Source: Bacteroidota bacterium (GTDB taxonomy: Bacteria > Bacteroidota > Bacteroidia > Bacteroidales > UBA7960). From it: a stretch of DNA of 64,000 nt. Both the position numbers and the translations under genes were made by a program. Positions 1 to 64,000 of this stretch are shown one piece after another (the stretch's first letter is position 1; the number at the start of each line of letters is the position of its first letter). Location: assembly GCA_007693555.1 (NCBI GenBank), contig REDJ01000071.1, forward strand, positions 1 through 64,000, read 5' to 3'. The notes below the pieces were generated by a model, which was not told where the DNA came from, searched no databases, and saw only the letters and a program-made list of their open reading frames with translations.

Positions 1-2
1 TA

Positions 3-1817
3 CTTTCAATATTTCCTGCAATGAGTCAAACCAACCTGATCCATTTCTGGTATTTTGATGGCAACATCCCAAATAATACCCCATTAACTGAACTTGATGC
101 AACTTACAGTTTACTTAACGAGCCAACAAAAATAGAATATCAATCAGCCCTTGCCGGCTATCCGTTTGACAGTGACCATCCCAACTGGAGAAAAGCCAGC
201 ATGGAGAGACGCAATGCTCCCACAGATATCAATTACCGGCCCATCGCCAATAATGGTCTGCCCTATAATGCATCCCAAATGCGCGGCATACAAATCAAGC
301 AACCCTTTACAGGCGATGGAGGAGAAAATACCATGATCTTTCACCTTCCCACAATCGGTTATGAGGAGATCGTATTCAGTTTTGCTGCCATTGATGAAGG
401 TGCTGCTGAATCTCTGATAATTGACTATTCTGTAATGGAAGACCCTGAATGGACTACCCAAAACATGGACCAATCTGTTTTTGCTTTGGAAGATAATTAT
501 CTTTTATTTACAATTGACTTCTCTCCGGATGGAAGTAATATTTCTGCTGCCGATGACAACCCCTATTTCAAAATAAGAATACGTTTTGATGGTGATAACA
601 TGGATGCTGATGAAGGTGACAGGGTTACATTCAACAATTTCAGCCTTGATGGCAAACCATTGCCCGAAACCAATAATCCACCGGTTGTAACCAACCCGAT
701 ACCCTTTCAAAAGCTGATTGAAAATGGTATTACCGCGCAGTTTGATTTGGATGATGTGTATACGGATCCTGATGGAGATGACCTTTCTTTTGATGCAGTA
801 AGTTCACGCCCCGATTTTGTGCAGGTAGATATCAGCGGAAGCAATCTTACCATTACCCCTGTCAGAAGAGGAGATGCAATAGTTACCATTAGTGCAGATG
901 ATGGTTTTAACCCGGAAGTAACCTATGAATTCAGGTCTCTGGTTTATCCTGAAGCATTTGATATGCGAACCGGTGATTTTGAGTTTACAGCATGGAATAA
1001 CAATGAATCCGAACTTACTTATCCCGAAAACATGATCTTCCTGCAGTCTGATACTGATGATCCCGGTGTTGATTATGATTTGTTGTATCCATATTTTATT
1101 CCCGAAGATGATTATCATGGGGATGATGAGGCAACCATTGGTTTTCCTTATAATAATACCAGGCGTACAAGAATAAATGGTTTGGGAGCCGGCGGTGTTT
1201 CTTTTATCAACACAGGACGCGACCGCGACCTGGGTGGAGCACTGGTAGCGCTTAATACACTTGATCAGGATAATCTGAATATCAACTTCCTGATCGGCAC
1301 CATGTTGCGAAATGAACGCATTTATGCATTCAGGCTCCAATATAGAATTGGGTTGGATGGTGCCTTTACGAACCTTTTACATAACGGACAGGTTGTAGAA
1401 TATCTTGCCTCAGCCGACGGACATATTCAAAGCTTTGAAAATATTGAAATACCTCAGCAGTTGCTTAACCAGGAATATGTGCAGCTACTATGGCGTTATT
1501 ACCACGTTGAAGGAACCAGTGGCCCCCGCGCACAATTGAGGCTTGATGACATTATCATTAATAAAAGCCTGGGCACTGATGATTATTTCACTCAACAAAT
1601 AAAAGCATGGTCTTTTGATAATCGTATTTTCATCCGGAATGAAACCGGAGAACAATTTGCCGTTCAGATATTTAATATAACAGGTCAATTGTTATCTGAT
1701 CAACAAATAAATGGCATGGGGCTTCATACACTTGAAGGAAGTTACGCTACGGGGATTTATATGGTAAGTATTCAATCTGAAACAGTACAGAGAAGTTTTA
1801 AAGTTTTTATTCAATAA
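3..1817 (+). CDS. Secreted CotH-associated protein, C-terminal part (5' end outside window)
   Basis: Probably the C-terminal part of a large secreted protein. The frame is open to the window edge, the first ATG (21) has no signal peptide or ribosome site, and its first ~200 residues match a module that sits near residue 780 or later in the next two genes. Layout from the ATG: WYF-type module with the MERRNAPT motif (about 5-210), a cadherin/Ig-like domain with DPDGDD acidic residues (about 215-310), an unassigned beta-rich region, and a type IX secretion sorting domain over the last ~75 residues (FNITGQLL, GIYMVSI). The full protein probably has lamin-tail and CotH domains upstream, as its neighbours do; this is inference. 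If ATG 21 were the real start the protein would lack an export signal, which conflicts with its sorting domain. Confidence 0.8.
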   Translation, partial: LSIFPAMSQTNLIHFWYFDGNIPNNTPLTELDATYSLLNEPTKIEYQSALAGYPFDSDHPNWRKASMERRNAPTDINYRPIANNGLPYNASQMRGIQIKQPFTGDGGENTMIFHLPTIGYEEIVFSFAAIDEGAAESLIIDYSVMEDPEWTTQNMDQSVFALEDNYLLFTIDFSPDGSNISAADDNPYFKIRIRFDGDNMDADEGDRVTFNNFSLDGKPLPETNNPPVVTNPIPFQKLIENGITAQFDLDDVYTDPDGDDLSFDAVSSRPDFVQVDISGSNLTITPVRRGDAIVTISADDGFNPEVTYEFRSLVYPEAFDMRTGDFEFTAWNNNESELTYPENMIFLQSDTDDPGVDYDLLYPYFIPEDDYHGDDEATIGFPYNNTRRTRINGLGAGGVSFINTGRDRDLGGALVALNTLDQDNLNINFLIGTMLRNERIYAFRLQYRIGLDGAFTNLLHNGQVVEYLASADGHIQSFENIEIPQQLLNQEYVQLLWRYYHVEGTSGPRAQLRLDDIIINKSLGTDDYFTQQIKAWSFDNRIFIRNETGEQFAVQIFNITGQLLSDQQINGMGLHTLEGSYATGIYMVSIQSETVQRSFKVFIQ

Positions 1818-1887
1818 AGATTTTTTTTGCTTTTGACCAATAAAAGACTTCTTACTATATTCAAAATAAAAGGTAATCAGATTATTA

Positions 1888-1932
1888 GCAGGAGGGGTTG
1901 GTGGCGTCAATGTCACCACCAATCTCTCCTGC
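1888..1932. repeat. 45-nt near-perfect hairpin
   Basis: Two ~22-nt arms (GCAGGAG, three mismatched bases, TTGGTGG, then GTCA against its complement) are separated by almost no loop. No T-run follows directly, so this is a strong DNA/RNA hairpin of uncertain role between the first two CotH-type genes. It may be a palindromic intergenic element or part of transcription termination. Confidence 0.6.
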
Positions 1933-1946
1933 ATCCAAAACTCTTT

Positions 1947-1966
1947 AAACCTGCCAAGGTTTTCTT
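1947..1966 (+). terminator. Short hairpin with T-rich tail
   Basis: AAACCT pairs with AGGTTT around a GCCA loop and is followed by TTCTT. This is a plausible weak intrinsic terminator after the first gene. Similar AAACCT..AGGTTT hairpins are common between Bacteroidota genes. Confidence 0.4.
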
Positions 1967-1998
1967 AAATCAAGGAACCTTCCCTCCCTTAAAAATGC

Positions 1999-2006
1999 TA
2001 TTTTTG
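1999..2006 (+). promoter_or_regulatory. Candidate -7 box TATTTTTG
   Basis: Matches the Bacteroidota -7 element TAnnTTTG, 9 nt before the ATG at 2016. No matching -33 TTTG lies at normal spacing, and the implied leader is very short, so confidence is low. Confidence 0.25.
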
Positions 2007-2015
2007 TCACATTGA

Positions 2016-5000
2016 ATGATGAAGATTTTTCCAAATACAATCCTGACCCTATTTGTTACCTTGCTTTTTTCTGCACAGATAAATGGCCAGCAAATAGCCA
2101 TCAATGAATTTATGGCTTCCAATGCCACGACCATTGCTGATGAAGATGGGGATTATGAGGACTGGATAGAATTATACAATTATGGTGTGGAGAATATTGA
2201 TTTAACCGGATGGGGTTTGTCGGATGATTATACCAATCCGATGAAATGGGTTTTTCCGGAAGTAACTATCGGGGCAGGAGAATATCTGCTTGTCTGGGCA
2301 TCAGGAAAAGACAAAACAGAACCTGCATTGCATACCAATTTTCGTATCAGTTCAATGGGTGAAGAATTGATCCTTTCTAATCCTGAAGGGAACTGGATCA
2401 GTGAAGTTTCGCCTGTTTTGCTTCCAACGGATATTTCTTTTGGCAAAGGACCTGAAGGCACCTGGTTGTACTTTGATGAACCTACCCCGGGAGGGCCAAA
2501 TAATACCGAAGGCTATGAAATTTTGTTGCAATTACCTGAGCTTTCTCACACACCGGGGTTTTATACTGATACTTTTTATCTGAAAGTTTCCCATCACGAT
2601 CCTGATGCTACCGTTTATTTTACCCTTGATGGGTCGGTTCCAACGGAGGAGTCTGAAATTTTCCCTGATTCTTTGTTTATCTATAACCGAAAAAATGATC
2701 CTGATCAGATTTCAGCAATACCCACTACCCCACCCACTGCTCCGGAATGGTTCAGATGGCTTCCACCTATGGATACGGTTTTCAAGGGGACCAATATACG
2801 GTTAAAAGCTTTTCGTGAAGGGACATTAAGTCCATTTGTAAAAACGGCTACTTTTTGGGTGGATGAAGAAATACAATCCCGTTATTCCCATCCTGTTATT
2901 TCCATTGCAATGGACCAGGATGATTTGCTTGGGCCAGATGGTATCTACACCCGGTTCAATATGAGTGGAACGGCATGGGAAAGGGATATGCATATAGAGT
3001 ATTTTGAACCTGATGGGAGTTTGGGCTTCTCAACGGATGCAGGTGTGCGAGTACATGGTGGGAATTCAAGAAGATATGCACTGAAAAGTTTCAGGGTATA
3101 TTTTCGTAACGCTTACGGGGAAAGCAGAATTGACTATCCCATTTTTCCTCAGCAAAACATGAACACCCATGAAAGGTTGATTCTGAGAAATGCCGGTTCA
3201 GACTGGGCCTATACATATTTCAGGGATGCTTTCGTTCAAAGTATTCTTGAACCATTTACACAGGTAGAAACTCAAGCATACAGACCGGCAATAGTATTTT
3301 TGAACAGTGAATACTGGGGTGTAATGAATATCAGGGAACGATTTGATAATAAATATATTGAACATCATTATGGTGTAACAGAAATCGATATGCTCGACAA
3401 TACAGGTCATGTTAAATATGGCAGCAATTCACATTATCTGAATCTTCTCTCTTTTTTACAAAATAACAGCCTTGAAGACGAAGAAAATTATGAATGGGTG
3501 AAAACTCAGATGGATGTGGAAGATTTCAGGGATTATCACATATTGCAGGTGTTTTCAATGAATACAGATCAACCGGGTAAAAATGTACGTTTCTGGAGGC
3601 CTCAGACGCCTGATGGAAGATGGAGATGGATGTGGTGGGATATGGATGATAGTTTTATTTTCGGGCCACACAATTATTATGACAGAAACGGACTGGTGTA
3701 TTGCACTGGTCTTGACTCGATAAGCGACCCCAATGTAAATCCGGCCACTCCCCCACCGGCATGGGCACCCAACGGGCCAACCCAAACCTTCCCTTTGAGG
3801 GCCCTTCTTGGAAGTCCGGAGTTTCGCAAAGATTTTATCAATCGCTTTGCCGATTTGCTGAACACCGCTTTTCAGCCACAATACCTGCAATCCCTTGTGG
3901 ATTCTTTTGATATGGGCGTGAATAACTATATGTATGAACACTACAGGAGATGGCACAGACCAGAACCTTTTCAATACAATAACCACGTTAATCATTTACA
4001 TAATTTCTCCCAGAACCGAAAAGCATACATGAAAGAACATATTGTTTCCTTTTTTGAACTTGTGGGAAGTTATTTATTACATGTTGACATCGCTTCAGGT
4101 GAAGGGCATGTGAGAGTTAATTCCATTCACCTGACAGAAGGAGCACCTGCTGTATTTGACCCGGTTTATCCGTGGGAAGGTACCTATTTTTCAGGCATTC
4201 CACTGGAAATTGAGGCCATTGCTGCGCCCGGTTACGTTTTTAGTCATTGGGAAGGATATTCCGGATCTGATAATGCCATTATCACAATTGATTCACATTC
4301 TGATATCAGCCTGAAAGCACATTTTGAACCTGCAGAAGAGAATACACTTATAACTTTCTGGTACTTCAGCACGGAAATGCCAAACAACACACCTTTGGAA
4401 GAACTGGAGCCGTGGTACAGCATTACGGAAGATCATCATTTATTCTACTTTTCATCCCTTGAAGGATATCCTTTTTATGAAGGCCACCCATCCTGGAGAC
4501 TGGCTTCAATGGAGCGCCGCAATGCACCAACTGATTTGAACTATCTTCCTGAAGGGAATGATTACATGGCTTATAATCATGAACATATGAGAGGAATGCA
4601 GGTTAAGCAACCCTTTGCCGGTGATGCAGGTGAAAATACATTGGTATTTAACCTACCGTCAACCGGATATGAGGGGCTTGTATTCCGTTTTGCTGCCATG
4701 GATGAAGGTGCAGCAAACCAAATAATTGCCGACTATTCCTTTACTCCTCACGAAACCAACTGGACTACTGAAGGATTGTATGAATCAGAATTTGACCTTA
4801 CAGACCAATACCAGGTATTTGAACTCGATTTTCGAAACCTTGCACAGGTAAATCATAATGAAAACTTCAAAATACGGCTTCGGTTTGCCTGCTCCGATCC
4901 CTACATAGAAGAAGGCAACAGGGTTACTTTTAACAATATCAGTCTGGAAGGAATAATTTCATTAGTGAACATAACAGATCATATTGCTATACCCGATTTT

Positions 5001-5201
5001 TTTGTATATCCCAATCCGGCAGATGGTGGAAGAATACATTTTAATAAAACCACAGATGTGTATTTGTTTGACACAAACGGTCGCCTGATAAGAACAAGCT
5101 ACAATACCAAAATTCTGGATGTATCTGAACTTATATCAGGTATTTATATTTTGAGAACCTTTCATGGAAATGTGAAGCGTATTGTTGTCATAAACCCGTG
5201 A
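2016..5201 (+). CDS. Secreted LTD-CotH kinase-InlB-like protein with T9SS sorting domain
   Basis: A 1061-residue secreted surface protein. Domains in order: signal peptide (1-24, ending near NGQ), lamin-tail domain (about 27-140, INEFMASN), a chitobiase C-terminal-like fold (about 195-215, YFTLDGS), a CotH kinase-like domain (about 290-620), a divergent InlB B-repeat-like region (about 690-770, FSHWEGY), the WYF/MERRNAPT module (about 780-985) and a type IX sorting domain (about 990-1061, YPNPADGG). CotH hallmarks visible are RNAGSDWAYTYFRDAF, GVMNIRERFDNKY and WWDMDDSF, the last supplying metal-binding acidic residues. CotH proteins of spore formers phosphorylate coat proteins; in Bacteroidota the substrate is unknown. 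It lies in tandem with a paralogue downstream and probably a third copy upstream. The ATG was chosen because it directly precedes the signal peptide. Confidence 0.88.
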   Translation: MMKIFPNTILTLFVTLLFSAQINGQQIAINEFMASNATTIADEDGDYEDWIELYNYGVENIDLTGWGLSDDYTNPMKWVFPEVTIGAGEYLLVWASGKDKTEPALHTNFRISSMGEELILSNPEGNWISEVSPVLLPTDISFGKGPEGTWLYFDEPTPGGPNNTEGYEILLQLPELSHTPGFYTDTFYLKVSHHDPDATVYFTLDGSVPTEESEIFPDSLFIYNRKNDPDQISAIPTTPPTAPEWFRWLPPMDTVFKGTNIRLKAFREGTLSPFVKTATFWVDEEIQSRYSHPVISIAMDQDDLLGPDGIYTRFNMSGTAWERDMHIEYFEPDGSLGFSTDAGVRVHGGNSRRYALKSFRVYFRNAYGESRIDYPIFPQQNMNTHERLILRNAGSDWAYTYFRDAFVQSILEPFTQVETQAYRPAIVFLNSEYWGVMNIRERFDNKYIEHHYGVTEIDMLDNTGHVKYGSNSHYLNLLSFLQNNSLEDEENYEWVKTQMDVEDFRDYHILQVFSMNTDQPGKNVRFWRPQTPDGRWRWMWWDMDDSFIFGPHNYYDRNGLVYCTGLDSISDPNVNPATPPPAWAPNGPTQTFPLRALLGSPEFRKDFINRFADLLNTAFQPQYLQSLVDSFDMGVNNYMYEHYRRWHRPEPFQYNNHVNHLHNFSQNRKAYMKEHIVSFFELVGSYLLHVDIASGEGHVRVNSIHLTEGAPAVFDPVYPWEGTYFSGIPLEIEAIAAPGYVFSHWEGYSGSDNAIITIDSHSDISLKAHFEPAEENTLITFWYFSTEMPNNTPLEELEPWYSITEDHHLFYFSSLEGYPFYEGHPSWRLASMERRNAPTDLNYLPEGNDYMAYNHEHMRGMQVKQPFAGDAGENTLVFNLPSTGYEGLVFRFAAMDEGAANQIIADYSFTPHETNWTTEGLYESEFDLTDQYQVFELDFRNLAQVNHNENFKIRLRFACSDPYIEEGNRVTFNNISLEGIISLVNITDHIAIPDFFVYPNPADGGRIHFNKTTDVYLFDTNGRLIRTSYNTKILDVSELISGIYILRTFHGNVKRIVVINP

Positions 5202-5321
5202 TCTTTTCCGACTGCTCATCCTGCTTTGTATTTTTACATAACTTTACACTAATGTCCGACAAAAAATGAAGTAATACAAAAATTTTATTGAGATTGGCTT
5301 TGCCGAGCTTACGGTTCCTCA

Positions 5322-5372
5322 CTCCGTTCGGAATGACAGATATTTATGCCTTGTCATTTCGACCGAAGGGAG
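5322..5372. repeat. Interspersed palindromic repeat (REP/MITE-like)
   Basis: The arm CTCCGTTCGGAATGACA (from 5322) is mirrored by TGTCATTTCGACCGAAGGGAG (5352-5372), with AT-rich spacer. The same motif style recurs between genes in many Bacteroidota. It lies in the 261-bp gap between two CotH paralogues, where flanking AGCGAAGC and GCCGAGCTTACGG stretches look like remnants of the same repeat family. No coding content was seen in the gap. Confidence 0.55.
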
Positions 5373-5462
5373 ACCAAAAAGTAGCAGCGAAGCTAAATCA
5401 CGAAAGCCTTACCGGACAGTACTGATAGCTTTACAAGAAATATCTCTAAAACCATCAATAAA

Positions 5463-8400
5463 ATGCCCTTATTAACTGAAAAGGTGTGCTTAAAAACCAT
5501 AATTGCTTTTGTAATTTCATTTTTCGTCTTCAGTGAAATAATCGGGCAGCACATTGTCATCAATGAATTCATGGCATCCAATACACAAACCATTGCAGAT
5601 GATGACGGAGATTTTGAAGACTGGATTGAGATTTATAACCCCGGTGCCAGCCCCGTAAACCTTGAAAACTTTGGCTTATCTGATAATGTTTCCAATCCCT
5701 TTAAATGGACTTTTCCACAATTGGTAATTGGCCCTGGAGAATATCTGATAATATGGGCTTCAGGTAAAGACCGAAATGATCCTGCCAAGCCATTGCATAC
5801 CAATTTTTCTATAAGCAGTGACGGAGAACCTCTTTTGCTTAGTGCCGGAGATGGAGCACTTATTAATTTAATCCCGGCAGTTAGTCTTATTCCTGATGTA
5901 AGTTATGGCAGGTTCCCGGATTCAGGCCCTGATTGGTATTTCTTCATGGAGGCAACCCCTGGCCAAAGTAATACTACTCAAACTTTTGACCAAATCCTTT
6001 CTCCTCCTGTTTTTTCCCATAGCAGCGGATTCTATCATGAAGGATTTACACTAACCCTGTCACCCGCAGAAAGCGGATCTGAAATTTTCTATACCCTGGA
6101 TGGTTCAGACCCTGACAATGAAAATATAACCGGAACCGGCTATCCTTATAAAAATATTTATCCGCAGCATCCGGGAGACCCTTTCGGAGAGTTTCTTACC
6201 GGTAGTTTTATTACTCACACATATTCAGAGGCCGGTATTGAAATTACAGATATATCCGGCGAGCCTGACAGCATGACTCATAAGGCCTCGGCATTCTATA
6301 ATAACCCATGGTACTTCCCTGATAACCCCGTATATAAAGGGATAACTGTAAGAGCAAGGTCTTACAGGCAAGGCTCTATACCCAGTCCGGTAAAAACGGA
6401 AGTATTTTTTGTGAATCCACTGGGTCGTGAACGCTTTACATTACCTGTAATAAACATCAGTACAAATCCCGGGCATTTTTATGATTATTATGACGGTATA
6501 TATAATGCCGGAATTGATTTTGACACCTGGCGCCAAAATAATCCCCTGGCAGCTTCCAATGGAGGCAGGCCGGCCAATTACAGACGGCGGGGGATTGAGT
6601 GGGAATTTCCTGCCCACTTTACTTTCTTTGATGTCGGCTCCCCCTATCCTGACCTCAATCAGGATATTGGTTTTCGCATCCATGGTGGCTGGAGCAGGGC
6701 TTTACCAATGAAATCTTTACGCATTTATGCAAGGGGAAGATATGGACCTTCTGAACTTGGATTTCCTTTTTTTCCTGATCAACCCTATGATGCATACCGC
6801 AGAATTATTTTGAGAAATTCGGGCAATGACTGGCCTTTTTCCATGTTCAGAGACGCGCTGATTCAACAGGTAGTAGGGCACCTGAATTTTGAAACACTGG
6901 CTTACCGCCCGTCTGTTTTATTGGTAAATGGCGAATACTGGGGCATTCACAATATCCGTGAAAGGTATGACAAGCATTATCTGGAAAGGGTTTTTGGAGT
7001 CGATCCAGATGATATCGATTACCTTGAAGGAAATGCAGTAGTTAAAGAAGGTAATAATTTACATTACATCTCAACGCTCAATTATATTCAGAATAATGAC
7101 ATCACCCAAAACGAACACTATGAACATATTCTTACAAGGATAGATACCGAGAATTATATTGATTATCAGATTGCCAATATTTATGCTGCCAATACCGACT
7201 GGCCGGGAAACAATGTTGATTACTGGCGAAAAAGAACAAACACTTACGTTCCCAACAGTCCCTACGGACATGATGGTCGCTGGCGCTGGCTGGCATTTGA
7301 TATGGATTTTGGATTTGCTTTTATTCACGGAACACCTTCGTCCAATCATAACACCCTTGCATTTGCCACAGAAGCAGGGAATACAGACTGGCCCAATCCG
7401 GATTGGTCAACCTTTTTATTGCGCAACCTGCTTTTAAATGAAACATTCAGGCATCAGTTTATCAATCGCTTTGCCGACCTAATCAATACAGCATTTCTTC
7501 CTGTGAGAATAAATTCTGTTATTGATGAATTCCAATCCGTCATTCAACCTGAAATGCCCGAGCATATAGACCGGTGGAAGGTTCCTGCTAACATGGCAGC
7601 ATGGAACCATGAAATAAACCGCATCCGGCATTTTGTAAACAACCGTCCGCACAGGCAAAGAGGGCATATTCTCAATCACTTCAACCTGGCCGATTCAACC
7701 TTTGTTACACTGAATGTAACAAATACCGAACAAGGCCATATCCGTATCAATACAACCGATATCACACCCGAAACGCCGGGATTAAATTCAGATGCATACC
7801 CATGGACAGGAATTTACTTTGTCGGAGTGCCGGTTACTTTGAAGGCTATTGCAAATGAGGGTTATGAATTCAGTCATTGGGTAGGTTATGATGAAAATAC
7901 CGGAATTATCATTGCCGACCCATCAGAACTTGCCATGATTACAGCTCATTTCAAACCTAAAGAGAGTAACGGCGAAGAGCCTGAAACAAGAGAACTAATC
8001 CACTTTTGGTATTTTTCTACAGATTTACCCAATGACACACCCCTTGAATATATCACATCTCATTATTCTGTTAATGAAGAGGGTTTATTGGGTTTTCATT
8101 CTGCACTTTCCGGGTATCCGTTCTCTCCCGGCAGCCCTTTGTGGAGAAAAGCCTCAATGGAAAGAAGAAATGCTCCTACCCATTTAAACTACCGTGCCGA
8201 AGGCAATGGTCAATTGCCCTATAATGAAACTATAATGCGGGCTATCCAGGTAAAACAACCCTTTGAAGGAGATGGTGGCGAGAACACACTTTATTTTCAA
8301 ATCCCTTCCACCGGCTACGAGAAGCTTCTATTCAGATTTGCCGTAAAAGATGAATTTGCAGCTGAAAAACTGATTGTCGATTATTCTGTAAATTCAGAAC

Positions 8401-8852
8401 AGGAAATCTGGACAAATTCTGGTCTGGAAAATCATGAAATAACCCTTGAACATGATTATAAACTGATTACTCTTGATTTTTCAGAAATACAGGAAACTGA
8501 AAATAACCCTTACTTTAGAATAAGATTACGTTTTGAGTGCAACGATCCATTTCTTGATGAGGGCCATAAAGTAGTTTTCAATAATTTCAGCCTTGAGGGA
8601 GACCAATTAACAACTCATGTAACCAATTCTTACTATCATTTTTCTGAACTTGAGGTTTTCCCCAACCCGGTTAGAAAAGGTGAAACTCTTATACTTAAAG
8701 ATTTTTGGGATATTTTTCTCTTTGATACTACCGGGAGATTTATTCTTTCCAAAAACAGCACTAATCGGCTTACCACAGAAAAGCTGGACCCCGGCACTTA
8801 TATATTAAAGACCTCTACAGGAAAAATTGCCCGCATCATTATTCTGCCCTGA
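5463..8852 (+). CDS. Secreted LTD-CotH kinase-InlB-like protein with T9SS sorting domain (paralogue)
   Basis: A 1129-residue tandem paralogue of the preceding gene. Signal peptide about 1-28 (core IIAFVISFFVFSEII), lamin-tail domain from about 30, chitobiase-like segment FYTLDGSDP near 210, CotH domain about 320-700 with RNSGNDWPFSMFRDAL, GIHNIRERYDKHY and the acidic motif LAFDMDFGF near residue 611, InlB-like region about 750-840, WYF/MERRNAPT module about 845-1055, and a type IX sorting domain with FPNP then TGRF at the end. It is longer than its neighbour mainly through an insertion between the chitobiase-like and CotH regions. The CotH acidic and arginine motifs are intact, so kinase-like activity is possible; substrate unknown. 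Confidence 0.88.
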   Translation: MPLLTEKVCLKTIIAFVISFFVFSEIIGQHIVINEFMASNTQTIADDDGDFEDWIEIYNPGASPVNLENFGLSDNVSNPFKWTFPQLVIGPGEYLIIWASGKDRNDPAKPLHTNFSISSDGEPLLLSAGDGALINLIPAVSLIPDVSYGRFPDSGPDWYFFMEATPGQSNTTQTFDQILSPPVFSHSSGFYHEGFTLTLSPAESGSEIFYTLDGSDPDNENITGTGYPYKNIYPQHPGDPFGEFLTGSFITHTYSEAGIEITDISGEPDSMTHKASAFYNNPWYFPDNPVYKGITVRARSYRQGSIPSPVKTEVFFVNPLGRERFTLPVINISTNPGHFYDYYDGIYNAGIDFDTWRQNNPLAASNGGRPANYRRRGIEWEFPAHFTFFDVGSPYPDLNQDIGFRIHGGWSRALPMKSLRIYARGRYGPSELGFPFFPDQPYDAYRRIILRNSGNDWPFSMFRDALIQQVVGHLNFETLAYRPSVLLVNGEYWGIHNIRERYDKHYLERVFGVDPDDIDYLEGNAVVKEGNNLHYISTLNYIQNNDITQNEHYEHILTRIDTENYIDYQIANIYAANTDWPGNNVDYWRKRTNTYVPNSPYGHDGRWRWLAFDMDFGFAFIHGTPSSNHNTLAFATEAGNTDWPNPDWSTFLLRNLLLNETFRHQFINRFADLINTAFLPVRINSVIDEFQSVIQPEMPEHIDRWKVPANMAAWNHEINRIRHFVNNRPHRQRGHILNHFNLADSTFVTLNVTNTEQGHIRINTTDITPETPGLNSDAYPWTGIYFVGVPVTLKAIANEGYEFSHWVGYDENTGIIIADPSELAMITAHFKPKESNGEEPETRELIHFWYFSTDLPNDTPLEYITSHYSVNEEGLLGFHSALSGYPFSPGSPLWRKASMERRNAPTHLNYRAEGNGQLPYNETIMRAIQVKQPFEGDGGENTLYFQIPSTGYEKLLFRFAVKDEFAAEKLIVDYSVNSEQEIWTNSGLENHEITLEHDYKLITLDFSEIQETENNPYFRIRLRFECNDPFLDEGHKVVFNNFSLEGDQLTTHVTNSYYHFSELEVFPNPVRKGETLILKDFWDIFLFDTTGRFILSKNSTNRLTTEKLDPGTYILKTSTGKIARIIILP

Positions 8853-8867
8853 TTTTACATTGTGCAT

Positions 8868-9560
8868 TTACCAGGTCCAGAATGTATATCCAATAGTAAG
8901 GCTCATTGTCTGAAGTACATCCCCATAAGTATCAAGTTGCATAAATGAATTAAAGGGGATAAAATATCTTGCATCAACGGTAAAGCCGCTAAACCCGAAA
9001 GTAAAGCCGGCATTCATTCCAATATTGTAATTCCTTATTCGATCTACTTTGGGAATAGCGACTTGTTCTGAGCCGGTAATAAGTCTGTTATCCTGGCTGT
9101 TGAGAATACTTATCTGGGGGCCTGCATAAAAAACCAGCAGATTGACCGAGGTTCCACCGTTTGGAGCATCCGGTTCAAAAAATCCGCCCCAGCCAAAATG
9201 TGCTGAAAAATCAAGATAGTTCAATCCCAGTCTTACATCAGAATCACTATAGTCATCATCAATGTAAACCGGTCTGAAGAGATCAACAGATCTTCGGCTA
9301 AATGCAAATTCAGGTTTTACAACAAGGTTATTTCCAACTCTTATTAAACCGGCCAAACCAAAAGTATATGCAAACCGGTCGCGATAACCATCTTCAAAAC
9401 CTACACCAAGAAAATTATAGGTTAAACCTCCCTTTGTGATAAGAGCATTTTGTGATTGGCCCGCAGATGTTAAAGGAAGACAAAACAAAATGCCGGTTAA
9501 CAGAGGAATAAAAAGTATTCTGTATTTCGATAAAATTACGCCTGAAAGTATTTTTCGCAT
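8868..9560 (-). CDS. Outer-membrane beta-barrel protein
   Basis: A 230-residue protein with an N-terminal signal segment (about 1-35, long hydrophobic stretch ending SAGQS) followed by alternating hydrophobic and aromatic beta strands and a C-terminal strand ending in aromatic residues (IGYTFWTW), typical of outer-membrane barrel insertion. It resembles the PorT/OmpW-like small barrel families common in Bacteroidota, but the exact family cannot be named by eye. It converges on the CotH gene, with only 15 nt between stop codons, and has no obvious operon partner. Confidence 0.7.
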   Translation of the reverse strand: MRKILSGVILSKYRILFIPLLTGILFCLPLTSAGQSQNALITKGGLTYNFLGVGFEDGYRDRFAYTFGLAGLIRVGNNLVVKPEFAFSRRSVDLFRPVYIDDDYSDSDVRLGLNYLDFSAHFGWGGFFEPDAPNGGTSVNLLVFYAGPQISILNSQDNRLITGSEQVAIPKVDRIRNYNIGMNAGFTFGFSGFTVDARYFIPFNSFMQLDTYGDVLQTMSLTIGYTFWTW

Positions 9561-9821
9561 GGGATTTTTTTGGTTAAATAATGTTTAAAAAAGAGACGCT
9601 TATTATTTGCTTAATGTTTATAACCAATGTGTTATATATTATGTTTAATTAGATTGATTATAAATTGACGTAACTAATATAGCATTTTTAACATCACAAC
9701 CGTTAATAATTATATCTGGTAGCAATTATTTAAATATGCAACTGAATTACATGTATCCAGTCCTTGTACTTTAGAAATTTTATTCGTACTTTTAAGCCAT
9801 AACACACAAATAATCAAGACA

Positions 9822-10883
9822 ATGAGCTGCTCAAACAAACCTGACCGACGTAAGTTCCTGAAAACTCTGGGAGGGGTTATCTTAAGCGGCAGCATATTAC
9901 CGGCTGCCGGTACATTGGGAATATTATCCTCAAAAGCAAATGCTATGAATTTTATTGCTCCCGATACCTATGAGCCTTCATATGTAAGGCTCCACAGAAG
10001 TGGTGCATTGAAAGCCCGTGCTGATGTAATGTGGGATATGATGCGCTCTTGCACACTTTGTCCCAGAGATTGTGAAAAGAACCGGATAAGAGGACAAAGA
10101 GGCGATTGCAGTGCAAATGCTGATCTGGAAATCTCTTCTTTTGCGCCGCATTTTGGCGAGGAAAGTGAACTGGTAGGAAGGCATGGGTCCGGTACAATAT
10201 TTTTTACCAATTGTGCCCTTTTATGTGTTTTCTGCATCAATTACGACATCAGCCAGATGGGTCGTGGTCGCCGAAGAAGCATAAATGACCTTGCAAATAT
10301 GATGCTCACCCTTGAGAGAATGGGATGTCATAATATCAATGTTGTGAGCCCCTCGCACTACTCGCCACATATTCTTAAAGCACTTGATATTGCTGCAGGA
10401 AAAGGCTTAAGACTGCCTTTGGTATATAATACATTCGGATGGGAAAAATTAGAAATTCTTCAATTGCTTGATGGAATTGTGGATATATACCTGGCAGATT
10501 TTAAATATTTTGATCCGCAGGCGGCAGATAAATATTCGCCTGGAGCGGTTACATACCCTGAAATTACGAAAAAGGCACTGATTGAAATGAACCGCCAGGT
10601 AGGGGTTCCTGAAGTTGAAACCGGTACAGGATTGATCAAAAAAGGCTTGATGATCAGGCACCTTATCATGCCCAATAATGTGGCTAAATCAGACCTGGTA
10701 ATGCAATGGATTGGCAACAACCTGCCAAAAGACACATACGTAAACGTAATGTCGCAATATACACCGGTGTTTAAAGCGGACCAATATCCGGAAATCAACA
10801 GGAGAATTAACCGTGGTGAATACAATCAAGTAGTTACCGCTGCAAGAAATGCAGGACTAACCAACATCAGGTTGCAGTCGTAA
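9822..10883 (+). CDS. Tat-signal radical SAM protein (PflA-activase-like, COG1313 type)
   Basis: A 353-residue radical SAM protein. The cluster motif is C131-x3-C135-x2-C138 (CALLCVFC), preceded by four further cysteines (C77, C80, C84, C96) that could bind a second metal site. It resembles the family annotated as putative pyruvate formate-lyase activating enzymes. Unusually it begins with a twin-arginine export signal: R9-R10 in DRRKFLKTLGG, a hydrophobic stretch, then KANA before a likely cleavage near residue 41. This would place a folded Fe-S enzyme outside the cytoplasm. No glycyl-radical partner is nearby. The gene stands alone and is followed by an intrinsic terminator. Family confidence is high; substrate unknown. 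Confidence 0.85.
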   Translation: MSCSNKPDRRKFLKTLGGVILSGSILPAAGTLGILSSKANAMNFIAPDTYEPSYVRLHRSGALKARADVMWDMMRSCTLCPRDCEKNRIRGQRGDCSANADLEISSFAPHFGEESELVGRHGSGTIFFTNCALLCVFCINYDISQMGRGRRRSINDLANMMLTLERMGCHNINVVSPSHYSPHILKALDIAAGKGLRLPLVYNTFGWEKLEILQLLDGIVDIYLADFKYFDPQAADKYSPGAVTYPEITKKALIEMNRQVGVPEVETGTGLIKKGLMIRHLIMPNNVAKSDLVMQWIGNNLPKDTYVNVMSQYTPVFKADQYPEINRRINRGEYNQVVTAARNAGLTNIRLQS

Positions 10884-10896
10884 AAAGCACTGGCCG

Positions 10897-10931
10897 GAAC
10901 AGGCTGGCTTCGACAGGCTCAGCCAACGGGT
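10897..10931. repeat. Interspersed repeat fragment
   Basis: The stretch GGCTTCGACAGGCTCAGCC has self-complementary ends (GGCT..AGCC) and resembles the TTCGACAGGCTCAGC intergenic repeats scattered through Bacteroidota genomes. It sits between the radical SAM stop codon and its terminator. Confidence 0.4.
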
Positions 10932-10937
10932 TTATAA

Positions 10938-10977
10938 AATAAAGCCCCTTTTGCAGTGAGGGGCTTTATTTTTTTTC
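10938..10977 (+). terminator. Intrinsic terminator after radical SAM gene
   Basis: AAAGCCCC pairs with GGGGCTTT around TTTTGCAGTGA-type loop bases, followed by ATTTTTTTT. This is a classical rho-independent terminator on the plus strand. Confidence 0.85.
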
Positions 10978-11068
10978 AAAACGATGGTGGGCCACAATCA
11001 GTGACCTCACTACTAAAATCATCAGGACCCCTGGTCGGTTAGCAAGACAAGTTATCCCACAATAAGTT

Positions 11069-12049
11069 TTATTTCTTCAGAAACTCCAGCACAATCCGAT
11101 TAAACTCATCCGACGCTTCAAATTGCACAAAATGCCCACATCGTGGAATCATATGCAGTTGATTGTTGGGAAGGAGTTCTTCACCTGCCCTGGCCACGTC
11201 AATAGTTGGTCCGGGGTTCAGGAAACGGTTGGGAATCAGATTGTCATTTTCGCCGAATATTATCAAAGCAGGCTGTTCTATCAGGTTCAGAAAATCGATA
11301 ACCGCTTCATCCACCATCCCGTTTACCGATTGCACCACAGCATAAGCATACGCTTCAAAATCTTCCGCCGAGCGCATGGCAATGCGGTCGGTAATCATAA
11401 ATTCTGCATCATCTGGAAGTTCATAAAAGTTGTATGCAAGGTTTGAAATGATATCCTCAACAGAGGTGAGCATAACACCTCTTACAGTCATAACATTCCT
11501 GAACCACTGTTTCTGTCCTTCGGTAAAACGTTCAAGCCCTGCAGGAGCAGCTAGAATAAGTTTTTCTACCCTCTCAGGATAATAAAGGGCTGTAACCATA
11601 GAAATTTGTCCTCCCATGGAATGCCCCCCCAGCACAATTTTGCCCAGTCCTAAGGCTTCTGCAAAATCATTGACCACACCGGCATAATAGGTCATCATGC
11701 CACTATGGGGCAATTTGTCTGATTTACCATAGCCAGGAAGGTCAATGGCAATTACTCTGAAATGGTTGCTCAATTCGGGAATATTCTTTTTCCAGGCCGG
11801 CAGATAGCTTCCCAGCCCATGGATCAATACCAGGGTTTGATCTCCCTGCCCCTGGTCAACATAAGCAATCCGCTCACCTCCGGGAAGATCAACCCAATGG
11901 GTTTCAAAAGGATACTCCAAATCCATGAATGATTCAAAAGGTTCTAATTTGCTGTATGGATGCCAGTTTGCAGGCTTCATGGTTTCACACCGGATAAAAA
12001 GCAGTAAGGTTGCAGCCATTATTATCGGGAAAAATATCTTTTGTATCAT
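11069..12049 (-). CDS. Alpha/beta-hydrolase, probable lipoprotein
   Basis: A 326-residue alpha/beta-hydrolase. The oxyanion motif IHGLGS (76-81), nucleophile elbow GGHSMGG (Ser144), acid in GENDNLIP (Asp269) and base in RCGHF (His306) give a complete catalytic triad. The N-terminus is hydrophobic and ends LLFIRC21, so it may be lipidated at Cys21, although the residue before the cysteine is atypical. Likely acts on small esters or similar substrates in the envelope; substrate not identifiable. It ends a minus-strand pair, 12 nt downstream of the porin-like gene, suggesting co-transcription. Confidence 0.85.
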   Translation of the reverse strand: MIQKIFFPIIMAATLLLFIRCETMKPANWHPYSKLEPFESFMDLEYPFETHWVDLPGGERIAYVDQGQGDQTLVLIHGLGSYLPAWKKNIPELSNHFRVIAIDLPGYGKSDKLPHSGMMTYYAGVVNDFAEALGLGKIVLGGHSMGGQISMVTALYYPERVEKLILAAPAGLERFTEGQKQWFRNVMTVRGVMLTSVEDIISNLAYNFYELPDDAEFMITDRIAMRSAEDFEAYAYAVVQSVNGMVDEAVIDFLNLIEQPALIIFGENDNLIPNRFLNPGPTIDVARAGEELLPNNQLHMIPRCGHFVQFEASDEFNRIVLEFLKK

Positions 12050-12061
12050 ATCCGTAATATT

Positions 12062-13651
12062 TTAAAACATAAGCCATTTGTAAACCACAAATACAGTCCA
12101 GGGGTTTGCAGGTCTTACTCCCTGCACTCCGCCATTAATTGCCACCCCGTACCTGTCATCAGCACTGTCAAAGAAATCCCCTAACCACAGGTGTGCGCCG
12201 TGTAACTCTATACTCATAAAAGGCCCGAGATTGTAAACAATACCGGCATTTGCCTCAACGCCCATAAAATTCCCGCCACCAATTGGAGTAGCATTGCTAA
12301 CGGCACCGGCAGTTCCAACTTTTGCATGGAGCCTGTTGGGAATAATTCCGCGGGAGTAGTTGATGGTACCTCCGGTAAATCCATATCCGATGTTGGAAAG
12401 ATCTGCAATAACCGGTGTAAAACGGTTTACCACATTGGCATGGGGAAACAGCAAATATGCTCCTGAATTAATAAAAAATCCACCCGGCGCTGCCCATGTG
12501 TTTCCGGTAATTACACCGCTGTAACGTCTGTCATCAAGCCCATTTTCATCACCGGTAGTATACATCATGTCAATTGTTACACGATCCTGTATGGTTTGAC
12601 CATAGCGATAACCCATACGCAGATTTGCAGCAAATCCACTGATGTCTGCACCGGTGCGCCAACCTGCTTCACGCTGCACATTTACGACACCCAGATTATA
12701 GTTGAAAAAACCATTGAGGAAAAACCGGTCGAGCATATAATCAGCATTGCGAGAAAAATGGGTTCCAAGCCATAGCACATCCGCCTTGTAAGGAGCAGAA
12801 CCGAATTTAAACCTGAAAACCCCGTTATACTCGGTAAGCTGCGAATTAAGCCCCTGCCCAAGGATTGACACCCCTCCACGCCCGTTACCTCTATCTCTAA
12901 CATAATGGCTGGTAAGTGCGGCACGCCACAATCTGTTAATATTTCTTTCATACTGAAACTCAAACATATTCACATCATCATCCTTGAATATCTCATTTTC
13001 GTAAAACTTGAAAAATCCGGCCTTGAACCGATGGAAGTCTGCATTTCTGTATAAAGTAAGACCCACGGCGTGGGTACCAAAGTAAGTCATCCTGAACCCA
13101 TTTTCCAGCATTTTATCGGCTACGGTGCGATAAGGATTATATGGGTTATCATACATCCGCTGCAATCCCAGGTTAATCATCCAGCCAGGATATGGGATGT
13201 ATTCAATTTCAATGTTCTGTGTTTGCAGGTTTACCTGATGCCCCGATATGGCACCCCCCTGATTGGGCCCGGCACCGTAAGAAACATCGCCCCAGGTCCA
13301 GTCAATCTCAAAAACAGCTCTCAAAATTGCTTTGCCGTCAAAAAGACTTGGTTGATAAATAAAAAAAGGAATAAGCCTTTGTTCGATATAACCGGTAGTT
13401 TCAGTTTCACTGGTCATTACTGAGTTGCGGCCAAACATCCTACCCAGTACTTGCCCCCTGAGGAATTCATTCTGGGGGAAAAAGTTTGAAGAAACTCCCT
13501 GGTTGATGTAAAAAGCCAGGAACTGAAACTCTTTATTGGGCTCTCCCGGCACCTGTGTATCAAATACCCTTGGTGACTGCTGGGAGAATAAATCCGGGCT
13601 GATAAAAAAAATTAAGAACAATATTAACCATGGGATATATTTCTTTTTCAT
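12062..13651 (-). CDS. Outer-membrane porin-like beta-barrel protein
   Basis: A 529-residue protein with a clean signal peptide (about 1-24, ending LFSQQ) and a long series of amphipathic strands rich in aromatic residues and glycine, ending in a strand with a terminal aromatic (VVYKWLMF). Size and pattern fit a 14-18-strand outer-membrane channel, comparable to alginate-export or substrate-specific porins. No substrate motif was recognised. It precedes the hydrolase gene by 12 nt, so the two may act together on one exogenous substrate (inference). Confidence 0.7.
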   Translation of the reverse strand: MKKKYIPWLILFLIFFISPDLFSQQSPRVFDTQVPGEPNKEFQFLAFYINQGVSSNFFPQNEFLRGQVLGRMFGRNSVMTSETETTGYIEQRLIPFFIYQPSLFDGKAILRAVFEIDWTWGDVSYGAGPNQGGAISGHQVNLQTQNIEIEYIPYPGWMINLGLQRMYDNPYNPYRTVADKMLENGFRMTYFGTHAVGLTLYRNADFHRFKAGFFKFYENEIFKDDDVNMFEFQYERNINRLWRAALTSHYVRDRGNGRGGVSILGQGLNSQLTEYNGVFRFKFGSAPYKADVLWLGTHFSRNADYMLDRFFLNGFFNYNLGVVNVQREAGWRTGADISGFAANLRMGYRYGQTIQDRVTIDMMYTTGDENGLDDRRYSGVITGNTWAAPGGFFINSGAYLLFPHANVVNRFTPVIADLSNIGYGFTGGTINYSRGIIPNRLHAKVGTAGAVSNATPIGGGNFMGVEANAGIVYNLGPFMSIELHGAHLWLGDFFDSADDRYGVAINGGVQGVRPANPWTVFVVYKWLMF

Positions 13652-13689
13652 TAGAGGAGTCTTTAGATGTTAAAAAAAATATCCGTATC

Positions 13690-13737
13690 AACAGGGCTGC
13701 AATAAAGGTGACCTTATTTTTTTTGTGCAGCCCTGTT
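13690..13737 (-). terminator. Nested inverted repeat after the lipoprotein gene
   Basis: AACAGGGCTGCA (13690-13701) is the exact complement of TGCAGCCCTGTT (13726-13737). The 24-nt loop contains a second inverted repeat, AAGGT..ACCTT. It lies 3' of the lipoprotein gene and 5' of the porin gene on the minus strand. It is plausibly a terminator or read-through control element; the T-run is a few bases beyond the hairpin rather than adjacent. Confidence 0.5.
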
Positions 13738-13769
13738 AAAAGAATAAATATGCATGAGTTATTGCACGG

Positions 13770-14303
13770 TTATTCAGTAATTTCTACATAATACTGAACG
13801 TTATTTTCGCCTAATGCACCATCACCAGTGCTACCAAATCCACCTTCAGCTGTTGGGGGAGAAAAACCCAGGCTAGGTTCAGTTTGCACTACTTCATATT
13901 TCATTTCACGTCCATTTTCAGTTTCAATGATCTGAAATATTCCCTGGCTGGTTACGGAAGTAGGAGCACTTTGCACCAGTGTGATATTCCAAATATCTGA
14001 AACTGCTGATTCTTCCATAGTGTAAACACCGCTAAAAACAGTCATTACATCTTCTGAATCAAAAGATTCAACATGATAGGACCCATCTTCTTTAAATTCA
14101 GCAGTAATCTTTACAATGTCAAAAGCCGCCAGCAAGGGGGCAACATTTTCTCCCTCGGAAATCCAATTACCAATAAGACCTTCAGGAAGCGGATCTTCTC
14201 CAATTCCGTTATCATCGTCATCATCCTTACTGCAGGAAGTAAAACTCAACGTAACAGCGGCCATAAGCATAAAAGCCAATGCGAACAAATTTTTCTTTTT
14301 CAT
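13770..14303 (-). CDS. Lipoprotein with acidic surface-export signal
   Basis: A 177-residue lipoprotein. The signal peptide ends in FTSC24, and the mature N-terminus is Ser-Lys followed by five aspartates, which fits the K-(D/E)2 lipoprotein export signal that sends Bacteroidota lipoproteins to the cell surface. The body (GNWISEG near 45, then alternating strands) resembles a small lipocalin-like beta fold. Function unknown. It heads a minus-strand group with the porin and hydrolase genes, separated from them by a hairpin. Confidence 0.7.
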   Translation of the reverse strand: MKKKNLFALAFMLMAAVTLSFTSCSKDDDDDNGIGEDPLPEGLIGNWISEGENVAPLLAAFDIVKITAEFKEDGSYHVESFDSEDVMTVFSGVYTMEESAVSDIWNITLVQSAPTSVTSQGIFQIIETENGREMKYEVVQTEPSLGFSPPTAEGGFGSTGDGALGENNVQYYVEITE

Positions 14304-14650
14304 AATTGTAATGTTTTAGTTGTTAGAAAATAGTTGATATAAAATGCCAACTCTTGTTGAAATTTGTTATTGTTATCAGAAATTCAATCAATTGTTTGCA
14401 GGGTAATTCTGAGCATGGTTCGTTATACTTTGATTATAATGTATTGTTTAGCGAATATGAGGGTTAAAACTATGTAACCAAAATATTTTGTTAAAAGACA
14501 GAAAACCAGAAGTTAAAGTTACATTAAGAGGTATTTCTGTACGAAGTGTTTTAAAAGTGTTCAGGGTTGACTTTATTCTATTTCCCTCACCTGATAGCGT
14601 TATTTTTATGATAATGAATAAGTTGCATTTAAATAAAATCCCCTCGACTT
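14304..14650. other. 347-bp AT-rich intergenic region
   Basis: Lies between the KASIII stop codon and the start of the lipoprotein gene. I saw no TAnnTTTG box on the minus strand, no strong hairpin and no convincing small gene; a 70-codon minus-strand frame here lacks a start context and protein-like composition. Confidence 0.5.
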
Positions 14651-15676
14651 TTATCCCCACCTGATAACATTGGCTCCCCAGGCATAACCGATACCGGCAG
14701 CAATCATTGAGATTACAGTACCATTTTTTACCTTTCCGCTTTTTAAAGCCAGATGCAGTGAAAGAATCTGATCAATCTGACCGATGTGACCATAATTTTC
14801 CAGATAAATGCTTTGCTGGGGTGTCAATCCCAGTTCTTCCAGCAACCAATTGTGCATGGAGCGCTTGAAATGGAGTACTGCCAGGTAAGACAAGTTTGTC
14901 ATAGGAATACCTGATTTTTCAAAAGCTTTTTCCATGCAAAACATCCAGTTTTTCATGGACACTTCATTGAGGCGCTCTTTCATATGCTTCTCATCAAAAA
15001 CACGAAGCGACTTATAGGCCTGGCCTGCATTTTCGCAGGTAATGGGTTTTTCTGTACCACCAAATTCCACACCCACATCTCTCGCCAATGAACCGTCAGT
15101 CATAATATGCGTACCCAGGAGAAAATTTTTACCATAATTTTTTTTCATGACAATTGCACCTGCTCCTGCTCCAAGATTGTACATAAAGGAAACCGAATTA
15201 TCGGTATAATCAATAAAATCGCCATTGCGATACCCCCCCACAATCATTACTGTATTTATATCGGGATCAGCAATCATCATATCTTTGGCTATTTTCATTG
15301 CTGCTACTGCTGTACCACAGCGTTGTTGAACGTCTATTGCCCAGGCATTTACAGCACAAATCTTTTCCTGGATATAAATGCCTGAGGTAGTGAGCGGAAA
15401 TTCTTTCCATTCTTCTCCTATACATAAAATCAAATCCAATTCTTCTGCCTTTATACACGTATTTTTCAAGGCATCCATGGCAGCCCTTACTCCCATCTCC
15501 TGGGTGCCATCACCGGGTCCGGGAATGGCTTTTTGACGAATACCGAGTTTTTCTTCCACTGCCTGTACGCTCCAAACGTCACCGGTGGCTTCAGATATTT
15601 GTGCAGCAGTCATTCTGGTTTCAGGGATATAAATGCCTGTGCCTGCAATGCCAACATTTATTGAGTCAATATTCAT
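14651..15676 (-). CDS. KASIII-fold protein with Asn-to-His substitution in catalytic triad
   Basis: A 341-residue thiolase-fold protein of the FabH/KASIII superfamily. Aligned by eye with E. coli FabH (C112-H244-N274), the nucleophile is kept as Cys120 (VQQRC) and the base as His269 (AVLHFKRSM), but the Asn is His297 (ENYGHIGQ). FabH condenses acetyl-CoA with malonyl-ACP; loss of Asn often marks a changed reaction such as acyl transfer or condensation of other substrates. It is the last gene of a minus-strand cluster with thiolase, reductase, symporter and CoA-transferase, 20 nt after a second KASIII-like gene, so a heteromeric pair comparable to PqsBC is possible (inference). Housekeeping FabH is unlikely given the context. 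Confidence 0.82.
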   Translation of the reverse strand: MNIDSINVGIAGTGIYIPETRMTAAQISEATGDVWSVQAVEEKLGIRQKAIPGPGDGTQEMGVRAAMDALKNTCIKAEELDLILCIGEEWKEFPLTTSGIYIQEKICAVNAWAIDVQQRCGTAVAAMKIAKDMMIADPDINTVMIVGGYRNGDFIDYTDNSVSFMYNLGAGAGAIVMKKNYGKNFLLGTHIMTDGSLARDVGVEFGGTEKPITCENAGQAYKSLRVFDEKHMKERLNEVSMKNWMFCMEKAFEKSGIPMTNLSYLAVLHFKRSMHNWLLEELGLTPQQSIYLENYGHIGQIDQILSLHLALKSGKVKNGTVISMIAAGIGYAWGANVIRWG

Positions 15677-15696
15677 TTAATTCGTTTATTAAAAGT

Positions 15697-16698
15697 TTAA
15701 TATACAAACAGGTTACTACCCACTGCCAGTCCGGCACCCGAAGCCATAAACAAAACAGTGTCACCCTTCTTTACTTTGCCTTCTTTCACTGCATGATGAA
15801 AAGCCATGGGCACACAACCTGAGCCGGTGTAGCCGTATCGATCCATAACAAAACTGGCCTTGTGATAAGGTTGTTGCAGCTGGTCCATAACCATTTCTAT
15901 TACAGAGCGGTTGATCTGGGTAAAGACAAAGTGGTCAATCTGTGATATATCCATTCGGGCTTTTTGGAGCAGTTTGTTTACCACCAGGGGCCATAACCTT
16001 ACGTTTCGGTCGCCGGGTAAAGGCTGCAGGCTAAGCAGTCCATGTTTTTCTTCTTTTATCAATTCAGGGGTTATGGGATTGCGGCTACCTCCTGCGTAGA
16101 TACCTATAAAATCCCACTGAGTTCCATCGGTAAGCAACTGGCCGGTTATATAATTAGCTTCGGGATTGCGTTTTAACACCACAGCACCGGCGCCGTCAGC
16201 AAAGATTGAAATCCCGAACGCATCTTTTTTACGAATGAAAGCCGGCATGTTATAAACACCCACCACCAGACCGTATTCAATGGTGGGGTCGGTGGCCATG
16301 ATACGTACAGCACTATCCAGGGCAATGGTGAAGCTTGCACATGAAGCACTTACATCGAACGTAGAAGACCATTTCTCCTCTTTCTGCATGCGCCCCTGCA
16401 CCAGGATAGAAGTAGCCGGGGTGATAAACTCAGGTGTATCGGTACCAACCATAAACAGGCCTATTTGCTCCGGATCAATTCCGGCAGCCTCAATTGCATT
16501 GAATCCGGCTCTGGTAGCAAAATCAGCTGTTGTTTCTTTTAGTCCACGCAATCGGGCAATATGACGCCGGTAAATTCCCAGCTTGTTTTCGAGCTTTTCA
16601 GCATCAAATTCAACACCTGCCAAAACCATGAGCTCTTCATTACCAATGGCCTCTCCCGGAGCATAAATACCTGTGCCGATGATTTCTATGGGTAGCAT
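15697..16698 (-). CDS. KASIII-fold protein lacking catalytic His and Asn
   Basis: A 333-residue thiolase-fold protein. The nucleophile Cys120 (DVSASC) is present, but the position of FabH His244 is Thr260 (VFTQINRS) and that of Asn274 is Tyr290 (RYGYTGSG). With two of three triad residues replaced, standard decarboxylative Claisen condensation looks impaired; it could be an acyl-transferase-like subunit or a partner of the adjacent KASIII protein. The C-terminal GAGLAVGSNL keeps the family glycine loop. It lies 61 nt after the CoA-transferase gene and 20 nt before the second KASIII gene. Role in a C4 acyl-CoA pathway is inferred from neighbours. Confidence 0.82.
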   Translation of the reverse strand: MLPIEIIGTGIYAPGEAIGNEELMVLAGVEFDAEKLENKLGIYRRHIARLRGLKETTADFATRAGFNAIEAAGIDPEQIGLFMVGTDTPEFITPATSILVQGRMQKEEKWSSTFDVSASCASFTIALDSAVRIMATDPTIEYGLVVGVYNMPAFIRKKDAFGISIFADGAGAVVLKRNPEANYITGQLLTDGTQWDFIGIYAGGSRNPITPELIKEEKHGLLSLQPLPGDRNVRLWPLVVNKLLQKARMDISQIDHFVFTQINRSVIEMVMDQLQQPYHKASFVMDRYGYTGSGCVPMAFHHAVKEGKVKKGDTVLFMASGAGLAVGSNLFVY

Positions 16699-16759
16699 AT
16701 CAATAGGATTGGGTTATTATTATAATAAATAAACTTTTCAACCATTAAACAACTCAACT

Positions 16760-18070
16760 TTAAATATATCCGATCTCTTTTGCCTTTTCCAAAAGCTCAT
16801 CCCGAAATTTTGGGTCAGCAATATTGATGAGTGCTTTCGTACGCTCTTTAACAGTAAGACCGGTAAGGCGTGCCACTCCGTGCTCGGTAACTACATAATC
16901 GGTATTGCTGCGGTGCAATGTAACCGCAGTACCTTCCGGTAGTGTGGGCAATATGGTGGAAAGTTGTCCTCCCCGGGCAGTTGACCGGCAGGCAATGATT
17001 GATTTGCCTTTGCCATCCAGACCTTCTACAGCACCAACGGCGGTATCGGTCTGCCCACCCGTACCAGAATACTGATTGATACCAATGGATTCGCTGGCTA
17101 CCTGCCCGGTAAAATCAATCATAAGGCAGGTATTGATGGAAACCATTTTACTATTCTGTCGGATTACACAAGGGTCGTTTACATAAGTGCCTCGTAAAAA
17201 TTCAACTGAAGGGTTGTTATGCAACCATTTATACATTTTTTCGGAACCCATAGCAAAAGTGCATATGGATTTCCCTTTGTGAAGGGTCTTCTTTTTGTTG
17301 GTGATAACTCCTTTATCATACAAATCCACCATGGAGTCCACAAACATTTCGGTATGAATCCCCAAATCCTTTTTACCGGCCAGCGAAAGTGCAGCAGCAT
17401 TGGGTATTTCGCCAATGCCCAACTGTATGGTAGAACCATCTTCTACCAGAGAAGCAATGTGTTCACCAATTTTCAACGCCACCACATCAGGTTTAGGAGA
17501 CGGCAAGGTGGGTGGTGTTTGAGAATATTTCACAAAAAAATCCACATCTGATACATGCACCTGGGTATCGCCAAGCGTGCGAGGCAGTTGGTCATTCACT
17601 TCCAATACAACGATTTCGGCGGCTTCAAGAATGTCCTTTTCGTAGGTAATTCCAAGAGAAAGAGATATAAACCCTTTGTCATCGGGTGGCGTGCAGGTTC
17701 CAAAAAACATGTGGGGGCGGCGAACCTTTAACCGGTCACTGGCCGCACGGTGCAGCATATTGGGCACATAGGTTACTGTACCGGTACCATCCTTTATGGC
17801 CTGGCGTGAGCCTGGTGCATGAAACCAGCTGCAGAGCTCGAAGTGCCCCTTCATCTCTGGTTTCATATAAAAATCATAAGGGTTAAGGGTTAGCACCGAG
17901 AAAACCTGTACATTTTGAACATTGTCCTTTGCCAAATGAAATTTTGACATACATCCCTGGGGCTCCGATGCACACTGGGCAACAATTACATCAGTATTGC
18001 TCTTCATCTTCATCACGGCCTCTTCGATGGTGATTAGCTTTGATTTGTATATTTCTGAGAAGTTTGTCAT
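16760..18070 (-). CDS. Acetyl-CoA hydrolase/transferase family CoA-transferase
   Basis: A 436-residue CoA-transferase of the acetyl-CoA hydrolase / 4-hydroxybutyrate CoA-transferase family. The CoA-binding loop GIGEIPNA begins at 218, the catalytic glutamate is Glu241 (HTEMFVD, matching the Glu238 motif of 4-hydroxybutyrate CoA-transferase), and GTGGQTD (336-342) and the EHGVARLTG C-terminal signature are present. It swaps CoA between short-chain acids, typically with acetate. Its start overlaps the end of the upstream symporter gene by 4 nt (ATGA), so the two are translationally coupled. Substrate may be C4 (butyrate, 3-hydroxybutyrate, acetoacetate), inferred from the thiolase and reductase upstream. 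Confidence 0.88.
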   Translation of the reverse strand: MTNFSEIYKSKLITIEEAVMKMKSNTDVIVAQCASEPQGCMSKFHLAKDNVQNVQVFSVLTLNPYDFYMKPEMKGHFELCSWFHAPGSRQAIKDGTGTVTYVPNMLHRAASDRLKVRRPHMFFGTCTPPDDKGFISLSLGITYEKDILEAAEIVVLEVNDQLPRTLGDTQVHVSDVDFFVKYSQTPPTLPSPKPDVVALKIGEHIASLVEDGSTIQLGIGEIPNAAALSLAGKKDLGIHTEMFVDSMVDLYDKGVITNKKKTLHKGKSICTFAMGSEKMYKWLHNNPSVEFLRGTYVNDPCVIRQNSKMVSINTCLMIDFTGQVASESIGINQYSGTGGQTDTAVGAVEGLDGKGKSIIACRSTARGGQLSTILPTLPEGTAVTLHRSNTDYVVTEHGVARLTGLTVKERTKALINIADPKFRDELLEKAKEIGYI

Positions 18071-19626
18071 ACCTCGCTGGTTTTATTTTTACTTAAAAAA
18101 TGTACGGTAAGCCCCACCACTGTCGAAAACACGATAGCTGTTGAAGCTGCTATGGCAGGGTTTCGCACTTCGCCCTGAAGATATTTGGTAAAGAAACCCA
18201 TGTTCAGGTCCCAGGCTTCTACCATCATGGGCAACATATAATACACTGAAAAATGCACCACCAGGGCTGTAGCCGAAGCTGCTACGGCTGCTTTCAATCC
18301 GGCTTTGGGTGAAAAAATACCCAGAACAATAGGCAGAAAGGCAATGCTGAAAAAAGCATAAACACCATTCTGGGCCAGAATGGCAACACTCAGCTTGGGA
18401 AATAACAACTGGTCGCGGGCAATGAAAAAAGAAACTACTGCAAGGAAAACAATAGCCATTTTATTGATTACCATGTAGGAGGACTCATCTTTTATCTTTT
18501 CACCAAACAACGGCTTGATGATATCGGAAGTTATGATGGTAGATAGTGATTGTATCAACCCTTCCAGTGTAGACAATCCGGCACTGAGGAGCCCAAGGAT
18601 AACAATCAGACCCACTACCACAGAAAACCATCCTGAAGAGAAAATAGTTATCACATAAGTGGGAATGACATCATCAGCATTAAGCACCTGACCATTGGCT
18701 GTTAAATCAGGAAACTGTATGCGGGCATAAAGACCCACAAATACAACTGAGAAGAAAAGCATCTGGGCAATCACAGCACTTACCAGGAATTTATTGACAT
18801 CGCTTTCTTTTTTCAGGAACAGCGACTTTGTAATAATATGAGGCTGACAAACCACTGCAACACCAATAACAATCTGCGCAAAAATTATTTCATAATAATC
18901 GCGGAAGAGCAGGCTGCCCGGATTTGTAGATTTAACAAGAACCGGATCAATGGCAGCAAGTTTATCAACAAACCCCTGGATACCATCTCTGAAATGTTCA
19001 AGACCCGAAGTAAGAAGGATTATTGCCACAACAAGCATTACGAAGGCCTGTAAAGTATTGGTGTAAACCAGGGAGTTGGCACCCCCGAACATCATATATC
19101 CGAATACAAAAACTATAATAAAAGTAAGGATATATACCTGGTTGAGGTTGAGTGCTGCCGAAAGAACTTTGGCAAGTGCAACAAGAATCAGCACGATGAA
19201 TGTGATAAGCAGAAACGACATAAAACCCATGAACAAAGAATAGGATGAGCTGTTGTAACGACGTCCCATCCATTGTGCAAGGGTGGTAGCTTTGGTGGCC
19301 TGTCCGTATTTTCGGAAGCTTTTTGTAAGGATGACCAATGATATCATGCTGGCAATGGGAAAGAAAACCCCGAATGAAAGCACTCCGCTAAATCCAAATA
19401 TGGTAATCAGTGCAGGATTGATAACAAAAGTAGCTGCACTGGTCATGGAAACTGCCAGCGATAGCCCTACAAATGCCGGGGAAAAATTAAGATTGCCAAT
19501 TGCATAGTCCTGAATGTTTTTGGTTCGCAAAGCCCCCCTTATTACAAAAAACAATACGAGTGCTGCGTATGCAATCAGCAGTATCCAGGCACCTAAGATT
19601 TGTTGTTGCGTTGCCATGTAAGCCAA
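18067..19626 (-). CDS. Sodium:solute symporter (SSS family)
   Basis: A 519-residue membrane carrier with about 13 hydrophobic helices and sodium:solute symporter features, including the helix-2 segment MTSAATFVINPA near residue 60. SSS members couple Na+ to uptake of solutes such as acetate, proline, pantothenate or sugars. Coupling to a CoA-transferase gene (4-nt overlap) suggests a short-chain carboxylate substrate; this is inference from context. A 290-nt gap holding two palindromic repeats separates it from the upstream reductase gene, so it may have its own promoter. Confidence 0.87.
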   Translation of the reverse strand: MAYMATQQQILGAWILLIAYAALVLFFVIRGALRTKNIQDYAIGNLNFSPAFVGLSLAVSMTSAATFVINPALITIFGFSGVLSFGVFFPIASMISLVILTKSFRKYGQATKATTLAQWMGRRYNSSSYSLFMGFMSFLLITFIVLILVALAKVLSAALNLNQVYILTFIIVFVFGYMMFGGANSLVYTNTLQAFVMLVVAIILLTSGLEHFRDGIQGFVDKLAAIDPVLVKSTNPGSLLFRDYYEIIFAQIVIGVAVVCQPHIITKSLFLKKESDVNKFLVSAVIAQMLFFSVVFVGLYARIQFPDLTANGQVLNADDVIPTYVITIFSSGWFSVVVGLIVILGLLSAGLSTLEGLIQSLSTIITSDIIKPLFGEKIKDESSYMVINKMAIVFLAVVSFFIARDQLLFPKLSVAILAQNGVYAFFSIAFLPIVLGIFSPKAGLKAAVAASATALVVHFSVYYMLPMMVEAWDLNMGFFTKYLQGEVRNPAIAASTAIVFSTVVGLTVHFLSKNKTSEV

Positions 19627-19665
19627 TCTTTAAACAATATATAAGAATACTAATTAATTACAAAT

Positions 19666-19787
19666 TTGCTTGATAAGAAAACGACAAGAGCAAGGCTTGT
19701 GAAGACTGAAAACAGGAGTCCCGAAAATTAGGGATGACTGTTTTGAAGTCGAGCATAACACAGCTATTGGTAATATCTTTCAAGCAA
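19666..19787. repeat. Long imperfect palindrome, element 1
   Basis: A ~122-bp imperfect palindrome. It opens with TTGCTTGATAAG and closes with the complement of TTGCTTGAAAGA, and has a core of AAACAGGAGTCCC facing GGGATGACTGTTT. Immediately followed by a second, unrelated-looking palindrome. It has no coding capacity and fits a non-autonomous REP/MITE-type element. Confidence 0.65.
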
Positions 19788-19792
19788 CTAAA

Positions 19793-19919
19793 TGGTGTCT
19801 GGTCAGAAAGTGCCAGTTGCGAGGCTTGCGAAGCCGCCAAAAACGGAGTTTACTTTTCGTAAATGAGTATTTTGGCGGCGAGCGTAACGAAGCAAATGGT
19901 ACTTTATGGACAGACACTA
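19793..19919. repeat. Long imperfect palindrome, element 2
   Basis: A ~127-bp imperfect palindrome with ~60-nt arms. The left arm starts GGTGTCTGGTCAGAAAGTGCC and the complementary right arm starts AGTGTCTGTCCATAAAGTACC; both continue into GCCGCCAAAA and GTTTAC. Its right end reaches the stop codon (TAG) of the reductase gene on the minus strand, so it forms the 3' end of that transcript and could act as a terminator or mRNA stabiliser. Confidence 0.7.
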
Positions 19920-20660
19920 AATCGTTATGCCGCCATCCACGCTGATTACAGCGCCATTAATATAAGCAGCTTCATCAGATGCAAGATACGCATAAATCGA
20001 AGCAATTTCATCGGGCTCGCCTAAACGCCCAACCGGAACTTTTTCTTCCATGGCTTTCAGCACATTCTCAGGCATCTTTTTTACCATATCGGTGGCAATG
20101 AAACCCGGAGCCACCGCGTTAACGGTAACCCCTTTGCGGCCCAATTCGCGCGCCATGGTTTTGGTCATACCAATTACGCCTGCTTTGGTGGCCACATAAT
20201 TTGTCTGCCCAAAGTTTCCATAAAGAGCTACCACAGATGAGGTATTTACAATACGCCCATAACCACGTTCAGTCATAGGTACACCAATAACCTTAGCGCA
20301 ATTGAATACACCGGTAAGGTTAACGTCAATAACCTGCTGCCATTGCTCAGGGGTCATTTTTTTCAGGGAAGCATCGCGGGTAATACCGGCGTTGTTAATA
20401 AGGATATCAATCCGGCCATACTGCTCCATTACCCTGGCTGCAGCTGCTTCCACTTCAGCGTATACAGCGGTATTCACCTTCATGAAGGAGGCCTTTCCAC
20501 CAGCGGTTTCCACCTCTTTACAGGTAGCCTCACCCATTTCAGGATTCATATCCCAGATTACAACGATGGCTCCCTCAGCAGCAAAACGAAGGGCACCGGC
20601 TTTTCCCAGCCCGGCAGCGCCACCTGTAATAACAGCAATTTTATTTTCAAGTCGTTTCAT
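19917..20660 (-). CDS. SDR-family 3-oxoacyl reductase, likely acetoacetyl-CoA reductase
   Basis: A 247-residue short-chain dehydrogenase. The Rossmann motif is TGGAAGLG (12-19), with NNAG (89-92), catalytic Ser142 region (NTSSVV), Tyr155-x3-Lys159 and the PGFIATDM loop. This is the FabG/PhaB subgroup, reducing 3-oxoacyl thioesters to 3-hydroxyacyl thioesters. Asp37 at the end of strand 2 (VVIWDM) usually selects NAD(H) over NADP(H), unlike most biosynthetic FabG enzymes. It lies 32 nt after the thiolase gene on the same strand, which favours acetoacetyl-CoA as substrate. The stop codon overlaps the edge of a long palindrome. Confidence 0.87.
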   Translation of the reverse strand: MKRLENKIAVITGGAAGLGKAGALRFAAEGAIVVIWDMNPEMGEATCKEVETAGGKASFMKVNTAVYAEVEAAAARVMEQYGRIDILINNAGITRDASLKKMTPEQWQQVIDVNLTGVFNCAKVIGVPMTERGYGRIVNTSSVVALYGNFGQTNYVATKAGVIGMTKTMARELGRKGVTVNAVAPGFIATDMVKKMPENVLKAMEEKVPVGRLGEPDEIASIYAYLASDEAAYINGAVISVDGGITI

Positions 20661-20692
20661 GATTTAATACTATTTAAAGGTAATTGTGTCTT

Positions 20693-21874
20693 TTAAATTT
20701 TTTCAATAATGAGTGAAGTACCCTGTCCTCCGCCAATACACAAAGTTGCAAGGCCGGTTTTAGCATTACGCTTCTTCATTTCATAAAGGAGCGTTGTAAG
20801 GATACGTGCGCCTGAAGCACCAATGGGGTGACCGAGGGCTATGGCACCGCCATTAACATTCACTTTTTCCATATCAAGATCAAGGTCTTTGGCCACAGCC
20901 AGTGATTGTGCTGCAAATGCTTCATTGGCTTCAACCAGGTCAATGTCAGAAATGGTCATTCCGGCTTTCTTGAGAGCAGCGCGTGTTGCGGGTACCGGGC
21001 CGTAGCCCATTATTTTGGGGTCAAGGGCAGCATTGGCATAAGAAACTATTCTTGCAATGGGTTGAACACCCAGTTCTTTGGCTTTCTGAGCCGTCATGAT
21101 AATAAGCATTGCCGCACCATCATTCAAGCCTGAAGCATTACCGGCAGTTACTGTACCGTCTTTTTTGAATGCCGGACGCAATTTGGCTAACTTGTCAACT
21201 GTTATGCCCGATTTGGGATACTCATCGGTATCAAAAATAATAGGGTCGCCCTTGCGCTGTGGAATTTCCACTGAAACAATTTCTTCTTTGAATCGTCCTT
21301 CTTGTATTGCTTTTTCAGCCTTCTGCTGACTGTTTGCTGCAAAAACATCCTGTTCTTCGCGGCTAAGTTGCCATTGGTCGGCAATGTTTTCAGCAGTTAT
21401 TCCCATATGGAAATTGTTAAAAGCATCGGTAAGACCATCTTTAATCATACTGTCTGTAAGTTCGCCATGCCCCATGCGGTAGCCAAAGCGGGCTTTTTCA
21501 AGAAGGTAAGGAGCATTGCTCATGCTTTCGGTTCCACCGGCAAGTATTATATCGGCATCTCCCAACATTATAAATTGGGCTGCCATAATAACAGACCTCA
21601 GTCCACTGCCACATAGCTTGTTGATGGTCATGGCAGGACTGGTTTCAGGAACACCAGCAAGGACAGATATCTGGCGGGCAATATTCTGTCCCTGGCCTGC
21701 GGATAAGATATTTCCTACGATGGTTTCATCCACATCGGCAGGTTTGATACCGGCCCTGCTGATTGCTTCTTTGACGGCAATTACACCCAATTCTACAGCC
21801 GAAAAACCGGCCAGACTGCCACCATAGCTACCAATGGCAGTGCGTACTGCTGATACAATTACTACTTCACGCAT
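20693..21874 (-). CDS. Acetyl-CoA C-acetyltransferase (thiolase)
   Basis: A 393-residue type II thiolase of normal length. Catalytic Cys88 (NKLCGSG), NEAF at 317-320, His349 (GHPIGASG) and Cys379 (CIGGGQG) are all present. It condenses two acetyl-CoA to acetoacetyl-CoA or runs in reverse. It is the first gene of the minus-strand C4 cluster; the SDR reductase follows after 32 nt. Together they would interconvert acetyl-CoA and 3-hydroxybutyryl-CoA, with the CoA-transferase and symporter linking to an external carboxylate. No polyhydroxybutyrate synthase is present in the window. Confidence 0.93.
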
Positions 21875-22063
21875 ATCGTTTGATTTTAAATTATTTACAC
21901 TTTATTTATACAAACATCCGAAATTACATTGCCCTTTATGAAACGATTTCCTAACTTTACAGGGTTGACAATGAAGATACTTCTTAACACTTAATTCATC
22001 AATACTATGATTTTCATTTATTTACAACCATAAAGTATAGCATCGACTTTTACATATATCACC

Positions 22064-23500
22064 ATGAAAAACAAATTATCTAAGTTTACGGAGTTTGCCA
22101 ATGAGCTTTATCCTCATGAGCTTGACTATCTGCTGGGAATTCAGAAATTTGAACATCCTGAAAATCTAAAAATCCTTAATCTGATTAATTACAATGTAAA
22201 AAACCCACATAATACTATCCCTTTCGATACTTTCATCGATAAGCGTCGCTATAGTTATGTGAAAAACTGGATTGAAACCAGCCTGCAGGCCAGGGATGTT
22301 GATTTGTTTTACGACTGGCTGATAGGATACGAAAAAAGGGTGCTGACAGACATTATACAGGTTAATGAAGAAAAAGAATTACTTAAAAAAGCAAAAGAAA
22401 TTGACCCCACACATTATTACTTTATTCGCTTTTACGAATTGATGCGTTATTACCGCGATTATCTGATTATTCGTAACCGGACTGATTATTACTGGACAAT
22501 AGAAAGCTTTCTTAAAACCTATCAGGCCCCTTACCAAACAGCGATTGATCTGAATACCCGCGTCAACCGTGCCACCGAAGATATTGTAGGGCAGTATTTT
22601 CAAAGTCAAACCGAATCGCGCCAGTGGGAAGAATTTCTTCAGCAGGTTTTTTTTAATAAGGAAATAGATGGATATACTCGCTACCGTGCAGCTGTGCGGC
22701 TTACCTATATGTATTACAATTATCGCGATTTTTCAAACCTGCGAAGCATTTACGAAGAACTTGACAGAAGTTTCCAGGCAGGGATATTCTATTCGCGACG
22801 AATTCTGGCTAACTATTATGCCAACAGGGCCATGATGCATTCAAAGCTTGGAGAACCGGAACTGGCAGAAAAGTATGGCTCGCTTTCTATACAACATGAA
22901 AACAGTGACTTTATCTTTTATTTACTAAACTTGTGCGGAGTTTTACTCAAAAGCAAAAAAAACAAGGAGGCACTGCAAATCATGCAAAAGTCCATCCCAC
23001 AGCTTCGTAAAACTGCCAATTATTACTATCGGATAGGCTTTGCAGCTTTTTACATCAGAACCCTCAATGCGAATCAAATGCATGCAGAGGCTGTTGATTA
23101 TGCAGAAACCTTTCACAGCTCATATAAAAAGGAAATCAACAAAAACCGTTGGCATCTTTTTTATAATACATACTTTCAAGCCCTTTCCCTAAATGAAAAT
23201 TTTGGAAAGATTCTTTCCCTGTCGCGACGATATAACCTTGTGGAAAAAGAGAAACAACAAATCGGTGAAGCACGCTATCTTCCTATATTATTATGGTATA
23301 CAACACTGGCAGATTATATGGAGGGAAATATTTCAGCTAAAACGCTGGAGCAGACAATAGTGTGGTCATGTCGAATGCTCGTAGAGAACAATTACAGAAT
23401 AAGAAAAATTAAAGATTTACTTGATGAACTGGCTCCTTTTGCTCCCGAAATATTACATAGCATAATACAGCAAACCCAATTGTATAAATTGAAAATATGA
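22064..23500 (+). CDS. Hypothetical TPR-like protein
   Basis: A 478-residue soluble protein without signal peptide or membrane segments. It is rich in Tyr, Phe, Arg and Leu in helical pairs spaced about 35-40 residues, for example RAAVRLTYMYYN near 206 and NYYANRAMMHSKLGEPELAEKYG near 255, which resembles tetratricopeptide-type repeats. No catalytic motif was recognised. It is transcribed alone, divergently from the C4 acyl-CoA cluster. TPR-like proteins of this size often act as scaffolds, but its partner is unknown. Confidence 0.7.
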   Translation: MKNKLSKFTEFANELYPHELDYLLGIQKFEHPENLKILNLINYNVKNPHNTIPFDTFIDKRRYSYVKNWIETSLQARDVDLFYDWLIGYEKRVLTDIIQVNEEKELLKKAKEIDPTHYYFIRFYELMRYYRDYLIIRNRTDYYWTIESFLKTYQAPYQTAIDLNTRVNRATEDIVGQYFQSQTESRQWEEFLQQVFFNKEIDGYTRYRAAVRLTYMYYNYRDFSNLRSIYEELDRSFQAGIFYSRRILANYYANRAMMHSKLGEPELAEKYGSLSIQHENSDFIFYLLNLCGVLLKSKKNKEALQIMQKSIPQLRKTANYYYRIGFAAFYIRTLNANQMHAEAVDYAETFHSSYKKEINKNRWHLFYNTYFQALSLNENFGKILSLSRRYNLVEKEKQQIGEARYLPILLWYTTLADYMEGNISAKTLEQTIVWSCRMLVENNYRIRKIKDLLDELAPFAPEILHSIIQQTQLYKLKI

Positions 23501-23578
23501 CACTTCGGAAGGGAAGGAAAATTTTAACACTTTTTCCTATACACATGATTGACAAACCTGATTGTCAAAAATAACAAA

Positions 23579-23610
23579 AGGCGAGCCCTGCACTCGCCTA
23601 TTGCCTTTTA
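23579..23610 (+). terminator. Hairpin terminator after TPR-like gene
   Basis: AGGCGAG pairs with CTCGCCT around CCCTGCA, followed by ATTGCCTTTT. A second small hairpin (TTGACAA..TTGTCAA, 23549-23568) lies just upstream. The rest of this 295-bp gap is AT-rich, with nothing else recognised. Confidence 0.6.
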
Positions 23611-23795
23611 ACCACCAAAACAAAAACAACATTAACCAATAAAAACAACCAAAAAAATGATTAAAATTTTCAGCTCTACAATGTAGGTATTTTTTAGAAA
23701 ATCACAAACAAAAATTTGGTTTTTTTTCGTTTATTTTTATGTTAATTTTCACAAATGAGATTTAATAACAACCCGCTAGATTCTTAAAGGCAATA

Positions 23796-24416
23796 CTACC
23801 AAGGATATCTCCTGTGAAAAGGATTATTGTTGTATTGACCAAAACCACGTGAGTAGGGATTAAAGGGATTATATCCCCTTGAAATACTCACTTGGGCACC
23901 AAACCTGAGGTTTTCGGTAATTCTCAAATCCATTCCCATCATCATTCCTCTTGCATTCATATCAAATGCCTGCGGGTTCATTTGGTTGTGCATCATGTTG
24001 AAATTATTCTGCTCGGTCCATGCACCTCCTGTAATTGTCAGCCGCGGATTAATCTGATATGCACCAAAAGCATAAACTGTATTACTGAGAAAGCGGTTGG
24101 GTATTTCTGCGCCGGAAGCATTCATAAACATGGGTGACCCACCACTTATGTTTGATGTTGAGAAAATGGTTCCAACTATTAATGAGAAATTCTGCCCGGG
24201 CTGAAATTGAAGATGGGGGGCAAAAGACTGGGTAAACATATTGCCTCCAAAACCTGTTGAAAAAGTGCTTCCCACCTGCATCCCGAAAGCAGGTCTTGCA
24301 TTGAACAAGCTGTAATCATCGTTAAGTAATTCGGGTTGTTCAGCAGGTAGTTCCTGGGCAAAAAGGAGAGCCGGAAATAAAAACGCCAGAATAATGGTGA
24401 AATATTTTGCTTTCAT
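23796..24416 (-). CDS. Secreted small beta-barrel-like protein
   Basis: A 206-residue exported protein with a signal peptide (1-20, ending LLFAQ). The body is composed of short beta strands with many Asn, Gly, Phe and Met residues and a C-terminal Asn/Pro/Tyr-rich tail (YNPFNPYSRG). This looks like a small outer-membrane barrel or an adhesive surface protein. No known family was recognised and no operon partner is adjacent. Confidence 0.6.
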   Translation of the reverse strand: MKAKYFTIILAFLFPALLFAQELPAEQPELLNDDYSLFNARPAFGMQVGSTFSTGFGGNMFTQSFAPHLQFQPGQNFSLIVGTIFSTSNISGGSPMFMNASGAEIPNRFLSNTVYAFGAYQINPRLTITGGAWTEQNNFNMMHNQMNPQAFDMNARGMMMGMDLRITENLRFGAQVSISRGYNPFNPYSRGFGQYNNNPFHRRYPW

Positions 24417-24554
24417 AACACAGGCTTTTAATGTTAAACTTTATAAAGATAACGAAAAACCAATGGATTGGTTGCTCACTAACTCACAAAAATAGAAAAA
24501 ATAAATAATTAAACCCCGCCCTTTTGTTTTTTTAAGTATTTCAAAGTCTTTGCT

Positions 24555-24562
24555 TACTTTTG
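24555..24562 (+). promoter_or_regulatory. -7 box TACTTTTG
   Basis: A perfect TAnnTTTG match 57 nt before the YitT-family start codon. TTTG occurs upstream, but at longer than usual spacing. Confidence 0.45.
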
Positions 24563-24618
24563 CAATTCTGAAAATCAAAAAAAACAAATATCTACAACAG
24601 GCTATAAATTAACCAGTT

Positions 24619-25491
24619 ATGAAACTTAAGATTTACCGTAACCCCCTGCTTAACGGATTAAAAAGTTATTCTGTTATTACTTTGGGATTGTTTTTAAATG
24701 CACTTGCATGGACTGCCTTTATTATCCCCTCGGAAATCATTGGTGGGGGTATAACCGGTTTAAGTGCCATAATTTTTTACGCTACAGGATTTCCAGTGGG
24801 TGTAACTTTTTTTCTTATTAATATTGTTTTGATCATTCTGGGGATAAAAAGCCTGGGGTTATCCTTTGGTATTCGAACTATATATGGCTCTATTGTTTTA
24901 TCAGTCTTTCTGAGTATTCTACAGCAATACATCACCGAACCTGTAGTCTCAGATAAGTTCATGGCTGCTATTATCGGGGGTATTCTGGGTGGTGGCAGTG
25001 TCGGACTTGTTTTTTCGCAGGGTGGCAGCACAGGAGGAACAGATATTATTGCCATGATGATCAACAAATACAGAAATATAAGCCATGGCAAACTCATACT
25101 TTACATGGATGTTTTTGTAATAGCCAGTTCCTATCTCATTTTTCAATCCATTGAGGTAATGGTATATGGTGTAGTGGTAATGGGTGTGTCATCATACTCC
25201 ATTGATACGGTGCTGATGGGGCACAGGCAAAGCGTTCAAATGTTTATTTTCAGTAAGAATCCCGATCAGATTGCCGAACAGATTGCCAATGAAATAGGTC
25301 GTGGTGTTACCCTGGTTGACGGGAAAGGCTGGTACAGCAAGTCAAAAAGCACAATTTTGATGGTAGTAGTACGACGCTATGAAAGCAACAAGATTTTTCG
25401 AACCATTAAGCATATTGACCCTGATGCATTTATTTCCATCTCAAAAGTCATGGGGGTTTACGGTAAGGGATTTGACCCCATCAGATATTAA
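24619..25491 (+). CDS. YitT family membrane protein
   Basis: A 290-residue protein with about six N-terminal transmembrane helices (from 15-38 through about 190) and a C-terminal cytoplasmic DUF2179-like domain (about 215-290, ending SKVMGVYGKGF). The conserved Gly-rich segments GGGITGLSAI and GGSTGGTDI, which mark the YitT/DUF161 family, are both present. Function of the family is not settled; it is thought to be a membrane transporter or regulator. The gene stands alone, with a -7 box upstream. Confidence 0.88.
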   Translation: MKLKIYRNPLLNGLKSYSVITLGLFLNALAWTAFIIPSEIIGGGITGLSAIIFYATGFPVGVTFFLINIVLIILGIKSLGLSFGIRTIYGSIVLSVFLSILQQYITEPVVSDKFMAAIIGGILGGGSVGLVFSQGGSTGGTDIIAMMINKYRNISHGKLILYMDVFVIASSYLIFQSIEVMVYGVVVMGVSSYSIDTVLMGHRQSVQMFIFSKNPDQIAEQIANEIGRGVTLVDGKGWYSKSKSTILMVVVRRYESNKIFRTIKHIDPDAFISISKVMGVYGKGFDPIRY

Positions 25492-25520
25492 GGTTGATGA
25501 GTTGATAGGTTGTATAATTT

Positions 25521-25548
25521 GTTAATGGTTAATGGTTAATGGTTAATT
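25521..25548. repeat. Heptamer tandem repeat GTTAATG
   Basis: Four head-to-tail copies of the 7-mer GTTAATG (last copy GTTAATT) follow the YitT gene. Confidence 0.85.
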
Positions 25549-25564
25549 ATTTCGAATTTCGAAA

Positions 25565-25636
25565 TTCGTGCTTCGAATTTTTACCTGGTTATTAGCTTCG
25601 CTGAACTCGCCTTCGGCTCGGTTCGTGCTTCGAATT
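25565..25636. repeat. Direct repeat TTCGTGCTTCGAATT
   Basis: The 15-mer occurs at 25565-25579 and 25622-25636, 57 nt apart, between two heptamer arrays. Confidence 0.8.
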
Positions 25637-25638
25637 AT

Positions 25639-25680
25639 TCTTCCGTCTTCCGTCTTCTGTCTTCCGTCTTCCGTCTTCTC
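25639..25680. repeat. Heptamer tandem repeat TCTTCCG
   Basis: Six copies of the 7-mer TCTTCCG, with TCTTCTG and TCTTCTC variants, run up to the stop codon of the DUF3137 gene on the minus strand. Confidence 0.85.
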
Positions 25681-26672
25681 TACTGTTTCGTCCAGATTCG
25701 GTTATTCAGGTTCAATTCTTCCACAATACTCACAGCCAGCTGTATATCTTCAAAATATTCCTGTACCAGGCTGAAGCGGGTTAACTTTTTAAAATAACTG
25801 GGTTCAAACAGATCTTTCGTATATGCAATGGCTATATAAAGGAAAGAGTTGACAAAAGAAATATAAAGATGATTGGGATGCTTTTCCCTGAATTCTGTAA
25901 TTCTGTGCATCAATGAGGTGCTGAGGACATACCGGGCTTCCACCTGGTCTTCACCATAAACTACAAAATACTTATTGAAACCCGGATCTTCAAGTTTTAC
26001 AAGCTTTTCACGCCGGGAAAAATTCATTTTCTTGAAAAAATCTGCAAGAAAACCTTTTCCCAGCCGGTTAGGAAGCACCACGGTAGAGGTTTGAAAATGC
26101 TTATTGAAATCAGCAATAAAAAACAAACCTTTAAAAATGGTATGCCATCTTGTTCTTCTGCGTCCTTTGTTATCTGTGGTAGTAGTTTTATATTCAGCCT
26201 TGATTTCGGAAAACCATATCTGGGTTTTATCAACTTTCCCATGCACCATATCATCACCCGAGTAACGGTCTACCCGGTTCAGGAAAATCCTGGAACGTTG
26301 AAAACTGTCAGAGCCTACATAATTCTTAGGCTCATAAGTTAAATCAGGACTTACAAATTTCACAATGGGTTCTATAACCTGTTGTTTGAAATCAGTATAA
26401 AAGGTTTTATCACGTGCCCAGCTATTCCCAAAAATTATGGCTGTAATAATTATTACTGCAATAATAAGAATGAAATAAAAAACACTGTTATTATCCTGCT
26501 TGCTTGCATCCATGCTCAAATAAATAACTGTAGCAAGCAACAATGCAAGCAAAGTGAAAAGAATAATCAGGAGGCTTCTTTTCACAACGGTCTTTCTTCT
26601 TTTATCAAGAGCCTCCAAATCGGGCATCATAACCTGATTGAAGAACTCTTTAAATTCCTGAAGTGATTTCAT
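25680..26672 (-). CDS. DUF3137 domain membrane protein
   Basis: A 330-residue protein with a short cytoplasmic N-terminus, two transmembrane helices (about 33-52 and 62-82) and a long soluble C-terminal domain (FSRREKL, FNKYFVVYGEDQ, ARYVLSTSLM) matching the DUF3137 family. DUF3137 genes usually sit next to lemA, as here: it lies 91 nt downstream of a LemA gene on the same strand. Function unknown; probably a membrane-bound partner of LemA. The C-terminal stop codon touches a heptamer repeat array. Confidence 0.85.
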   Translation of the reverse strand: MKSLQEFKEFFNQVMMPDLEALDKRRKTVVKRSLLIILFTLLALLLATVIYLSMDASKQDNNSVFYFILIIAVIIITAIIFGNSWARDKTFYTDFKQQVIEPIVKFVSPDLTYEPKNYVGSDSFQRSRIFLNRVDRYSGDDMVHGKVDKTQIWFSEIKAEYKTTTTDNKGRRRTRWHTIFKGLFFIADFNKHFQTSTVVLPNRLGKGFLADFFKKMNFSRREKLVKLEDPGFNKYFVVYGEDQVEARYVLSTSLMHRITEFREKHPNHLYISFVNSFLYIAIAYTKDLFEPSYFKKLTRFSLVQEYFEDIQLAVSIVEELNLNNRIWTKQ

Positions 26673-26763
26673 AGATTCGGATTTACCAGATATTACTTAT
26701 TACACGAAAAAGAAAGTCTATTAAACTTCTCACTAATGAAAGACATGAATGGCAAGTGAAATG

Positions 26764-27327
26764 TTAGTTAAACAGCGATTTCACATCCACATTTTGTCTC
26801 TCCCTTTCACTGATTTCAAATAACCGCTTGGTTTTAAAATTGAAAACCATTGCAAAAACATTTGAGGGAAACATCTGACAAGCATTGTTGTAATCGGTGA
26901 CAGCAGCATTATATGCTCTGCGTGCTGCACTAAGCTGTTCTTCTACCTCATTAAGGCTGCCCTGTAGTTGCATAAAATTCTGGTTGGCCTTAAGGTCGGG
27001 ATAATTTTCCACAGCAACCATAATTCCGCCCATTGCACGAGATATTTTATTATCCAAATCCACTTTTTCATTATCCGACAGGTCACCGGAAATGGCTTTG
27101 GCGCGCATTTCAGTAATTTCTGTAAGGGTTGACCTTTCGTGCTCCATGTACTTTTGTACTGTAGCAACAAGATTGGGTATCAGATCATAGCGTTTCTTTG
27201 CCATAGCATCAATACTTGCGAATGCTTTTTCTGCCATATTGCGAAGACGTACCAAACGGTTATACCCCAGAATGGCAAACAGGATGAATACACCCAATAC
27301 AATCAATAATGTAGTACCAGCTTCCAT
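26764..27327 (-). CDS. lemA: LemA family protein
   Basis: A 187-residue LemA protein with one N-terminal membrane helix (5-23) and a four-helix bundle. Family signatures include YNRLVRLRN, KKRYDLIPNLVATVQKY, YPDLKANQNFMQLQ and ARRAYNAAVTDYN. LemA proteins are widespread, and their molecular role is poorly defined. The gene precedes DUF3137, its usual partner, and has a -7 box 39 nt upstream. Confidence 0.93.
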   Translation of the reverse strand: MEAGTTLLIVLGVFILFAILGYNRLVRLRNMAEKAFASIDAMAKKRYDLIPNLVATVQKYMEHERSTLTEITEMRAKAISGDLSDNEKVDLDNKISRAMGGIMVAVENYPDLKANQNFMQLQGSLNEVEEQLSAARRAYNAAVTDYNNACQMFPSNVFAMVFNFKTKRLFEISERERQNVDVKSLFN

Positions 27328-27365
27328 ATTCAGATTATTTAAAGTTTTGGTTTTTAATAATTAAG

Positions 27366-27373
27366 CAAAAATA
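27366..27373 (-). promoter_or_regulatory. -7 box upstream of lemA
   Basis: The minus strand reads TATTTTTG, a perfect TAnnTTTG, 38 nt before the lemA start. No clear -33 was found. Confidence 0.4.
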
Positions 27374-27447
27374 ACAGTTTCAAAAAATTAAGGAATTAAA
27401 AAATCATAATGGCCCATTTACAAAAATCCTGAATGGACGTGCATTAT

Positions 27448-28938
27448 CTATATCTCGCTAAAATTCAAGGTAATGGGACCATCATCTTTAAAATCGTAAA
27501 GCGTAAGTCTTCGCATTTCATAGAAGCCCCGCCAATAATTTCTGAGAGCTGAAAGATAGCGTTGCTTGGCTCTATCCTTTTCCTCCAGAGCAATATTCAG
27601 TTCCAAAATATCAATACGGCCAATCAGATAACGCTGGCGTGATACCTCATAGCGTTTATCAGCTATGGTATCGGCTTTGGCAGCAATCATAAGCTGCCTT
27701 TCCAGCATATTAAACTCCATTACTTTAAGGAAAACTTCTTGTTCAAAATCTATAAGTGCCTGCTCTACATTGGTGTTAACCAGTTCCCGGTTTGATTCGG
27801 CCATTCTCACCCGGCCTCGTCCTACGCCCCAATCCAGTATTGGTATCTGAATTCCCACCCTTAACTGCTGCTGGTCAAGAGGATCTGCATAAACATCGGA
27901 AAAGCTTTCGGCAGTTTGGGTTAATCCATAAACTGCAAAAAGATTTGCATTGAATCTGCTTTCAGACCGAGCCTGGCTGACGGCACTTTCTGCTTCCAGT
28001 TGCTGGCGTTCCAGTGCCAGAATATCTGAGCGGTTTTGCCGGGCCTGCACAAGTGCTTCTTCAAGTTGTATTATCAATTTATGACGTTCTTCGGGTAAAA
28101 CGAGTGTGATGTTCTCTACACTTTCGATAGCCAGATAAGAACGAAAGCGAAAAAGAGCAGCTTCATAATCAATACGTGCCTGCTCCAGTGCAGCTTCAGA
28201 ATTGAGCACATTGAGCTCCATCTGCAACAATTCATTTTCTGCAATACGCCCAAGAGAAAAACGACCTTTCGAAATTTCATACAGGGTATCATTGTTGGCC
28301 AGATTGAGTGTGTTTATCTCAATATTGATTTGTGCAAGTAAAAGATCAAAAAACAGATTATTGGCTCTCAAAGAAATTGTTTCAAGGTCTTCAATGTAGC
28401 GCTTACGTGCTTCCTGAAAACGCAAGGGTTCAATTCTGCGCTCCCATCTGTAAGGATTAAAAGCAAAAATGGGTTGTGTAAAACCAATATTTATGGGTGT
28501 TGACAGATATGACACCTGGTTTCCGTCTTCACGTATCAGGTCTATACGTTCCAGTCCGGTACTCATAAAAATCTGGCCTCCTGTAAAACCAACTCGCTGA
28601 TTAAGCGAAAGATTACCGGACGATGACGCAAGGCTTCGTCTGACAAACACATCAGAACCATCGGGTAAGGTAATAGCCTGGATGGTCCGGTTAAGATTGG
28701 GCAGTGTTGCATCAAACCTTAAACCTGGCAAATAACCCGCCTGGTATGATCTGTGACGCCAGTAACTTCCACGGTAGCGATGCCTGGCTGCCATAGCATC
28801 GGGTGATTGCTCGCGGGCAAGGGAAATGACCTGATCGAGTGTAAGAAAACGGCTTTCCGGGTTTTGTGGGTAGGATTCTGAAGGAATGAGAAACAAAAAA
28901 GCAAAGGCTAAAAAACATGCTGTTATTATCTGCTTCAT
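27448..28938 (-). CDS. TolC family outer-membrane efflux protein
   Basis: A 496-residue TolC-type channel with a signal peptide (about 1-24, ending SYPQ), two repeated halves of long helices and barrel strands (RANNLFFDLLLAQ, ISKGRFSLGRIAENELLQ, AVSQARSESRFN, YEVSRQRYLIGRIDILELN). The repeated ..GRI-E/D-LL-LE motif at the helix tips marks the family. No membrane-fusion or inner-membrane pump gene is adjacent, so it may be shared by pumps encoded elsewhere. Confidence 0.9.
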   Translation of the reverse strand: MKQIITACFLAFAFLFLIPSESYPQNPESRFLTLDQVISLAREQSPDAMAARHRYRGSYWRHRSYQAGYLPGLRFDATLPNLNRTIQAITLPDGSDVFVRRSLASSSGNLSLNQRVGFTGGQIFMSTGLERIDLIREDGNQVSYLSTPINIGFTQPIFAFNPYRWERRIEPLRFQEARKRYIEDLETISLRANNLFFDLLLAQINIEINTLNLANNDTLYEISKGRFSLGRIAENELLQMELNVLNSEAALEQARIDYEAALFRFRSYLAIESVENITLVLPEERHKLIIQLEEALVQARQNRSDILALERQQLEAESAVSQARSESRFNANLFAVYGLTQTAESFSDVYADPLDQQQLRVGIQIPILDWGVGRGRVRMAESNRELVNTNVEQALIDFEQEVFLKVMEFNMLERQLMIAAKADTIADKRYEVSRQRYLIGRIDILELNIALEEKDRAKQRYLSALRNYWRGFYEMRRLTLYDFKDDGPITLNFSEI

Positions 28939-29175
28939 AGAATAAGATTGTTAAAATAAGGTCTGTTTTAATAGTTAAAAAGAGCAGTAAAATTAATGTA
29001 TTTATGTTTACTGAGACAGAATAATTCTGCTTTTTAATCCCTGTGCATAAACTTTAAATACATAAATACATTGTGTGATTTTTTAAGTATTTCGGGGGAG
29101 TATATAATTCATTATAATGATAATCCGGATTTGTATAAAAAACTTTCGTAGATTAGCATAAATAAAAATCTCTTT

Positions 29176-29574
29176 ATGGCAAATGACATACGGTGGAAGC
29201 AAAGGTTATCCAATTACAGTAAGGCAATAAGTCAATTAAAAAAATTTATCGATAAGGGAGACCTCAATGATCTGGAAGAACAAGGTATTATCCAGGCATT
29301 TGAATTTACGCATGAACTGGCCTGGAATGTTATGAAAGATTATTTTGAGTTTCAGGGCAATACTTCTATTACCGGGTCGCGTGATGCAACCAGGGAAGCA
29401 TTTCAAAGAGGGCTTATTGAGAATGGAGAAGGCTGGATGGAAATGATCGCAAGTCGAAATCAATCTTCACATACTTACAATGAAGAAATAGCAAAGGAAA
29501 TTAAAAATAAAATATTTGACTTGTATTTTGATTTGTTTATTGCTTTTGAAAATAAAATGCAAAACATTTCGTAA
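29176..29574 (+). CDS. HEPN-type toxin subunit (HI0074/HepT-like)
   Basis: A 132-residue all-helical protein of the nucleotidyltransferase substrate-binding (HI0074) group. It carries R94-x4-H99-x-Y101 (RNQSSHTY), matching the RX4HXY motif of HepT RNase toxins; Tyr101 is the residue type that the partner nucleotidyltransferase adenylylates to block toxicity in described HepT/MntA pairs. A gap of 3 nt separates it from the nucleotidyltransferase gene. Toxin-antitoxin function is inferred from family knowledge. No -7 box was found upstream. Confidence 0.87.
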   Translation: MANDIRWKQRLSNYSKAISQLKKFIDKGDLNDLEEQGIIQAFEFTHELAWNVMKDYFEFQGNTSITGSRDATREAFQRGLIENGEGWMEMIASRNQSSHTYNEEIAKEIKNKIFDLYFDLFIAFENKMQNIS

Positions 29575-29577
29575 ACC

Positions 29578-29892
29578 ATGGACTTTGGTTTAAAAAAAGA
29601 GCATATTGACGCAATCAACAATGTTTTCAATGAGTATCAGAACGTTGAAAAGGTTCTTATTTACGGTTCCCGTGCAAAAGGAACACACAAAACCGGTTCT
29701 GACATTGACCTGGTGATTGCAGAAAAGGAAATTTCTTTTTCCCAGATGATGGAAATCACTAATAAGCTTGATGATTTGCTGCTTCCTTATAAAATAGATA
29801 TATCACAGAAAAGTAAAATCTCCAATAGTGACCTTACGGATCATATAAACAGAGTGGGGAAAATTTTTTATCAAAAAAACGATAAGGATTAA
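29578..29892 (+). CDS. Minimal nucleotidyltransferase antitoxin (MntA-like)
   Basis: A 104-residue minimal nucleotidyltransferase with the full active-site motif G30-S31-x10-D42-x-D44 (YGSRAKG, then GSDIDLV). In MNT/HEPN systems this enzyme transfers AMP to a tyrosine of the partner toxin. It is the second gene of a tight two-gene operon, only 3 nt after the HEPN gene; the toxin-first order is common in this family. The 134-nt region after it shows no recognisable feature. Confidence 0.88.
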   Translation: MDFGLKKEHIDAINNVFNEYQNVEKVLIYGSRAKGTHKTGSDIDLVIAEKEISFSQMMEITNKLDDLLLPYKIDISQKSKISNSDLTDHINRVGKIFYQKNDKD

Positions 29893-30026
29893 TCACCAGT
29901 TAGTGTTAATTGCAAATATTCCAATCACCAAATTGATATATTTAGTTAACCGGAAGAATATGGATAGATTCATTATCCATAAAGCTATGAGGGAGTTGAA
30001 AAAACAGACCTGGTTTCAGGCTCCTT

Positions 30027-30716
30027 TTATTTGTTGATAAATTCCATTAAAATCTCAGCCCATTTAACATAGCCCTCCCCCATAAGATGGAGCCCATCGT
30101 TGGTATATTTTGCACTCAGCTTGCCTTGCTCATCCAGAAAATAAGGATAAAGGTCAATAAAGGTTAATCCGTATTCATTGGCAATCTCTTGAATTCCTCT
30201 GTTAACAGCTCTTATTTCTTTATCCCTGTTCTGGGCGCGTGGAAAATGTTCAAATTCATTATTGGTGGGAAAAAGACTTTGCACATAAATTTCCGTTTCC
30301 GGGGATTCCTGTTGTAATTTGGCAACAATTCTGTGGTAATTATTCAATACAACATCTACGGGAGTTTCGCGCGACAGATCATTGATGCCAATCAGTATAA
30401 ATACTTTTGAAGGTTCTAGAGAAATGATTTCATCCAGTCGATTGAGGATGCCAAAGGTATTGTCGCCGGATATACCGCGATTCAATACATCAGGATTATT
30501 TAAAAGTTCGCTCCAGTTTCCACCATTGGTTATACTGTTTCCCAGCATAACAATCTTTCCTGTAGTCCGGGGTAAAGTTTCAAACAATGAATATCGCTGG
30601 TCGTAAAAATAAAAGCGAAATGTGGAATCTACCTGCGCAAAACCCGGTTTTAAAATCGTCAAAAAACTAAAACCCAACAGGACGATAAGTTTCAAATGAG
30701 TAAAAATCTTTTGCAT
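30027..30716 (-). CDS. SGNH/GDSL-family hydrolase, exported
   Basis: A 229-residue SGNH esterase with a signal peptide (about 1-27, ending PGFAQ). All four blocks are visible: block I GNSITNGG with the catalytic serine, block II SGDNTFG, block III IGINDLS, and block V DGLHLMG with Asp and His. It resembles platelet-activating-factor acetylhydrolase-like or carbohydrate acetylesterases. Substrate unknown. It ends a minus-strand pair, 40 nt after the DEAD-box helicase gene. Confidence 0.87.
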   Translation of the reverse strand: MQKIFTHLKLIVLLGFSFLTILKPGFAQVDSTFRFYFYDQRYSLFETLPRTTGKIVMLGNSITNGGNWSELLNNPDVLNRGISGDNTFGILNRLDEIISLEPSKVFILIGINDLSRETPVDVVLNNYHRIVAKLQQESPETEIYVQSLFPTNNEFEHFPRAQNRDKEIRAVNRGIQEIANEYGLTFIDLYPYFLDEQGKLSAKYTNDGLHLMGEGYVKWAEILMEFINK

Positions 30717-30756
30717 TTTATTGAAAATTTTACCAATTCATATGATTCAGGCTGGA

Positions 30757-32073
30757 CTATGCTTCATCATCCGGCCGGTTTCTATTTCGTTTGGTGAACC
30801 TCTTATGAGGTTTTTCATCCTTACCTTTTGAAGATTTCCTGCCTGAATACTCAGATCCCTGATCTATTGCATCTTTCTTTCTGCCGGGCCTTCTCCATTT
30901 GGGTTTTCTTCCCTGACTTCTTCTTTCGGGATTATACTCAGGTCCCTTTCCAATTTCCCCGGGAAGCTCTGTTTTTTCTACACTATATCCTATAAGCCTT
31001 TCAACCCCTGCAAATTTGCGTTGTTCCAATTTGCCAATAAAAGTGATGGCCCGACCGGTTCTGGAAGCCCTTGCTGTACGGCCCACCCGGTGCACATAAT
31101 CCTCGGGATCACCGGGAGCATCGTAATTGATAACTATGCTTATGTTATCCACATCAATACCTCTTGACAATACATCTGTTGCAACTATAACTTTAAGAAG
31201 TTTATTTTTAAACTTTCTGAGAATATCCTGCCTTACAGACTGCTCAAGGTCAGAATGAAAAGCTTCAACATTGATTTTTTTTGATTTCAGCATCTCAAAT
31301 ATTTGCTTCACTTTGATTTTGGTAGAAGCAAAAATCAATACAGATTCATATTCAAGATTTTGCAAAAGGTTAAGCAGAAGCTTTCCTTTTTGGTCATCAA
31401 AAACTACATATGCCTGCTGTTTTACTCCTTCTGCGGGTTTGGATGGTGCCAGATTTATCTTATGCGGATTATTAAGAATTTTCCGGGCAAGTAATTCAAT
31501 TTTCGGAGGCATGGTTGCACTGAACATCAGAGTCTGTCTTTCACTGGGCAAATGACTTATGATGCGCATTATGTCATCAAAAAAACCCATATCAAGCATA
31601 CGATCAGCCTCATCGAGTACAAGGTGTTTAATACCGCTAAAATCCACTTTATCCATGGAGAGCATGGCAATAAGTCTGCCGGGTGTTGCCACAACAATAT
31701 CTGCACCCTGCACAAGGCTCTTGCGCTGTGCTTCCCAACTGATTCCATCTCCTCCACCAAAAACGGCCATGGAGCTGACTGAAACAAAATACCCCAATCC
31801 TTCAATTTGCTGATCAATCTGTTGGGCCAGTTCACGTGTGGGAACAATGACCAGTGTATTTATCCCCGTAGTACTCTGCCTTACAATCTTATGGATTACA
31901 GGAAGTACAAATGCTGCAGTTTTTCCGGTGCCTGTTTGTGCGCAACCCAGCAGATCATTCCCTTCAAGGATAACAGGTATTGCCTGTTGCTGAATAGGGG
32001 TGGCTTCTTTGAAACCCATAGCTTCTAGCCCCTGCATCAGATCATGGTCTAAATTTAATTCGCTAAATAACAA
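30757..32073 (-). CDS. rhlE: DEAD-box ATP-dependent RNA helicase (RhlE-type)
   Basis: A 438-residue helicase with motif Q (FKEATPIQQQAIP), I (AQTGTGKT), Ia (PTRELAQQ), II (DEAD), III (SAT), V and VI (HRVGRTARA). The short basic C-terminal tail (RKPKWRRPGRKKDA) likely binds RNA. It unwinds short RNA duplexes during ribosome assembly or RNA decay. It is transcribed divergently from pnuC; both have matching -7 boxes in the 107-nt gap. The RhlE assignment rests on overall length and motif spacing; another DEAD-box subgroup is possible. Confidence 0.92.
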   Translation of the reverse strand: MLFSELNLDHDLMQGLEAMGFKEATPIQQQAIPVILEGNDLLGCAQTGTGKTAAFVLPVIHKIVRQSTTGINTLVIVPTRELAQQIDQQIEGLGYFVSVSSMAVFGGGDGISWEAQRKSLVQGADIVVATPGRLIAMLSMDKVDFSGIKHLVLDEADRMLDMGFFDDIMRIISHLPSERQTLMFSATMPPKIELLARKILNNPHKINLAPSKPAEGVKQQAYVVFDDQKGKLLLNLLQNLEYESVLIFASTKIKVKQIFEMLKSKKINVEAFHSDLEQSVRQDILRKFKNKLLKVIVATDVLSRGIDVDNISIVINYDAPGDPEDYVHRVGRTARASRTGRAITFIGKLEQRKFAGVERLIGYSVEKTELPGEIGKGPEYNPERRSQGRKPKWRRPGRKKDAIDQGSEYSGRKSSKGKDEKPHKRFTKRNRNRPDDEA

Positions 32074-32111
32074 TTCAAAAACATTTAATAATTACTCTTT
32101 GGCCTGCCAGA

Positions 32112-32119
32112 CAAAGGTA
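32112..32119 (-). promoter_or_regulatory. -7 box for DEAD-box helicase gene
   Basis: The minus strand reads TACCTTTG, a perfect TAnnTTTG, 38 nt before the helicase start. A TTG lies 16 nt upstream of it as a possible -33. Confidence 0.5.
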
Positions 32120-32153
32120 AATAAAAGTGATTAGCAATTGGAGATAATTGTTT

Positions 32154-32161
32154 TACCTTTG
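32154..32161 (+). promoter_or_regulatory. -7 box for pnuC
   Basis: TACCTTTG is a perfect TAnnTTTG, 19 nt before the chosen pnuC ATG at 32181. It sits inside any upstream TTG-initiated extension of the frame, which argues for the later start. Confidence 0.5.
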
Positions 32162-32180
32162 CACGGTTTTACATTTATTC

Positions 32181-32906
32181 ATGTGTTTTATGTTACTCAA
32201 TACGTTTTTTGAGATATTCTGGCAAAATGTGCTGGAAACCACATTGCTTGAAATCATTGCTGTGATATTTGGATTAATGAGCGTGTGGTATGCAAAAAAA
32301 GCGAACATCCTGGTTTATCCCACAGGCATTGTGTCGGTTTTGATTTATGTGTATATCCTTATCGAACCCCGCCTGTATGCCGATATGGGCATCAATTTTT
32401 TCTACTTCCTGATGAGTGTTTACGGATGGTATATGTGGACAAGAAAAGGACCACAGAAAAAAGTTATACCCATAAGATGGAATACCAAATTTCAGCAATT
32501 CCTGGGTATTATCGCTGTTGTTGTATTTTTCTTCATTATTTTGGGAATGTTGTGGTTTTTCAATAAGAATAATCAGGACTATCTTGATGAATATGTTTTT
32601 ACTGAAGGTTTGAAGTTAATGCATGTTGACTCGTTTACAACTTCTATATTTTTAGTGGGAATGCTGTTTATGGCCCTTAAGCGTATTGAAAACTGGATTT
32701 ACTGGATTATTGGAGATATTATTTCCGTGCCTTTGTATTTTGAAAAAGGATTGGTTTTTACCAGTTTTCAGTATTTTGTTTTTCTGGGGATTGCCATTGC
32801 CGGTTTGTTCTCTTGGATGAAGCTTTACCGGGAATCGCAGGAGAGGGATTTAAAAGCCATTCCTACCGAAGAAAAACTTCCTGTTGAGCATACTTTGAAG
32901 AACTGA
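32181..32906 (+). CDS. pnuC: PnuC-type nicotinamide riboside transporter
   Basis: A 241-residue carrier with about seven transmembrane helices. PnuC signatures include WYAKKANILVYPTGIVS, NFFYFLMSVYGWYMW and the C-terminal WIYWIIGDIISVPLYFEKG. It imports nicotinamide riboside for NAD synthesis. I chose ATG 32181 over a TTG 33 nt upstream, because the TTG extension would run through the -7 promoter box; ATG 32190 is also possible. The gene ends exactly where the convergent YebC gene ends. Confidence 0.9.
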   Translation: MCFMLLNTFFEIFWQNVLETTLLEIIAVIFGLMSVWYAKKANILVYPTGIVSVLIYVYILIEPRLYADMGINFFYFLMSVYGWYMWTRKGPQKKVIPIRWNTKFQQFLGIIAVVVFFFIILGMLWFFNKNNQDYLDEYVFTEGLKLMHVDSFTTSIFLVGMLFMALKRIENWIYWIIGDIISVPLYFEKGLVFTSFQYFVFLGIAIAGLFSWMKLYRESQERDLKAIPTEEKLPVEHTLKN

Positions 32907-33617
32907 TCAGGCAATATTGGTATAAACTGCCTGAATGTCATCGTCGTCTTCTATTTTATCAATCAGCTTGTCAATTTCTTCCATCTGCTCATCAGTAAAC
33001 TCAACCGGTGAATTGGGAATACGTTGCAAATTTGCTTTAGTAACAGAAATGCCTTTGCTTTCAAGAGCCTGATTTAGCGACCCAAAATCTTTGTAATCAG
33101 CATACAAATAAACTGTACCTTCATCCATATCAGTTTCATCCAATCCGGCATCTATAAGCTCTAATTCGAGCTCTTCAATATCCATACCTTCCTTCAGTTC
33201 AAACTGAAACACCGCCTTACGGCTGAAAAGAAAATCCAGTGAACCTGTAGGCACAAGACCGCCTCCTGCTTTGTTAAAATATGATTTGATGTTTGCAATG
33301 GTACGGGTGGAGTTGTCTGTGGCACATTCAATTACTATCAATACTCCATGAGGTCCTTTCCCTTCGTAAACAATCTCCACAAAGTTTTCAGCATCCTTGC
33401 CTGAGGCCCTTTTGATGGCAGCATCAATGTTATCTTTGGGCATATTCTGTGCTTTGGCATTCTGAATAGCCGACCTGAGACGTGGGTTCAAATCAGGGTC
33501 AGCTCCCCCTTCCTTTACCGCAACCGTAATAGCTTTGGCTAGCCTTGGAAATACTTTCGACATTTTATCCCAGCGCCTCTCCTTAGCGGCCCTGCGATAT
33601 TCAAATGCTCTTCCCAT
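32907..33617 (-). CDS. YebC/PmpR family protein
   Basis: A 236-residue YebC-family protein with characteristic segments [47 protein letters not shown] and [18 protein letters not shown]. Family members bind DNA as transcription regulators, and some YebC proteins help ribosomes at polyproline stretches. Cytoplasmic. It has its own -7 box 40 nt upstream, next to the terminator of the DsbA-like gene. Confidence 0.93.
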
Positions 33618-33656
33618 AATTGAAGTTTATTTATTTTTTGTGCAGATTTTTCAGCG

Positions 33657-33664
33657 CAAAAGTA
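33657..33664 (-). promoter_or_regulatory. -7 box for yebC-like gene
   Basis: The minus strand reads TACTTTTG, a perfect TAnnTTTG, 39 nt before the start codon and directly after an intrinsic terminator. Confidence 0.5.
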
Positions 33665-33665
33665 T

Positions 33666-33695
33666 ATAAAAAAGGCCGGATTTTTAACCCGGCCC
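33666..33695 (-). terminator. Intrinsic terminator after DsbA-like gene
   Basis: On the minus strand GGCCGG pairs with CCGGCC around an AT loop and is followed by TTTTTTTATA, a classical rho-independent terminator. Confidence 0.8.
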
Positions 33696-33736
33696 TTCGA
33701 AAGAATTTTATTCCAGTTCAAATAAATATTTTTCTT

Positions 33737-34396
33737 TTAATGCAATGCTTCTCTGACAATAGCGGAAAGACTCTCAAAATCCTTATATCCCCTGGAAATA
33801 ATTTTTGTTTCATTTTCTTTACGTAAAACAACTGTCGGATAGCTTTTTACTCCCATACCTGCAACCATTTTAAATTCATCCTGAATGATTCTTTCAATTT
33901 GGTCAGAATTCATCTGCCTGATAAAATCATCAGGATTGATACCAAATTCCGATGCAATTTCTGCGTAAGCATTAATATCATTCAAATCAATCCCTTCATA
34001 ATAAATGGCTTTTTGGATACGGGTAGCAATTTCAATACAATTTCCGGGTTTTTGTATACGAATTACTGCCATTGCTTTTGCCGGCGGTATCGAAGAAAAA
34101 ATGGCATTATCATCTTCAAGGACTTCTTTCAGAAACTTTTCACCAAATTTAACTCCGGTTGCATTTTCAACTACTTTATAAGCCGACTTAATGTAACCGG
34201 CAAGATTACCTATGCGACTTGCATCTTTAATCATCCCTCCCGATAAAGCCAGAAAATCAACACTGGAGTTAAGTTCTGATTTCAGTCGGCTAATTACAGG
34301 GCTGAAACCATAACACCAACCACAAAGGGGGTCAAATACATAGATTATTTCGTGCTTTTCCGTTTCTGAAATTGCCTTTCCGTTGATTTTGGCCAT
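33737..34396 (-). CDS. DsbA-family (FrnE-like) thiol oxidoreductase
   Basis: A 219-residue thioredoxin-fold protein of the DsbA superfamily with redox site C25-G-W-C28 (FDPLCGWCYG) and a cis-proline region KSYPTVVLR. It has no signal peptide, so it probably acts in the cytoplasm, like FrnE-type disulfide isomerases. Single gene with its own terminator. Confidence 0.87.
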   Translation of the reverse strand: MAKINGKAISETEKHEIIYVFDPLCGWCYGFSPVISRLKSELNSSVDFLALSGGMIKDASRIGNLAGYIKSAYKVVENATGVKFGEKFLKEVLEDDNAIFSSIPPAKAMAVIRIQKPGNCIEIATRIQKAIYYEGIDLNDINAYAEIASEFGINPDDFIRQMNSDQIERIIQDEFKMVAGMGVKSYPTVVLRKENETKIISRGYKDFESLSAIVREALH

Positions 34397-34614
34397 AATA
34401 ATATTTGGAAGTTTTTGATGTACAGGTTATTGGTCCTGAAAAATTTTGTATCTTTTATCAGACTTTCAACAAATCTGAACAGTTAATTGTTTAAGAACAG
34501 TAATTGTATCATTTTCAATTTATTAAAACTAATTTGTATTCATTAATTACTTCATTTTGGGTTGAAGATTGAAAATGGGCTGATAAAATTCCTCAAAACT
34601 TAAATTTGTTTGCT

Positions 34615-35562
34615 ATGAAAAGAATAATCTACGAAACTTATGGAGACCCTGAAGTGCTTAAAATTGCAGACTTCGATATCCCTCAGCCTCAGAGTGATGA
34701 AGTGCTTGTAAAAGTTATGGCCGCCGGAATTAACCCCGTTGATTATAAAATCAGAAACGGCAGTCTGAAGTTTATTTACAGGGCAAAATTCCCCCGGACA
34801 CCCGGAGGTGAAATATCAGGTAAAGTTGAAAAAGCCGGCGAAGGAGCAAAAAAGTTTTCACCAGGCGACAGGGTTTACTCCATGCTTCCCCCAGGAATAG
34901 GCGGTTACTCTGAGTATGTAAATGTAAAAGAAGACTTGCTAAGTGTATTGCCGGGTAGTATGCCTTTTAATGAAGGTGCTGCAATTCCACTGGCAGGTCT
35001 AACTTCACTTCAGGCGTTGCGTGACAAAGGAGAAATAAAAGAGGGAATGGAAGTTCTGGTTAATGGAGGTTCAGGAGGTGTGGGTATGTTTGCCATTCAA
35101 ATTGCAAAAGCTTACAACGCAAAAGTTACAACTGTATGCTCAGGCAAGAATGTTGATTTTGTGAAATCCTTTGGAGCTGATATTGTTATCGATTATGAGA
35201 AAGATGATTTTACTCAGATGGGTAACACTTATGATATCATTTTTGATGCAGTGGCAAAATCAGGTTTTTCAAAATGCAAAAAAATTCTGAAAAAGAATGG
35301 TATATATATCACTACATTACCCTCACCGGGAGTAATGTTTCGTCAAATAATCAATCCTTTGCTAAGTAAAAAATCTTTTGCCATATTAACCAAACCCGGT
35401 GGAAAAGATTTGGATTACTTTTCTGAACTAATAAGGCAAAATAAATTGATAGTCAGCCTTGAAAAAGTTTTCAATCTTGAAGATGCAAACCTGGCCCATA
35501 AGCATATTGAAACAGGCAGAACCAAAGGAAAGCTGGTTATTCAAATGGAACATCGGATTTGA
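34615..35562 (+). CDS. Zinc-free NAD(P)-dependent quinone oxidoreductase/alcohol dehydrogenase (MDR)
   Basis: A 315-residue medium-chain dehydrogenase/reductase. It has the MDR N-terminal fold (AAGINPVDYKIRNG, PGGEISGKVEKAG), the cofactor-binding loop GGSGGVGMFAIQIAK, and lacks the cysteine cluster that binds structural zinc, so it belongs to the quinone oxidoreductase/zeta-crystallin type. It probably reduces an enone or quinone with NAD(P)H; substrate unknown. I chose ATG 34615 over a TTG three codons upstream. Confidence 0.88.
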   Translation: MKRIIYETYGDPEVLKIADFDIPQPQSDEVLVKVMAAGINPVDYKIRNGSLKFIYRAKFPRTPGGEISGKVEKAGEGAKKFSPGDRVYSMLPPGIGGYSEYVNVKEDLLSVLPGSMPFNEGAAIPLAGLTSLQALRDKGEIKEGMEVLVNGGSGGVGMFAIQIAKAYNAKVTTVCSGKNVDFVKSFGADIVIDYEKDDFTQMGNTYDIIFDAVAKSGFSKCKKILKKNGIYITTLPSPGVMFRQIINPLLSKKSFAILTKPGGKDLDYFSELIRQNKLIVSLEKVFNLEDANLAHKHIETGRTKGKLVIQMEHRI

Positions 35563-35713
35563 AGTATCACGAAAGAATGACGATTTTCAAAACGACTTTT
35601 ATGTATTTATAAAATAATAGCTTTTTTAATCAAATCTTGCTGAGAGTCTCGAATTGGAGGAATATTAAAATATAGTTAATATAAATTATGCATTTTGGAT
35701 AAATGGCATTATT

Positions 35714-35743
35714 TTTGAAAATGCTTTGAGCATTTTATTTTTG
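35714..35743 (+). promoter_or_regulatory. Bacteroidota promoter TTTG-N18-TATTTTTG
   Basis: TTTG (35714-35717) and TATTTTTG (35736-35743) are separated by 18 nt, close to the -33/-7 spacing used by the main sigma factor of Bacteroidota. The box lies 33 nt before the beta-barrel gene. A second TATTTTTG at 35710-35717 overlaps the -33. Confidence 0.6.
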
Positions 35744-35776
35744 AAATTTTTTGAATAAGCAACTAAAAGCAATGTT

Positions 35777-36448
35777 ATGAAGAAATCGATTGTAATTTTT
35801 GCCGTTATTTCCCTTTTATCAGTAAATCTTTTTTCACAGGAAATTCCTCGCATGAGGCCAAAAGACCGCTTCATAGTAGGAACTTTTACTGATATCTGGT
35901 CAGACCTTCCTGGTAATATGGAGACAAGGACCATCAACCGTGGTGTAAGCATTGATTACCTCCAGGACTTTCCTATCAGTACTTCTAATTTTAGTTTTGC
36001 TGTTGGGCTGGGATTTGTAAGTCATAACCTTTATGGCGATTATTTTTATGAAAGGACAATTGGCAGGCATGATTTTGTACCCAATGTGCTTGATCTGGAT
36101 TATGACAACAACAAATTAAGTTTGAATTATTTAAATATACCCGTTGAGTTCAGGTACAGGTCAAGAAATACACCTCAAACCATAAGGGTTCATGCCGGTG
36201 TAAAGGCAGGTGTATTGCTCAAGGCTCACACCAAGTATGTTGGTGAACTTTTACCGGGGGGCAGAGATACTCATATTAAGGAAGCAAAACTTGATAATAT
36301 TGAAACATTCATGTTCGGTGTACATGGACGCATCGGTTACGGAAGATTTAATCTGAACACATTTTTCAATCTGACTAATATTTTCGAAGGAAACAATGCG
36401 GAAAATGCAAGCTTTATGAGTATAGGCTTGTCATTTATAGTTTTTTAG
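35777..36448 (+). CDS. Outer-membrane beta-barrel protein (PorT-like)
   Basis: A 223-residue outer-membrane barrel with a signal peptide (1-20, ending NLFSQ), eight or so amphipathic strands and a terminal strand ending IGLSFIVF. It fits the outer membrane beta-barrel domain family that includes PorT. It is convergent with, and overlaps by 4 nt, the PAP2-like gene. PorT identity is not assured. Confidence 0.72.
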   Translation: MKKSIVIFAVISLLSVNLFSQEIPRMRPKDRFIVGTFTDIWSDLPGNMETRTINRGVSIDYLQDFPISTSNFSFAVGLGFVSHNLYGDYFYERTIGRHDFVPNVLDLDYDNNKLSLNYLNIPVEFRYRSRNTPQTIRVHAGVKAGVLLKAHTKYVGELLPGGRDTHIKEAKLDNIETFMFGVHGRIGYGRFNLNTFFNLTNIFEGNNAENASFMSIGLSFIVF

Positions 36449-37071
36449 GCACGCAGGTAAAAAAATAACAAAAGCATTACAAAAACGCCCGTAATATACC
36501 CGGCATAAACCTGCGGGGGATTATGGGCGTTTAATTTTATCCGGGCCGTACCTAAAAGGCCTGATAACAAAATAGTTATTATAATCAGAAGCGGCATTTC
36601 AAATCTTAACAATAAAGAAACAGCTATAAGAAATCCGGTAAAACCTCCCATGGATATCATATGTATGCTGATTTTCCAGTAAAAAGTAATTATAAAGCCA
36701 ATCAGTGTAAGCAAAGTTGCCCCCATAATAAAATAGCTCATTACAGATGGCAGATTTGCCTGTCGAAAAAGATAATAAGTAAATAAATAAAAAAATATAC
36801 TAACCAAAACCGGATATATTCTATCGGTTCTCTCATCAAGCAATACACTGCTGACAACTCCGATCCTCTTCAGGAAAAAGATGGCAAGTAAGGGTGCCAG
36901 ACAGGTATTGATAAATACAATAATCAAAATAAGCCTTTGAGCCTGTGATGAAACGGAGAAGGAGACATAAGAAGGGATAGCAAACAAAATAACTATCGCT
37001 ATACTTGGAATAATAAGCGGGTGGAGTATAGCACTTATCAGCCGTGCCCAGAAATTCTTCATGATCATCAA
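36445..37071 (-). CDS. PAP2-like multi-helix membrane protein with altered catalytic motifs
   Basis: A 208-residue protein with six membrane helices in the PAP2 (type 2 phosphatidic acid phosphatase) arrangement. The expected motifs are altered: the KX6RP region is RTDRIYP (81-87), PSGH is replaced by a MGG sequence (141-143) preceded by His137, and the third motif reads ARIKLNAH183NPPQ187 with Gln in place of the usual Asp. It may bind rather than cleave a lipid phosphate, or use a shifted histidine. Its start overlaps the end of rpoN by 4 nt, so the two are translationally coupled. Confidence 0.68.
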   Translation of the reverse strand: MMIMKNFWARLISAILHPLIIPSIAIVILFAIPSYVSFSVSSQAQRLILIIVFINTCLAPLLAIFFLKRIGVVSSVLLDERTDRIYPVLVSIFFYLFTYYLFRQANLPSVMSYFIMGATLLTLIGFIITFYWKISIHMISMGGFTGFLIAVSLLLRFEMPLLIIITILLSGLLGTARIKLNAHNPPQVYAGYITGVFVMLLLFFYLRA

Positions 37072-38567
37072 ACCAACTCCTTTCTTAACCTGGCCACGGG
37101 GATATTAAGTTGTTCACGATATTTAGCAACAGTTCTGCGGGCAATATGATAACCTTTGTCTTTCAAAATTTTGGTGAGTTGCTCGTCGGTAAGCGGTTTG
37201 GCTTTATCTTCTGCACCAATGCAGTCCTGGAGTATTTTTTTGACCTCCCGGGTGGAAACCTCCTCTCCCTCCTCATTTTGTAATGATTCAGAAAACAATG
37301 TTTTTAAAAGAAAAGTTCCATAGGGAGTTTGAACATATTTACTATTTGCAACACGTGAAATAGTTGAAATATCGAGATTTACAATATCTGCAATATCTTT
37401 CAGGATCATCGGCCTGATCTTGGTCTCATCCCCTGTCAAAAAATACTCTTTCTGAAAGTTAAGAATTGCCTCCATTGTAACCAGCAAAGTATTTTGTCTT
37501 TGGCGGATAGCATCAATAAACCATTTGGCCCCATCAAGTTTTTGCTTAACAAACATCATGGCTTCTTTTTGCCGGGTGTTTCCTTTTCCCTTTTGCTCAG
37601 CCATGGCTTCAAGCATTTCAGCATAGGTACGATTTATTTTTAGCTCCGGAGCATTTCTTGAATTCAGGGTTACTTCAAGATCACCATTGAAAGCGGTTAT
37701 AATAAAATCGGGCACAACATACTGAGCAGAACGACCGGCCTCAGTGAGGGTGTTGCCTGGCTTGGGATTAAGCTTGAGTATCTCATCTATGGCAGCCTTA
37801 AGTTCTTCGTCACTCAGGTTATGTTTTTTCTGGATTTTATGGTAGTGTTTTTTGGTAAAGTCGTTAAAGTTTTTCTCAAGCAACAAAGCTGCATCGTCAA
37901 TTGTCTTGTTTCCGTTTTTCTTTCTTCTGATTTGCAAAAGCAAACACTCCTGCAGGTCGCGGGCTCCAACACCGGGAGGATCAAACTCCTGCACTATGCG
38001 TAACAAACACAAGACCTCTTTGAAATCAGTTTTGATATTGAGTGAAAACGCAAGATCATCAATAAGGGAATGAATATCTCTTTGCAGATAGCCGGCATCA
38101 TCAATATTTCCGATGATGTGCTTTGCAACCAATTCCTCCTGTTCAGAAAGGTCTCTCAACCCCAATTGAGAAAGTAAATATTCCTGGAAGCTAAAGGAAG
38201 AAGAAATAGGGATTTCCTTGTGCTCATCATCTGCGCTTATGTTATGGGAGGCAAGCTTGTAATTGGGTATTTCATCATCTTCAATATAGTCGCTGATATC
38301 AAATTCGTTATCCGGGTCATTTTCCGGTTCGTCAAAATCCCGGTCGTCCACATCACCTTCAAACTCATCATCAAAATCCTCAACCTGACTGTCATCAACA
38401 TCCTCAATCTCATCATCTTCACCTTCTTCCAGAGCGGGGTTCTCTTCTATTTCTTCTTTGATACGCTGTTCAAGCAATACGGTGGGTAGCTGCAGCAATT
38501 TCATCAGTTGAATCTGCTGCGGTGATAATTTTTGCAAAAGCTTTTGCTGTAACCGTTGCTTTAACAT
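37068..38567 (-). CDS. rpoN: RNA polymerase sigma-54 factor
   Basis: A 499-residue sigma-54. The Gln/Leu-rich activator-interacting region I (about 1-50, QQKLLQKLSPQQIQLMKLLQ), a long acidic linker (about 50-110), the core-binding domain and the C-terminal RpoN box (ARRTVAKYREQL) are all present. It recognises -24/-12 promoters and needs AAA+ activators; two are encoded in this window, near 50 and 62 kb. It lies 103 nt after asnS on the same strand and overlaps the next gene by 4 nt. The unusually acidic linker is typical of Bacteroidota. Confidence 0.95.
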   Translation of the reverse strand: MLKQRLQQKLLQKLSPQQIQLMKLLQLPTVLLEQRIKEEIEENPALEEGEDDEIEDVDDSQVEDFDDEFEGDVDDRDFDEPENDPDNEFDISDYIEDDEIPNYKLASHNISADDEHKEIPISSSFSFQEYLLSQLGLRDLSEQEELVAKHIIGNIDDAGYLQRDIHSLIDDLAFSLNIKTDFKEVLCLLRIVQEFDPPGVGARDLQECLLLQIRRKKNGNKTIDDAALLLEKNFNDFTKKHYHKIQKKHNLSDEELKAAIDEILKLNPKPGNTLTEAGRSAQYVVPDFIITAFNGDLEVTLNSRNAPELKINRTYAEMLEAMAEQKGKGNTRQKEAMMFVKQKLDGAKWFIDAIRQRQNTLLVTMEAILNFQKEYFLTGDETKIRPMILKDIADIVNLDISTISRVANSKYVQTPYGTFLLKTLFSESLQNEEGEEVSTREVKKILQDCIGAEDKAKPLTDEQLTKILKDKGYHIARRTVAKYREQLNIPVARLRKELV

Positions 38568-38670
38568 GGGTATTTTTGTTTATTAAATGCTTCTCTCTCA
38601 ATCTGATTTTGCACTGATTTATTACTTTGCCAAATTAAGAATTTTTTTTCATAAACCCGAAACACTATGA

Positions 38671-40080
38671 TTAAAATTCGGCACTCTGAGGCGCACGTGG
38701 GAAAGGTATTACATCACGTATATTGCCCATACCGGTTATAAAAAGCATAAGCCTTTCAAAACCAAGCCCAAAGCCACTATGGGGTGCCGTGCCGAATTTC
38801 CTTGTTTCCAGGTACCACCATACATCTTTTTCGGGAATGTCCATCTCTCTGATCCTGGCCAGCAAAGTATCGTAGTTTTCCTCCCGCTGACTGCCACCAA
38901 TGATCTCACCTATTTTAGGAAACAATACATCCATTGCCCTTACGGTTTTTCTATCCTCATTTACTTTCATATAAAATGCTTTTATTTCGCGGGGATAATC
39001 CGTAAGTATTACCGGTTTCTTAAAATGTTTCTCCACAAGGTACCTCTCATGCTCTGACTGCAGATCAACTCCCCATTCTACGGGATATTCAAATTTCTGT
39101 CCTGAATTCTCCAGTATTTCAACAGCTGTGGTATAAGATAGCCTTTCAAAAGTATTTTCGGTGACAAAATTTAACCGTTCAATCAAATCGGCATCATACA
39201 TTTTCTGTAAAAACTCCAGATCGTCAATGCAGTTTTCCAATATGTATTTTATTAAATACTTGAGGAAATCTTCTGCCAGATCCTGGTTGTCATGAATATC
39301 ATAAAAGGCCATTTCAGGTTCAATCATCCAGAACTCAGACAAGTGCCTTGAAGTATTTGAGTTTTCTGCACGAAAGGTGGGTCCGAAAGTATAGATGTTG
39401 GAAAGTGCAAGTGCACCCAATTCACCCTCCAATTGGCCACTTACAGTAAGATTGGTTTCCTTGCCGAAAAAGTCCTGTGTAAAATCAATCTTACCTTCAG
39501 GGGTTTTGGGTATATCATTGAGATCCAGTGTAGTTACCCGGAACATAGCTCCTGCTCCCTCAGCATCGGAACCTGTTATAATAGGTGTATGGAGATAGTA
39601 AAAACCATGATCATTGAAGTATTTATGAATGGCAAAAGACAAAGCATGTCGTATACGGAATACAGCTCCAAACGTATTTGTTCGTGGTCGCAAATGGGCG
39701 ATCTCTCTCAGAAACTCAAGCGAATGACCTTTTTTCTGCAGCGGATACGTATCGGGATCGGCACTTCCATATACTTCAATTTCTGAGGCAATTATTTCCA
39801 CGGTTTGTCCTTTACCCTGCGATTCAACAAGCTTTCCCTTAACTGAAATACATGCACCGGTTGTTACTTTTCTCAGCAATTCATCATTGTTAAACTCCTG
39901 CACGTCAACTACTATCTGGATATTATGAATAATACTGCCATCATTGAGCGCAATAAAAGCTACATTTTTATTCCCTCTTTTGGTTCTTACCCATCCTTTT
40001 ACATTGATCTGCTTCCCGATAAAGCCAGTTGTGTCAGTTTTCAGCAAGTCAAATATCCTTTGCCTTTTCAATTGGTCCAT
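38671..40080 (-). CDS. asnS: Asparaginyl-tRNA synthetase
   Basis: A 469-residue class II aminoacyl-tRNA synthetase. An N-terminal OB-fold anticodon-binding domain (about 15-110) is followed by the catalytic core with motif 2 ([24 protein letters not shown]) and motif 3 ([12 protein letters not shown]). The [14 protein letters not shown] motif is the usual signature of AsnRS rather than AspRS. It charges tRNA-Asn. The asnS-rpoN order is common in Bacteroidota. Confidence 0.95.
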
Positions 40081-40620
40081 AGTTATTTTTTATAGTTTTC
40101 TCCTTATTTATTAGTTTGTGAATATACCGCTGGAATTTAAGCTATATGATATCCATCAACAGGCTGCAAAAATAATAGAAATTTGTAAAGTATTCTTTTA
40201 AGAAAACGGCTTAACACAAAGTGTATTTTAAAAACAAATAAAAACTGAACATAAAATAAAGCCAACATGTCTTTTAAGCTATTGATAGAAATTATTACAA
40301 ACTCTGACATTTTTAAACAATTACTTAACTTAAACATTCTGCTTTAAAATAAAACCAAAAGCATTGTTAATTAAGTTTTTATAGCAAAAGAATAAGAGTT
40401 TCTAATTTTTTTTAAAAAAAGTTCTTATACTTGCAGTACCAAAAATCTTAATTAAAATCGCAAAACCCATTATGCAAAAAGTCATAGCCGTTAAGGAATT
40501 CAGTTCCTAAACAATTGGTTTTATCTTCGGAAATACTTTCTTGCATAAAAGATTAAGCCTTTGCGGTTTTTTCATTTTTACCAAAACACTATAGAATACA
40601 TTAACAAATTCAACAATCTT
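40081..40620. promoter_or_regulatory. 540-bp region upstream of susC with structured leader
   Basis: AT-rich divergent region between asnS and susC. It holds a minus-strand -7 box TATTTTTG for asnS (40167-40174), a one-mismatch plus-strand -7 box TATACTTG (40426-40433) for susC, and a likely ~180-nt leader before ATG 40621. In that leader TTATGCAA (40470-40477) is complementary to TTGCATAA (40541-40548) and encloses the hairpin AGGAA..TTCCT (40494-40508). No small gene was recognised. Confidence 0.5.
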
Positions 40621-43560
40621 ATGAAGAAAAAACTTTTTGGTTTCATTGTTATGATATTATTTGGGCTGGGTCTTTCGGCACAAACGATAAACATAACGGG
40701 AACTGTAACTTCTGTCATGGAAGATGACATGCCGCTGCCGGGAGCTACAGTTCGGATTAAGGGTACAACCCTGGGAACGGTAACAGATATGGATGGTCGT
40801 TACCGGATTCAGGCAACTGCTACCGACACTTTGATATTCTCATTTGTGGGTATGATTAGTGAAACTATCCCCATTGAAGGCAGAAACATTATCGATGTAG
40901 GACTTAGAATGGATATTGCGCGACTTGGAGAAGTGGTGGTAATAGGATATGGAACCGAGTCAAGCCGCCTGGTATCGGGCTCATTGGGTGTTGTAAGCGA
41001 GAGTGAAATGCGCGATGTTCCTATGCGAACTATTGATGGAGTTCTCCAGGGACGTTCAGCTGGTGTTTATATTACGCAAAATGCAGGAAATCCCGGAGCA
41101 GCAACATCTGTACGTATAAGGGGTAACAGCTCAATTTCTGCAGGTAATGAACCATTGTATGTTATCGATGGTATACCTATGACATCCGGAAATTATGGCC
41201 AAATTGGTTTCTCAGGACAGGGCATAAATGCTTTATCAGACATTAATCCCAATGATATTGAATCTATTACTATCCTGAAAGATGCATCAGCAGCAGCTAT
41301 ATACGGGGCAAGAGCAACCAACGGAGTTATCCTCATTACCACACGCCGGGGAAGCGAGAGGCGCACAGATATCAATTTTAACAGTTCGTTCGGGATGCAG
41401 GAAGCAGCGAATGTACTGAACATGCTCAATGCAGATCAATGGCACGATTACCGGGGAACACAACCTGATCCTGACAACCCCGTTGATACTGATTGGCTTA
41501 ACCAAATCTTCAGAACGGCTCCAATGAGCAGTTATGAGCTATCTGCAAGCGGTGGTGATGCCTCCACTCAATTTTTCATCTCAGGAAATTACTTTCAGCA
41601 GGAAGGTATCATTATTGGTACTGACTTTCAGAGGCTTAACGGAAGGTTAAATCTTGATCATAAAGTAAATTCAAATGTTACCATTGGCGGTAGTCTTGGA
41701 ACAAGTTATTCGCTCAACAACAGGGTTGAAGGTGACCGATCTTTACATGGGGTGCTTCCCAATTCGATTTCCATGGCACCCATATATCCGGTATATAACC
41801 CTGATGGAACCTATAATCAGGACGGTTTCTTTGCTAATCCGATTGCCATTGGTAAAGAGGCCATTAATGAGGCACATTCCTACCGTACTATCGGTAATGC
41901 ATTTGCCGATATTCAGTTTTTTAATAACTTCACATTCAGCACAAAATGGGGCCTTGATTATCTGAGCCTTAGGGAACATAGTTACGACCCCATCACTACA
42001 CGCCAGGGGGCAACAACCAATGGCTTAGGTATTGAGGCGCAAACCAACGTGGTAAACATTGTATCTAATAACCTGATCAGATATAATAACAGTTTCCTGG
42101 ATGTACACAATGTAGAAGTCCTGACAGGTTATTCTTTCGAGATGTTCAGGCGTCGGAATCAATATGCCGAAGGTATTGATTTCCCGGGAGCCTATTTTCA
42201 GTATCTTCTTGACGCCGGTACCATTCGCAGCGCTGAAGCGAGAGCTGTTGACAGAGGTATAAACTCGTATTTCGGACAAATAAGATATAATTTCGATTAT
42301 AAATATATTGTATCTCTTAGCGGAAGATTTGACGGTTCATCAAAGTTTGGCCCTGATAACAGATATGGATTTTTCCCTGCCATTTCGCTTGCCTGGCGCC
42401 TGAGCGAAGAATCTTTCTTCCAGGCTCTGAATACTCCTATCAATGAATTCAGACTAAGGGGTAGTTTTGGGATTACAGGAAATGACGGCATACCTGATTT
42501 TGCCTATCTGGACCTTTACAGAGGTCGGGCGAACTATGGTCAGCAGGCGGGTATAGCACCCACAGGAATTCCCAATCCCGGTTTAAAATGGGAAACCACA
42601 ACACAAATCAACGTTGGTGCAGACATTGAATTTTTTGAAGAAAGAATTGCTCTTGCCTTTGATTATTACCACAATGTAACAAGTGATTTGTTGTTTAACA
42701 GACCTGTATCAATGACATCAGGTTTTACTTCTATTACTTCCAACATTGGAGAACTTGAAAACAGGGGAGTAGAAGTTTCTTTAACTACAGTCAATATCCA
42801 AACCACCCAATTTTCATGGGAATCCAGGTTTAATCTCAGCCATAATAAAAACAAAATCCTCTCGCTTTATAAGGATCAGAACCTTCTTGACCTTGACAGA
42901 TACAGCCCCAGTGCAGTAATTGTCGGAGAGCCTATGAGTGTATTGTACGGTTTCAGAAGTCTGGGTGTCGACCCCAGCACAGGAGATATTGTATGGGATG
43001 ATATTGATGGAAACGGAATAATCAATTCCGACGATCGCACCATAATTGGTGATCCCAACCCACTCTTTACAGGTGGTTTTAGCAATAACTTGTTCTATGG
43101 CCCGTTTGAACTGAATTTCTTCATACAGTTTTCCTATGGGAATGACATTTTCAATGCTACCCGGATATTTATTGAAGCAATGAAAGGTCCTGACAATCAA
43201 AGTGCTGCCATTTTGGATCGTTGGCGCCAGCCGGGAGATATCACAGATATGCCAAGAGCAACTGAAACAGACCCCAATGCAAACAATCGTATCTCCTCAA
43301 GATTTGTTGAGGACGGCTCATTTGCAAGACTAAAAAACCTTACATTTTCTTACAACATGCCAAGACAATTGACTGAACGCATCGGAGTAAGAAATGCCAG
43401 GATATTTTTTACAGGAGCAAACCTTTTTACTTTGACCAATTATTCCGGAATGGATCCGGAGGTTAATTACAGAGGTGACAGCAACCTGCTAAGGGCAACT
43501 GACTTTTTTACCTATCCGCAGGCTCGCTCTTATACACTCGGAATCAATTTAAGACTTTAA
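40621..43560 (+). CDS. susC: SusC/RagA-type TonB-dependent outer-membrane transporter
   Basis: A 979-residue SusC-type transporter. Signal peptide (1-22, ending GLSAQ), carboxypeptidase-D regulatory-like domain (about 24-100), plug domain with VIRGNSS/YVIDGIPM-type motifs (about 110-230) and a 22-strand barrel ending GINLRL. SusC proteins import oligomers captured by SusD using TonB energy. SusD follows after 11 nt, then a PKD lipoprotein, a cyanophycinase-like lipoprotein and a YfcC carrier. I chose ATG 40621 instead of an upstream TTG, because the signal peptide begins there. Confidence 0.95.
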   Translation: MKKKLFGFIVMILFGLGLSAQTINITGTVTSVMEDDMPLPGATVRIKGTTLGTVTDMDGRYRIQATATDTLIFSFVGMISETIPIEGRNIIDVGLRMDIARLGEVVVIGYGTESSRLVSGSLGVVSESEMRDVPMRTIDGVLQGRSAGVYITQNAGNPGAATSVRIRGNSSISAGNEPLYVIDGIPMTSGNYGQIGFSGQGINALSDINPNDIESITILKDASAAAIYGARATNGVILITTRRGSERRTDINFNSSFGMQEAANVLNMLNADQWHDYRGTQPDPDNPVDTDWLNQIFRTAPMSSYELSASGGDASTQFFISGNYFQQEGIIIGTDFQRLNGRLNLDHKVNSNVTIGGSLGTSYSLNNRVEGDRSLHGVLPNSISMAPIYPVYNPDGTYNQDGFFANPIAIGKEAINEAHSYRTIGNAFADIQFFNNFTFSTKWGLDYLSLREHSYDPITTRQGATTNGLGIEAQTNVVNIVSNNLIRYNNSFLDVHNVEVLTGYSFEMFRRRNQYAEGIDFPGAYFQYLLDAGTIRSAEARAVDRGINSYFGQIRYNFDYKYIVSLSGRFDGSSKFGPDNRYGFFPAISLAWRLSEESFFQALNTPINEFRLRGSFGITGNDGIPDFAYLDLYRGRANYGQQAGIAPTGIPNPGLKWETTTQINVGADIEFFEERIALAFDYYHNVTSDLLFNRPVSMTSGFTSITSNIGELENRGVEVSLTTVNIQTTQFSWESRFNLSHNKNKILSLYKDQNLLDLDRYSPSAVIVGEPMSVLYGFRSLGVDPSTGDIVWDDIDGNGIINSDDRTIIGDPNPLFTGGFSNNLFYGPFELNFFIQFSYGNDIFNATRIFIEAMKGPDNQSAAILDRWRQPGDITDMPRATETDPNANNRISSRFVEDGSFARLKNLTFSYNMPRQLTERIGVRNARIFFTGANLFTLTNYSGMDPEVNYRGDSNLLRATDFFTYPQARSYTLGINLRL

Positions 43561-43571
43561 TACTTACAGAA

Positions 43572-44924
43572 ATGAAAAAAATTGCATATATACCAATAAT
43601 ATTAATATGGATTTTAGGTGCATGTGATGTACTGGATGTACAGCCTTATCATTCCATGCCGGCGGATGAAGCCATTACCGACTCACTGCAGTTACAAAGT
43701 GCTATTATAGGTAGTTACGATGCACTGCAAAGCGGCGGCTATTATGGCCTCGATTATTTGATCTGGGGTGATTTACCTGCTGATAATTTAAAACACGTAG
43801 GTATTACAGTAACATGGGCTGAAATAGACAATAACAACATCCTTGCTGATAACGGTCTGGTGGAAAGCACATGGGCTGCTATATATCGTGTGCTCAGTCG
43901 TGTAAACAACGCTATTGATCAGATACCTAATATTGACAATGAAAGGCTTTCTCAAACAGGGAAAAATATAGCCGAAGCCGAACTCAAATTTTTACGTGCC
44001 CTCGCACATTACGATTTGATGCGGCTATTTGGCCCCATACCCATCAGGGACAGAGCCGTTACAAGCGACGAGGAAAGTCTGAACCCACCAAGAAACAGTA
44101 TATCTGAAGTATTGCAGATTGTTAATGATGATCTTGATTTTGCTATGCAATATCTGCCACCTGATCCTATAAGGGGCAGGGCATCAAGACCTGCTGCAAC
44201 CGCACTAAAGGCAAGAGTAGCTTTGCATCAATACTTTATTACAGAAAATCCAAACTTTCTTGTTCTTGCCGAGGCTCTGGCAACTGAAGTAATTGATCAC
44301 CCTTCACTGGAGCTCGAAACTAACTATGCCAATCTTTACACTCAGGAACCCACAAGTGAATCTATTTTTGAAGTATCTTACAATGAACAGGACAGAAACC
44401 TTATTGCCCGATACTTTGCGCACACATCACTTGCAGGCAGGTATGAATTTGCACCCACTGATTTTTATATGAACTCATTTCATCCCGATGACTTGAGAAA
44501 AGATATTTCTATTGATATGGCCGGCAATAACCCATATGTGGTAAAATTTAATGATGTTGCATCAGGTACAGACCCGGTTTATGTTCTCAGGCTTGCTGAA
44601 ATGTATCTTATCAGAGCTGAAGCAGCTACACTTTTACAGGGTAACACCGATGAAATTCTGAGTGATATAAACAAGATAAGGGTGAGAGCCGGATTAACAC
44701 CTGCAAACATGACCAGCTACACTGCTCTTGCAATTGAGATTGAATCTCAAAGGCAAAAAGAATTTGCTTTTGAAGGTCATCGCTGGTTTGATCTTGTAAG
44801 AACCGGCAGGGCCATAGAGGTTCTGGAAAATGTTACAAGTATAAACCAGACCCTGTTCCCCATCCCACAGGCAGAAATCATTTCTAATGACAACCCCGGG
44901 ATGTATCAGAATGAAGGTTATTAA
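43572..44924 (+). CDS. susD: SusD/RagB-type surface lipoprotein
   Basis: A 450-residue SusD-family lipoprotein with lipobox ILGAC18, a SusD-like N-terminal region and TPR-type helices (AEAELKFLRALAHYDLMRLFG near 130) and the C-terminal RAEAATLLQGN..IRVRAGL..RQKEFAFEGHRWFDLVR signature. It forms the lid that binds substrate over SusC. Ends 21 nt before the PKD lipoprotein gene, in one operon with susC. Confidence 0.95.
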   Translation: MKKIAYIPIILIWILGACDVLDVQPYHSMPADEAITDSLQLQSAIIGSYDALQSGGYYGLDYLIWGDLPADNLKHVGITVTWAEIDNNNILADNGLVESTWAAIYRVLSRVNNAIDQIPNIDNERLSQTGKNIAEAELKFLRALAHYDLMRLFGPIPIRDRAVTSDEESLNPPRNSISEVLQIVNDDLDFAMQYLPPDPIRGRASRPAATALKARVALHQYFITENPNFLVLAEALATEVIDHPSLELETNYANLYTQEPTSESIFEVSYNEQDRNLIARYFAHTSLAGRYEFAPTDFYMNSFHPDDLRKDISIDMAGNNPYVVKFNDVASGTDPVYVLRLAEMYLIRAEAATLLQGNTDEILSDINKIRVRAGLTPANMTSYTALAIEIESQRQKEFAFEGHRWFDLVRTGRAIEVLENVTSINQTLFPIPQAEIISNDNPGMYQNEGY

Positions 44925-44945
44925 TTTATCAAAATCAAAACACCT

Positions 44946-45842
44946 ATGAAATCGTTAAAATTTAATTATTATAGTCTGAATTTCTTGATTATGCTGGCAC
45001 TCATGCTATACGCATGCAAAGATGAAGGTTTTGAAGTGCCTCCGGCCAGTACTCAGGCAGATTTTGATTACGAAATAAATGTAATCGTTGTAGACGAAGA
45101 GGAAGGAATTGAACATTATGAAGTTCAGTTCATAAATAAGTCAATTCTTGCCCAATCCTATTTTTGGGACTTTGGTAATAATGAAACCTCAACCGAAGCA
45201 AATCCTTCGGTTACCTATACCCAATCCGGCAGTTATTATGTTTCACTTACAGTGGAGCCGCTTAATGATGTTTATTACAATAAATTAACCAAAAGTACTT
45301 CTCTGACTTTTGGTAAAATTGAAATTCTGTTTGAAGATTTTAATGAAGGGATTGATTTTACTGATGAAGATACATGGGCACCTGAAGGATGGAAAGCCAT
45401 TGACAATGATGGTGACGGTTTCAACTGGTATGTTGGCGAACGTCAGGGAGTTCTATCCATGCGAAGCCAGTCATGGACATCTGATACCGGACCCCTGGAA
45501 CCAGACAACTGGCTCATAACCCCGGAAATAAACCTGACACAATTCAGTGACGAAGCCACTATTACCTTTAGGTGTAATGTGGGTGTAACTGCCTCCACAC
45601 CCATGTTCAGACAGGAACATTATGGCGTATTCATTGCTGTTGGAAGTGACAACCTTGAGAATTTTGTGTTGCTATTCGAAGAAACATTTACCGAAGATAC
45701 CCCAAACTGGGTAGGTCTTGAAAGAAACATTGATATTTCTGAGTATGCAGGCCAGGTTGTATATCTGGCAATCAGGCATTTTAATGTGACCGATATGGAC
45801 AGAATTATCGTTGAAGAAGTTGAAATATATGCGATTGAATAA
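44946..45842 (+). CDS. PKD- and cleaved-adhesin-domain surface lipoprotein
   Basis: A 298-residue lipoprotein with lipobox LMLYAC24 followed directly by Lys-Asp-Glu, matching the K-(D/E)2 surface export signal. A PKD domain (about 35-118, FWDFGNNETSTEANPSVTY and YYVSLTV) precedes a jelly-roll region of the cleaved-adhesin/choice-of-anchor J type (about 125-298, PEGWKAID and WLITPEINL). It probably binds substrate at the cell surface with SusD. Same operon, 21 nt after susD, followed by a terminator hairpin. Confidence 0.8.
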   Translation: MKSLKFNYYSLNFLIMLALMLYACKDEGFEVPPASTQADFDYEINVIVVDEEEGIEHYEVQFINKSILAQSYFWDFGNNETSTEANPSVTYTQSGSYYVSLTVEPLNDVYYNKLTKSTSLTFGKIEILFEDFNEGIDFTDEDTWAPEGWKAIDNDGDGFNWYVGERQGVLSMRSQSWTSDTGPLEPDNWLITPEINLTQFSDEATITFRCNVGVTASTPMFRQEHYGVFIAVGSDNLENFVLLFEETFTEDTPNWVGLERNIDISEYAGQVVYLAIRHFNVTDMDRIIVEEVEIYAIE

Positions 45843-45860
45843 TCCTTTCTTTCTGACAAA

Positions 45861-45895
45861 AGAAAAAGCCAGCAGGTCTGGCTTTTTCTCTTTTA
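45861..45895 (+). terminator. Intrinsic terminator or attenuator inside the SusCD locus
   Basis: AGAAAAAGCCAG (45861-45872) pairs with CTGGCTTTTTCT (45878-45889) around CAGGT and is followed by CTTTT. The next gene starts at 45909, only 13 nt later, leaving almost no room for a separate promoter. Confidence 0.8.
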
Positions 45896-45908
45896 ACCAT
45901 CATTATTT

Positions 45909-46769
45909 ATGAAATTATTTCTGGCATTAATTATTGTAATAATTTTTCTGTTCTCCTGCGAACAGCCTGTTGAGCAATCAGCTATCAACACTCATGAAAC
46001 AGAAGGCTGCTTATTCATTATAGGTGGTGGCAGTCGCCCCGATCATCTGGTAAATCGCATGATAGATGAGGCAGGATTAAGAAACGGCGGTTATGTGGTT
46101 ATTTTACCCATGTCAAGCGCTGTACCCGATTCTGCAATCATCTGGGCATCGGAGCAGTTTTTAAAGAATGGGATTGAAAATATTGCCGGGTTCAACTTTT
46201 TGCCTGATGAAACTCCCCCTGCAAATTGGATTGATTCCCTTAAAAATGCATCGCTGATTTACATCAGTGGTGGCGATCAAAATCGTTTCATGTCTATTGC
46301 TGGTGAAAATGAAATTGAGCATGCTATATGGACCGCCTACAATGCAGGGGCAATGATAGCCGGAACAAGTGCCGGTGCTGCCGTTATGAGCGAAAAAATG
46401 ATAACCGGTGACGAATTACGTTATCCGGATTATTCAGCAACATTTCGCACCATAGAATCAGAAAACATGGAAATTGCCCGTGGTCTGGGATTAATCAACA
46501 CGGCTATTATCGACCAGCATTTCGTATGGAGAAGCAGGCACAACAGGCTTTTTACTGCTGTAATAGAATATCCTGAATTGATAGGAATAGGTATCGATGA
46601 ATCTACCGCAATATTTGTAAAACAAGGAATAGCTGAAGTTGTAGGAAATTCACAGGTTATGGTATTCAGCAATCCCAAGAAATCCCATATTAAAAAAAAT
46701 AACAAGCTTGGGGCACGAAACCTTAATGTAGACATTTATCTGCCGGGCGAAACATTTTCTATCCACTAA
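45909..46769 (+). CDS. Cyanophycinase-like S51 peptidase, lipoprotein
   Basis: A 286-residue S51-family serine peptidase close to cyanophycinase. The nucleophile elbow is GTSAGA (Ser154), with FIIGGGSRP (37-44), the substrate-site segment ISGGDQNRF (Gln124) and the cyanophycinase hallmark DQHFVWRSRHNRL (202-214), then GIGIDESTA. Cyanophycinases cut cyanophycin into beta-Asp-Arg dipeptides. Unlike cytoplasmic CphB, this one has a lipoprotein signal (lipobox LFSC17), so it acts in the envelope or on the cell surface. It follows SusCD and a PKD lipoprotein and precedes a YfcC carrier by 16 nt. Alpha-aspartyl or other isoaspartyl peptides are alternative substrates. Confidence 0.85.
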   Translation: MKLFLALIIVIIFLFSCEQPVEQSAINTHETEGCLFIIGGGSRPDHLVNRMIDEAGLRNGGYVVILPMSSAVPDSAIIWASEQFLKNGIENIAGFNFLPDETPPANWIDSLKNASLIYISGGDQNRFMSIAGENEIEHAIWTAYNAGAMIAGTSAGAAVMSEKMITGDELRYPDYSATFRTIESENMEIARGLGLINTAIIDQHFVWRSRHNRLFTAVIEYPELIGIGIDESTAIFVKQGIAEVVGNSQVMVFSNPKKSHIKKNNKLGARNLNVDIYLPGETFSIH

Positions 46770-46785
46770 AACCTCCATTTGAAAT

Positions 46786-48405
46786 ATGTTAAAGAAAGTT
46801 CCTCATACTTATGTAATTGTTTTTGGTATTATTGTTATCTCGGCTATCCTGACCTGGATAATTCCTCCCGGTAAATATGTAGAGGTTACCAAAACTATTG
46901 ATGGGAAAGAAAAAACCGAACTGGTGTTTTTTTACGAAGAAAATCTTCCAGAACCCTATGCAGAAAGTTTTAACAGCCAGATTCAGACATGGCAGGTTTT
47001 TTCAGCTCTTTTTAATGGATTTGTAAGACAAAGTAATATTATCATTTTCATATTGATGATTGGTGGTGCATTTTGGATAATGAACCAAAGCAAAGCCATT
47101 GATGTGGGCATATTTGCGTTCCTGAAATTTACCCGAAAACTGGAAAATAATGCAGTCATGCGCAAACTGGGGGTTGACAATATCATCATTGTGCTTATTA
47201 TGATACTTTTCAGCATTTTTGGGGCCATATTTGGTATGAGTGAGGAAACCATTGCTTTTGTTATTATACTTATACCTCTGGCAATTTCAATGGGATATGA
47301 TTCGCTTATGGGAGTCAGTATGGTATATATTGCTGCGCATCTGGGGTTTGCAGGAGCAATACTCAACCCTTTTACCATAGGTATTGCACAGGGACTGGCA
47401 GAGCTGCCGCTTTTCTCGGGTTTTGAATACAGGATTTTTGCATGGGTAGTAATTAATATAGTGGGTATATTTTTCGTGTTACGTTATGCAAAAAAGGTTC
47501 GTAAAAACCCACAATCTTCAATAATGTATGAAGAAGATTCTTATTGGAGAAAGCGTGGACAGACTGAATCCGTTGAAATTACCTACTACACACCCACCAT
47601 GGCCTGGATAGTTTATGGGGCTGTCCTGCTTTCACTGGTTATTTTTTCAGTAATTTACCCGGTAACTACCCTTACAGTGGGAGCCGGTTCTTTCACCTTC
47701 TGGATACTACCCCTTCTCAGCGTCATTTTTGCAATAGCAGGTGTAATTACGCTTAAAAAATCTGTTCACTTTTTCATTTTATTATTGCTGGGATATACAA
47801 TTATCTTTCTTATAGTAGGCGTAATGGGATATGGCTGGTATGTTATGGAAATTGCAACTTTGTTTCTGGCCATGGGGATTGCCAGCGGACTTGCAATTGA
47901 TAAATCAGCAGATGATATTGCCAAAATGTTTTTGGAGGGAGTTAAGGACATAATGTCGGCCGCAATTATTGTAGGACTGGCCGGCGGCATAATTGTAGTA
48001 TTGGATGACGGAGGTATTATTGATTCAATTCTTTACGGCCTGTCAAGATCGCTTGGTAATTTCGGGAATGTAGCATCAGTGGGTATTATGTATGTTATTC
48101 AAACTATCATTAATGTAGTTATACCCTCGGGCTCTGCCAAAGCAGCTATCACAATGCCCATAATGGCTCCTTTCAGCGATTTAATTGGAATTTCGCGTCA
48201 GGCAACGGTTATGGCATTTCAGTTTGGTGATGGATTTACCAATATGATTACCCCCACATCAGGAGTACTCATAGCAGTTCTGGGAGTAGCAAGGATACCT
48301 TACGATAAATGGGTAAGATGGGTTTGGCCACTTATTGTAACCTTGATAATCCTTGGATTTCTCCTGCTGATTCCTACAGTTACTATGGAGTTAAGTGGAT
48401 TTTAA
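46786..48405 (+). CDS. YfcC-family membrane transporter (ArcD/DcuC-like)
   Basis: A 539-residue carrier with about 12-14 transmembrane helices, an opening PHTYVIVFGIIVISAILTWIIPPG typical of the YfcC family, and repeated hairpin-like segments (GMSEETIAFVIILIPLAISMGYD, NPFTIGIAQGLAELPL, IPSGSAKAAITMPIMAPFSDL). YfcC-like and ArcD-type carriers move amino acids such as arginine, or dipeptides. Immediately downstream of the cyanophycinase-like gene, it would fit import of a released dipeptide or arginine (inference). Confidence 0.85.
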   Translation: MLKKVPHTYVIVFGIIVISAILTWIIPPGKYVEVTKTIDGKEKTELVFFYEENLPEPYAESFNSQIQTWQVFSALFNGFVRQSNIIIFILMIGGAFWIMNQSKAIDVGIFAFLKFTRKLENNAVMRKLGVDNIIIVLIMILFSIFGAIFGMSEETIAFVIILIPLAISMGYDSLMGVSMVYIAAHLGFAGAILNPFTIGIAQGLAELPLFSGFEYRIFAWVVINIVGIFFVLRYAKKVRKNPQSSIMYEEDSYWRKRGQTESVEITYYTPTMAWIVYGAVLLSLVIFSVIYPVTTLTVGAGSFTFWILPLLSVIFAIAGVITLKKSVHFFILLLLGYTIIFLIVGVMGYGWYVMEIATLFLAMGIASGLAIDKSADDIAKMFLEGVKDIMSAAIIVGLAGGIIVVLDDGGIIDSILYGLSRSLGNFGNVASVGIMYVIQTIINVVIPSGSAKAAITMPIMAPFSDLIGISRQATVMAFQFGDGFTNMITPTSGVLIAVLGVARIPYDKWVRWVWPLIVTLIILGFLLLIPTVTMELSGF

Positions 48406-48424
48406 ACTTACTTTTTAAAGAAAA

Positions 48425-48460
48425 GCAGTATCAAAAGCAATTATGAACTTTTGATACTGC
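48425..48460. terminator. Bidirectional terminator hairpin
   Basis: GCAGTATCAAAAG (48425-48437) is the exact complement of CTTTTGATACTGC (48448-48460) with a 10-nt loop. It lies between the convergent YfcC and coiled-coil lipoprotein genes. The following T-run is weak. Confidence 0.65.
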
Positions 48461-48492
48461 CTGCTTCCTTAATTATATTTTACATCCTTTAT

Positions 48493-49422
48493 TTACCTAA
48501 TCTGAATCACCAGGTGCTTTGTGGTGCCCCAGAATTTTTCGGAAGAATTTATTTTTAAAATAAGCTCACCTTCATCTGCTATAAATTCATATGACTCAGG
48601 TGGGTGTGAGGAAATCAATTCCGGGTTTTCACCTGCAATGGTTATTTCAAAATCACGACTAATGTCCAGCCTTGTAAAGAAATCCGTGTTTAATTCTGAT
48701 TTCAGTCTGTTTGTTCTTCCAATACCCAAAAACCCTCCTTCTCTTGAAATAACATTATTGTCAATCAATTCACGTCGCGAGCCCATTGCAAACCAGGCTG
48801 TATTCATCTCCAGAATCTGCTGCTCCAGCATCCGGCTTTTCATTTCCCTTTCTCTTTCAAGTGTGTCAACCCTTGCAGTTAGAAAATCAACCTGCAGATT
48901 CATTTTGGATAATTGATCTCTTAACATATGGATCTCGATTTCCTTCTCCTCAATGGATTGATTTAACCGGGCTACCATTTGCTCAAAACCGGCTATTCGC
49001 TGATCAGAATTTCGAACTCGGTTGTTAAGGTTGGCAATCAACAAACGATTTTTTTCCATCAATTCACCTATGAGCTTAATGTCCTGATTAATCCTATCCT
49101 GCTGGCTTATTCCCAATTCTAAATCTCTTGAAGTTTCACCTGCAATAACTTCTTCTCTTTCTTTGATAAGGCGCAGGTTCTCTTCAATCTGATTCAACTC
49201 TGTAAAATAAGATTCAATGTTTTCGTGATTAACCTCCAGTTGGTCTTTTAATTGCCGGTTTTCTTCCTGAAGTCGTTGCCTTTCTTCTTCTCCCCTGTCA
49301 CAGGAAACTATTCCCAATAAGAAAAGGCTCACAATAAATGGCATTAATAGCATTTTTTCTGCCAAAGATTTTATTTGAGAAGCAGAAAAAGCTGCATTTT
49401 TAAAATTCTTTCTGGTTTTCAT
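48493..49422 (-). CDS. Coiled-coil lipoprotein, unknown family
   Basis: A 309-residue protein with a hydrophobic signal ending in GIVSC41, then a long Glu/Arg/Leu-rich coiled coil (about 45-205) and a C-terminal beta-rich domain (about 210-309). An internal ATG just before LMPFIVSLF (residue 27) may be the true start, since it gives a standard lipoprotein signal. It probably spans the periplasm as a rod-shaped lipoprotein. It is downstream of the NtrC-type regulator on the same strand, with a 523-bp gap. Function unknown. Confidence 0.65.
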   Translation of the reverse strand: MKTRKNFKNAAFSASQIKSLAEKMLLMPFIVSLFLLGIVSCDRGEEERQRLQEENRQLKDQLEVNHENIESYFTELNQIEENLRLIKEREEVIAGETSRDLELGISQQDRINQDIKLIGELMEKNRLLIANLNNRVRNSDQRIAGFEQMVARLNQSIEEKEIEIHMLRDQLSKMNLQVDFLTARVDTLEREREMKSRMLEQQILEMNTAWFAMGSRRELIDNNVISREGGFLGIGRTNRLKSELNTDFFTRLDISRDFEITIAGENPELISSHPPESYEFIADEGELILKINSSEKFWGTTKHLVIQIR

Positions 49423-49945
49423 TCTAGAGGCATTTGGTTAAATAATTGATTTTATATTTTACAAAAAGAAACCGACTTTTATAAATTCAAATAATCATGT
49501 AATAATGCTAATGATTGAAATTAACTTAAAATTTTAAACACAATATTGATTTAAGATAAGTAATAACGTATTTTTTTCATTTCGCATATATAATATCTGA
49601 AGAACACTATAAAATTAAATAAAAAATATATGGGTTCATAAAAAGAAGTAGCCGACAGCGGGGAACTGTCGGCCGAGGAAAACAAAAGGGAAATTTATGT
49701 AATAATTTAGGGGAAATTATTAATCTAATATTCTGAAAAAAATGTGCCAATAAACTTACTTTCATCTGTCTGTTTTTCATTTAGCTGAAAAACAAGTATT
49801 TATCTCATTTTATATCCACATCGGCTATATTAGATATGATTTATTAAAAACAAAAGTGTGGAATAATTCTACATTTTATGTGGAATTCAGGGATTAAATA
49901 CACATTTTATCAGGTCAAAAGCAGGCATCATGCATTGAAAAATCA
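49423..49945. other. 523-bp intergenic region with 23-nt hairpin
   Basis: Very AT-rich except for a perfect 8-bp inverted repeat, GCCGACAG (49651-49658) and CTGTCGGC (49666-49673). On the minus strand this hairpin is followed by TACTTCTTTTT, and an exact sigma-54 -24 sequence TGGCAC (minus, 49744-49749) lies ~75 nt upstream of it, but its -12 partner reads TTTC rather than TTGC. No protein-coding frame was recognised; a small RNA is possible. Confidence 0.4.
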
Positions 49946-51316
49946 TTAATCCAATGAAATCCCATATTGTTTAATTTTATTATAAAGTGTTTTCCTGTCA
50001 ATATTAAGTATTCTTGCTGCTTTCGATTTATTAAACTTTGCTTTTTCCAATGTTGAAATAATTACTTCCTTTTCTGTATGACCTGTATGACTTTTCAAAT
50101 CATGATTATTAGCTGTAAGCATATCCTGCTTTAAAAAATCTGAAAATATAATTTCATGCGGAAGTGATTCCACTGTTATTTTATCATCAATTGAAAGCAA
50201 CACAGCTCTTCTTATTACATTTTTCACTTCTCTTATATTTCCGGGCCAGGTATACCTGTAAAAATGATCCATTATATCATCCGGTATTGAATTTACACTT
50301 CGTCCCAGTTCTTCATTAGCCTTTTTGAGAAAAAACTCAGCAAAAACAACTATATCTTCCTTCCTTTCTCTCAATGGAGGGACCAAAACAGAAAATTCAT
50401 TAAGCCGATGGTAAAGATCTTCACGAAATGATCCGTTTTTAACTGCCTTAGCCAGGTCTTCATTGGAGGCAGTAATAATTCTAACATTGACCGAAATATC
50501 CTTGTTACTCCCAATTTTCTTTATTTTTCTTTCTTGTATGGCACGTAATAATTTTACCTGAACCTCATAAGATAAATTTCCTATCTCATCAAGAAAAAGT
50601 GTTCCACCATTTGCTACTTCAAACTGTCCGATTTTATCATTGAGCGCACCTGTAAAAGAACCTTTGATATGGCCGAAAAACTCACTTCCTGCAAGTTCCT
50701 TTGATAATGCTCCACAGTCAATCGCTACGAACGGGAAATCATGTCTGTTGCTCTGTGCATGTATTTTTCTGGCAATGTATTCTTTACCCGTTCCACTTTC
50801 ACCCTGGATAATCACAGACATATCTGTTGGAGCTACCAGATCAATATATTTATGTATTGCGAGCGATTCGGGGCTGTTTGCAAAAACATATTCAAGGACT
50901 TTTGTACTTTTATTGTCATTGGAACTCTTCAAAGATGGCGGTCCAGAGGATATTACTGAGGTTTTCAAACCATTTTTCAAAAACAGATATATTTCATCAG
51001 GATTAACAGGTTTGGTTACATATTCATAAGCTCCGAGCTTGATGGCTTTTACAGCCATTCTTATATCAGCATATGCTGTCATTATGATGACAAGAGAATC
51101 AGGGGTTTTGGTGGTTATATCTTTCAAAAGTTCAAAACCACTTTTATCCGGCAACCTGAAATCACTTAAAATGGCATCATACCTTCTGTCAGATAAAAGC
51201 TTTATGGCTTCCTGATAAGAAAATGCCTCATCAACCTGAAATCCTTTCCTTGTTAAATATGATTTCAGCATGTTGCAAAACCCAACATCATCGTCAACAA
51301 TTAAAACTTTGAACAT
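49946..51316 (-). CDS. NtrC-family sigma-54 response regulator
   Basis: A 456-residue response regulator. A receiver domain (1-120, phosphoacceptor Asp52 in SDFRLPD, TAYAD, TKP) is followed by a sigma-54 AAA+ domain (Walker A GESGTGKE 172-179, Walker B FLDEIG 241-246) and a Fis-type helix-turn-helix at the C-terminus (SKAARILNIDRKTLYNKIKQ). The loop that contacts sigma-54 reads GSFTGA (219-224) instead of GAFTGA. It needs rpoN, encoded near 38 kb. No histidine kinase gene is adjacent, so its partner lies elsewhere. Confidence 0.92.
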   Translation of the reverse strand: MFKVLIVDDDVGFCNMLKSYLTRKGFQVDEAFSYQEAIKLLSDRRYDAILSDFRLPDKSGFELLKDITTKTPDSLVIIMTAYADIRMAVKAIKLGAYEYVTKPVNPDEIYLFLKNGLKTSVISSGPPSLKSSNDNKSTKVLEYVFANSPESLAIHKYIDLVAPTDMSVIIQGESGTGKEYIARKIHAQSNRHDFPFVAIDCGALSKELAGSEFFGHIKGSFTGALNDKIGQFEVANGGTLFLDEIGNLSYEVQVKLLRAIQERKIKKIGSNKDISVNVRIITASNEDLAKAVKNGSFREDLYHRLNEFSVLVPPLRERKEDIVVFAEFFLKKANEELGRSVNSIPDDIMDHFYRYTWPGNIREVKNVIRRAVLLSIDDKITVESLPHEIIFSDFLKQDMLTANNHDLKSHTGHTEKEVIISTLEKAKFNKSKAARILNIDRKTLYNKIKQYGISLD

Positions 51317-51503
51317 ATCAATAAAAATGTCTGCCCAGGATGGTTTATTACATAAATTACTTTGAAGTTACTAATAATAATTCAAAATGCATATTTAATT
51401 TTCTGATTTAACAACCTATTAAATCTTATTTATTCATCCGGCGGTTCATTTTTTTTGTGGCAAATAAATTGATTAAGGAAACAGGCTTTTGCATCAATTT
51501 TTG

Positions 51504-51511
51504 TAATTTTG
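51504..51511 (+). promoter_or_regulatory. -7 box TAATTTTG upstream of fba
   Basis: A perfect TAnnTTTG match that supports a transcription start near 51518 and hence the later fba start codon (51576). A TTTG lies 12 nt upstream, closer than usual. Confidence 0.45.
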
Positions 51512-51575
51512 GAAATTATTAATGGAAAGCAAAATGCTTTTCAAATTCAGTTTTAAAATCTTAAAAAGGAAGAAA

Positions 51576-52655
51576 ATGGCAGCTAACTTAATGAAGAACA
51601 TCGAACCCGGAATTGTAACCGGTGATAAAGTTCAGGAGTTGTTTAAAATAGCCCGGGAACATCAATTTGCACTGCCTGCGGTAAACGTAATCGGCACACA
51701 CTCAGTAAATGCAGTATTGGAAGCGGCAAAGGAAGTAAATTCGCCGGTAATTATTCAGTTTTCAAATGGTGGAGCGCACTTTTATGCAGGAAAAAACCTC
51801 AGCAATGATGGCCAGAAAGCAGCTATTGCAGGTGCTGTATCTGGTGCCAGACATGTTGCAATGATGGCCGAACTTTATGGTGTAAGAGTTATCATGCACA
51901 CAGACCATGCTGCAAAAAAACTCCTTCCATGGATAGATGGTTTGATTGAGGCTTCTGAGGAAAATTTCAAAAAATTCGGCAAGCCACTCTTCAGTTCTCA
52001 TATGCTTGATTTATCAGAAGAACCCCTGGAAGAAAATATTGAAATATGCACCAGGTACCTTGAACGGATGAGCAAAATAGGAATGAGTCTTGAAATCGAA
52101 CTGGGAGTTACCGGTGGCGAAGAAGATGGCGTTGACAATACAGGCATTGACAGTTCGAAATTATACACCCAACCGGAAGAAGTAGCTCAAATGTATCAGG
52201 CACTTAGCAAAGTTTCTGATAAATTTACTGTTGCAGCTTCTTTTGGAAATGTGCATGGAGTATATAAGCCGGGCAACGTGAGGCTGGAGCCCAAAATCCT
52301 TGAAAACTCACAGAAATACATTGAAGAAAAATTTAAAACCGGAACAAAACCTGTAAATTTTGTATTTCATGGCGGTAGCGGTTCATCTCGTGAAGAAATC
52401 AGAGAAGCAATCTCTTATGGTGTGATAAAAATGAATATTGATACTGATACACAATGGGCTTTTTGGGAGGGTGTAAAGAATTTCTATAAAAAGAATGAAG
52501 GTTATCTGCAGGGGCAGATCGGCAATCCTGATGGTGATGACAATCCTAACAAAAAGTTCTATGACCCAAGAACCTGGCTCAGAAAAGGAGAAGAAAGCAT
52601 GAAAGAAAGGTTAAAACTTGCTTTTGAAGATTTAAATGCTATAGATAAAAACTAA
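51576..52655 (+). CDS. fba: Class II fructose-bisphosphate aldolase
   Basis: A 359-residue class II aldolase. Zinc and substrate-site motifs are HTDHAAKK, EIELGVTGGEEDGVDN, VHGVYKPGNV, FHGGSGS and KMNIDTDTQWA. It interconverts fructose-1,6-bisphosphate with glyceraldehyde-3-phosphate and dihydroxyacetone phosphate in glycolysis and gluconeogenesis. ATG 51576 is preceded by the AAAGGAAG ribosome site and follows a -7 box, so the upstream ATG at 51522 (18 extra Lys/Phe-rich residues) is unlikely. It ends in a strong terminator. Confidence 0.95.
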   Translation: MAANLMKNIEPGIVTGDKVQELFKIAREHQFALPAVNVIGTHSVNAVLEAAKEVNSPVIIQFSNGGAHFYAGKNLSNDGQKAAIAGAVSGARHVAMMAELYGVRVIMHTDHAAKKLLPWIDGLIEASEENFKKFGKPLFSSHMLDLSEEPLEENIEICTRYLERMSKIGMSLEIELGVTGGEEDGVDNTGIDSSKLYTQPEEVAQMYQALSKVSDKFTVAASFGNVHGVYKPGNVRLEPKILENSQKYIEEKFKTGTKPVNFVFHGGSGSSREEIREAISYGVIKMNIDTDTQWAFWEGVKNFYKKNEGYLQGQIGNPDGDDNPNKKFYDPRTWLRKGEESMKERLKLAFEDLNAIDKN

Positions 52656-52688
52656 TAAAAAAACCGGGTCATCCCGGTTTTTTTATTA
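52656..52688. terminator. Bidirectional intrinsic terminator
   Basis: AAAAAAACCGGG pairs with CCCGGTTTTTTT around TCAT, between the convergent fba and SPOR genes. It has T-runs on both strands. Confidence 0.9.
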
Positions 52689-53162
52689 TTCAAAGGGTTC
52701 ATTCTCATCCTGTTTTGGTATACCAGGATTGGTTTTTTCCAGTTGCGGGAAGTTAATTTTATCAGGCACTATAATAGCAGATAAGTAAGTTGAAGAGATT
52801 TGGTTCAGAAACCTCAAGGCATCCAACCTGGTCCTGAAATCTCCAACTCTTAACCTGTAATAGGGTTCATCATAGGAAATGTACGAACGAACATTTGGGA
52901 ATTTTGCATCAAACTCTGCCTTTACCCTGTCGGTTCTGAGTTTTGACCGGTTTCCTGAATCCCTGTATATCTGCACTCTGAAACCGTTCATCCCGGATTT
53001 TTCATTTATCTCGCGGTGTGCTTTTAAAAGATAGTCAACTTTATCGTCACGGATCACATAATTCCTTTCAGGTTCTTTGTTGATTTCTTCACGGGGATTC
53101 TGAGCGGGGAGATTGCTCCAGATTAACAACATTGTAATTATTAAGAAAGCCGGCCTGAGCAT
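52686..53162 (-). CDS. SPOR-domain protein, exported
   Basis: A 158-residue exported protein with a signal peptide (1-20, ending NLPAQ) and a SPOR-type fold (about 58-138, FRVQIYRDSGNRSKL and YYRLRVGDFRTRLDALRFL). SPOR domains bind denuded peptidoglycan at division sites. The gene has a -7 box 24 nt before the start. Confidence 0.82.
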   Translation of the reverse strand: MLRPAFLIITMLLIWSNLPAQNPREEINKEPERNYVIRDDKVDYLLKAHREINEKSGMNGFRVQIYRDSGNRSKLRTDRVKAEFDAKFPNVRSYISYDEPYYRLRVGDFRTRLDALRFLNQISSTYLSAIIVPDKINFPQLEKTNPGIPKQDENEPFE

Positions 53163-53185
53163 GATCTGATTATCTTTTATTTCTG

Positions 53186-53193
53186 CAAAGTTA
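53186..53193 (-). promoter_or_regulatory. -7 box for SPOR gene
   Basis: The minus strand reads TAACTTTG, a perfect TAnnTTTG, 23 nt before the start codon. Confidence 0.4.
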
Positions 53194-53266
53194 TAACAGA
53201 AAACGAATCAACTAGGATGAAATTGTCTAAAAATAATTAATCTGTTATTTTCCGGTTAGCGTGTTT

Positions 53267-54742
53267 TTAATACGCTCTTGCAAAAATAACTCTTTGCGCC
53301 GAAGCTTTACCACTGTATATGCATTTACCTTCTTGCTTTTTATTACCCAGGGGGATACACCTGATGGTCGCTTTTGTTTCCTCCTTGATTTTTTGTTCTG
53401 TTTCAGCAGTACCGTCCCAGTGGGCATAAATAAACCCCCCTTTCTCATCAAGAATTTCATTAAATTCTTCCCAGGTATCGGCATAAAAAGTTTTGGCATC
53501 CCTGAAGTTAAGAGCTTTCTGGAAAAGATTATCCTGTATGGCTTCGAGCAGATGTTCAACTTTGTTTGGCAGATCCTGCTGCTGATAGACGGATTTTTCG
53601 AGGGTGTCTCTCCGGGCAATTTCTACGGTATCATTTTCAACATCTCTGGGTCCGATTGCGATACGCAAAGGCACGCCTTTGAATTCATATTCATTGAACT
53701 TCCAGCCGGGTTTATGTGTATCTCTGTCATCCAGTTTTACTCTCAACCCTTTGTTTTGCATAGCAATACGAATCTCATCAGCTTTCTCGCAGACCATTCG
53801 GTATTGTTTTTCATTTTTATAAATAGGAACAATTACTACCTGAATGGGCGCCAGCTTTGGAGGGAGAACCAGTCCGTTATCATCAGAGTGAGCCATGATA
53901 ACTGCTCCAACCAGCCGGGTAGAAACACCCCATGAAGTAGCCCACACGTATTCAAGTTTTCCTTCTTTACTGGTAAACTTAACATCAAAAGCACGGGCAA
54001 AGTTTTGACCTAAGAAATGAGAAGTGCCTGCCTGAAGTGCTTTACCATCCTGCATTAAAGCTTCAATACAATACGTGTCAAGCGCACCGGCAAATCTTTC
54101 ATTTTCTGATTTTACACCTTTTAAAACCGGAATTGCCATATAGTTTTCGGCAAAATCTGCATAAACATCCAGCATTTTGTGTGTTTCTTCAATGGCTTCT
54201 TCCTTCGTGGCATGAGCAGTATGGCCTTCCTGCCATAAAAACTCAGCTGTACGTAAAAACATCCTGGTTCGCATCTCCCATCTTACCACATTAGCCCATT
54301 GATTTACCAGAATAGGAAGATCTCTGTATGATTGTACCCAGTTTCTGTATGTATCCCATATTATGGTTTCAGAAGTTGGCCGTATTATAAGTTCTTCCTC
54401 AAGTTTAGCAGTATCATCTACAACCACACCCTTTCCGTCAGGGTCATTTTTAAGTCTGTAATGGGTTACAACTGCACATTCCTTGGCAAAACCTTCAACA
54501 TGATCTGCCTCTTTACTGAAAAATGATTTTGGTATGAAAATTGGAAAGTATGCATTGGAATGACCGGTATCTTTAAACATTTTGTCCAGTGCAGATTGCA
54601 TGCGTTCCCAAATGGCATAGCCATAGGGTTTAATTACCATGCAACCACGAACCGCGGAATTCTCCGCCAAATCTGCTCTTTGGACAATATCATTGTACCA
54701 TTTTGAGTAATTCTCTTCACGCGTTGAAAAATCTTTCGCCAT
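53267..54742 (-). CDS. proS: Prolyl-tRNA synthetase (archaeal/eukaryote-like type)
   Basis: A 491-residue class II synthetase of the shorter ProS type lacking the editing insertion. Motif 2 ([14 protein letters not shown]), the [25 protein letters not shown] region and the C-terminal anticodon-binding and zinc-like extension (about 380-491) are visible. It charges tRNA-Pro. It is single on the minus strand and shares a 149-nt divergent promoter region with the lipoprotein gene at 54892. Confidence 0.95.
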
Positions 54743-54794
54743 ATACTATTATTGGTATAAAATTTGTAGCTTATAAGGTGTATGAATAACGCGG

Positions 54795-54822
54795 CAAATT
54801 TAAGAAAATATTAGGAAACAAA
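54795..54822 (-). promoter_or_regulatory. Promoter for proS
   Basis: The minus strand reads TTTG (54822-54819), 16 nt, then TAAATTTG (54802-54795), a perfect -7 box 52 nt before the proS start. Confidence 0.45.
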
Positions 54823-54826
54823 ATCT

Positions 54827-54834
54827 TATTTTTG
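54827..54834 (+). promoter_or_regulatory. -7 box for Y/W-rich lipoprotein gene
   Basis: TATTTTTG is a perfect TAnnTTTG match, 57 nt before ATG 54892. Confidence 0.45.
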
Positions 54835-54891
54835 AAGTCTGACAGGAAAGAGAAAAACTATAATATACAAACCTACAAGGAGGAAACAGTT

Positions 54892-56568
54892 ATGAAAACC
54901 TTAGTAAAATTAATCGCAGGAATGTTCGTATTTCTTACTGCATGTTCTACAACCTACTATGCAGCAAGCACTTACGATGACATTTATTACAGCCCCGGCA
55001 GTGCACAAGCCTACGCCGAAACTGCTTATGAAACCAGTGTAGAAGCTATAAAAATAAGCCCGGCAGATGAAGGCCAGCCGGCAGGTGTGTATTATGATAA
55101 TGATTATGAGTATTATACCGATAATGATTATCAGTATACAACACCACCTGCTGAAACCGAATATTACCATGATGATGGAGCTACATTTATAATTGAAAAT
55201 TATTATCACGCTTATTATGACTATTCATATACTTCGCGTATTCGAAGATTCCATCGCGACTATGTATACTTCGGTTATTACGACCCGTTTTTCACCAATA
55301 TGTACTGGTACAATTACAATCCACATTTCTATGGTGTAAGTATCTATATGGGTTATGGTGCATTACCATTCTATTATCCATGGCATTATTATTCCTGGGG
55401 ATACAGACCATGGGGTTGGGCACATTATGGATACGGATGGGGATGGGGTCCTCGCTGGGGAAGCTATTGGGCCGGACACCACCACGGATACTGGGCCGGA
55501 TATCATCACGGATATTGGTCAGGAGTCCATCATGGTGCATGGGGAGGATGGTATCCTCACTACTTTTATAACAGTTATGACGCCAGCAATTACTATTATG
55601 GTCAAAGGGGCTCCAGCGGAAGCACTGTTGCAGAAGGAACACGCCCTGTTTCAGGAAGGCATAATCAGCAAACATTCGCTGAGATTTATGAAGCATCAGA
55701 CCAACGCAGAGAAAGCACCCGCAATATGGCAGCACGTGAAGCCAGACGAGGAGAGACTCCTGTTGCTGCAGATGCCAGGGCAAGAGATACACAAAGAGAG
55801 GTAACACCCTCGGATGCAAGGCAACGAGTTGAAGCACCTGTAGATAGACAAGCACGTCCTGCTGAAACTACTCAGCGTCAGACAACCCCTGAAAGAGAAA
55901 CTGCAACCCGTCCACAGCAAACTCAGCAGGAAAGGTATCAGCCGGAACGCAGACCTTCAGATTATACTGCACCCAGCCGCGAGCGCTATCAGGGAGAGCA
56001 AACTCCCAGGTATACCAGACCGCAGCAACCCACTCCCCAAAGGGAGACACAGGGTACAGAAGCAAGGCCCAGAACATATACTCCACCCAGCCAGCAGCAA
56101 CCTCGCTCCAACCAGGAGTACAGAAGGCCGGCAGGTGAACAAAGACCCGCTTCTGTAGGTCGCGAAAGTGAGAGACAGCAGCCACAACAGGAGGCACGTC
56201 CGCAAACCCGTCCTGCACCAACACGTCCGCAGGCAACTCCGCAGCAAAGACCTGCTCAAACCAGACCGCAGGCTGCTCCGCAGAGGACACCTTCACAAAA
56301 CAGACCTCAGGCCGCTCCACAGAGAACACCTTCGCAAAGTCGACCACAGGCCGCACCGCAAAGGTCTCCTTCGCAAAGCAGGCCACAGGCAACACCGCAA
56401 AGGTCTCCACAAAGAAGTACACCCTCGGTTAGTCCTTCTTCAAGAGGCAGTTCTTCCGGTGGCAACGTAAGAAGTACACCTTCTTCGCCCTCAAGAGGTT
56501 CTTCGGGAACATCTTCACGTGGCAGCTCAGGAAGTAGCTCAAGAAGCAGCGGCGGAAGGAACAGATAA
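54892..56568 (+). CDS. Low-complexity Tyr/Trp/Gly/His-rich lipoprotein with P/Q/R repeats
   Basis: A 558-residue lipoprotein. Lipobox LTAC19; a Tyr/Asp-rich region (about 22-160), a Trp/Gly/His/Tyr-rich stretch (about 160-240, YGWGWGPRWG then HHGYWAGYHHG), an acid/Arg linker, and a C-terminal half rich in Pro, Gln and Arg with five copies of a 13-residue repeat (RPQAAPQRTPSQ type), ending in a Ser/Gly/Arg tail. The start follows an AAGGAGG ribosome site, unusual for this genome and stronger than at other genes. It resembles cell-surface cohesion or matrix proteins in composition; function unknown. A terminator follows. Confidence 0.82.
   Translation: MKTLVKLIAGMFVFLTACSTTYYAASTYDDIYYSPGSAQAYAETAYETSVEAIKISPADEGQPAGVYYDNDYEYYTDNDYQYTTPPAETEYYHDDGATFIIENYYHAYYDYSYTSRIRRFHRDYVYFGYYDPFFTNMYWYNYNPHFYGVSIYMGYGALPFYYPWHYYSWGYRPWGWAHYGYGWGWGPRWGSYWAGHHHGYWAGYHHGYWSGVHHGAWGGWYPHYFYNSYDASNYYYGQRGSSGSTVAEGTRPVSGRHNQQTFAEIYEASDQRRESTRNMAAREARRGETPVAADARARDTQREVTPSDARQRVEAPVDRQARPAETTQRQTTPERETATRPQQTQQERYQPERRPSDYTAPSRERYQGEQTPRYTRPQQPTPQRETQGTEARPRTYTPPSQQQPRSNQEYRRPAGEQRPASVGRESERQQPQQEARPQTRPAPTRPQATPQQRPAQTRPQAAPQRTPSQNRPQAAPQRTPSQSRPQAAPQRSPSQSRPQATPQRSPQRSTPSVSPSSRGSSSGGNVRSTPSSPSRGSSGTSSRGSSGSSSRSSGGRNR
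56224..56418 (+). repeat. Five-copy 39-bp tandem repeat in coding sequence
   Basis: Copies start at 56224, 56263, 56302, 56341 and 56380, each encoding a 13-residue R-P-Q-x-x-P-Q-R unit. Copies have drifted at the DNA level, mainly at third positions. Confidence 0.85.
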
Positions 56569-56581
56569 TAATAAAACTGAT

Positions 56582-56627
56582 AAAGCTCCCCTCAATTAAT
56601 CCTTGTATTCAGGGGAGCTTTTTTTCA
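56582..56627 (+). terminator. Intrinsic terminator
   Basis: AAAGCTCCCCT pairs with AGGGGAGCTTT around an AT-rich loop, followed by TTTTT. Confidence 0.85.
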
Positions 56628-56690
56628 GACCTTTTAACTATCCTATCTATAATCCTTTAAATCTTAAATCTAACAATAAAACATAACACC

Positions 56691-58139
56691 ATGCAACGAC
56701 TATATCTGATAATATTATTAAGCCTGGGAATCAGTATGGTAACCCATGCACAAAATGAAACAGATGCATTAAGGTATTCCTTGCTGACACCTGGTGGTAC
56801 CGCTAGATTCATTAGTACCGGAGGAGCATTTGGAGCTCTCGGAGGTGATTTTTCAACATTAAGCATAAACCCGGCAGGTATCGCTATTTACAGGGGAAAT
56901 GAATTTACAATTACTCCGAGCCTGAATTTCAGCAAAGTGGAATCAACCTTTTACGGAACATTTGCCGATGACATTAAATATGATTTTAATGTAGGAAATA
57001 TTGGTCTTGTATTGGTATTCAATGATCCAAATCAATTAAAAGAATCGGGCTGGATGGGGTTTCAGTTTGGTTTAGGGATGAACCGCCATTTGAACTTTAA
57101 CAACAGAAAAATCTACGAAGGATTCAATACAGAAAGTTCTTTGATGACCGATTATCTTTACCGGGTTCTGGATGCAGGAATAAACCCGGCAAACCCAACG
57201 GGTTTTGAGCCCTTTTCAACAAATCTTGCATGGGAAACCCTGTTGCTTGATACCTTAGGAGGGCAGTTTATAGTCGATATGGAAGATGGAAATGTATTCC
57301 AAAGAAGAGAAACAAACACGAGCGGGTCAGTCAGAGAACTGGTTCTCACTGTGGGAGGTAATTACAGCAACCGGCTTTATTTAGGTGCTACATTCGGATT
57401 TCCTACTGTAAGATTTGAGGAAGAATATACTTATACTGAAGAAGATACTACAGATGAGAATGCATTTTTCAATTCCCTGGAGTACAGAGAAACACTGAGT
57501 ACATCAGGAAGCGGTTTCAATTTTAAATTCGGTATGATTTACCGCGCTACGGATATGATAAGAATTGGCGCAGCTGTGCATACCCCAACTTTTTACAGCC
57601 TTGAAGACAGATGGCGCACCAATATGAAATCCAATCTTAGTTTTGGTAATTTTGAAGAATCTTCTCCTCGCGGACGCCATCAATATGAGTTAAACTCACC
57701 TCTAAGATTGCTGGGTAGCCTGGGATTGGTTTTTGGTACATCAGGACTACTGAGTTTTGATTATGAATATGCAGATTTTACACAAATGCGCCTCAGAAGC
57801 AGTGTAGCATCTTTTTCCCAGGAAAATAATATTATACGCAATAACTTTCAGGCACAACATATCTTTCGTGTGGGAGGAGAAATCAGGCTTGACCCCATTA
57901 TCCTGAGGGCAGGATATTCATATCATTCAAACCCATACAAGGCAGGAGTTAACGAAATGGAAAGAAACACAATAAGTGCAGGTATTGGAATTCGCGACAG
58001 AAACTACTTTGTTGATTTCGGTTACTTTTTTACTCAATATTCTGAGGATTTCTACCCTTATGCAGCAAATCTGACACAACCGGTCAATTATGATTATTCA
58101 CGCAATGGTTTCCTGATGACAATAGGTTTCAGATTCTGA
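56691..58139 (+). CDS. OMPP1/FadL-family outer-membrane protein
   Basis: A 482-residue outer-membrane barrel of the OMPP1/FadL type. The signal peptide ends near THAQ (1-20), and the mature N-terminus has the family region ARFISTGGAFGALGGDFSTLSINPAGIAIYRGNEF. The last strand ends in aromatic residues (MTIGFRF). FadL-type channels carry long-chain fatty acids or hydrophobic compounds. It is not obviously in an operon; a terminator follows. Confidence 0.88.
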   Translation: MQRLYLIILLSLGISMVTHAQNETDALRYSLLTPGGTARFISTGGAFGALGGDFSTLSINPAGIAIYRGNEFTITPSLNFSKVESTFYGTFADDIKYDFNVGNIGLVLVFNDPNQLKESGWMGFQFGLGMNRHLNFNNRKIYEGFNTESSLMTDYLYRVLDAGINPANPTGFEPFSTNLAWETLLLDTLGGQFIVDMEDGNVFQRRETNTSGSVRELVLTVGGNYSNRLYLGATFGFPTVRFEEEYTYTEEDTTDENAFFNSLEYRETLSTSGSGFNFKFGMIYRATDMIRIGAAVHTPTFYSLEDRWRTNMKSNLSFGNFEESSPRGRHQYELNSPLRLLGSLGLVFGTSGLLSFDYEYADFTQMRLRSSVASFSQENNIIRNNFQAQHIFRVGGEIRLDPIILRAGYSYHSNPYKAGVNEMERNTISAGIGIRDRNYFVDFGYFFTQYSEDFYPYAANLTQPVNYDYSRNGFLMTIGFRF

Positions 58140-58173
58140 TAAAAAATGTTACCCCCCATTCACTTGTTGAATG

Positions 58174-58211
58174 AAAAACGGGCAGGATTTTTTCCTGCCC
58201 GTTTCACTTTT
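58174..58211. terminator. Bidirectional terminator
   Basis: AAAAACGGGCAGGA pairs with TCCTGCCCGTTT around a T-run, between convergent genes. Confidence 0.85.
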
Positions 58212-58228
58212 ATATTCTTAAGAAGTTA

Positions 58229-59074
58229 TTAAAGAGAAATACTTTCAACTATACTTGTATCCACAAGAATTCTTCCGCAATATTCACAAACAATAATTTT
58301 CTTGTTCAGGCGAATATCCAATTGTCTCTGAGGAGGTATTTTGTTAAAACATCCGCCACATGCATCCCTTTCAACCGGTACTACTGCAAGTCCGTTTCTG
58401 GCGTTAGCGCGAATACGCTTATAAGCACCAAGCAATCTGTCATCTATTATTTCTTCCTGTTTTTTAGACTTTTGCCTGAGTTGTTCCTCTTCCTTTTGCG
58501 TTTCTTCAATGATATCCTTTAATTCATTCTTTTTAATATCGAGGTCATTTTTTCGTTCATCCAATTCATTAACGGCTATCTCAACCAATTGCTTCTTACT
58601 TTCAATAGCTGCTGTAAATTCTTTTATTTTCTTTTCTGAAAGCTGAATCTCCAGGGTTTGATATTCAATTTCCTTGTTCAATGAATCGTATTCCCGGTTA
58701 TTACGCACATTCATTTGCTGCGATTCATATTTTTTAACCAATTCCTGGCTTTCTTTTATCGCATTCTGTTTTTGTGTGATTTCCATCTCAAGATCAGAAA
58801 CCTCCTGATTAAATTTATTAATACGGGTTTCAAGTCCTTCAATTTCATCTTCAAGATCCTGGACTTCCAGTGGTAATTCTCCTCTTACAATACGTATTTT
58901 ATCAATGTGGGTATCAATCAACTGGAGCGTATATAACCCGGTTAATTTCTTTTTAACCACCGATTCTATACTATCCTCGGCAGTTTTATCCATTGCCGAT
59001 GTAGTGGTTACAATTTCAGGTTCTTCTGTTTTGGTGGTATTCTTGCTTCTGGAAGTTGCTTTAGATTTGGCCAT
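58229..59074 (-). CDS. Coiled-coil zinc-ribbon protein (DUF164-like)
   Basis: A 281-residue protein with a Lys/Ser/Thr-rich N-terminus (1-40), a long coiled coil (about 60-215) and a C-terminal C4 zinc ribbon (CGGCFNK, then CEYCGRIL). This arrangement matches the DUF164/C4-type zinc ribbon family of predicted nucleic-acid-binding proteins. It lies 31 nt after the Nif3 gene on the same strand; the two are commonly adjacent in Bacteroidota. Cytoplasmic. Confidence 0.9.
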   Translation of the reverse strand: MAKSKATSRSKNTTKTEEPEIVTTTSAMDKTAEDSIESVVKKKLTGLYTLQLIDTHIDKIRIVRGELPLEVQDLEDEIEGLETRINKFNQEVSDLEMEITQKQNAIKESQELVKKYESQQMNVRNNREYDSLNKEIEYQTLEIQLSEKKIKEFTAAIESKKQLVEIAVNELDERKNDLDIKKNELKDIIEETQKEEEQLRQKSKKQEEIIDDRLLGAYKRIRANARNGLAVVPVERDACGGCFNKIPPQRQLDIRLNKKIIVCEYCGRILVDTSIVESISL

Positions 59075-59105
59075 AAGGGCAATATTTTATTTTAGAATTG
59101 CTGAA

Positions 59106-60200
59106 TTAGAAATATCTGACAGGATTTGTACTCTGGTCAGAAATCAGGAGTGCAAAGTTAGTAAATTTTTTACTAACAATTTCATACAAAATTTCTTTTG
59201 TAAATTGTTCACTTTCATAATGTCCCACATCTGCCAAAAGCATTTTTCCCCTTACATCAAAAAAGTCATGATATTTAATATCTGCAGTTATAAAAATATC
59301 AGCACCTGCTGACACAGCTTTATCGATGAGAAAACTACCGCTGCCACCGCATAGAGCAACTTTTTTTATTTCTCTGCCAGTAAACTCACTATGCCTGATA
59401 GCCGGAATTCCCAACTGATCTTTTAAGAAGGCAAGAAAATTATTTTCAGTCATTTGCTCAGGTAATTTACCTGTTATACCTGCACCTGCCTTGTCAAAAG
59501 TATTATCAAGGGGATATAAATCATAAGCCACCTCTTCATATGGATGTGCATTAAGCATAGCTTTTAAAACTGCATTTTCAAGGTAATCCGGTAAAATGGT
59601 TTCAATTCTGATCTCCGGCTCATAGTGTATCTGTCCCTTTTCACCCACAAAAGGATTTGTGCTGTCTCCGCCTCTGAATGAACCTTTTCCTTCAAGGTTA
59701 AAACTACAACAATCATACTCTCCAATTTGTCCTGCACCGGCCAGAAAAATTGCTTCCCTTACCTTTTCAGCGTGTTCAACCGGACAGAAAGTAACAAGTT
59801 TTTTTAACAGCCCTTTTCTTGGTTGAAGCACCCTGAGTTCTGTTAATCCCAGTTTTTCCGCTAACTTTTTATTCACTCCGTTGATTACACTGTCAAGATT
59901 TGTATGCACCGAAATCAAACTGATATCATGCTTTATTGCCTTAATCAATGCCCTTTCGGTATAATGTTTCCCTGTGAGTTTTTTAATACCCCGAAAAATC
60001 AATGGATGATGCGATATTACCAGGTCACATTGTTTTTCTATGGCTTCATCAATTATCTCTTCGGTAATATCAATACAAACCAGTCCACGTTTTACCTCCT
60101 TTTCAGGATCTCCGAATTGAATGCCTGAATTATCATAATCCTCCTGCAAAGAAAATGGTGCAATCTGTTCAAAGGCCTTTACCAGTTCTCCTAGTTTCAT
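59106..60200 (-). CDS. Nif3-like dinuclear metal-centre hexameric protein (YqfO type)
   Basis: A 364-residue Nif3/YqfO-family protein. Metal-ligand motifs include the N-terminal SHHPLIFRGIK and VHTNLDSV and the C-terminal ADIKYHDFFDV, with DVGHYESE; a YqfO-type insert (about 130-235) with HPYEEVAYDLYPL is present. The family forms a hexameric ring with two metal ions per subunit; its reaction is unsettled. Operon with the zinc-ribbon gene. Confidence 0.92.
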   Translation of the reverse strand: MKLGELVKAFEQIAPFSLQEDYDNSGIQFGDPEKEVKRGLVCIDITEEIIDEAIEKQCDLVISHHPLIFRGIKKLTGKHYTERALIKAIKHDISLISVHTNLDSVINGVNKKLAEKLGLTELRVLQPRKGLLKKLVTFCPVEHAEKVREAIFLAGAGQIGEYDCCSFNLEGKGSFRGGDSTNPFVGEKGQIHYEPEIRIETILPDYLENAVLKAMLNAHPYEEVAYDLYPLDNTFDKAGAGITGKLPEQMTENNFLAFLKDQLGIPAIRHSEFTGREIKKVALCGGSGSFLIDKAVSAGADIFITADIKYHDFFDVRGKMLLADVGHYESEQFTKEILYEIVSKKFTNFALLISDQSTNPVRYF

Positions 60201-60462
60201 GTTTTTTAAGTTTTATGTTAATCTGATTTGTTTAAGCTAAGTTATAAAATTGCCTGAAACAATCCGGGAACTAAACTGATTTTCCCCCAGGTTCCTATCA
60301 CTGTTGCTTCATAAATATAAAGTATTTCTATTCTCGTAATGCTTTTTGCCTCAAACAGACAAATTCATTCTTTAAAAGAAGTATAGGGGCAAACTTCGTA
60401 TCAAACTAAATATTAGTGATTTGCGCTTGAATTAATTGATTTCATTTTCTATATTTGGCCCC

Positions 60463-61536
60463 ATGAATGTTTTCAGGATTTTCTTATTCCCATTTTCCTT
60501 AATCTATGGAAGTATAACCTGGTTAAGAAATAAATTCTTTGACTGGGGTTTGCTTCCTTCTCAAAGCTATAAGCATGCTTTAATCGGAACCGGCAATCTC
60601 AGTACCGGAGGCACAGGAAAAACTCCTCATATTGAATACCTGATAAAACTCTTAAAGGACAAATATAAGGTTGCTACACTAAGCCGAGGTTATAAAAGAA
60701 AAACAAGGGGTTTCCAATTTGCAAATGAAGAATCAACAGTCAGACAAATTGGAGATGAGCCCATGCAAATTTATTATAAATATCCTGAAGCCTTTGTTGC
60801 TGTTTGTGAGAACCGTAAAAGGGGGGTTGATAAAATCCTTGAAAAACGACCCGATAATCAGGTTATCCTGCTGGATGATGTATTTCAACACCGGTATATC
60901 AAACCAGGGCTGAATATTCTTTTAACAGACTATCATAAAATATTCACACGCAATTTTGTTTTACCCACCGGGAACCTTCGTGAATTCAGGCATGGGGCAA
61001 AACGAGCAGATGCTCTGATTGTGACAAAAACCCCTTCTGTATTTTCTCCTCTTGACAGGAGACTTCTGCTAAAAGAACTTGGCAAATATGAGATCCCTCA
61101 TATTTTCTTCTCTTTCATAAAATACGGAAAGTGGGTACCTGTAAATGAAAAAGCGAAAGAAACCAATATGCAAAAAGCCAAAACAATTTTTTTAGTTACC
61201 GGTATTGCAAACCCCGTTCCATTGGGTGAACACCTGAAAAGGCAATGTACTTTTCTGAAGGAGTTTCGCTTTTCTGATCATCACCAGTTTACAATAACAG
61301 ATTTGCATAAAATAAAAGACAAGTTTAATGCCACGTATAGCCAAACCAAAGCAATAGTAACAACCGAAAAGGATACCATGCGACTTCGAAAGCCAGAATT
61401 AATTGAGGTATTTAAAAATATGCCGGTTTATTACATACCCATTGAGGTTGACTTTCATCATGAAGATAAAAAAGGATTTGATAAAATGGTACTTGATTTT
61501 ATGCAGAGTCACTTCCCGAAAAAAAAGAAGGCATAA
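60463..61536 (+). CDS. lpxK: Tetraacyldisaccharide 4'-kinase
   Basis: A 357-residue lipid A kinase with one N-terminal membrane anchor (about 1-20) and a P-loop in GNLSTGGTGKTPH near residue 45. Further LpxK signatures are SRGYKRKTRGF, DEPMQIYYKYP and LPTGNLREFRHGAKRAD. It phosphorylates the 4' position of the lipid A precursor at the inner membrane. ATG 60463 was chosen over an upstream TTG. Confidence 0.95.
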   Translation: MNVFRIFLFPFSLIYGSITWLRNKFFDWGLLPSQSYKHALIGTGNLSTGGTGKTPHIEYLIKLLKDKYKVATLSRGYKRKTRGFQFANEESTVRQIGDEPMQIYYKYPEAFVAVCENRKRGVDKILEKRPDNQVILLDDVFQHRYIKPGLNILLTDYHKIFTRNFVLPTGNLREFRHGAKRADALIVTKTPSVFSPLDRRLLLKELGKYEIPHIFFSFIKYGKWVPVNEKAKETNMQKAKTIFLVTGIANPVPLGEHLKRQCTFLKEFRFSDHHQFTITDLHKIKDKFNATYSQTKAIVTTEKDTMRLRKPELIEVFKNMPVYYIPIEVDFHHEDKKGFDKMVLDFMQSHFPKKKKA

Positions 61537-61584
61537 TTTTTCGTATGCGAACTTCTTTTATACTAAATTGCTACTTTTTATTCG

Positions 61585-62964
61585 TCATATACCCAGTTTT
61601 TTCATTTTCTTCCAAAGAGCAACTCTGCTGATACCCAAGTATTCTGCGGTTTTGGTTTGGTTCCAGTCATTCATTTCAAGCACACCCATGAGTTGTTCTT
61701 TATTGATAGTCAATCTTCTGTTTTTATTTTTCCTGAAGCCTTCAGCATAATAAACTGAGGCTGAAAGATCTCTCTCTTTTTTATCCACCGGTTCCTTAGG
61801 ACCTTTTCTGATTTCTTCCGGCAGATCCGCCAGTTCTATTAATCCTGACCGAACCAATACGAATGCATGTTCAATGGCATTTTGGAGCTCTCTTATATTT
61901 CCCGGCCATGAATAAGTCAATAATGCCTTCATTGCCTCTTTGCTGAGCCCTTTTACACTTCTTGAAGTTGTCCGGTTATACTTTTCCACAAAATAATCTA
62001 TCAACAAAGGAATATCCAGATAACGTTCTCTCAGGGATGGCATTTTTATATTAAACACATTCAAACGGTAAAAGAGGTCCTCTCTGAAAATATTATGTCG
62101 GATGAGCTCACGCAAATCCTTATTGGTTGCAGCTACTATCCGCATATCCACTTTTATGGTTTTGTTGTCACCAACTCTTTCAATAACTTTTTCCTGTAAT
62201 ACTCTTAGCAACTTTACCTGCAGCGATTGAGATATCTCTGCAATCTCATCAAGGAATATGGTTCCACCATTGGCTTGTTCAAACTTCCCTGTTTTATCTT
62301 TATACGCATCTGTAAATGCGCCTTTCACGTGACCAAAGAGCTCACTCTCAAGCAGGGTTTCGGTTAATGCAGCACAATTTACTTTTATCAGAGGTTTGTT
62401 TTTTCTGTCTGAAAGCTCATGAATGGCATCTGCAACAAGTTCTTTCCCTGTACCACTTTCTCCCTGAATGAGCACATTCACCTCAGAATCAGCAGCCAAA
62501 CTTATCATTCGGTAAATTTCTACTATTGCAGGGTCATGTCCGATTATTTTCTTTCTCAGGATAAACTCACCTTTTCCGAATGTGCCCGGCGAATAGGTGA
62601 TACAATCCATTTCGCCCGAAATATCTGTAATATTGAAAATGTAGAATTCAGAACTTTTATGTGTAAAACCTTTCACCGAAAAATAAACCAGGCGGTCATC
62701 ACCATAGCTTTTTAAAATCAATGTTTTATGAAAATCTCGTTTGCCCTGATTAATCATATTTTGCATACAATCATCCATGCTGAATAATCGCATATCTGTT
62801 GTATAATATACCTGATCTCTCATATTTGCATGGATACTGTTTCTTGTGCCTGAAAATATTTTTTCCCTCGCAAATTCATTCATGTATTGAATATTCAACT
62901 GATTATCAGTAATTATCAGTCCACAGGGCAAGGAATCAGCAATGGCTTTAAAATCTTTTTCCAT
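61585..62964 (-). CDS. PAS-domain sigma-54 activator (Fis-family)
   Basis: A 459-residue enhancer-binding protein. A PAS sensor (1-120, GLIITDNQLNIQYMNEFARE) replaces the receiver domain; a sigma-54 AAA+ domain follows (Walker A GESGTGKE near 168, Walker B IFLDEIAE near 236) and ends in a Fis-type helix-turn-helix (KTAEYLGISRVALWKKM). The sigma-54 contact loop is GAFTDA (215-220). It needs RpoN, encoded near 38 kb, and sits next to a sigma-54 promoter whose upstream region carries GTTAAC sites, so it probably regulates the DUF302 gene and itself. Confidence 0.93.
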   Translation of the reverse strand: MEKDFKAIADSLPCGLIITDNQLNIQYMNEFAREKIFSGTRNSIHANMRDQVYYTTDMRLFSMDDCMQNMINQGKRDFHKTLILKSYGDDRLVYFSVKGFTHKSSEFYIFNITDISGEMDCITYSPGTFGKGEFILRKKIIGHDPAIVEIYRMISLAADSEVNVLIQGESGTGKELVADAIHELSDRKNKPLIKVNCAALTETLLESELFGHVKGAFTDAYKDKTGKFEQANGGTIFLDEIAEISQSLQVKLLRVLQEKVIERVGDNKTIKVDMRIVAATNKDLRELIRHNIFREDLFYRLNVFNIKMPSLRERYLDIPLLIDYFVEKYNRTTSRSVKGLSKEAMKALLTYSWPGNIRELQNAIEHAFVLVRSGLIELADLPEEIRKGPKEPVDKKERDLSASVYYAEGFRKNKNRRLTINKEQLMGVLEMNDWNQTKTAEYLGISRVALWKKMKKLGI

Positions 62965-62976
62965 AAAACGTTTTAA

Positions 62977-63028
62977 GTTAACAATTGGTTAGCAAAGTTA
63001 ATGCTTTTTGTTAACTAAATGTGTTAAC
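62977..63028. promoter_or_regulatory. Cluster of GTTAAC sites (candidate activator binding array)
   Basis: GTTAAC at 62977, 63010 and 63023 and near-copies GTTAGC at 62988 and GTTAAT at 62997, spaced 9-13 nt, lie between the activator gene and the sigma-54 promoter. GTTAAC is self-complementary. A further palindrome CCTGTTTAACAGG (63056-63068) lies closer to the promoter. Confidence 0.6.
62993..63000 (-). promoter_or_regulatory. -7 box of the PAS activator gene
   Basis: The minus strand reads TAACTTTG, a perfect TAnnTTTG, 28 nt before the start codon at 62964. It overlaps the GTTAGC/GTTAAT sites, which suggests autoregulation. Confidence 0.45.
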
Positions 63029-63081
63029 TTTTGTGCTTACATTATCATGTATATACCTGTTTAACAGGCATATAATTGTTA

Positions 63082-63096
63082 TGGCATAAAAATCGC
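63082..63096 (+). promoter_or_regulatory. Sigma-54 -24/-12 promoter of the DUF302 gene
   Basis: TGGCATA-AAAA-TCGC matches the sigma-54 consensus TGGCACG-N4-TTGC in the invariant GG and GC and in spacing (15 nt overall), with mismatches only at two -24 positions and one -12 position. It lies 54 nt before ATG 63151. Confidence 0.65.
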
Positions 63097-63150
63097 CTTT
63101 TTATAATGAGAAAATCTAAAATGAATAAATAAACATTAAACTATACAGTT

Positions 63151-63630
63151 ATGACTAAACAAAACATTTTATTCCTTACAGGTGGATTACTGACAGGTAT
63201 TATACTCACTGCCCTACTGGCTTACAAATCAGCTCCAGGAATGATGCTGAAAGAAGCTGAAAGTAAATACAATTTTGAAAGATCTGTGGAGATTTTTGAG
63301 CAAACCGCACTGGAAATGGGTTGGAAAATCCCAACCGTTCACGACATGCAGGAAACAATGAAAAATTTTGGGAAGGATGTGGCTCAAATGAAAGTTTTTG
63401 AACTTTGCCATCCTGAGCATGCCTACGAAATTTTAAGCCGTGATAAGGAAAGAATTGTTTCAAATATGATGCCTTGCCGTGTTTCTATATACGAAAAGTC
63501 TGATGGCAATACTTATATTTCATGGATGAATACTTCAATGATGGGAAATATGATGGGTGGCGTAATTGCTGATGTAATGGGAGTTGCTTCTGCAGAAAGT
63601 GAAAAAATGATTTCAGCCATAAAAAAGTAA
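63151..63630 (+). CDS. DUF302 domain protein with membrane anchor
   Basis: A 159-residue protein with one N-terminal transmembrane helix (6-24) and a DUF302 domain (about 40-150) with the family segments CHPEHAYEIL and MPCRVSIYEKSDGNTYISW. Function is unknown; DUF302 proteins are linked to metal, redox or anaerobic stress functions in some genomes. The sigma-54 promoter and PAS activator directly upstream suggest that it responds to a small-molecule or redox signal. Confidence 0.88.
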   Translation: MTKQNILFLTGGLLTGIILTALLAYKSAPGMMLKEAESKYNFERSVEIFEQTALEMGWKIPTVHDMQETMKNFGKDVAQMKVFELCHPEHAYEILSRDKERIVSNMMPCRVSIYEKSDGNTYISWMNTSMMGNMMGGVIADVMGVASAESEKMISAIKK

Positions 63631-63670
63631 TGAAATTCTAGCGATAGTTTTTTGATTGGTGCTTATTTTA

Positions 63671-63703
63671 AAAGAGACCCGTTTTTTATGGGTCTCTTTT
63701 TTT
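63671..63703 (+). terminator. Intrinsic terminator after DUF302 gene
   Basis: AAAGAGACCC pairs with GGGTCTCTTT around GTTTTTTAT, followed by TTTT. Confidence 0.88.
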
Positions 63704-63736
63704 AAAATAAAAACGGGAGCCTTATAATGTCTCCCG
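63703..63736 (-). terminator. Intrinsic terminator of the minus-strand SPOR gene
   Basis: On the minus strand CGGGAG pairs with CTCCCG and is followed by TTTTTATTTT, 8 nt after the stop codon at 63744. Confidence 0.75.
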
Positions 63737-63743
63737 CTATTCT

Positions 63744-64000
63744 TTATTCCTTCCTGATCAGCAACCATGTGTCTTCATGCTCCGGGAAATCGGATCTTAT
63801 TTGTAAAATCCTTCTCCTTGCATCAGCTTCGAGTAGGTATGAATTGACCGATACTCTGTGAAAACCCGTTTCACTGAGTAAAATTACCGGGGTAAATCCT
63901 TTTGCTATCATTTCCTGCATATAACGATTTGCATTTTCTCTTTCCCTGAAACTACCAATAATTACAAAATAGGTTCGATCATCATGTTGGGTCCTATCCT
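63744..64000 (-). CDS. SPOR-domain protein, C-terminal part (5' end outside window)
   Basis: The minus strand is open for 85 codons from the window edge to a TAA at 63746-63744. The translation ends in a clear SPOR-type fold: YFVIIGSFRERENANRYM, then MIAKGFTPVILLS, GFHRVSVNSYL and a C-terminal RKE. SPOR domains bind glycan strands at division sites. The N-terminal part lies outside the window. A terminator hairpin follows. Confidence 0.82.
   Translation of the reverse strand, partial: DRTQHDDRTYFVIIGSFRERENANRYMQEMIAKGFTPVILLSETGFHRVSVNSYLLEADARRRILQIRSDFPEHEDTWLLIRKE

Follow-up and report, generated by a model that had tools for sequence, protein, structure and literature searches.

Two adjacent genes in a 64,000-nucleotide stretch of Bacteroidales DNA (the window) encode KASIII-fold proteins, here called KA and KB, whose active sites are rebuilt and strongly conserved. 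In our best explanation, to which we give an even chance of being correct, KB is a ChlB3/CerJ-type acyltransferase within a gene module through which short hydroxy-acids are taken up and degraded, and KA is an accompanying protein that may dimerise with it. The pair belongs to a series of nine genes whose order, as listed here, is repeated across Bacteroidales:

20693 to 21874, minus strand: thiolase (acetyl-CoA C-acetyltransferase/BktB-like)
19917 to 20660, minus strand: SDR of the FabG/acetoacetyl-CoA reductase type
18067 to 19626, minus strand: sodium/solute symporter (SSF), its last 4 nt overlapping the start of the CoA-transferase gene
16760 to 18070, minus strand: CoA-transferase of the acetyl-CoA hydrolase/transferase family; the nearest model, butyryl-CoA:acetate CoA-transferase, scores below its cut-off
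15697 to 16698, minus strand: KA, KASIII-fold protein of 333 aa with Cys120-Thr260-Tyr290, and Asp87 at the HMG-CoA-synthase Glu position
14651 to 15676, minus strand: KB, KASIII-fold protein of 341 aa with Cys120-His297-Asp302, and also His269, Glu89 and Lys271
13770 to 14303, minus strand: small putative lipoprotein with no family match
12062 to 13651, minus strand: porin-like protein with a weak Alginate_exp match, below its cut-off
11069 to 12049, minus strand: alpha/beta hydrolase whose N-terminus looks, by eye, like that of a lipoprotein

The coordinates and the 20-nt gap (KA stop at 15697, KB start at 15676) of a preliminary description of this DNA were verified for two ORFs on the minus strand, as was its assignment of both products to the KASIII fold: both contain Pfam KASIII domains and are predicted to adopt the full-length fold (pLDDT 93.8 for KB and 93.2 for KA). 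The KB model aligned with FabHA at Z 39 over 309 residues, and the KA model with E. coli FabH at Z 45 over 317 residues. Both proteins score under the cut-offs of the FabH models TIGR00747 (KB 100.9, KA 167.6, cut-off 292.1) and PRK09352 (KB 115.2, KA 187.7, cut-off 249). A separate FabH with Cys-His-Asn is encoded on another contig of the same genome, ruling out KA and KB as the housekeeping enzyme. KB is a member of NCBIfam NF005308/PRK06840 (459.4 bits, cut-off 315), a family that no paper names in the limited literature collection searched; 428 KB candidates in genome_contigs were confirmed by tblastn. The label “3-oxoacyl-ACP synthase” for KB is probably wrong. Among those listed, the Foldseek/VIA structure matches of KB are mostly FabHs, BioZ, OleA, PqsC and PqsD, and the absence of ChlB3 and CerJ among them is uninformative either way.

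MAFFT, hhalign and predicted secondary structure all place KA Thr260 at the position of FabH His244 and Tyr290 at that of Asn274. The three methods agree with the Cys120-Thr260-Tyr290 site originally read for KA, which departs from the E. coli FabH triad. Setting apart nine FabH-type Cys-His-Asn sequences from the 72 ORFs that matched KA left 63 C-(T/S)-Y ORFs, all with the Cys and the Tyr, 62 with Thr and one with Ser; in this set, as in the set of 100 KB ORFs described below, some contigs were counted twice, having been reached by two routes. Asp87 is invariant (63/63). The 61 core KA sequences all have a second Cys, Cys295, five residues past Tyr290 at the place of KB Asp302. Two distant KASIII proteins with C-T-Y and C-S-Y sites (L163:8461-9504 and L165:9912-10916) stand apart from any operon neighbours, and the KA-type site may belong to a wider family. 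Aldolases of the Ltp2/Sal type were considered for KA; their catalytic Tyr lies within a YDHF/YDCY motif according to the available text of PMC12329534.

The corresponding reading of KB, Cys120-His269-His297, stands for Cys120 and for His297 at the Asn274 position and was not confirmed for His269 at the His244 position. In MAFFT and hhalign alignments Leu268 occupies the His244 position and His269 that of Gln245, in agreement with the four-residue strand-helix linker present in both predicted models; a phmmer alignment of a haloarchaeal KB relative takes the other register, opening a gap that brings its His onto that of FabH. The likely place of His269 is one residue beyond that of the FabH His. 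Comparison with the Cys-His-His site of KAS I/II showed that His297 fits and that His269 appears shifted by one, the register varying with the method. The earlier statement that Asn is lost in both proteins and His in one is borne out for Asn, while at the His244 position most methods show a different residue in both. Across 100 KB ORFs, 79 of them from distinct genome_contigs loci, C120, E89, L268, H269, K271, H297 and D302 are invariant, and FabH residues W32, R249 and F304 are replaced in every case and R151 in 89. D302 and E89, like Asp87 of KA, did not feature in the preliminary description. In the haloarchaeal relatives (~35% identity) Thr occupies the His position and the next residue is His; both also have a His equivalent to His297 and an Asp five residues on.

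This arrangement resembles the sites of two KASIII-fold acyltransferases. Excerpts of PMC9573744 give the acyl-transfer site of ChlB3 as Cys113-His296-Asp301 and describe Cys116 and His295 as required in CerJ. The phmmer alignments of KB residues 250-341 end with KB 337 on ChlB3 336 and KB 338 on CerJ 336, which puts KB His297 on ChlB3 His296 and CerJ His295, and KB Asp302 on ChlB3 Asp301. The haloarchaeal relative aligns over 5-332 with CerJ 8-335; the offset is 3 at either end and places its His292 on CerJ His295. Judged by these end points, KB has a site of the ChlB3/CerJ type, composed of Cys, a His in place of the FabH Asn and an Asp five residues further. KB shares with CerJ and ChlB3 the KASIII fold, the nucleophilic Cys, the His at the His297 position and the lack of a decarboxylating His/Asn pair, and with ChlB3 also the Asp five residues past the His. 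From this residue match, acyl transfer without decarboxylation appears most likely for KB, which favours the half of the preliminary proposal in which an acyl group is transferred. The match itself depends on where the alignments end, and over its whole length KB has low similarity to ChlB3 (E 6e-13) and is closer to FabHs. CerJ and ChlB3 also come from antibiotic clusters, whereas KB is encoded in a catabolic uptake operon.

Glu89 weakens the acyltransferase reading, since it lies at the HMG-CoA-synthase Glu position and would suit aldol-type chemistry too. The TES-motif Glu of HMG-CoA synthases is present as Glu89 in KB and replaced by Asp87 in KA, in an alignment with two such enzymes (L160 and L162; the other three of the five ORFs look like HMG-CoA reductases), and the two residues are without exception in their families (100/100 and 63/63). 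They could serve as acid/base in an HMG-CoA-synthase-like aldol or retro-aldol enzyme, a proposal we regard as distinctly improbable: NF003274 scores KB at 59 and KA at 63.8 (cut-off 244), the His region aligned poorly, so that the Glu column alone was judged, and the module offers no obvious ketone substrate. KAS I has its second catalytic His, and thiolase its GHP His, at the position of His297. A Cys together with a His at that position, in a catabolic setting, would suit a degradative thiolase-like KB cleaving a 3-ketoacyl-CoA that the operon thiolase refuses. We think this improbable as well, given that neither KB nor KA has a Pfam thiolase match, that a true thiolase is encoded in the same operon and that Asp302 is left unaccounted for.

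We surveyed the distribution of the two genes. In the window's order, represented by 149 genomes, KB (over its family cut-off) and KA (E <= 1e-60) each occur in seven, and these are the same seven; the chance probability of ~4e-12 for this assumes independent genomes, an assumption that does not hold. In the Firmicutes class to which Soehngenia longivitae belongs, KB exceeds the cut-off in five of 245 genomes and KA was found in none at E <= 1e-75, the same KA query having reached E 1e-117 or better in four other KB genomes as a positive control. Of 20 other KB genomes, four have a strong KA (>350 bits) and 16 lack one. One of the four is a spirochaete MAG, in which the KA relative (L164:9479-10489, 57% identity) has no operon neighbours and KB lies with a CoA-transferase on a different contig of the bin (L112). 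KA without KB was found in neither survey (149 + 245 genomes) at these thresholds. The KB family model also exceeded its cut-off in a control genome, that of Thermus composti.

Gene neighbourhoods were compared at 80 KB loci, a biased sample consisting of the best matches to the Bacteroidales query. KB was picked as an ORF of >300 aa in 79 of them, L101 being excluded by an overlapping ORF. Record titles and gene order were used to divide the loci by hand into 51 of Bacteroidota/Ignavibacteriota/Chlorobiota type and 29 of Firmicutes/Spirochaete type. KA is present in 48 of the former and three of the latter; the three loci of the first type without a counted KA are L060, with a match under the filter, L092, on a short contig, and L095, where KB has no operon. 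KB appears to be the core of the system and KA a clade-specific partner. In a phylogenetic tree, KB groups with haloarchaeal proteins, while 18 C-(T/S)-Y KA rows form one group (96/94) with FabHs as neighbours, indicating that the two are not a recent duplicate pair; the “KA” label in this tree includes five FabH-type rows too, and the long-branch join was flagged as unsure.

The preliminary description had likened the pair to PqsBC and suggested a heteromer that forms a C-C bond or transfers an acyl group. PqsBC likewise consists of two co-encoded KASIII-like proteins without the FabH triad, the genes for KA and KB are adjacent and coincide exactly in the window's order, and the KB model matches the PqsBC chain 6et2_A at Z 38.4, level with FabHs. 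In the parts of PMC4807248 available, PqsB is described as having none of the three catalytic residues and PqsC as having Val for Asn. On that account PqsB lacks the Cys, whereas KA and KB both keep Cys120, so that neither resembles PqsB, and PqsC combines Val at the Asn position with a FabH-type His, whereas in KB that position holds His. Together with the Asp five residues on, this His brings KB closer to ChlB3/CerJ. The pair holds together wherever it occurs in the window's order and does not do so in general, KB occurring without KA in the five Firmicutes-class genomes, without a strong KA in most of the other KB genomes, and, as relatives, beside haloarchaeal importers. An obligate heteromer of the PqsBC kind is therefore not general, and membership of PqsBC itself is ruled out by the differing residues and by how often KB is alone. 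That KA and KB together make a C-C bond by Claisen condensation is in our view quite unlikely; neither protein keeps the FabH Asn274 or, according to most methods, the His244, and we found nothing positive in support of C-C bond formation.

KA could instead be a non-catalytic scaffold that stabilises KB, a role compatible with acyl transfer by KB. The FabH His and Asn are gone from KA (Thr in 62/63, Tyr in 63/63) and KB occurs elsewhere without it, but the invariance of Cys120, Asp87, Tyr290 and, in the core sequences, Cys295 is unlike a decaying site, and we judge this role of KA to be unlikely.

The C4 acyl-CoA setting proposed earlier is supported. G128 differs from the Bacteroidales arrangement in having an AMP-ligase where the CoA-transferase would be, with KA placed upstream of the symporter. 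This gene order recurs in Ignavibacteria-type loci, among which the ligase was checked by family in L032 and L092. A 478-aa protein at 22064-23500 on the plus strand has no Pfam match and is transcribed divergently from the thiolase in the window. Look-alikes of it, with N-termini judged by eye, lie just past the hydrolase end in several Bacteroidales loci, and it may belong to the module.

At the 29 Firmicutes/Spirochaete-type loci, all with KB, its companions are a CoA-transferase (25 loci), an alpha/beta hydrolase and ABC importer components (20 loci each), an SDR (18) and a thiolase (nine). Searches of plasmids returned haloarchaeal KB relatives at ~35% and otherwise distant KASIII proteins. 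In the haloarchaeal plasmids, the KB relative follows an ABC importer in all four records examined; in three, genes for an AMP-ligase and an alpha/beta hydrolase are close by as well. In Halobaculum limi (L166:15045-18094), the genes beside the relative carry the annotation of a 2-oxoacid dehydrogenase complex. KB loci have a common theme: uptake, hydrolysis of esters, activation with CoA, and oxidation and cleavage of the C4 type.

A more specific pointer to the substrate comes from NF050089, the model for intracellular short-chain PHA depolymerase, which exceeds its cut-off of 300 bits near KB in six loci (L037, L042, L072, L073, L075 and L102, with L072 counted through its 100% identity with L073) and falls below it in L066 (298.3) and L093 (206.9). 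The presence of this PHB-depolymerase family in six KB loci points to acids of the 3-hydroxybutyrate type. Counted by genome, NF050089 has matches in 12 of the 27 that carry KB, 11 of them above the cut-off, and in none of 14 named control genomes, the sole control for this rate. It matches none of the seven Bacteroidales KB genomes, and the window's own hydrolase scores 92.7, far under the cut-off, both of which count against our explanation. PhaC_N matches, all over a partial profile, occur in four of the 27 KB genomes (three over the cut-off) and in none of the seven Bacteroidales ones, making it unlikely that the module serves internally stored PHB there.

In the acyltransferase reading, Cys120 of KB would be loaded with an acyl group that comes from CoA or an ester, His297, held by Asp302, would activate it, and the group would be handed to a second acceptor without decarboxylation. 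The putative substrates of the module would be short hydroxy-acids, among which (R)-3-hydroxybutyrate, or esters or oligomers of it, is the most likely, taken up by the Na+ symporter with the porin-like protein or by an ABC importer. Alpha/beta hydrolases would act on this path, a CoA-transferase or AMP-ligase would activate the acid with CoA, the SDR would oxidise it to the 3-ketoacyl-CoA and the thiolase would cleave the product. KA would be a second rebuilt KASIII protein that goes with KB in Bacteroidota and in a handful of other lineages, perhaps in a mixed dimer with it.

The breakdown of 3-hydroxybutyrate and PHB resembles this module in its SDR, CoA-transferase and thiolase and, in some relatives, a member of the PHB-depolymerase family. 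We know of no KASIII step in that breakdown. It needs none, so the pathway alone leaves the KB step unexplained, which tells against our explanation. A limited literature search found no report of a KASIII protein in a 3-hydroxybutyrate module, a result that does not prove that none has been published. Available excerpts describe PHB breakdown in Bacillus thuringiensis through PhaZ, BdhA and AacS (PMC4908106) and mention thiolysis of PHB for PhaZ1 of Ralstonia eutropha (PMC3430594), so that such chemistry would have precedent in other enzymes. KB might correspondingly cleave 3-hydroxybutyrate esters or oligomers with CoA to give 3-hydroxyacyl-CoA directly, saving the cost of activation, with KA adapting KB in Bacteroidota; we consider this specific version unlikely.

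KB is found at hundreds of loci under the name of a condensing enzyme, yet its site looks, from its residues, like that of an acyltransferase and its neighbours are catabolic. To our knowledge, no KASIII-fold enzyme has been described in short hydroxy-acid catabolism. If our explanation is right, an enzyme of this fold takes part in that catabolism, and many genomes would be misannotated under the 3-oxoacyl-ACP synthase model. KA and KB, two lineages with two different sites in one operon, provide a natural test of how the KASIII site can be rebuilt.

Follow-up and report, generated by a model that had tools for sequence, protein, structure and literature searches.

A predicted one-component sigma-54 switch at a DUF302 gene and an associated promoter class with an upstream dyad in a lineage of Bacteroidales

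Introduction

How is a DUF302 gene switched on that lies divergent from the gene of a PAS-type sigma-54 activator (bEBP), and what roles do the repeated GTTAAC-type sites and the palindrome between the two genes play? The locus is part of a 64,000-nucleotide stretch of a Bacteroidota genome, here called the window, and a reading of its sequence alone had proposed that the activator binds the GTTAAC sites, turns on DUF302 from a near-consensus -24/-12 promoter and limits its own expression. Across bacteria the sigma-54 promoter is generally regarded as almost unvarying, and searches for it begin from the TTGC rule. We followed the locus through 47 genomes of the window's family, all of them draft assemblies, and compared its promoter with that of an unrelated operon within and outside the family.

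Results

Organization of the locus

Every element listed in the sequence-only reading, rpoN included, is found in the window sequence where it had been placed, exact to the base (Table 1). The activator has the two domains that define a bEBP, a Sigma54_activat AAA+ domain (PF00158, E=6e-72) and a Fis-type helix-turn-helix (HTH_8, PF02954, E=2e-11), together with a weak Pfam match to PAS; two cysteines in its sensor region and the following linker, C66 and C121, are invariant in the alignment. The sigma-54 contact loop (residues 215-220, 62305-62322) reads GAFTDA in the window copy, where nine aligned relatives have G-[AS]-FTGA; the window form is either genuine or an artefact of assembly and could weaken the sigma-54 contact of that copy. 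A second PF00158 match in the window belongs to a bEBP-like response regulator at 49946-51316 on the minus strand.

The product of the target gene carries a DUF302 domain (PF03625, E=9e-16) that scores 58 bits against a curated cut-off of 23, is weakly similar to the solved structure 1q9u and, read from the sequence, begins with a hydrophobic segment; C86 and C109 are invariant in the alignment. The literature on DUF302 and on sulfur trafficking yielded no direct function for the domain. We consider a thiol, sulfide or metal signal for the switch plausible. The related metagenome-assembled genomes are titled Bacteroidales bacterium, and many carry isolate names associated with soda-lake sediments. 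In other families, judged from N-terminal sequences only, DUF302 genes lie behind thioredoxin-like and thioredoxin-reductase-like genes (L104, L108) or behind an ArsR-type-regulator-like gene (L109).

Table 1. Features of the activator-DUF302 locus, and rpoN, in the window
Feature	Position	Strand	Evidence
rpoN (sigma-54), Ile at the E. coli E378 position	37068..38567	-	Alignment to solved structures
PAS-type sigma-54 activator (bEBP): sensor, AAA+ sigma-54 domain, HTH_8	61585..62964	-	Pfam, family orthologs
Five-site GTTAAC-type array, candidate activator sites	62977..63028	.	Enrichment, conserved register, genome uniqueness
-7 box TAACTTTG, housekeeping promoter of the activator gene	62993..63000	-	23/24 divergent loci
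25-bp dyad TA-N5-CTG-N5-CAG-N5-TA, centre about -46	63050..63074	.	Common to HlyD promoters, same register
Palindrome CCTGTTTAACAGG, inside the 25-bp dyad	63056-63068	.	Perfect inverted repeat in the window
Sigma-54 promoter TGGCAT-N5-TCGC, start predicted at about 63108	63082..63096	+	Conserved, fixed spacing
DUF302 target gene, hydrophobic N-terminus	63151..63630	+	Pfam, 30 family orthologs, invariant C86 and C109

The GTTAAC array

The array consists of GTTAAC at 62977-62982, GTTAGC at 62988-62993, GTTAAT at 62997-63002 and GTTAAC again at 63010-63015 and 63023-63028, with successive spacings of 11, 9, 13 and 13 nt, and the sites start at -131, -120, -111, -98 and -85 from the predicted +1 (63108). 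Hence the five sites at 9-13-nt spacing claimed from the window stand, and they are conserved across relatives: the 24 loci in which the activator is divergent together hold 61 copies of GTTAAC, where dinucleotide shuffles give 2.4 +/- 1.4, though shuffle statistics overstate independence because these loci are related. Many relatives keep a register identical to the window numbers while others have a set that differs little from it apart from a shift of about 11 bp, as expected for proteins bound on one helix face; exact GTTAAC is absent from one locus (L023). A pair of GTTAAC sites spaced by 3-13 nt occurs once in the whole genome, in the window array, against eight occurrences of the reversed control pattern. 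A search for a wider regulon found no second pair in that genome, and in the relatives other pairs are scattered at a frequency about equal to that of the control. We propose, from sequence, that these are the sites to which the activator would bind.

Co-occurrence of activator, array and target

A DUF302 ortholog, 60-85% identical to the window's copy among relatives, is found in 30 of the 47 family genomes, and 27 of these 30 also carry an ortholog of the activator, which never occurs in the family without DUF302. The two genes are divergent and adjacent in 24 genomes (in two of these interrupted by a contig end), split by a contig end in G026, where the pair was read from overlapping ends, and separated in G007 and G022, where the activator gene lies elsewhere. 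The search of the DUF302-carrying family genomes did not find the activator in G002, G041 and G043, and at the DUF302 loci of these three the array and the sigma-54 promoter are both absent. Nearly all activator-carrying family genomes have the array beside DUF302, as the sequence-only reading had asked to be checked, together with a -24/-12 element. Outside the family, none of 20 order-level DUF302 neighbourhoods contained the pairing.

A housekeeping sigma factor might transcribe DUF302 instead, the TGGCA...TCGC match being due to chance, and the -12 half, which is not TTGC, would fit this, as would the three relatives whose DUF302 gene lacks the element, two of them with TAnnTTTG boxes. However, the element is present in 22 of the 24 divergent loci against 0.1 expected from shuffles, its spacing is fixed, it is lost exactly where the activator is missing, and the same element precedes HlyD in 30 of 30 family genomes. 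We find a chance match scarcely credible and reject it on the grounds of conservation and co-loss.

The activator gene has its own promoter, a Bacteroidota housekeeping -7 box of the form TAnnTTTG. In the window the box, TAACTTTG on the minus strand (CAAAGTTA at 62993-63000), overlaps two GTTAAC-type sites, just as had been claimed. Among the divergent loci it recurs in 23 of 24 (0.4 in shuffles), in most of them at a distance of 26-44 nt from the start of the activator gene, on its upstream side. By eye, the -33 TTTG element has no consistent copy at the usual distance before the activator gene; it was likewise not found genome-wide in F. johnsoniae, as quoted in PMC7366714. A TAnnTTTG box also lies 36-44 nt before the DUF302 start at two loci of genomes in which the activator was not found (L031, L032), which suggests a switch of DUF302 from sigma-54 to the housekeeping factor.

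In almost all loci the array sites lie around and across the -7 box of the activator gene, which could mean that the array mainly represses the activator's own gene and that DUF302 is controlled otherwise. The two genomes with a moved activator bear on this directly. The DUF302 loci of G007 and G022 keep the array and the promoter and have lost TAACTTTG, and the moved activator genes are without a GTTAAC array; the comparison thus links the array chiefly to DUF302 and TAACTTTG to the gene of the activator. The array sites, moreover, hold their register to the sigma-54 promoter, and we regard an array devoted to self-repression as quite improbable. Co-occurrence, co-loss, retention of array and promoter after the activator has moved and fixed register together support trans-activation of DUF302 with autoregulation, the latter likely, on these comparisons, but secondary to control of DUF302. 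The core circuit that had been read from the window, with activator, array, sigma-54 promoter, DUF302 target and self-limitation, thereby gains comparative evidence, while in its binding step, of activator to GTTAAC, it is still something that we infer.

A lineage-specific -12 element

The -24/-12 pattern upstream of DUF302 is the sole zero-mismatch match in the window, and it has TGGCA with a G 13 nt after its T (-13), the spacing of a sigma-54 promoter; this G is present in 25 of 27 family DUF302 loci and in 30/30 HlyD loci. The textbook TTGC of the -12 element is found neither in the window nor in the family. Instead the DUF302 loci have the form TGGCAY-N5-T-[A/C/G]-G, and T stands before the G position in just two of 27 aligned promoters, both of which are also without the G; the -12 elements of L020 and L025 are degenerate. 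The description of the promoter as near-consensus therefore holds for its -24 half and exact spacing and fails for its -12 half, which follows a rule of the lineage.

In the window's own genome the pattern TGGCAY-N5-TNGC has 54 matches against 23 for a control, and 27 of 30 matches examined lie inside genes, so that the genome-wide count is uninformative alone; it did, however, lead to the promoter of a HlyD-type efflux operon (L035), an unrelated sigma-54 candidate that we took to test whether the -12 form is specific to DUF302. In all 30 family HlyD orthologs the sequence TGGCAY-N5-T-[A/C/G]-G, with TGGTAC in place of TGGCAY at least once, lies 46-60 nt before the gene, and in none does T precede G. 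We then sampled 60 HlyD upstream regions from other Bacteroidota with a pattern that left the position before G free. Twenty-five of the 60 match, and all 25 have T before G (TTG); the next base is A or G in 22 of them and C in one. The comparisons point to two changes: across the phylum sample the C that follows G has been lost, and the window's lineage has lost the T that precedes G.

All 31 Bacteroidota RpoN sequences compared have Ile or Val at the position of E. coli E378, beside a conserved ST[IV]SR motif. E378 has been implicated genetically in recognition of the -12 GC (PMC4496707); it crosslinks to promoter DNA, and its helix-turn-helix contacts DNA around -14 (PMC5505868). We propose that Ile/Val at this position may be a partial reason for the altered -12 element, the relation being one of correlation only. 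The change at E378 alone cannot explain the family-specific loss of T, since relatives that use TTG also have Ile/Val.

A dyad shared by unrelated promoters

The palindrome upstream of the promoter, which had been noticed next to the array, is indeed present, but rather than a site of the activator's type it is the core of a 25-bp dyad that stands before unrelated operons. Counted from the T of TGGCA, the dyad has TA at -32/-31, CTG at -25 to -23, CAG at -17 to -15 and TA at -9/-8, with its centre 20 nt upstream of TGGCA and about -46 from the predicted start. It is common to the DUF302 and the unrelated HlyD efflux promoters in identical register: a consensus made from HlyD alone predicts the DUF302 set with a score of 0.75 (0.30 +/- 0.025 for background) and the DUF302-derived consensus predicts the HlyD set with 0.81 (0.31 +/- 0.03), scores that are attained at offset zero only. 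At the HlyD promoters of other Bacteroidota the dyad score is near background.

In 12 genomes of the genus, dyad plus promoter with at most three mismatches gives 74 matches against four for the reversed control, the window's site being a zero-mismatch match, and most of the sites examined are intergenic. The genes behind these promoters encode TolC-type efflux proteins, HlyD, MacB/FtsX components, beta-lactamase-fold proteins, TonB-plug proteins and small exported proteins. Within pattern-independent family loci (1.0 Mb, both strands), strong dyads before such promoters are at offset -32 in 31 of 31 cases. An 800-kb sample from another family of the order has two dyad promoters against none in the control, both with a base other than T at -12, and the promoter type thus reaches beyond one family; 259 kb of other-family loci contained none.

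In the window's genome one dyad promoter stands before a TolC-type gene located behind genes for a bEBP response regulator and a kinase (L299, C81), and another before an HlyD-ABC-MacB efflux operon whose divergent neighbour is a large PAS/GAF histidine kinase (L304, C7). In several genomes dyad promoters are followed by genes for small proteins, about 85-125 residues long, whose N-termini are signal-like (L309, L312, L295), and the small proteins scanned with Pfam (from L271, L284, L295 and L312) gave no match.

Its place between array and promoter and its perfect inverted repeat in the window might mark the palindrome as one more site bound by the DUF302 activator. Yet in ten genomes in which no ortholog of the activator was found, the HlyD promoters carry the dyad at 6-9 of 10 consensus positions, so that it is not the activator's site; it also precedes several other operons, and it is unlike GTTAAC. 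This reading is very improbable, and the HlyD promoters without an activator ortholog lead us to reject it.

We hypothesize that the dyad is probably the binding site of a shared, putative partner of the sigma-54 polymerase. In a fuller version, to which we give slightly less than even credence, an undescribed general partner of the polymerase reads the dyad and has co-evolved with the altered -12 element and an RpoN without Glu378. The sigma-54 holoenzyme itself, for example through its alpha C-terminal domains, might alternatively read the dyad as an extended promoter element. The exact register to TGGCA, with all 31 strong dyads at one offset, and a dyad that immediately adjoins the -24 element and is common to several operons favour such direct reading; its strict symmetry about a central CTG/CAG, which to us resembles the site of a separate dimeric DNA-binding protein, and its absence from other Bacteroidota HlyD promoters do not, and we consider it possible, though less likely than not. 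The dyad predicts one of two things, a general protein partner or an extended contact of the polymerase. Literature searches of article text returned no report of the dyad or of a Bacteroidota -12 rule.

Discussion

We are fairly confident that the locus is a one-component, one-target sigma-54 switch at DUF302, with a lineage-specific promoter class and a dyad. Conservation, co-loss, register, the uniqueness of the array, the common dyad and the RpoN substitution are the sequence evidence that supports it; activator binding to GTTAAC, activation, autorepression, the dyad-binding partner and the signal are the parts that we infer. In the proposed mechanism the activator would be made from a housekeeping promoter (TAACTTTG) sited within its own GTTAAC array and would sit on that array, at 85-131 bp before the predicted transcription start of DUF302. 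Its N-terminal domain would sense the signal, upon which the AAA+ ATPase would open sigma-54 RNA polymerase at TGGCAT-N5-TCGC and turn on the membrane-anchored DUF302 protein; the occupied array would meanwhile limit the activator's own expression. The T-[A/C/G]-G -12 element and the 25-bp dyad would form a lineage-specific promoter class that serves several operons.

The significance of the promoter lies in a deep lineage that departs from TTGC, a departure that accompanies a substitution at an RpoN residue implicated in -12 recognition. Natural variation thus makes the sigma-54 reading of the -12 element testable, and it offers a usable pattern for Bacteroidota sigma-54 regulons that TTGC-based searches may miss. 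The DUF302 gene, for its part, is tied to its own dedicated sensor-regulator.

The NorR-norVW and PspF-pspA circuits pair a divergent bEBP with a sigma-54 target and are autoregulated. The window circuit is like them in its divergent one-component activator, its few upstream sites that overlap the activator's own promoter and its one adjacent target, and differs in its sensor domain, its GTTAAC-type sites, its DUF302 target, its Bacteroidota housekeeping promoter and the dyad beside the -24 element. Within the phylum, the sigma-54 regulon of Flavobacterium psychrophilum, with motif SM4, was established by start-site mapping and promoter mutagenesis (PMC9723704). It is likewise a Bacteroidota regulon with -24/-12 promoters, but the text of that article presents SM4 as a typical -24/-12 motif and names no upstream dyad, and the regulon is centred on chaperones and gliding. 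Class-wise predictions of sigma-54 regulons that include Bacteroidia (seeds, validated promoters; 56 species; PMC12316311) place FtsX-like ABC permeases of Bacteroidia under sigma-54 control, in agreement with the efflux genes found here, whereas the text of that report gives neither the -12 variant nor the dyad (PMC12316311).
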